Of a stretch of 26,559 nucleotides of DNA, positions 1 to 26,559 are shown one piece after another. How positions within the stretch are numbered: position 1 is the first letter of the stretch; every line of letters begins with the position of its first letter. This DNA is from Plicaturopsis crispa FD-325 SS-3 (Eukaryota > Basidiomycota > Agaricomycetes > Amylocorticiales > Amylocorticiaceae). The position numbers and the translations under genes were made by a program. The stretch is from assembly GCA_000827205.1 (NCBI GenBank), contig KN832558.1, forward strand, positions 93,817 through 120,375. Direction: 5' to 3'. Under the pieces are notes generated by a model. The model was given only the letters and a program-made list of their open reading frames with translations. It had not been told where the DNA came from and ran no database searches.

Positions 1-77
1 TAGAGTCGTCAGAGATAGATTCTGGATACGAGGTTGGTCCCTTTACGCGCCAACCGGGGCTCATAACCTGACAGAAT

Positions 78-130
78 CTATGAAAGCGAGTACGTCGCGT
101 CTCAGCCGCACAGTACGATGTGGAACGACT
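78..130. repeat. 53-bp repeat, uninterrupted copy
   Basis: This 53-bp stretch recurs at 144-166 plus 221-250, with every base matching apart from the 54-bp insertion in the second copy. The copies start 66 bp apart (78 and 144), which equals 22 codons. Read on the minus strand, the frame through this copy is open until a TGA at 61-63. Similarity stops exactly at 78 and 130. Confidence 0.9.
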
Positions 131-143
131 AAATGAATTATAC

Positions 144-250
144 CTATGAAAGCGAGTACGTCGCGTCTAGTACAAGCATAAGTAAATAACCAAAGTAATG
201 TATGAATGAATGTAACATACCTCAGCCGCACAGTACGATGTGGAACGACT
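144..250. repeat. 53-bp repeat, copy interrupted by 54 bp
   Basis: Second copy of the 78-130 repeat, split after position 166 and resumed at 221. Removing 167-220 restores the uninterrupted copy exactly. On the minus strand the base run just before the repeat (251-260) is a pyrimidine tract leading into CTCAG, which resembles a 3' splice site, so the repeat unit may coincide with an exon. Confidence 0.9.
167..220 (-). other. 54-nt intron-like insertion
   Basis: On the minus strand the insertion begins GTATGT and ends TACTAG, a textbook fungal 5' and 3' splice-site pair, and its 54-nt length matches the other introns of this window (mostly 47-65 nt). It interrupts a 53-bp repeat whose neighbouring copy lacks it precisely. 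A two-base CT is shared by both edges, so placement is ambiguous by up to two bases; the GT-AG placement is one of three. Splicing itself is inferred. Confidence 0.6.
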
Positions 251-336
251 GAGGAAAAAGGAAAATAACAGACAGCAAATTACAAGTCCATGAACGCTGA
301 CCAATCAAACCCAGTATAGAAAATGGCCCCTGAGTG

Positions 337-446
337 TTCTGGTCTCAAATTTGCCGCGCCACTGTGGCGCGGCAAAAACCAGACCAGAAAGTTCGTCACA
401 TGATCTGCCTATGGCAGATGGTCTTTGCGCGCGCCACCGAGGCGCG
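337..446. repeat. Three consecutive inverted repeats (hairpins)
   Basis: Hairpin 1 has arms 337-345 plus 350-362 against 364-376 plus 381-389. That is 22 paired bases around a one-base centre, with a symmetrical 4-nt internal loop. Hairpin 2 has 7-bp arms 403-409 and 413-419 with a 3-nt loop. Hairpin 3 has 6-bp GC-only arms 430-435 and 441-446 with a 5-nt loop. No convincing ORF runs through them. They lie 86 bp from the LTR element but outside its target duplication. Confidence 0.75.
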
Positions 447-531
447 TTGGACAGAGGGTGCAAGCGGGCACCGTTATATTCTGTCACCTAGCGCATCAAT
501 TTTCTCGGCAAACGGATGAGAATCGAGATAC

Positions 532-741
532 TGTAGGGTTCGGTAAGCGGCTACACGAGGATTCCGCGCGGCGCGACGCATCTTGCTTTGTCTCGAAACC
601 TATATAGTCCTCGCTGTAACTCTTTGTACATTAGCTCACTCCTGATCCCACTTATGACCAGAGGATACGACGCAAGTTACGTTTCCATTATACGGCCCTA
701 CCTCGAGAGGCTACACTGATCACAATATACGTCCCCCTACA
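532..741 (+). repeat. 5' LTR (210 bp)
   Basis: Identical to 1821-2030. It begins TGTAGGG and ends CCCTACA and is preceded by the target duplication ATAC at 528-531. A TATA-like stretch at 601-607 followed by CT-rich sequence fits a U3 promoter. Confidence 0.93.
601..607 (+). promoter_or_regulatory. TATA-like box in LTR
   Basis: TATATAG lies 70 bp into the LTR, with a pyrimidine-rich stretch and CTCACTCC downstream, suitable for initiating the element transcript inside the LTR. The same site occurs in the 3' LTR. Confidence 0.5.
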
Positions 742-744
742 CAT

Positions 745-761
745 TGGAGCCCAACGCTCGG
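745..761 (+). other. Candidate tRNA primer-binding site
   Basis: Three bases after the 5' LTR the sequence reads TGGAGCCCAACGCTCGG. TGG would pair with the CCA end of a tRNA. I cannot assign the tRNA species by eye, so the call rests on position and the TGG start. Confidence 0.5.
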
Positions 762-869
762 TGAACACATAAGTCCTTCACCCTGCCTTTCAACACCACT
801 CCACCCCATCTACACGCCACTCACCCACCCAACTTTTCACCCGTATCCGCGCTAGCCAAGTTTCTCGTC

Positions 870-921
870 TCGCATCTCGTCTCGTCTCGTTCGCCATCGC
901 CTCGCCTCGCCTCGCCTCGCG
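870..921. repeat. CTCGT / CGCCT microsatellite before the ORF
   Basis: Short tandem units related to CTCGT give way to four CGCCT-type units just upstream of the element ORF start at 957. It is probably slippage-prone 5' untranslated sequence of the retroelement. Confidence 0.7.
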
Positions 922-956
922 TCAAGTTCTCGTGTTCCCCATCGCGCCTATCTCGT

Positions 957-1778
957 ATGTTTTCCATTCGTATTGCCCATCGCTTTCGTCGCCCGTTTCG
1001 TTCGTCCAGGATTAGGAAGAGGAGAGAAGGAGGAGACGGTTGGCAGCCGCAGGGAGTCGGAGAGGTGCCGCGCGCAAGAGAGGAGTTGGTAAAGGTTGTC
1101 GAGGTCCGTCGAGGCGATCATACGCAGCGCATATGGTTTTCGCGTCGCACGTTACGCGCCATTTTCGAACGCTCGAAGAACGGAGCCCCGCTCAACGTCG
1201 GTAACGAGTCCGACACGCGCGCGATCGAACGACTACTCGGCGAGCGCTATATTCACGCCCTTCACGCCCACTTGACGCGCCTCACTCTCGGATTCACACC
1301 GTCCGCATCGTTCCCCGCCCACGAACTCTTTCAGAACCTACCGGAGCGTCTCGACGCCGCCGTCCAACAAGCCCGCGCCGATGCGTTGTACCGCTACGAA
1401 GAGCTCGTTGCCGCGACGTACCAGTCCATCCCGCTCGGCTTACGCGCTAAGCTTGTCGCTCAAGATTCGGAGGTATCGCGCTTTTCGCTCGACGGCTCGC
1501 CCGCAGGCTTGGAATATGATATTCGCACAGACGCCTCGTTCCACGCTACTCCGCCGCCAACACTTCCCAGTCTTCCGCCGCCGCTTCCGAGCCTCTCGCA
1601 ACCACGTTCGACGTCTACGCCATCGACGCACGTACCCCTCACATCATTCTTTGTGCCGTCTTTGTTGCCGCCGCCGCCGCCGCGTTCATCTTCGTCGCAT
1701 CGTTCGCTATCACCATCGTCCGTCGCGCCTGTCTCGCTCGTGAATTGTTTAGGTCTTTCGCAGTCAGATTTAGGCTAG
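957..1778 (+). CDS. Retroelement-borne ORF of unknown function
   Basis: A 273-residue ORF filling most of the internal region of the LTR element. I do not recognise it. Residues 1-25 are very Arg-rich. The middle (about 50-200) is a plausible globular, helix-rich domain with strong GC bias at third codon positions, which supports real coding. I see no CCHC knuckle, protease DTG/DSG or polymerase motif. The C-terminal part (about 200-260) becomes Pro/Ser low complexity, typical of reading out of frame. From about 1541 the frame one base back looks more protein-like: it has a hydrophobic segment (about 1643-1720) followed by Arg residues, and ends at TAG 1823-1825, inside the first bases of the 3' LTR. 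So a frameshift, a programmed slip or an unrecognised intron may exist. It has no obvious introns, as expected after passage through RNA. It could be a captured host gene or a derived gag. Confidence 0.6.
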   Translation: MFSIRIAHRFRRPFRSSRIRKRREGGDGWQPQGVGEVPRAREELVKVVEVRRGDHTQRIWFSRRTLRAIFERSKNGAPLNVGNESDTRAIERLLGERYIHALHAHLTRLTLGFTPSASFPAHELFQNLPERLDAAVQQARADALYRYEELVAATYQSIPLGLRAKLVAQDSEVSRFSLDGSPAGLEYDIRTDASFHATPPPTLPSLPPPLPSLSQPRSTSTPSTHVPLTSFFVPSLLPPPPPRSSSSHRSLSPSSVAPVSLVNCLGLSQSDLG

Positions 1779-1804
1779 AGGATCAACCAGGGATGGTTGA
1801 TATT

Positions 1805-1820
1805 CAAAGTGGGGAGCGGA
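1805..1820 (+). other. Polypurine tract
   Basis: A purine-rich run (AAAGTGGGGAGCGGA at its core) directly abuts the 3' LTR at 1821, the expected site for plus-strand priming in an LTR retrotransposon. Confidence 0.75.
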
Positions 1821-2030
1821 TGTAGGGTTCGGTAAGCGGCTACACGAGGATTCCGCGCGGCGCGACGCATCTTGCTTTGTCTCGAAACCTATATAGTCCT
1901 CGCTGTAACTCTTTGTACATTAGCTCACTCCTGATCCCACTTATGACCAGAGGATACGACGCAAGTTACGTTTCCATTATACGGCCCTACCTCGAGAGGC
2001 TACACTGATCACAATATACGTCCCCCTACA
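1821..2030 (+). repeat. 3' LTR (210 bp)
   Basis: Base-for-base identical to 532-741 and followed by the target duplication ATAC at 2031-2034. The first bases also supply a stop codon (1823-1825) for the alternative frame of the element ORF. Confidence 0.93.
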
Positions 2031-2255
2031 ATACATAATGCCACCAGGGCGGCAGCGAAATTGAATATCGCGCCGCGCCTTATGTTCCGCAAACGGCGGG
2101 TTGAGCAGCATAGAGCTAACCGTACACGACTCGTACACGGTGGTGCTTATCGGGGATTGTTGGGAAGGGTAGGGCAAAGCACGGACTCAAATCCCGTTGG
2201 ATCTTGAGAGGAATACGTTTTACCCATGTCAACATACAGTATAAATACTCCCACA

Positions 2256-5200
2256 TTATATATCGTCCTCCGGACCATCCTCGATCATGGCAGCATAGTC
2301 CTCGTAACTTGCAAACGTCGGCAGCGCCTTCAGCTTCTTGCGCCGCTCTTTCTTTTCGTCGCCACGTTTTCGTTTTTTGTCGTCGGCAAAGCCAGTCCAC
2401 TCTCCCTCGGCGTCCGAACCGTCAAACTCGATGAGACCCTCCGGTCCGCGCTCGAGCGCGTCGAGGGGCACTAGGTCCTCGTTATCGGAGTCTTCCGCGA
2501 GGGACAGCGCGTCCGATGCGTCGTCCTCGTCGTCCTCGTCTTCGGCAGCGTCGTCGCCGTCCTGTTCATCAGCGTCCATGTCGTCCGAATCGGAGTCGTA
2601 GTCGAGGTCAGAAGGGATGGGATCGCTGTCGTCGCTGGCGTCCAGCAGGTCGTCATCACCCGCATCTCTGGGCATTGTAGCTTTCATTGCCTTTGAAAAT
2701 CAAACGCTTAGCAAGAAGCGTGTTTTTTTGGGGAAACTTGACTCACCTTCCAAACGGCGGCTTCCTCAAGATCGCTGTCCTCGTCCTCGTCACCTTCCGC
2801 ATCCCCGGCGTGCGCGTCAGAATCCACATCGTCGTCGTCACCCTCCGGTTCACCGTCCGGGCCACTCTCATCTTCATCCGAGTCATCACCCTTCTCCTTT
2901 CGCCTATCTGCTTTCTTCGCCCGCGCTTTCTCCTTTTCACTCCTTCGCGAGAAGAACCTATGGAAGAAAACCTACACTCGCCGCATTCAACACTCGCCCC
3001 TGAACACTCAACTGACGCAACGGAAAACGCACCTGATCAACGGGCACTTCCCCTTCCTTCATCTTCCCCCACCACTTCTCGTCGTTCACCATGCCCTCGG
3101 CAGCACCCACATCACCCTTGACCAGCTTCACCGCACCAGCCCCCGCATCTGCAGCAGCGGGCTGCATGGCGCTCGCGCCCTTCGGCCGCGGCTTTTTCGG
3201 GTTCTTGTACACGAACCGGTCGAGGAAGTGCGACAGCGTATTCAGGGAGAGGTCCGCCGATGCCGTTAACGGCTCGCCGGCAAGCAGCTGGGCAGCGTGC
3301 AGAGAGATGGCGGGATGGTAGTGTTGGGTAAGCGGTGTCTAGGGAAAGGAATGAGTGGTATAGATGGGGTAGAATTGGACATGCACTCACGAGTTCCCAT
3401 AGCGGAGATGCGGAAGCGTGCGCATACTGCGGGTCTCGCTTTCGGGGATCATACGTCTCTCCTTCAGAAGAGGACGGCTCCGAGTTGAGCATCGCTCGCA
3501 ATCCTGGGACGGTGTTAAAGATCTGCGCAACACATACCGTTAACGTTTCCCGAATACAAGCACATGAACAAATAGAACCGACCTCTCCGAGCAGATAGAG
3601 GCCACCGGCGACAAACTCTGTCGCGCCACCCCCGCCCGCTGCGAGTACCTGTACGAACCGCCGCACAAACGCATGCACGCGTACGACGTCTGGGTCTGCC
3701 TTCAGACTTTTAAACAGCAGGTTCAGGTACATGGCCTGTTTGGAGGATGAGGCAAGACGCGGGTCGTGTAGCGACGCGTAGAGCGTGCGGAAATATCGGT
3801 CTGTGATCGACTTGGACGCTGATGCGGACGACGTCGAGGGTGACGGAGCCGCGGGCGGGAGCGTGAGAGAGGCGCATATGTGCTGTATGAGGACCAATGC
3901 TTGGAGAGAGATGTTGAATGTCGAGGTGTGTGTTATCAGGAAAAGCGTGTCGATGTGCTTGTTGAGTCTATATCATTGTCAGCAGCCGTTGTCAGTGATG
4001 AATAGTACAATAGAGCGCACCCCGCGTCAGCGGCATCCATCTTAGCAAACGGAAGCGCACGGTTCACGCCTGTGAGAACAGCGGAAATCAACTTGGAGTG
4101 CACACTTTCCACCTCGGCAAACCCAGCCTCCCCCTTCACCTCCCTCGCCTTCGCCTTTCCCTTCTTCTCGCCCTTCTTCCCCTTGCCGTCCTTCTTGTCC
4201 TGCTTCCCCTTCCCCTTGCGATCGCCAGGCTTTCCTTCATCTTCTGGCACATCCTCAGGAGCTTCCTCATCACCCTTATCCTCCCCCAAAAGCTCCTTGA
4301 AGATCTCAAAGTAAACGTTGATGAGCTGGACGGCAACCTCCCGATCCGCAGGCGTCAGCGTGATCTGGTTGAACGTGATCGCGGCATAGTAGCGCGCGTG
4401 TGCATTTCCCTCACGCTTGGGCTCGGGTTTCGACTTCTGCTTCGGCGCGTCGTCGGTGAAGCGGATGTGTTTGTTCGTTGCAGGGACAGAGGCGCTGGAT
4501 GGGGCTGGTGCGGGCGGTCGCAGGGCGAGGGAGACTATCTCGCGCACTATGACGGATTTCATGGAGGGGTGCGTTTGGAGGAGGTGTAGGAGGTGGTACG
4601 ATGCGCGGGAGCATATGGTTTTCTCCGTGTCGCCCTGGACAAAATATCAGCGGGAGGATTAGTCTACTCAGTGAGGAGACCTACAAGTTTGTTGACGAGT
4701 AGGCGTAGCAGATTTTGTTCTTGCTCTGGCTTGTCGCGGAGCAGAGTGAATATAAGAGTTAGTGCTTGTGTCCGGACGTACGCAAGGGGATCCAGCGACA
4801 ATGTCTGTGAATAGAATCAGTATGACATCGGACAATATTAGATATGGGACGCACCTCGAGTATCTGAAGCACCGAGAAGAAGTATTTTTTGAGCCAGTCT
4901 TCAAAATACCACAGCACGAGATGTTCATCTGTGACAGCGGGGTGCGATAATGGCTGATCTCGGAAATATCTGCGATCATTTTCAGTATTCATGTCGCTTA
5001 GACTTCACTCATACTCACCGCAATTTCCGATCAGGTGCACCCCCGCCTATCCACCAGTCCACCACACACCGGAGGGCCTTCAAACTTTCGTCCCTGCCAC
5101 CTTTCCCTTTTCCGCGCTCTGCCATGGCCTTGAGGGTTTCCAGCGCCTTCACGTTATGCACCGGACTGCTCTGCACGAGGAGTGTCAGAGCGCTGAGTCT

Positions 5201-5958
5201 GTCCGAAAGGGTTCCGGACTGGAGGATCTTGTGTAGGAAAGAGGCATCGGCGGTGGATGGAGTAAGCGACGGGGAGGATGATGACTGATAGGTATGTGAG
5301 TCGGTAGCGTGTAGAGTGGAGGCGCGTTCAAGTAGTGTAGCGAGAGCGGCCGGCGTGATCTGAGCGGGATTGGAAGAAGCGCCGAGAGCGGGTGCGGCGG
5401 CATACCAATGGGATGTCGGTTGCACAATAAATTTGGATTTGTGGGAGCCTTTGACGGCTGGGGGAGCCGGAGGGGGTATTTCTGCTACTGGAGCTGGAGC
5501 TGCAGGCGCTACTGGTGTTACGTCCGACTTGCGAGGTTGTTTCTGCTTCGCTTTCTTCTCCGTAGGTTTCTCAGCTACAGGTGCCTTGATTTTTAACTTT
5601 TCCTGGGGCTCTCCGGCGATATTGAGACCTTTCAGAAATTTTGAGACGTCCTTGGACAATGCAGGCTGCATGTCGAGCCGTATTTCAGTAAACTACTCCG
5701 GAGATGAAATTGAAAATGGCGCACATCGTCCTCTGCGCGCCCTCCGTTCAACGGGCCATCTCCATAAACATCCTTCACAAGGTCAAAGTCGTCCGCCGTC
5801 CCTCCGAGAGCCTGAATTTGTTCCCTCAGACCATCCGGTTTCGGCTTGCTCGATTTACTCGATTTCTGAGATGCAGATGCCTTCGTCGCGGTTGCAGATT
5901 TATCGGACTTGGGTCCCGACCGCAACTTTTCCCCCTTGTCTCTACGAAGGCGGGCCAT
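2256..5958 (-). CDS. MAK21: Ribosome biogenesis protein Mak21/Noc1 (CBF/Mak21 family)
   Basis: Ten exons: 5958-5725, 5665-5019, 4969-4855, 4804-4685, 4634-4021, 3967-3583, 3522-3391, 3338-3033, 2971-2747, 2690-2256. Together they give 1,070 residues with all phases consistent; yeast Mak21 is of similar size. Noc1/Mak21 acts with Noc2 in the nucleolus on early 60S pre-ribosomes. The N-terminus is Lys/Ser-rich with Ala/Pro linkers, followed by helical repeats. The CBF/Mak21 domain spans roughly residues 550-860, with YDPRKRDPQYAHA, SPLWEL, a HPAISLHAAQLL helix and VFFHRFFSRR. A Lys-rich acidic insert (EDKGDEEAPEDVPEDEGK region) lies in exon 5. The C-terminus is a long Asp/Glu-rich tail ending in a Lys/Arg-rich segment, as in family members. 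The acceptor of intron 8 was chosen at 2972 because it restores FFHRFF and keeps the frame. The family call is firm; individual splice sites are inferred. Confidence 0.93.
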
Positions 5959-6171
5959 AGTGTCGCGTAAATAAAGCTAGAGATGTAGCGGTCCTCGATC
6001 AGACTGGATGAAATGCGCGCAAGGACGCGAAAAATCATAGATCCCCACGTGCTAATAGCCCCTATGTCCTTGCAATCTCCGCGAAATCGCAAGTTCTATT
6101 CGAGTCAACTTGACGCAGGACTCAACGTCGCACCGCTGAAACTCGTCACAGCGGGGTCTTAGGCTGCAAGA
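5959..6171. promoter_or_regulatory. Divergent promoter, MAK21 / MFS transporter
   Basis: Only 213 bp separate the two start codons, so both genes must share this region for initiation. I see no clear TATA box, consistent with a housekeeping gene on the MAK21 side. Confidence 0.6.
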
Positions 6172-7857
6172 ATGTCCGCAGAACTTGTTCCCAGTGTCAT
6201 CGACGTTGGGAGGACAGACATCTTCCACAACAGATCACCGTGGTCTATACTATCACGGCGCCCTGTGCCAACGCACACGGACCATGCTGCAGACGTAGAG
6301 CCCGAGGAGGATGACCCCGAACTGCTGCTTCCCAAGCGGTCGTCTTTGGTCATCGTACTACTTGAAAATGCGCTTCTACAGGTGAGTTCATAACGTTGAA
6401 AATAGCACAGGTATTCAATGAAGAAACCCGGCAGGTCTCCTTCTTTATCATCGTATCATCTTCCAACCTATATGCAGAATACCTAGGCGGCTCCGCGACT
6501 TTTTCAGGTCTCGTTATTGGAATTGTGCGTTTTCTCTCTATGTGAGTTGCTTTTGTTAACAAGAGACCAGCCAACCGTATTTTCTGGATTGGCACTCATT
6601 CCGTTGACCCGAATGGATAAAGGTATGTGCACTATACACATGTATTGATGTCCTCGTACACACTGCTAATTTTTTTGTTTCCGTATCATAGGCAGCTACA
6701 GTCTCCCGCTGAATGTGGCATGTTGCACCGCAATTTTGGGCAATATAATGTATGCACTGGCGTACCGTGCCCACTTCCTCTACCTAATTCTTATCGGTGA
6801 GACTCAACTTTCCTGTTGACTGCACCATTTCTAATGTTCTACATCTACAGGTCGCATAGTATGCGGTTTCGCATTCACTGGCTTCATGTACTCTAAGCGG
6901 TACTGCTCTGATCCCCGTATCGTAGGTGTACGCAGGCGCACGACGCTGGCAGGATGGAATGTAGTCTGCCAAGGATTCGGATTTACTGCGGGTCCTTTCA
7001 TAGGTGGACTGCTATATAAAATCGGCTTCCCCAACTCGATATTCAACGGGTATACCAGCCCGGCATGGGTCATGGCCGGAGCATTTGCCATCTTTTGGGC
7101 CGTCTCGTATTTCATGTTCGAGGATGTGCAAACAGCGCGCCCAACCCCGTCGATCCCATTGGCTCCTATACGCCCTAGCTCTCCATCAGAGAGTGCCAGC
7201 ATCTCTCCTCCAAGCCACCGGTCGACATCCATCTTGCCCGTGTCGCACGAAATGGACGCGGACTTTCACCTCAGCGGCCGTCAGCTTGGCGTCGTCGTCT
7301 GCATGTGCTGGTATGCGATGACCTGCTTTTTCATCCTCGGTGGCTGGGAAGCCAACATCCCCGTCTTCACGAGCTTCGCGTTCAAGTGGTCGCCATTTGC
7401 CGCTGGAAACTTCATCGCCCTCGGCGGGGTTACCGCATTCCCATTCCTTTTCATGAACATCTACTTCGCGCGACGCGTCCAGGACCGACAGACCCTCGCC
7501 ATAGGATCCAGCCTCGGTCTATCTGGCCTGCTTATCATGCTCGCCCTCCTGCGCTCCGACACCGTCAATTTCGGCAGTCTATACGTGTGCTGGTTCTTGG
7601 TTGCTCTTGGATTCAACCTCGCCAGCACCGTGACTCTGAGCCTCCTTGCGAAGCAGCTCCCAGGGCATTGGAATGGTCGAATCAGCCTGATCATTCAGTA
7701 CAGCAACTATTTGGGCCGTGTCACAGGTGCTGTGTGGGGTGGTGCGGGCGTGCATGTAGGGATGATGAACTACGTAGGCCTCCAGATCGCTATCGTGGGT
7801 GTCGGAGCGCTCATGCATATGACGCTTTGGACGGAACTGAAGGCGAAGACGGGGTGA
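6172..7857 (+). CDS. MFS transporter, MFSD8/CLN7-like
   Basis: Five exons (6172-6381, 6435-6524, 6571-6622, 6692-6796, 6851-7857) give 487 residues with consistent phases. The cytosolic N-terminus is acidic (VEPEEDDPE) and is followed by hydrophobic helices typical of a 12-helix major facilitator carrier. The segment GRIVCGF ... MYSKRYCSDPRIVGVRRRTT after helix 4, and GPFIGGLLYKIG in helix 5, resemble the fungal MFSD8/CLN7-type (YCR023C-like) carriers as I recall them; those are often vacuolar or lysosomal. A polar loop around residues 235-270 (Pro/Ser-rich) separates the two halves. The substrate cannot be read from sequence. The start was chosen as the first ATG that stays open through exon 1. 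The general MFS call is safe; the subfamily is inferred. Confidence 0.8.
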
Positions 7858-8307
7858 TGCCGCTTTCTTGCCTTAGCATTAGATTATTGTGTATGCTATA
7901 GGTCATACGATGTGTGTGATATAGACTACATGTCCGTGCAGAAAGCTCAGGTACTTTAACAATGCAATGCAATCCTGTGGCATTGCATTGGGCGGGTGAC
8001 CGTGCCACAGCCCGGGCGGCTTGTGGGCGGTGCGCGTTTGTACTTCTGGAGAACGGTGCCCTAAATTAGCAATAACCCGGAGGCGCGTCGGCGACCGGGC
8101 GTCGCGTTAATTTACCGCGCAACGGACCTTTCAGCGTTTCGTTCCTACCGTCGTGTGGCTCGGTGCCTTCAGTGGCAAAATCTGCTCTTCTACCGTAGCT
8201 CTTCTGTGTCCTGTCTTGCTTTCGACCATTGCTCACAATGCGGCTAGGTACGCACACATCTAGTGCGTTGGAGGGCTCTTCCACCGGGGCGTCCAATTAA
8301 CCGAGCA
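7858..8307. other. Intergenic region
   Basis: 450 bp between two plus-strand genes. It contains a 10-bp inverted repeat at 7960-7990 near the likely 3' end of the transporter and GC-rich sequence upstream of the zinc-protein start. No supported gene. Confidence 0.5.
7960..7990. repeat. Inverted repeat CAATGCAATG / CATTGCATTG
   Basis: Perfect 10-bp arms at 7960-7969 and 7981-7990 with an 11-nt loop, about 100 bp after the transporter stop codon. It could be a 3'-UTR hairpin. Confidence 0.7.
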
Positions 8308-8985
8308 ATGCCAGATTCTAAACATTCGCATTCGAACAAGAGGCGCAAAATCGATGCCAGCACCACGATCATTCATCCTGACGCCCAGGTGGATAAATCG
8401 AGGACGACCGGAACTCCAGGTGTGGTGGCAAACGCGTCGTGCATGACATGCCGACGCGCACGGCCGGCGCATGTAGCCCTCTGTGCCCGGTGCGTGTTCT
8501 CCTTACATGCGCACAACCTTTCGTTGAACCTTCTCGAAGCTGTGGCGCCTCGACATGTGCCATCTGCATGCGGACTTGCACGGGGCCTGACACGGACGCA
8601 GATGCACTCGACCGTCCATCCCCGCTTTCGTTGAGCATCACTACCAACAGCCCCAACGCGACCACGACAGCACTTCCACCCGGAAAGCGACGTCGTAGCC
8701 CCGACGACTCCGCAGGAGAGAATGAAGTTGGCACAAAGTTACTTGCTGAGGACGGGGTGATGCCTGAGTACGCAGACGCCGACGAAATTTTTGCCAATCC
8801 GAAAGACGCATTATTGGGTGGCACTGCTTACCCTTCCGCCTGTAGAAGATCGGTCTGCAAAGCATGCTGTGTCGAGGACCCAAAGAGGTGCGTGTTGTAA
8901 TGATAGGCCTTTTCACAGAAACAGAGTATTCAAGATCGTCTCATCTAGCACTACCTGTCTGGATTGCCTAGACAATGGCTGCTAA
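8308..8985 (+). CDS. Small Cys-rich, zinc-binding-type protein
   Basis: Three exons (8308-8489, 8540-8887, 8919-8985) give about 198 residues. A basic NKRRKI at residues 10-15 looks like a nuclear signal. Paired cysteines follow at 45/48, 59/62, 67/70 and 74, including CARCGASTCAICMRTC across the first splice junction. A second group comes near the C-terminus (VCKACCVED, then CLDCLDNGC at the very end). This spacing implies a zinc-binding fold. It resembles uncharacterised fungal proteins with C-terminal CCxE...TCxDC, from memory. The second intron is only 31 nt (or 37 nt with the acceptor at 8924). Leaving it in would stop translation at 8900 and lose the last Cys cluster. The start ATG at 8308 was preferred because no ATG lies in frame upstream. 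Confidence 0.65.
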
Positions 8986-9273
8986 TTCGACCTCGCCCTC
9001 GGTCACTTGTGATTTTTCCATCCACCTCTTCATGCCATTGTTTTCTATATTGCCAATCCACTGCTATCTCACGGATCTCCTTGCACCGATATCCTCCAAA
9101 CTATCAAGTATGCTTCCTCCTCTTCCCTGACACCAAGTATCTTTGTTAATCGCTCTCACCAACCTACATTAGATATAACGATTGGAACTACATATACACT
9201 TTGATATTGCTATACATGCTTGTTGTACATACCGCGTTCCCCTGCGCAAGCCGTCCGCGTCGAGTGGCAAAGC

Positions 9274-11166
9274 CTACTCCTCTGGATCCTTTTTCGCTTC
9301 AAAGCCGTCATCGTCCGATTTTACAAGCTCCTCCGACATACCTCGCCATTCGGGTCCTTTGAACATGAGTGCGACAATAGGGATGAAGGCTAGTATGCTC
9401 CCCACGCCCGCGAACAAGATGAACATAAACTGAAAGCCGATTGTTTCGCCAAGGGGTATAACGTAGAAGGCGAACGTCATGCCGAATGCCTGGCGGAAGA
9501 AGTTGAACAGCTGCGAAACGTCGCCCGCCTGCGGTTTGTAGCAATCGACCGCATATGTGTAACATGTAGTCTGCAAAGATGTCATGTCAGAAAAAGACGC
9601 TCGCCACATGAGCTAGGCAAGGAAACGGCATACAGTGATAACTTGCATCCCGAAGCACGCAGTGCCCATGCCTATCAATGCGCCGCTCCAGTGAACGCGA
9701 TATTGGATGCAGAATCCATAGATTAACAGGCCAGCCTGCGGAATGATTAATCGCCAGTACCAGTCAACATATGTGAGCTTACGGGGACCAAAATCTCGCC
9801 AGTCCAGATGGCTTTCAGTCGCGCTTCAGGTCTGACGGCCTTGCTGCTTCGCCTGCCTTCGCGGCGCACGACAGCATCGACGACCATCCCGCCCGCTAGC
9901 TGAAACTTGAGTTTCAGAAACATGGTCCAAGTATTGGCAGATAGAGCATACATGCATACCTCTCCCAAGCAACCCCCAAGAACGAGTGCACCGCCATACG
10001 CTAGCCCAATCTGCAGCGTATTGAATCCAAATGCCGCGCTGAAGATATGTGCTACAGTAACGGCCGGCAGAATGCTAGCGAACCCGTATTGCGCTGCATA
10101 GCACAGGGCTGGAAACAGGACGCTCGGGTGCTTCGCCATCACGAGCGTCGGGACAACGAATTGTGATAAACGCAGGGTGCGACCAGGGTGCCGATGAAAC
10201 AGCCTGAGTCTTCTGAATGTAGTCGCTGTGGCCTTCCGTTCTGCGGCGGCCTCGGAGGTTCTAACGTAGAGGGTTTCCGGGAGGCAGAAGAATATCAACA
10301 CGAGCATTGCGGCATTCAATATGGCTGCGAACTTGAAGCACCCTACGAGATAGATAAGTGCCTGAGCCTTCACCTAGTCGCTGACATGTACCGACATCGC
10401 CATCCTAGGTACTGCCCAAGCAAGCCGCCCACGATAGGTGCAATGTGGCTGCCGGTAGTAAGTAAAACAGTGTAGGCACCCATCGCTCGGCCTCTAAACG
10501 TTGCATGCCAGCCTGTCACCGTCACGATATGTCTTGGTAGGAGAGTATCGAGCGCACCTCTGATGAAAGACAAATAGGTCGACAACTGATCCCGCACCCA
10601 AAGACATGGCAGCGGGAAACAAGCCGTTAAACGCACGCGCGACAAGTAGCTGGCTGAAATTGTGCGAGAATGCGGCCCCTACCGCAGATGCGAAGCCCAG
10701 GACCGTCGTGAACACATAGATAGGACGTCTGCCGTACACGTTGGCAAGGGGGACCCAAAGGAAAGGGCCTACGCCGTTCATTGCAATTGCAATAGTCCTG
10801 TTGCTCGCGTAAGTGGAAAATATCAAGATCGGCCTGCGTTGTAGAACTCACGTTTGGTACGAGGCACGCACAGTTGTGATACCAAACTCTGCAGCCATGG
10901 GGGCGTACGCAGGGTTGATAATGGCGGTGTTCAGCGTCCCCAGCGCCGCGAGGAGGCAGACTTGCAGCAGGACACCACACTGTACTCCATGTACTGAGAG
11001 ACTGAACGTTTCACCGCACCGGTACACCTACTTTGACGACGAGGGTCCAATTTATGGGATCTACGGGGTCATGTCCAGGTGAAGCATTATTGCTGTCGAG
11101 GCTCTCTTGGGTCGGGACTCTCTCGAGTTGCGCAACAGTATGTTTCTCCATGTCAAGGGGATTCAT
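9274..11166 (-). CDS. MFS transporter, DHA1 drug/H+ antiporter type
   Basis: Eight exons: 11166-11032, 10979-10852, 10797-10558, 10493-10396, 10342-9960, 9899-9783, 9735-9634, 9570-9274. They give 499 residues with all phases matching. The cytosolic N-terminus ends in DPVDPINWTLVVK, the DPxNW signature of fungal DHA1-type carriers. Motif A follows helix 2 (PLANVYGRRPIY) and ARAFNGLFPAAMSLG is helix 4. Motif C is in the helix-5 region (TGSHIAPIVGGLLGQYLGWRWCF). LPETLYVR follows helix 6. The intron after GWR uses a weaker donor (GTCGGT) but restores WCFKFAA. A second ATG at 11151 is possible. It is likely a plasma-membrane exporter of small organic compounds. It is divergent to the EthD-like gene and close to a P450, so export of a product of that neighbourhood is possible but not shown. 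Confidence 0.88.
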
Positions 11167-11390
11167 ACTGAGCTACCAGATCCACCGTGTCCTTGTCGAC
11201 TGTGCTGATCACCTGTCATTGGAAGATGAATTGCTACCAACACTGACCAGTCAGCTGAACATTGTCTTGCCTGGGAATAGCGACTCTTTCTAGTCAATTC
11301 TCCTCACACTCCCGGACCGGGCTTCTATGCTCCCATCGACTACCAGAAGACAATAAGTAAAGCACCAGTGCGAGTTAGCCAAGGCACATC
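11167..11390. promoter_or_regulatory. Divergent promoter, MFS exporter / EthD-like gene
   Basis: 224 bp between the start codons of two divergent genes. A shared regulatory region is implied by distance. I did not recognise a specific transcription-factor site. Confidence 0.5.
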
Positions 11391-12129
11391 ATGAGCAACC
11401 ACACACCCAGAGACGCCCTCCCCGCGCTGCTCTACGTCACTTCTGAGCCGTCCACGTCCCTGCCAATACATGAGTTCCACGACTGGTACGACAATGAGCA
11501 TGTCCCACTCCGCATGGCGCTACCCTACGTTCAGACGGGGCGGCGCTACGAAGCAACCGATGGACGTGTTCCACGCTGGTTGGCGCTGTATGACATCGAG
11601 AGCACGAAGTGCCTGCATGATGCCTCCTACACGCGGCTGCGCGCCGAGCGTTCGAATAGGGAGGAGTCGGTTATGAACCGACTGGACATCCTCGATAGAC
11701 GTGTATACACATGTGTTTCATCTCGGGGGGTCGTTGTGTCCGCGGCGCCCATTTTAGTCTCGGTAGAAATGAGGATAGCCGAGGGAGACGAGGCAAGGCT
11801 AGACAAGTGGTACGAAGAGGTAAGCGCTAGGTACACTGCCAAGCATTGTAGAAATTGAACGCGCACCGTATCACCAGGAGCATATACCGCTGCTAGCTAT
11901 GATTCCTGGATGGCAGCGAACGCGAAGGTTTCGCCAGGTGTCCGATAATGCACAGGTAGAGCTTCTCGCTCTGCACGAGTATACAGAAGACAACGGACTC
12001 GGAGGTCCAGAACACACGCACGCCATATCTACTCCTTGGCGAACCGAAGTGCAATCATTAGTCGAAAGCTTGCAGCGGCGGACCTACGTGCTTTACCGCG
12101 AATTCTATGGGCCTGAATCGATGGAGTAG
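11391..12129 (+). CDS. EthD-like protein with two alpha/beta-barrel repeats
   Basis: Two exons (11391-11819, 11878-12129; 58-nt intron) give 226 residues. Two homologous halves are visible: DWYDNEHVPLRM ... RR near residues 28-50 and WYEE/EHIPLLAMIPGW ... RR near 139-160. Both follow W-Y-x-x-E-H-[VI]-P-L followed by a Pro and an Arg pair. This is the signature of EthD-like, dimeric alpha-beta barrel proteins, which occur in ether degradation and in fungal polyketide pathways. Here the two barrels are fused in one chain, so it could act as an internal pseudodimer. The intron falls inside the second motif, and the unspliced frame stops shortly after it. The neighbours (MFS exporter, P450) suggest a catabolic or secondary-metabolic context. 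Confidence 0.75.
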
Positions 12130-13325
12130 TCGGTGCAGATTAGGAACGGTGATATGGCTCCGTACTGTAATGCAGATTCGCACAGGGGAGATCAGTTGTA
12201 GAGAATTTGGAGAGCTTCGGTGCATGTACCGACCCCGCTGCTCTCCGTGGATGCAGTCCCAGGTGTTTCATCTCCGGGATGGTTCCTAGTGGTATACGTG
12301 ACGAGAAATTTCTGAACGACTGCAAGTCGATAAGAACACGTTCGAGGGTGTTTCAACAAGGCCCCTTGGACCCCGAAATGACCAATCGATGTGATAAGAA
12401 GTACTCTCCGAGTCGGGCTCAAATAATCGAGACGGTCGGTGTTGAGCAGAGATTGGGATTGCTAACGCCCTGGAATAGAATCCGCAATACAGAGGATTTG
12501 AAGGCCAGACTCAAGGCTAGCTTGCATAGGACAGCATGCACTGCAGCCATGGCCCATGACGAAGACGGCATTCCGAGTCCCTAAACTTTGAGGAAATCAG
12601 CATAAAATCGGATCTCATTCCAAAAAGTAGACATTGAGGTGCAGTACGCATTGCTCACCTGCATACTTGTACATGCCACAGACTCGTGGCACTTGCGCTA
12701 AAATCGTCAGCCTCTCGCAAGCACCGACAATTTGTTGATCAAGCTCATCGCTTAGCGCGAGTCGGCGCTCGCTCAAACACTCAACCGTGGCGGCCGTTGT
12801 GATTTCGGATCTTCCACTGAGGAAATGCACTCCTATAAACCGCCACAGAAGTATGTTGATACATGAGCCCAAAGCACCCGCTAAACATGAGGGAGATAAG
12901 TAGGTCGTTTCTGTTTGATTTCGGTCATCGTGGGGATGCGGAGAGAACTAGCCGACGTTGACTTTGCTTCTTGACGATTTTGTTACCAAAAGCGGGTTTT
13001 GAGAAGGATGGAGGTTGTCAACCTCCGATTTACTAGTGTTTGCAGGAGGGTCGTATATGCAGTGCACTGGCAGAGTGACGCTGATAGCAGCGTCCATTTC
13101 CTTGGAAATGTTCATACTCAGCCGTCGGTTTACTAGCTAATGGGGTTCACGATTATGGCATGAACTATCTGCATGGCGAAGGTCAACTCCGAAGGGGTCC
13201 TTCGGTCAAGTACCACTTTTCTCCGTGAGTGAAGAAAAAAACATATAAACCTCTCATGTCTTCCTTGTACAAGCTTATTCAATTCAGATCCTTCCCTTCC
13301 AGGTCTCTCTGTATTAGAGTTTATC
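12130..13325. other. 1.2-kb stretch without a supported gene
   Basis: The region upstream of the P450. A 125-residue frame at 12207-12584 (plus) and an 85-residue frame at 12615-12872 (minus) are open, but neither shows a domain, good codon bias or a clear start. It may contain the P450 promoter and degraded gene remnants. Confidence 0.5.
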
Positions 13326-15591
13326 ATGCGGCATCCCATTGGGTGGTACCGTGTGCGCCTATTGCTGGACATCGGCCGCACTTTCATCGCGCCGTCGGTC
13401 GTGCTGGCAATCCTCTTACGACTAGCCAATCTCGACCTGCGCTCGTGGACGATTCCTACCTATTTACTGTTTATCGTAGGCTGCATCGCTGTCAGAAACA
13501 TCCTCGTCAACCTTGCGCAGGCACGCCAGGCCAAGCAGTTCGGAGCCAAACCCATACCGAAGGTCGTCGGGAAATGGCCTGGAAATATCGACATTCTAAT
13601 GAAGATAATGCGCTCGTTCGAGGAGGACTACATTCTCGACGCTTACCTCGCGCTTTTCGAAGAGTACAAATGCACTACACTTAATACTCGAATACTTTGG
13701 GTGGATCAAGTAGGTCACCGTCATTTTCTATTCCTACATTCCGAAGATTGAATTTCTTCTAGATAATCACGATGGACCATGAGCATAGTAAATTTGTTCT
13801 TTCAACCGGGTTTGAACACTTCTGGCGAGGTTTCAATCAGAAGGAGCGCATGTAGGTCCATCCCGCATGATTTCAAATACATATACTGATTGTTGCAGGG
13901 AGAATATGCTGGGTGGTAGCATTTTCAATCGCGACGGCGAGGTAAATCTTGAACGTTTGGTTTGTCGTGGCATGATATCTCATTTCACGTCCGCACATTT
14001 TAGCAATGGAAAATGGTGCGTCCAAACCACAAATATTTTTTTGGCAACACGGCGAAATTGAATCGCGTCTTTCAGCATCGTGCCATGGCGCGACCCTTCT
14101 TTGCGCGCGAACGAGTCTCTGACTTCGAGATATTCGAAAGGCAGACCACACGCACTCTGTCCATCATATCATCTATCTCGTCGTCACCATCCTCCGCCGC
14201 TGTCACTCCAATTGAAGCCCAGGACCTCTACTCTCGTTTTACCCTAGACGCAGCCTCCGAGTTCCTATTCGGCCGGAACATGGATACACTTTCCGCCGAT
14301 CTGCCATCTCCTAGCTCCGCGGCTGTCGGCCCCAAAGGCTCCCTGACACACGACAAATGGGGCTCTTTTGCGTACTCGTTCGAGGCTGTCCAGCAGGTTA
14401 TTACGAAGCGTGGGCGGCTCGGATACTTTTGGCCGATATTCGAGGTATTGGGCGACAAGACGACTCCACACGTTAAGGTTATACGAGAGTGGCTCGACCC
14501 TCTTGTGAGATCTGTGTTACAGGACAAGAGAAGAGAAGAAAAGTCGGATGTAGACGCCTCCAGCGACGAGAGATCGTTCCTGCAGCATTTAGCTGACGGC
14601 ACGGACGGTACAATCTCTTATTTGTAATATAGGCGCCCACTTCTGACATCCTATTATCTCTTTAGATGTCGCACTCATCCGTGATCAGCTACTAAGCATG
14701 CTACTCGCGTCCAGAGACACGACGGCGACCCTCCTCACGTACATCACGTACTTCATGGCCATACATCCAGAGGTGGCTGAGCGTTTGCGCTCTGAGGTTC
14801 TGGAGAATATTGGCCAGGACGCCGCGCCGACGTACGAAAGTATTCGCCGCTTGAAGTATAGTGCGTACCCGTCTCTCATATCTTGTGCACGCAAAATGTC
14901 TGAGCCGCTTGTGTCGCAGTGCGAGCGGTGATAAATGAAACGCTTCGTTTATTCCCTCCCGTCCCGTTGAACGTTCGCGAGTCCCGACCTTACCCCTCCA
15001 CCCTCCCGCATTCCGACTCAACATACTCCAAATCTTCTGATCATGTTTCCCCGCCGACGCTTTACATGCCACCGTCAACAGTGACGATCTATCTCCCTAT
15101 GCTCACACAACGCAATCCCGCGCTGTGGGGGCCAGACGCGGACAAGTTTGACCCGGAAAGATGGCTCGACCCAAATAAATTAGCAATATTCACGAAGAAT
15201 CCGACGATGTTCTTACCGTTCAGCGCAGGCCCTAGAATTGTGAGTTGACAAGTTATTTTGGCGCATATGTATCGAGCCGACACTGATTTCGTCACAGTGC
15301 ATCGGACAAAATTACGCTCTCAACGAAGCGTCCTACTTCCTAGTCCGTCTCCTTCAGCGCTTTTCGACGTTTACATTGGCTGCAGACGTGCAGCCGCCAG
15401 AGTCGCTGCCGCCTCTCCGATGGCGCCAGGCCGCCAAAGGGCGAAAGCGAGAGGAGAAGATCTGGCCAGGAAATGCTATGACGCTTTATGTCAAGGTGCG
15501 GTCCTAACCTCTGCCATGCCCGTCTACGCTTATCGTGCACCGAAACTCGCAGGGCGGGATGTGGGTGCGCTTCGGAAAGGCTTCGACGTAG
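13326..15591 (+). CDS. Cytochrome P450, CYP63-like (CYP52/63 clan)
   Basis: Nine exons: 13326-13709, 13763-13851, 13899-13941, 14004-14015, 14076-14607, 14666-14860, 14920-15239, 15298-15495, 15553-15591. They give 603 residues. The N-terminus has two hydrophobic segments for ER anchoring. The C-helix has QWKM then HRAMARPFF. The I-helix is ASRDTTA. The K-helix is NETLRLFPPVP (ExxR = ETLR), followed by the PERW-type motif FDPERWLD. The heme loop is FSAGPRI then CIGQNYALNEA, with the heme ligand Cys about residue 526, the first residue of exon 8. The overall pattern matches fungal P450s that hydroxylate alkanes, fatty acids and aromatics, and resembles CYP63 of wood-decay basidiomycetes. Exon 4 is a 12-nt microexon coding QWKM. 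All phases close, and no disabling change is seen. Confidence 0.92.
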
Positions 15592-16038
15592 CATCGAGGC
15601 CGATAGGCACTATAGCTCGATGACGTGAGGATAATTCAAGGCTTCACAGGCTACGGAAGGGAGGGATTATTATCACAATTATCAAGCAGGACAGTCTATA
15701 GCTATGAGAGTCTGGTGAATATCGAATAGACTTGCTCCCGTTAAGGTTCGGTCGGACTTCGTTGCACATACTGTACATGTACTACCGGTTACCGTAGCAC
15801 TGTGTTCTTAACATTGAGGCTACGAAAATCTTCGAACACGAACATATTCCTTACGCGCAAGACCCTTCTTCATCCAGTTGAGACCTCACGGACCAGATAT
15901 TGCGTTCGACTTCATCCAAAATCGCATTGAATCCGCCACCCACAAAGAGCTATGGAAAATTACAAATGTGCAATGCGGCAGAATGCAGTCCCAATGTCCG
16001 TCGTATTGTAATGCTCAAGAACGCAAACCCCTCTTCCT
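15592..16038. other. Convergent intergenic region
   Basis: 447 bp between the 3' ends of the P450 (plus) and the Gly/Ala-rich gene (minus). No ORF with coding character and no strong hairpin noticed; presumably two 3' UTRs and terminators. Confidence 0.5.
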
Positions 16039-17606
16039 TCAGTTCAGCTCGTCGAGCTCGAAGAGGCCGCGGACCAGGAGGTGGACGGCGGCTTGAATGT
16101 CGCGCTGAGTGACAGGAGACGCGCCGGAAGCGGGGCTCGCTGCCGCCGCACCACCCGCACCGCTAGTTGCAGCCTGAGGGGGAGAGCTCGATTGTGCGCC
16201 ACCGGCAGCAGCTGCAGGGTCCGAAGCAGCAGCAGCGGGGTCCGCGGCACCGGCACCAGTAGCCCCAGTACCAGCGCTACCCGCAGCCTGAGAGGCGGAG
16301 GCACCACCTGCGGCAGCAGCGGGAGAGGCTGCACCAGCACCACCGGCAGCACCTGCTCCACCAGCACCCGCACCACTAGCACCGGCGGCACCTGCACCTT
16401 GGGCACCGGCAGCACCCGCACCTTGCGCGCCGGCAGCACCCGCACCACCAGCAGCTCCTGCGCCACCGGCAGCAGCACCCTTGGCACCTTTGGCACCCTT
16501 AGCGCCCTTCTTGTGACGTGCCTCGAACGCGGAGAGCTCGTGGCGCATGATCTCGTGAATGGCCTGATCGCACAAGTATCGTCAGCTTCATCGGGGCGTA
16601 ACTTGAATGGTATAGATGCATACCTGCTCAATACCAGCACTGCGCACCTTCAGGTCACGGCGCTGACCGGACGCAGAAGCGGCAGGAGACGAAGAGTTGC
16701 CTGCGGAAGCACCAGCGGCCGGGCTTGCGGACGCTCCGCCCGCCGCACCACCAGCGCTTGCCGGGGAACTTGATGAACCATTCGACGCGCCCGTAGCACC
16801 GCCAGCCGCGCCCGCTGCTCCTGTGCTACCAGCGGCAGAGCCGTCGGTTGCACCTGCAGCAGGGCTACCAGCCGCACCACCAGCACCGGCGCCAGATGCA
16901 GCAGCGCCTGAGGATGCGGACCCAGCTGCACCACTGGTTCCAGTGGCACCGCTTGCGCCTGCACCGCCAGCAGCGCCACTGTCAGCAGCGCCACCTGCGG
17001 CTCCGGCAGCGGCTGGAGAGGATGACCCGGCTGCACCGGTAGCACCAGTTGCACCGCTTGCACCTGCACCTCCAGCGGCGCCACCAGCCGCACCGGTGGC
17101 ACCACCAGCACCGGCCGCGCCAGTCGCTCCTGCAGCGCCAGCCGTGCCTGCAGCACCACCAGCGCCAGCGGCACCACCCGCGCCTGCAGCACCGGCCGCG
17201 CCCTTGGCGCCCTTAGCACCTTTGGCACCCTTCTTGTGGCGTGCCTCGAGCTCTTCGAGTTCACGGAGGCCGAGGAGCCCAGTAACGCTCTGAAAAATAA
17301 ACAACGGTGAGCTTCGACTTCTACTCCGTCGAGTCAAGGTGTACATACGTCGGTAAGTCCACCGAGGGCGCCGCCGAGGCCGCCTTGCTGCTGGCTGGCG
17401 CCCTGCTGGGCTGCCTGCTGGCGGACCTCGACGTCACGGCGGAAGTCCGGAGATGCCTCAGCAGACTTCAGACTGCAAGGGAAAGAAGCGGTCAGACGAA
17501 ATCCGTTCAAGAGACCAGAATGCAGTACTCACGGGGCAGCGAGGGAGGGCGCGAGGGCGCTGAGCGCGACGGTGGCGGCGAGGAAGGTGTTCTTGGGGTA
17601 AAACAT
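16039..17606 (-). CDS. Secreted Gly/Ala-rich collagen- or silk-like modular protein
   Basis: Four exons (17606-17533, 17472-17349, 17289-16624, 16563-16039) give 462 residues. Residues 1-24 form a signal peptide (FLAATVALSALAPSLAA). A dibasic FRRD at 35-38 is a Kex2-type site. Then come a short Gln/Gly segment and an amphipathic helix ending in EARHKKGAKGAKGAKGAA (about 81-97). A Gly/Ala tract follows: first about 17 uninterrupted Gly-Ala-X triplets, then irregular, with Ser/Pro/Thr. The module repeats: QRRDLKV (275-281), a helix, and again EARHKKGAKGAKGAKGAA (302-318). Its Gly/Ala tract contains the near-repeats GAGAAGAQ, GAGAAGAQ, GAGAAGAS. The protein ends with TQRDIQAAVHLLVRG and an acidic helix. 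Few Pro occur in the triplets, so collagen triple helix is uncertain; silk-like stacking is the alternative. It is likely a wall or extracellular structural protein. No named family is recognised. Confidence 0.75.
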
Positions 17607-17813
17607 TTTGAAAGGGATTTAAGTGAGGGGTTGGGAAAATTCCGTTCGAGAGATTGACGAAGAGAAGGATATGCAAATGGATGAAAGTCGAAGTGTTGAA
17701 AAAAAATTGAGAAAGACTCGAGGTAAACCTGTACCGAGTGTAAAGAGAAAGGATGGATGTGTTTTGGCAGTAGAACTGAGGCTGCTGAGGAACTCTGGTG
17801 TGCGGGCCATGGC

Positions 17814-17820
17814 TTTTATA
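17814..17820 (-). promoter_or_regulatory. TATA box of the Gly/Ala-rich gene
   Basis: TATAAAA on the minus strand, about 210 bp upstream of the start codon at 17606. A strong TATA fits a highly expressed, regulated secreted protein. The distance implies a 5' UTR of up to about 170 nt. Confidence 0.4.
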
Positions 17821-17987
17821 CCCTCAGGACCACAGATGACGATTGCTTGCGAAGCCTTGGGCCTCTCCACACGGCGACAGCATGCGGGGTTTACAGTGGA
17901 TTCTATCACGAATGCGGAGACGCAACGGGGACGTTGCTGAGTTCGTGTTTCCATGATGTGTCCTGTCGTCAGCTTCGATTGAGCATC

Positions 17988-18302
17988 TCATCGAAAGCAA
18001 GTGATCGACTGGAGTGAAAGGGGTTCATTATACGGCAAGCCATCGTGACGAGGAATGGATGCACTTACACGATTGCGCACTTGTTGTTCGAATTTCGAAA
18101 TAGCACGTCGTTGTTGCGCTGTTGTGACAAAACGCCATTTGACCGTTGCGATCGATTGGTAATGGCAGCTCCATCAGCTCCAAACTTACATACCCGAAAC
18201 GACGACCGGAGGCTTCCGTTGGGCTTCCGCAGACGAAGTGGTCAACAGAAGGCGCAGGCAAGCAAGTGCAAATACGTCCATGGAGAGCCTAGAGGCGCTC
18301 AT
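17988..18302 (-). CDS. Possible small three-exon gene, 59 residues
   Basis: Tentative model: exons 18302-18194, 18118-18069, 18008-17988, joined by introns with consensus donors GTATGT and GTAAGT and acceptors ACAG and CCAG, phases consistent. The product would start with a hydrophobic or presequence-like N-terminus (DVFALACLRLLLTTSS). A KPPVVVSAQQRRAISKFE segment follows that reads like a short amphipathic, mitochondrial-type protein. No family is recognised. The last exon is only six codons. The region could instead be non-coding sequence upstream of the Gly/Ala-rich gene. Confidence 0.25.
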
Positions 18303-18500
18303 CGCCGCCGCTGGCAATTCGACCTCCAGAAAATCAAGTTGTCAGTTAGTGACACAGAGCGAGCAGAAAACATTCCAGTCATGGCGAGGAGGAAAGTGCA
18401 TATATCATAAGTAGGCATGTCATAAGAATATACTAGCTATAGTAAATATCGTCAAGTAGGGCACTTGCATCAAACCCAAACATAATCACGGTCAGCGCCT

Positions 18501-19217
18501 TCATCGATCATCACTGGGCTGCAGATGTGTTCCAGGAGATTGTGGCGATGATGGTGCGGTGAAGTACACTGTCGGAGTCGGTGATGGACTGCGAGCGTGC
18601 ATCACAGAGCGGTGGCGTCGAGTTTCCGCTGGCAGGGATGACGCGCGCGGAGAACCAGTGTTCGAGGTTTTGTATACCAACTTGGATGAAGGACATGTTG
18701 AGTTTGGTCGGGATGCAAAATGGATGCGTCTGGAACTGTAGCGAAGCGATGCTGAGTAGGGGCTGAATGCGTCCGTGTGCGTATCGGCCTTATCATGGGC
18801 TCGGTTACGTTTGCGGGAGCGCGAATGCGATGTCGGCGTGCGGGAGGGCCGAACGGGGGCAGGGGAAACGCAAGGAGTCGATGCGTCCTCGAATGCACTG
18901 CTCTCCGCAGGTGAAGGGAGCTGCAATAGAAAACCCGTGTTCCCGTGAAGGTCGTCCGGAATGTCGCTAGACTGTGGTGTCGCGTCCACCCGCGCATGGG
19001 CATCCTTCAACCGTTGATTCTCCGCTGCCAACCGCCTGTTCGCTTTTCTCAGACGTCGGTTCTCCTGCAAGAGTGCATCCGCCTGGCTCTCCGACTCGGA
19101 CCCGTCGTTCGCCCAGGCCTCCCTGGCCTCTTGCATTAATCGTGCGACGCGTTTGCGTGCGGCGTCACGCTCCATCGTGCGCGAGGAGAGCTCGTGCAGG
19201 AGGCTTTCCATGGTCAT
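18501..19217 (-). CDS. Leucine-zipper protein, Ser/Pro/Arg-rich tail
   Basis: A single-exon ORF of 238 residues from the ATG at 19217. An in-frame ATG at 19349 would add 44 residues with no recognisable feature. Residues 4-35 are a charged helix (ERDAARKRVARLMQE). Residues 49-70 form a perfect leucine zipper with Leu at 49, 56, 63 and 70 and Asn at 53, 60 and 67. The rest is low-complexity Ser/Pro/Thr with a basic SHSRSRKRNR patch that could be a nuclear signal. The basic stretch before the zipper lacks the NxxAAxxSR core of bZIP factors, so DNA binding is not supported. It probably forms a coiled-coil dimer. It is the only long open frame here with structured features on this strand. Confidence 0.55.
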   Translation of the reverse strand: MTMESLLHELSSRTMERDAARKRVARLMQEAREAWANDGSESESQADALLQENRRLRKANRRLAAENQRLKDAHARVDATPQSSDIPDDLHGNTGFLLQLPSPAESSAFEDASTPCVSPAPVRPSRTPTSHSRSRKRNRAHDKADTHTDAFSPYSASLRYSSRRIHFASRPNSTCPSSKLVYKTSNTGSPRASSLPAETRRHRSVMHARSPSPTPTVYFTAPSSPQSPGTHLQPSDDR

Positions 19218-19982
19218 ATCCGCGCTGCAGTGAATTGTGACGGCGAGGGGAGCAGAGGATGTGTAAAGCAGGCGTGACGGGCCAGCACCTGGTGAAGGCG
19301 ATAGCGTAGTGCTACGATACATAACTAGAACGCATTGAGATTGACACATTCCTCGCAGAGTTCACTAGACCAGAACGCTCACCTTAGTGGACTGGTCGAG
19401 ATTATTATACTGCCTACCAACCTGAGCCAGCCAGGGAAAAATATCAAGCTGTATGAGCTTTGTAGAGGCAAGGGAGCCTGCCTGCGTTCTACCAGACCGA
19501 ACATCGTTGGGGTAGCCTTTAAGTATACCTCCGTCGCCTCGTCCCAGAACGTCGACGGAAACAAATGAAGCTGTAGCTGCTGGGAATCGTTGGACCGCGA
19601 ACAAAAAGACCATCTTGATAGAGCAGGCGAAACTAGCATCCTGTCCATTGCGGTAATCAAAGCCTCCAAGTCGGATAGAACTTTGTTTTTGCGATGCAGT
19701 GAAAGACAATAAGACTGAGTTAGACTGGATGCGCACATGAGGGTACAGAGCAAGTCGGAACTCTGAGGGAAACGACGGCGGCATGACTGCAAAAAACAAG
19801 CGCATGACCGAAGTCGCGTCAATTGCGGCAGCGCGTCAGGCTCTCATCTGCGACGGGAAACCTCACATTTGACTGGTAACCTGTATAAGTGTGTCGATAC
19901 GGAAAAGAGAGTCGCTGAGAGCCATACAATCGTCCAGGACAGTTTTGATCAAAATAAGCAGACGAATGGCGGGAAAGTACGT
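19218..19982. other. Region between leucine-zipper gene and GNAT gene
   Basis: Two overlapping minus-strand frames (19365-19805 and 19379-19822, about 146 residues each) are open but show no domain, and each competes with the other. I cannot decide whether one is an exon of an unrecognised gene. The part beside 19217 presumably holds the leucine-zipper promoter. Confidence 0.4.
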
Positions 19983-20747
19983 TCAGGCCGAGCTACTTGT
20001 CTGCAAGCCAGCTGACTCTCTGCCAGCTCGCCTCTTCATTCCCGGTAGTTTGACCTTGCCGTCCAGAACTTCCGCCCAGATCACGACCTCGAATCCCCTA
20101 CTCTCGTATAACTTTTTCCCCGCAGGTGTAGCTTCTAGATATAGCGCAAGCGGCGGATCGGCGCTGTCTGCGGTACCGATGCCCCAGCTCAACAGCTTCG
20201 ACCCTATACCCCGACCTTGATGCTCGGGAAGGACACCGAGCATGTACAAGTACCTACATGCCAATTTCATCGTCGATAAGTAAGGACTTATCCGCAATGG
20301 TGAACATACGCACCAGTATGGTTCGGCTCCGAGGGCTTGCTGCCTACGTTCCCCTAACGCCGAATGAAATGCCTTCCAATCTTTCATGTTCATTCCTCGG
20401 TACGCCTCCTGCAGCGCCTCTGGCATGTCTTTCTCCTCGCACTCGGGCTCCTTGAACGGCACACCTGGCCTCTGCCACACGGCCATGCCAACCACCGCAC
20501 CCGTATCCTCCAGGTAGGCCTTGACCAGTACCTTCCGCCCGCTCTCCATATAATGCTTGTACCGCTGGGCCGTCCGGCGAGTGCTCACCTCCAGCGGCAC
20601 ACGTGGATCCGGATCGAATATGTCGCCCGCGAGGCCGCCGAAGGTGGTGAACTGGATGTGGGCGGCCATCTCGAGGTCAGCGGGCGTCATGGGCGCGATG
20701 GCGATCGGACCCTGACCGCGAGTCGGCTGAGTAGGAGGAGTGGACAT
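19983..20747 (-). CDS. GNAT-family N-acetyltransferase
   Basis: Two exons (20747-20314 and 20253-19983; 60-nt intron) give 234 residues. The fold signature is clear: an N-terminal PMTPADLEMAAHIQFTTFGG helix, a beta strand VVGMAVWQRPG, then YLYMLGVLPEHQGRGIGSKLL, which is motif A with the acetyl-CoA pyrophosphate loop (QGRGIG). LYLEATPAGKKLYESRGFEVV is motif B. The intron length is a multiple of three and the unspliced frame is open. Splicing is preferred because it gives the usual YWYLYMLGV strand; retention would insert 20 residues in it. The acceptor substrate is unknown; similar fungal genes act on small molecules. Confidence 0.87.
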   Translation of the reverse strand: MSTPPTQPTRGQGPIAIAPMTPADLEMAAHIQFTTFGGLAGDIFDPDPRVPLEVSTRRTAQRYKHYMESGRKVLVKAYLEDTGAVVGMAVWQRPGVPFKEPECEEKDMPEALQEAYRGMNMKDWKAFHSALGERRQQALGAEPYWCVCSPLRISPYLSTMKLACRYLYMLGVLPEHQGRGIGSKLLSWGIGTADSADPPLALYLEATPAGKKLYESRGFEVVIWAEVLDGKVKLPGMKRRAGRESAGLQTSSSA

Positions 20748-21526
20748 GGCTTGTGAGGTGAAAGGAGGGAGGAGAGTGCGCGTGGCTGCACGGATAGAGG
20801 TAGCTTATATGCGCTTATAGGAGTACCATGCACCGAGAAGGCTAGTCCGGCGAACGTCCTACTTACAGCGTATCTTTCTACAATGGGTCCGTCGAGGCTG
20901 CCGCATGGCACAACCTTAGTATCTTTGTATACATAGGCGGATATCAAGTCTGTAAACTTGTAAACAATCAGTCAGAAGAACTCGATTTGCCCTGATTCGT
21001 ATCTGAGCCTAGGGCTAGTGGCATGCAAGCTTCGGCATTCAAGCTTCAAGGCGCATGTCGAAGCTTAGAGCATGCCGAAGCCCCAAAATCTGTGCGAATA
21101 AGATAGGCTTGGATATCAACGAATTTCTGCACATGTCATGTATGAAGATATACCAACATCAATTGTAACATCCTGTATTTGACCCGGACTTAGCATACTT
21201 CCCATAGTCTCCATCTCGTCGTTCCACGGCTATCGGGTCGCGGACGACAGGGTCTCCCCGAAGCCGTAGCCATACGCACGGCACAGATCGAGGTGCATGG
21301 TAGCTTCAATGGTGCATCTATCGTTCCCAGTCCCGCTACCAATTTAAAAAATGGGATCAGGTCACGGAGTCGTCGCTAACGAAGAAAACTTACTACATAC
21401 CTGCCGCCGACCTGTCACGCCGACCGTATAGATGGGCCTGCACAGGCACAACCATGGCGCGTGCCGAAGGAACGCGCAGCGCAGCACACCTAGGCGCCGC
21501 CGTTCACTAAATCGTCGGCCGTGGGC
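20748..21526. other. Intergenic region with nested hairpin
   Basis: 779 bp between the GNAT start and the methyltransferase stop. It contains the hairpin at 21029-21081 and no supported gene. The part next to 20748 is the GNAT promoter. Confidence 0.5.
21029..21081. repeat. Nested inverted repeat
   Basis: Outer 10-bp arms GCTTCGGCAT (21029-21038) and ATGCCGAAGC (21072-21081) enclose inner 7-bp arms AAGCTTC (21041-21047) and GAAGCTT (21060-21066). They could extrude as a single long hairpin with a small asymmetric internal loop. Confidence 0.7.
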
Positions 21527-22911
21527 TTACGGCCGCGTTAGTCTCCACCCGTGGACAGTCGCGCGGACGTCCTCTGGACCCGGGTCGTCGGGGAACATGG
21601 GCTACGTACGAAGTGAGTCAATAGATCGGTGAAAAAGGAAAATGTGGCGAAATGAAGTTGATGCAGAAAGCCAAACTGACCTCGAAAAGCCTTTCACAAA
21701 CCCTCTCGCACACCCACCCTCTATCCCGCGCCTTCTCGAAGAAGCGCATGTCCTGGGATGCGAGGTGCGGACGGTGGTGCGTGTAGAACACAAGGAGCTG
21801 CGGCGGGGCCGTCGTATCGGTGTCTGCATAGAAGGTTGGTCAGTCACAAAGAATGAACAAAGACATAACACACTTTGTGTTTGCGGCGACATCGGCAAGG
21901 TGTCGGGTCGTCTAAGTGCTAGCTCGCATGTCGTGAGAAGGGCATCATGCTGACAAGGATTAAATTGACAAAGAACAAAAATTTGAGGATGTACCATATA
22001 TACCTGAGAGTGATTAAATACGAGGTCGCTCAAAATGATGAGATCGAATCCCCCGCGGTCTGTGGCTTTGCCAGTGTTTGATTCTGCTTTTGGTTGGTCG
22101 TGCGACTCGGCAAGAAGGGCGAGCAACGGTGCGACAGGTTGACCCCATGTGTATCCCTAAGATGAGCGGCAATATACGTTAGCATGAAGTGCTTATAGAC
22201 GAGTGAAGGTTCAATTCGAATAATTCAGAATGCGTACCTGGACTGAGACCTTCCCTCTCCTGTGGCCGTCATTTAGGCCTAAATTGATATCAACATTGTA
22301 TTGAAGGTTTTCGACGAGAGCAGCATCCGGGTAATCGGTCAGGACAACCTATAAAAATAAAATGAAACTTGCGAGTTAGCGAGTAAATCCCAACACGCGG
22401 GCACCGTACTGACATGATGGGCACCATTGAGCGCGCAGACCAGTCCAGGAAGGCCACCTCCTGCGCCAAGCTCTAAGACTGCGCGCGGACGACTGTGCAT
22501 AGTGTCTCGGTATAGATTTCTCTGGGCAGGTGCGTCAAGGTAGCCAGCGAAGGCGCGCGATGCATTCCATCTTTTCGTACAGTACAAGATCGAGAGTGAG
22601 TTAAACGCACATCCATAAAGCGAGAGGCGTGGACGTACAGATGGTGACCCCATAGAGGATGTGAACCGACGAGGCGGATGGTGACACTTGTCCACTCATC
22701 CCCTCCACGTCCGGTCACAGCATCGACGGAATGCTCACGGGTGTAGACAACGACGCTCGGTTCAGGAGACGGCGGTCGTTCTGGCTCCTGTCGTTTACGG
22801 ACGCGTCAAGCAATGCACCTATGGTAGGCAGTACAAACGTACGGGAAACATCGCGTCCAAATCAATGTCTGCATCTGGGACCGACTCTACATCTGACTGC
22901 GCATCGGGCAT
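21527..22911 (-). CDS. EFM7: SAM-dependent methyltransferase, EFM7/NNT1 type
   Basis: Eight exons: 22911-22843, 22787-22639, 22570-22414, 22348-22238, 22156-22004, 21949-21874, 21823-21681, 21601-21527. They give 310 residues with every phase consistent. The N-terminus is acidic. Residues 62-74 read LVGSHPLWGHHLW, a family hallmark. Motif I is VLELGAGGGLPGL (104-116). TDYPDAALVENLQYNV follows and supplies the acidic SAM-ribose residue. FDLIILSDLVFNHSQH is the post-I/IV region, and LLVFYTHHRP with FFEKARDRGW lies near the end. This pattern matches the yeast Efm7/Nnt1 group, which methylates elongation factor 1-alpha near its N-terminus (earlier named nicotinamide N-methyltransferase). The donor GTCAGT after exons 3 and 7 is slightly weak. 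The C-terminal stop lies in GC-rich sequence. Confidence 0.9.
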
Positions 22912-23079
22912 AATTAGTTGGCTGGGCGGTGAAGGAGAATTTGACGACGAGGATCGATGCCAGTGGAAGGAAAGACAAATGATCTTGGACTGCAGAGCTC
23001 GACATCGATTTGATCTCTGACTTCACGGTCTTGCTTGCTCTTGCACAACTTCGACAAAAAATTGTTTAAGCAACTATAA
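22912..23079. promoter_or_regulatory. Short spacer / methyltransferase promoter
   Basis: 168 bp between the stop of the minus-strand decarboxylase-like gene and the start of the minus-strand methyltransferase gene. It must include the terminator of the first and promoter of the second. Confidence 0.4.
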
Positions 23080-23616
23080 CTATGCTGGGTTCCTTTCGCC
23101 GACGTCTAATGCAACGAGGAACCTCGAGACACAGTTGTAGGCAGCGACGGTAGCCGTAAGCTCGACGACCTCCTTGTCGGTGAACAGGTCTTTCAACTTC
23201 TGGAACAACTCGTCTGCAACTTTGACATTGGCCGTCATCTCTCTCGCATATTCCACCACAACCGCCTGCTTTTCATTCAGCCCTAATGTTTCTCCCCGCT
23301 TCAGCGAATCCAGAGCATCTCTAGTCAACCCAGCCTCTTCAGCCAAGGGCGCATGATGATCCCACTCGTAGTTTGCGCCATTGACGACGGCTACAGCGCA
23401 GATTGCTAGCTCGCGCACGTCGGCCGCAAGGGATGTGCGCGTACGAATCGCGCCGAGAAACGCGTTCCAGCCGTCCGCGACAGCGGGCGCGTGTAGGAGG
23501 GCGAGATCGAGGGATTGAAGAGGCCGAGGCGCACGACGCGCCTCAATACGAGCAACGATGGCAGCTTCTTCTGGGGTGCTGGTAGGCACCGGTGTATCAA
23601 CATAAGGAATGCGCAT
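23080..23616 (-). CDS. Carboxymuconolactone decarboxylase-like (AhpD-fold) protein
   Basis: An intronless ORF of 178 residues from the ATG at 23616. That start is chosen because MRIPYV is the usual N-terminus of the family; an ATG at 23658 would add 14 residues. The family pattern is clear: RRAPRPLQSLDLALLHAP, ADGWNAFLGAIRTRTSL, RELAICAVAVVNGANYEWDHHAPLAEEAGL, and a C-terminal helix pair with NCVSRF. The ExxxH pattern (EWDHH) is present, while the peroxidatic CxxC of AhpD is absent. So an alkylhydroperoxidase role is unlikely, and a lactone decarboxylase or uncharacterised function is more probable. The bacterial homologue acts in protocatechuate breakdown; the fungal role is unknown. Confidence 0.85.
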   Translation of the reverse strand: MRIPYVDTPVPTSTPEEAAIVARIEARRAPRPLQSLDLALLHAPAVADGWNAFLGAIRTRTSLAADVRELAICAVAVVNGANYEWDHHAPLAEEAGLTRDALDSLKRGETLGLNEKQAVVVEYAREMTANVKVADELFQKLKDLFTDKEVVELTATVAAYNCVSRFLVALDVGERNPA

Positions 23617-24370
23617 GCTGTGTATCAGGAGCTGTCGAGGTTTGGACCAGGATGGCAAACGATTGAACCTGCTGAGCTGCCTTGAGGCGTTCTCTCCCAG
23701 CGTGCCGCGGCTTCACGCTCTCCCAGGTCAGCTTCTCCAATTCTCAGCGCTTATGTTTAGCTTATCAGATTCTTATAAGTTTTGACGTTGATTTCTCACC
23801 TCTTTAGCCAGTCGACGTCCTCGCGTACTCGAACAGTCATACGCACAACTTATATCTGTCCGACATGAGTGCGCCGTATCACTATAGAGCCCCCAGTCCT
23901 TAAGACACCGCCGAGCGAGTACACTACTGATATCTTACCTCGCATTTATCCTCCACCCACCGCTTCTTTTCCATCGGCGCAACAGCGGCGATCTGGGCGC
24001 CAATCGATGGCAGGCTCGTATAAAGCCCACGCAATGTCCCCGTCGGAAGGATTGCACGTTGCCTTCAGACCCCAAAGTCTGACGCCCACCTGATCAACGC
24101 AGTCGCTACATTTCCCGTCAATGGCTCCTGCGTTGAAAGTGAACGTACCCGTTGGGCAAGTGCAACGCTCTGTTTCCTGATTTCCAGTGGTCTTGGTCTA
24201 ATGTCCAATTGTCGGTGAATAGTTCGAGGAACATCCCTGAGCGTGCCAGTTCTCCTCCCTCCTATAGGTCTGCCACGCCCTCGTGAGTCGCCGCACCCGC
24301 TTATACTACTCATATATCTAATCACGCCGTTGGAATAGGCCTGCCGATGAACTAACTGCGTTACTTTCAG
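23617..24370. other. Region holding unresolved 5' exons of next gene
   Basis: 754 bp. The left part is the promoter of the minus-strand decarboxylase-like gene. A clear intron end (branch CTAAC, acceptor TTTCAG at 24370) shows that the next plus-strand gene has exons here. A consensus donor GTGAGT at 24283 and a possible ATG at 24007 are candidates, but I could not obtain one unique model. Confidence 0.5.
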
Positions 24371-25496
24371 GAAAGAATGCATACGTGGATACCAGACTTC
24401 AACGTGCACATAAATTCCTGCTAAGGCAAAAGAAGGCCTGTGCAGTTTTCATCGTAACCGCCGCTCTCCTACTTCTCATCGGATGCATTACTGCATCATC
24501 ACCCAAGGAGCCCGGCGGCGGCGATAGCTGCTTATTCTGGAATGTTCACTGGCGTCCTGAGGACCGTCGTCAGTGGCAAATCGACTGCCAAGGCCGCGAT
24601 CGTGAGGCCAAAGAGGAAGAGCGCCAGCTCCGCGAGCAGGAGCGCAAGCACATAGCCGCAAAGGAGCGGGAAGCAGAGAAAGAGCGCCGCGAGCGTGAGC
24701 GTGCAGACGACTCCTACGGATTGCCCAAAGGACCGATGCGCTGGGGCCATCTGAGTGCCTCGGGATGCATAGCGTACGACAGTACGTATGATTGTCCTTC
24801 TGTCTAATTGAAGTTGTGTTTGGACTGACAATTTCTCTGACACCATGATAGCTCGGGAATACTCAGCCGTGTTGCACAACATTCCTCGTGGTGTTGAGTG
24901 GAGGGCTGCTTGCGAGAAGACTCCAGTGACGATCCACGACGTTACACTGGCCTCCCCTACGCGCTGCGAGGACCACGTGAGCTCACCCTCTCATAGCCTC
25001 GGGCACAGGGCTAATCATTTTCTTGGTAGGGTATATTCAACGGCGAGTATGGATTCTGGCGAGTTGCAGGTAACGAAAGTAGCTGCCGCCCCAACTGGGG
25101 CGAGCTGAAGGACAAGGTTCGTTCGTTGATGTGGGCATGGGTGTGACCAAAAACTCAAAGTCAAATGACCGAATCTAGGGTTGCAAGGCGCGAGGAGCTG
25201 GCTTGCGCGTAAGTTGAATCCCGCGTTCCAGTCCTTAACAGAAATAATTAACGCCGTGCCTGCTTAGCATATCGAGTCACGACTCTGGAATATCCACGAC
25301 GGTGACTGGTCTACAATGTGTTCCACGACGCCCATTAGCATTAAGGGCTATTGGTTCGATAAACCCACTTACTGCGCCAATCTCGTAAGCCTCTCCCAGT
25401 CGTTGCTGTGTGCATTCAATGCTCATGAAACGGTTGCACGTGAAGGGTCCGCTGGGTGTTTACGGTGTCTGGGTGATCGAAGACCCAGCGTGCTAG
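24371..25496 (+). CDS. Type II membrane-anchored Cys-rich protein (5' end unresolved)
   Basis: Exons 24371-24781, 24852-24976, 25030-25116, 25179-25208, 25268-25384 and 25446-25496 give about 273 residues without the missing first exon(s). A single hydrophobic anchor (CAVFIVTAALLLLIGCITA) is preceded by basic residues. Then come DSCLFWNVHWRPEDRRQWQ and a highly charged Glu/Arg coiled-coil stalk. The extracellular-type domain has spaced Cys and Trp: REYSAVLHNIPRG, TPVTIHDV, RCEDH, GFWRV, CRPNWGELKDK, GCKARGAGLR, HIESRLWNIHDGDW, MCSTTP, YWFDKP and YGVWVIEDPAC at the very end. I recall this Cys-rich pattern as a large family of unknown function in Agaricomycetes. There is no in-frame ATG before the anchor in this exon, so the start lies upstream. 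The function is not known. Confidence 0.75.
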
Positions 25497-26474
25497 ATAT
25501 CCATTAGTCAAGGGGTCACCGACTTCAGCGTCTCCGTACTGGAGGCCCGGAGTGTTTTTTGTCTGCTACCTGTCTCGTGCCCTCAAAGTCTTGTTTCTGC
25601 ATGTATACATAAATCCTAGGCCTGTTCTCCGTTTTCTCTTACAGATTGTGTCCTCGTGGTTGTCTTGGGATCACTTCAACGTTGAAGCTCCCCGACTCTT
25701 GGAACAAGAGAGGGTTGTGTCGGCGAGAAACGTAAAAACGTCTATTGCAGCTCAACCCGTGTGAAGCTTACATAAGACGCCCCTATGTCTCTCTACGTCC
25801 TCGTCGTTTGCAGCTTGCTCGTCGTGAGTCGTGGCTGTGCGTCTCTGTGCTCTGTTTCGTACATGTATACTCGGAATTCACTTCGTTGATAATGGTACTG
25901 CAGTTGTGTTTCGTCGCGGTACACATCTACAGCTGCATCTCCACGCGCATCCCGCAGAATTTGGGCACTGCGCCGTGACCGCTGACTTCGCCAACGGCTG
26001 GCTTGAACATCTCTGTGTCACCATTCATACGGAAATTCAGCGTACGCACAAGGACCTTGCAAGGACAACGACACTGCGCTGTAGTCGTACGGGATTAATG
26101 GGGCCCCAGTACGACTTGATCGTCCCCCCCGCTTTACGCTCTGTGCTTCCGCTAAGTACCTGTATATGGTATCAACACTTCAGGGCTCCGCATGCCAGCG
26201 TACCAGATTATGGTTCAATTTATACAGTCAGAGTACTTGAATGTTTCTGTAGGATGGCCTTGTATACAATGTGACAATATTGACAGAAGGGTGGCTCTGA
26301 CTCCGGTGCTGCAGTGCAGTACTGCTACTCAGATGGCTGTAGTCTGCTGTCTGTGGCATGCAGCAATTTACAGAGCAAGTATTTAGCCTCGGATTGGAGG
26401 TATTGCGATTCTGACACTGGCTTGCGTGAACGAGGACTCGGGGATGGGCGCTTGCACCTGGTTAACACGTAAGG
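25497..26474. other. Gene-poor right flank
   Basis: Several plus-strand frames of 60-147 residues are open (for example 25831-26274), and a hydrophobic start appears at ATG 25785 with a possible GTGAGT donor. None gives a consistent multi-exon model or a recognised domain. The first part is probably 3' UTR of the preceding gene. Confidence 0.5.
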
Positions 26475-26529
26475 TCAAGCTAATTAGCTTGCCATAGGGG
26501 GGGGGGGTATGGCAGGCTAGTTAGCTTGG
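26475..26529. repeat. Large inverted repeat around an 11-G run
   Basis: Arms of 22 nt (26475-26496 and 26508-26529) match at 19 positions and flank GGGGGGGGGGG at 26497-26507. The left arm contains a perfect 16-bp palindrome CAAGCTAATTAGCTTG (26476-26491). It may be a cruciform or a mobile-element end; the window stops 30 bp later. Confidence 0.8.
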
Positions 26530-26559
26530 AATGTCCCAATTCCCTATGACTGCGTATAA

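Follow-up and report, generated by a model that had tools for sequence, protein, structure and literature searches.

A complete non-autonomous LTR retrotransposon, 1499 bp in length, occupies positions 532 to 2030 of a 26,559-nucleotide stretch of the genome of Plicaturopsis crispa (C5:93817-120375; "the window" hereafter means this whole stretch). The mini element has two LTRs, a primer site that matches tRNA-Lys, copies elsewhere in the genome that carry their own target-site duplications, and a block at the 3′ end of its internal region that is common to one larger element. We place the probability at roughly three in four that it is a helper-dependent LTR retrotransposon whose enzymes come from an element of the Ty3/gypsy type. 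Much of the anatomy had been proposed in a preliminary description of the same DNA, which the analysis partly supports and which proved largely right; a 273-aa ORF and a mosaic structure come on top of it.

The features of the mini element are collected in Table 1. As had been claimed, the two LTRs are without a single difference, their ends form a 7-bp inversion, the same four bases stand on both sides as a target-site duplication, and a tract of the polypurine type adjoins the 3′ LTR. This tract is purine-rich and is interrupted by one T and one C. The reported absence of a polymerase was also borne out, and the mini element has no integrase of its own either. Neither the ORF nor one frame of the internal region, read with stops as X, gave a Pfam match, and an internal region of 1079 bp leaves no room for pol. 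An Rfam search for tRNA- or 5S-like sequence gave no match inside 532-2030 up to E 5, and the two matches listed fall outside the element.

Table 1. Features of the mini element and its borders (positions in the window)
Feature	Position	Strand	Basis
Left target-site duplication, ATAC	528..531	.	sequence reading
5′ LTR, 210 bp, TGTAGGG...CCCTACA; TATATAG box at 601	532..741	+	repeat comparison
Primer binding site TGGAGCCCAACGC, complementary over 13 nt to the 3′ terminus of tRNA-Lys with its CCA	745..757	+	
273-aa ORF, without known domain	957..1778	+	translation, profile searches
328-bp block with zero differences between the C5 and C3 copies, flanks diverged (mosaic)	1339..1666	+	
43-bp block, 42/43 common with the C3 candidate helper; a hairpin (about 1778-1805) precedes the purine tract	1778..1820	+	
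Polypurine-type tract AAAGTGGGGAGCGGA, adjoining the 3′ LTR	1806..1820	+	
3′ LTR, same as 5′ LTR	1821..2030	+	repeat comparison
Right target-site duplication, ATAC	2031..2034	.	sequence reading

Several other features lie in the surrounding DNA. Upstream of the element there are two interleaved pairs of exact repeats, one of 25 bp (78-102 and 144-168) and one of 30 bp (101-130 and 221-250). Between these and the element is a hairpin (337-389) with 26-nt arms that are 85% complementary, a 1-nt loop, and an Rfam match far below threshold. On the other side, a minus-strand ORF at 2256-2687 ends about 225 bp beyond the element and is the probable last exon of the gene whose minus-strand ORF at 3115-3897 carries a CBF/Mak21 domain. 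Farther away, a minus-strand ORF at 16591-17346 has a weak, below-cut-off match to collagen repeats.

The preliminary description had suggested that copies be counted in the genome, and a search of the 33.2 Mb in 49 contigs, whose repeat counts are lower bounds, gave 10 matches with the whole element and 11 with the LTR. These include four full-length copies, namely the window copy on C5, C3:1479549-1481028, C21:136363-138560, and, on the minus strand, C17:215592-217167. Isolated LTRs occur at three further places, one each on C4, C19, and C1. The whole-element search has one match left over, which corresponds to the 3′ terminus of the C3 candidate helper. Exact 4-bp duplications flank five of the seven insertions (ATAC, CCAT, GAGC, ACAG, and, on C4, GTGG). 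The isolated LTR on C19 has ACGC/ACGT, which agree at three of four bases, and no target duplication could be defined in the flanks of the one on C1. LTR copies confined to this single place, with no target duplication at other copies, had been named as the outcome that would speak against the element, whereas both the copies and their duplications are present at other loci. The structure is beyond chance, because three further full-length loci show it too, each flanked by an exact 4-bp duplication of its own. Two of the copies, on C21 and C17, hold internal runs of 1373 and 748 N, respectively, with similar borders at window-equivalent positions of about 1005-1010 and 1670-1673. Targeting of insertions to the vicinity of tRNA genes was considered and rejected, as 0 tRNA was found in the 10 stretches scanned.

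Most of the internal region is taken up by the ORF, which judged from its pattern of substitutions is probably a protein gene under some purifying selection. Its counterpart in the C3 copy is 272 aa long owing to one in-frame 3-bp deletion, and the two differ by 48 substitutions in 39 codons, 17 of which are silent and 22 amino-acid-changing. When substitutions are placed at random outside the identical block, a mean of 31.9 changing codons is expected (P = 0.0006 for as few as the 22 seen), and the same randomization gives P = 0.055 for as many silent codons as observed. Estimates of dN/dS are 0.40 (NG86), 0.35 (LWL85), and 0.54 (YN00). The signal of constraint sits in the 5′ part, with 14 changing and 15 silent codons, and the 3′ part, with 8 and 2, is without it. 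The readable 3′ ends of the gapped copies are free of stops (84% over 37 aa for C21 and 75% over 28 aa for C17).

A rather unlikely alternative is that the ORF is spurious and the mini element is a non-coding, TRIM-like element. The lack of a domain would suit this reading, as would the chance of 0.19 that random placement leaves no stop. Codon use also lends it some weight, given that the coding frame reaches only about a neutral level and that other frames score higher in the last 36 codons. Over the whole ORF the coding frame is the best of six, and across the first 127 codons its score is equalled by that of an antisense frame. However, the deficit of amino-acid changes argues against a spurious ORF, as do base shuffles of the internal region, only 1 in 2000 of which yields an ORF of at least 273 aa, the first rank of the frame among the six, and the length of 1499 bp, which exceeds the 1000-bp limit of TRIMs.

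The ORF could also encode a diverged capsid protein, in which case the mini element would be a gag-only, semi-autonomous element like TR-GAG. An ORF that is open in two copies and short of changing codons is consistent with this, and helices occur in the middle of an AlphaFold model, albeit a poor one made from the single sequence (pLDDT 44). Nevertheless, we regard a gag-only element as unlikely: searches for gag homology in Pfam to E 10, NCBIfam, PDB sequences (nothing better than E 1.3), and the genome itself gave no convincing match beyond the ORF's own family, and the gag of the candidate helper, which reads N, offers no comparison. Seven pattern matches in the viral contigs scanned included no relative. 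Capture of a host gene was likewise not supported. In the genome, all seven matches of the internal DNA belong to the copies or to the helper, and the five matches of the ORF belong to the copies except for a weak one elsewhere at E 0.18.

The best candidate for the helper is an element of about 9.0 kb on C3 (C3:1143274-1152307, minus strand). Of its 9034 bp, 7729 are N, and these cover its primer site, gag, and most of pol. Its 3′ LTR is 625 bp long, the readable 459 bp of the 5′ LTR show one 1-bp indel, and the 4-bp duplication ATTG flanks it on both sides. The candidate helper and the mini element have in common the first 9 LTR nucleotides, TGTAGGGTT, with a patchy likeness over ~30 bp, and also the 43 bp immediately before the 3′ LTR, where hairpin and purine tract agree at 42 positions. 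Past about the first 31 bp the helper LTR departs from that of the mini element, and upstream of the 43-bp block the two sequences are unlike. The hairpin of the block in the mini element has a folding energy of -12.5 kcal/mol for a 48-nt piece, folded without a shuffle control. At up to three mismatches, its 25-nt core is confined to the helper and the four copies of the mini element (reversed control, 0). A pattern made of the tract and the LTR start finds the same five loci plus one match with three mismatches at C2:2979848, which was rejected as a sixth family locus on account of its unrelated surroundings. Elsewhere in the genome, the helper LTR has a single further match, at C1:3945318 (76% over part). 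Conservation of the 43-bp block would be expected of two elements that rely on a common RT/RNase H and integrase, although it does not prove that they do.

The last 55 codons of the helper match the C-terminal part of a Pol ORF located at C5:325394, with 39% identity over 54 aa (E 1.7e-4). The locus around the latter has an integrase zinc-binding Pfam match above its cut-off, together with RNase H, zf-H2C2, and Tf2-1-like SH3 matches below theirs. Hence the Pol tail of the helper appears to be one resembling Ty3/gypsy, an assignment from a short stretch, since Pfam gives no match for these 55 aa by themselves and the remainder reads N. Apart from itself, the helper tail matched only the ORF tail on C5 (~C5:325394). 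Two points in the preliminary description can be judged from these data. An active helper had been predicted, and a candidate now exists, but its activity cannot be affirmed for an element that reads N over 7.7 kb. A search for an autonomous element with the same LTR ends and primer site had also been suggested; in the candidate the first 9 LTR nucleotides are the same, and the primer site reads N.

The primer site of the mini element, which had been called plausible, begins 3 nt past the 5′ LTR and is a perfect complement of the tRNA-Lys 3′ end plus CCA over 13 nt. A pattern for tRNA 3′ arms, the last bases of which are complementary to the primer site, gave 115 matches at up to two mismatches, compared to 93 for the reversed control, and all five exact matches are identical in reading. 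With introns allowed, ARAGORN identifies these five loci as tRNA-Lys genes, four with CTT and one with TTT, whereas a search without introns finds no tRNA at them. Under a laxer setting, two of the loci are in addition assigned tRNAs that overlap in antisense. The ends that ARAGORN gives for the four CTT genes are one base further out than the tRNA ends of the pattern, and the 13-nt match assumes tRNA ends as given for the TTT gene. These assumed ends are supported by the locus C5:315927, where the complement to tRNA-Lys follows an LTR-like end, CTACA, and extends to 18 nt. The primer-site 13-mer occurs five times in the whole genome (three times for the reversed control), in the four mini copies and at C5:315927, and a 23-nt pattern around the primer site is found genome-wide only in the four mini copies at up to three mismatches.

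This locus on C5 raises the prospect that the enzymes come from some other Ty3/gypsy-type element, for example around C5:315.9-325.6 kb, rather than from the element on C3. Such a source would be in keeping with the 18-nt primer site and the CTACA end, and with an RT match that lies some 7 kb further downstream in the same orientation. However, the hairpin core is absent there at up to three mismatches, no 3′ LTR is present in the 2 kb read, likeness to the mini element DNA is confined to the primer site in the two end pieces read, and the joining of primer site and RT into one element is an assumption. We therefore consider this source improbable. To the left of the primer site at C5:315927, the sequence enters N. 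At least 42 RT matches are present in the genome; other helpers were sought by genome-wide patterns, and the flanks of one RT match were read in part for LTRs, so that a different helper is excluded only to the extent that these patterns would reveal it.

Given the C3 element as the best helper candidate for the supply of enzymes, we infer that the mini element is transcribed, packaged, and mobilized in trans by a series of steps. Pol II transcription would start in the LTR by way of the TATATAG box, and the resulting RNA would enter particles of the Ty3/gypsy-type element. Reverse transcription could then be primed by tRNA-Lys at the primer site, with the purine tract providing the start of plus-strand synthesis. 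Finally, the helper integrase would recognize the TGTAGGGTT...ACA ends, giving rise to insertion with a 4-bp duplication.

The copies are also mosaic in structure. The internal regions of the C5 and C3 copies differ at 66 of 1079 positions, none of which falls within the 328-bp block, and the longest difference-free run in 20,000 permutations was 194. Protein constraint does not account for this identity because the silent sites are identical too. In the C17 copy, the LTRs and leader are 96-99% like those of C3 and C21, compared to 88% for its 3′ piece, which includes 60 bp of LTR. Template switching between co-packaged RNAs would explain both mosaics, and gene conversion or assembly collapse is a possible alternative source. 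An assembly artefact in which collapsed repeats produced both the identical LTRs and the 328-bp block is very improbable: two of the four copies are gapped and their post-gap matches start at 1670 and 1673, near the block border at 1666, but the four loci differ from one another both in their flanks and in their exact 4-bp duplications, and the 210-bp LTRs adjoin unlike flanks.

Identity of the LTRs had been taken to mean a recent insertion. The absence of differences over 210 bp fits such an event, but it bounds the age weakly. At the fungal rate of 1.05e-9 substitutions per site per year given in PMC5689174, an LTR pair of this length should gain one difference every 2.3 million years, and the age has a 95% bound of ~6.8 million years. 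Pooling the LTR pairs of the four copies (~813 bp) yields a single difference; it lies in C21, is read as a 1-bp insertion, and is scored by the alignment as one mismatch plus one gap. With substitutions taken as zero, the bound on the average age is ~1.8 million years.

A more far-reaching and speculative extension of the helper-dependent reading would make the mini element a satellite retrotransposon that has its own selected, non-gag gene and a transferable 43-bp cassette for one gypsy lineage, with template switching reshuffling LTRs and ORF between subfamilies.

There are several known systems with which the mini element can be compared. TRIMs are defined as shorter than 1000 bp (PMC6934838, PMC10886601), and their terminal repeats measure 100-250 bp (PMC6934838). 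The mini element is like them in its LTR length, its primer site and polypurine tract, its lack of a polymerase, and its probable dependence on an autonomous partner, and unlike them in its total length, its 1079-bp internal region, and its 273-aa ORF. TRIMs code for no mobilization protein, whereas the ORF of the mini element is under some constraint. Because of the excess length and the ORF, it is not filed as a classical TRIM. According to PMC6934838, some TRIMs have a proposed partner, and for several others none could be found. LTR elements that have an ORF and lack pol are also represented by TR-GAG and other semi-autonomous elements (PMC10552921, PMC9744471), from which the mini element differs in that no gag similarity was detected in its ORF.

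The wheat elements Wilma, Sabrina, and WHAM have, as described in PMC9744471, little in common beyond the primer site, the nine nucleotides that open the LTR, and a GC-rich motif in which a TATA box may lie. The situation here is similar in that few motifs are common to the partners, among them the first nine LTR nucleotides, and in the possible TATA box. It differs in the common 43-bp hairpin and purine tract and in the unreadable primer site of the helper, and the mini element is much smaller and far lower in copy number.

Among fungi, TRIM and LARD elements are known from three of five Boletales genomes (PMC5689174). For Helenus of rust fungi, Copia-9_PGr is a likely partner, as the internal sequence of Helenus resembles a Copia element (PMC10886601). 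Both Helenus and the mini element are small fungal non-autonomous LTR elements whose likeness to a candidate partner is internal rather than LTR-wide. However, the mini element has a 4-bp and not a 5-bp duplication, the Pol tail of its candidate partner is gypsy-like and not Copia, and, unlike Helenus and TRIMp3, it gave no tRNA- or 5S-like match. A literature search that was not keyed to the host species returned no earlier report of this family. Overall, what the mini element and its candidate partner have in common comes down to the LTR start and the 43-bp hairpin and purine tract. The genome is compact, and seven mini insertions and one partner copy were detected in it (plus one 76% match to the partner LTR). 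The cis-signals that allow the borrowing of enzymes thereby become testable, and a probably coding, mosaic case is added to the fungal miniature LTR elements.
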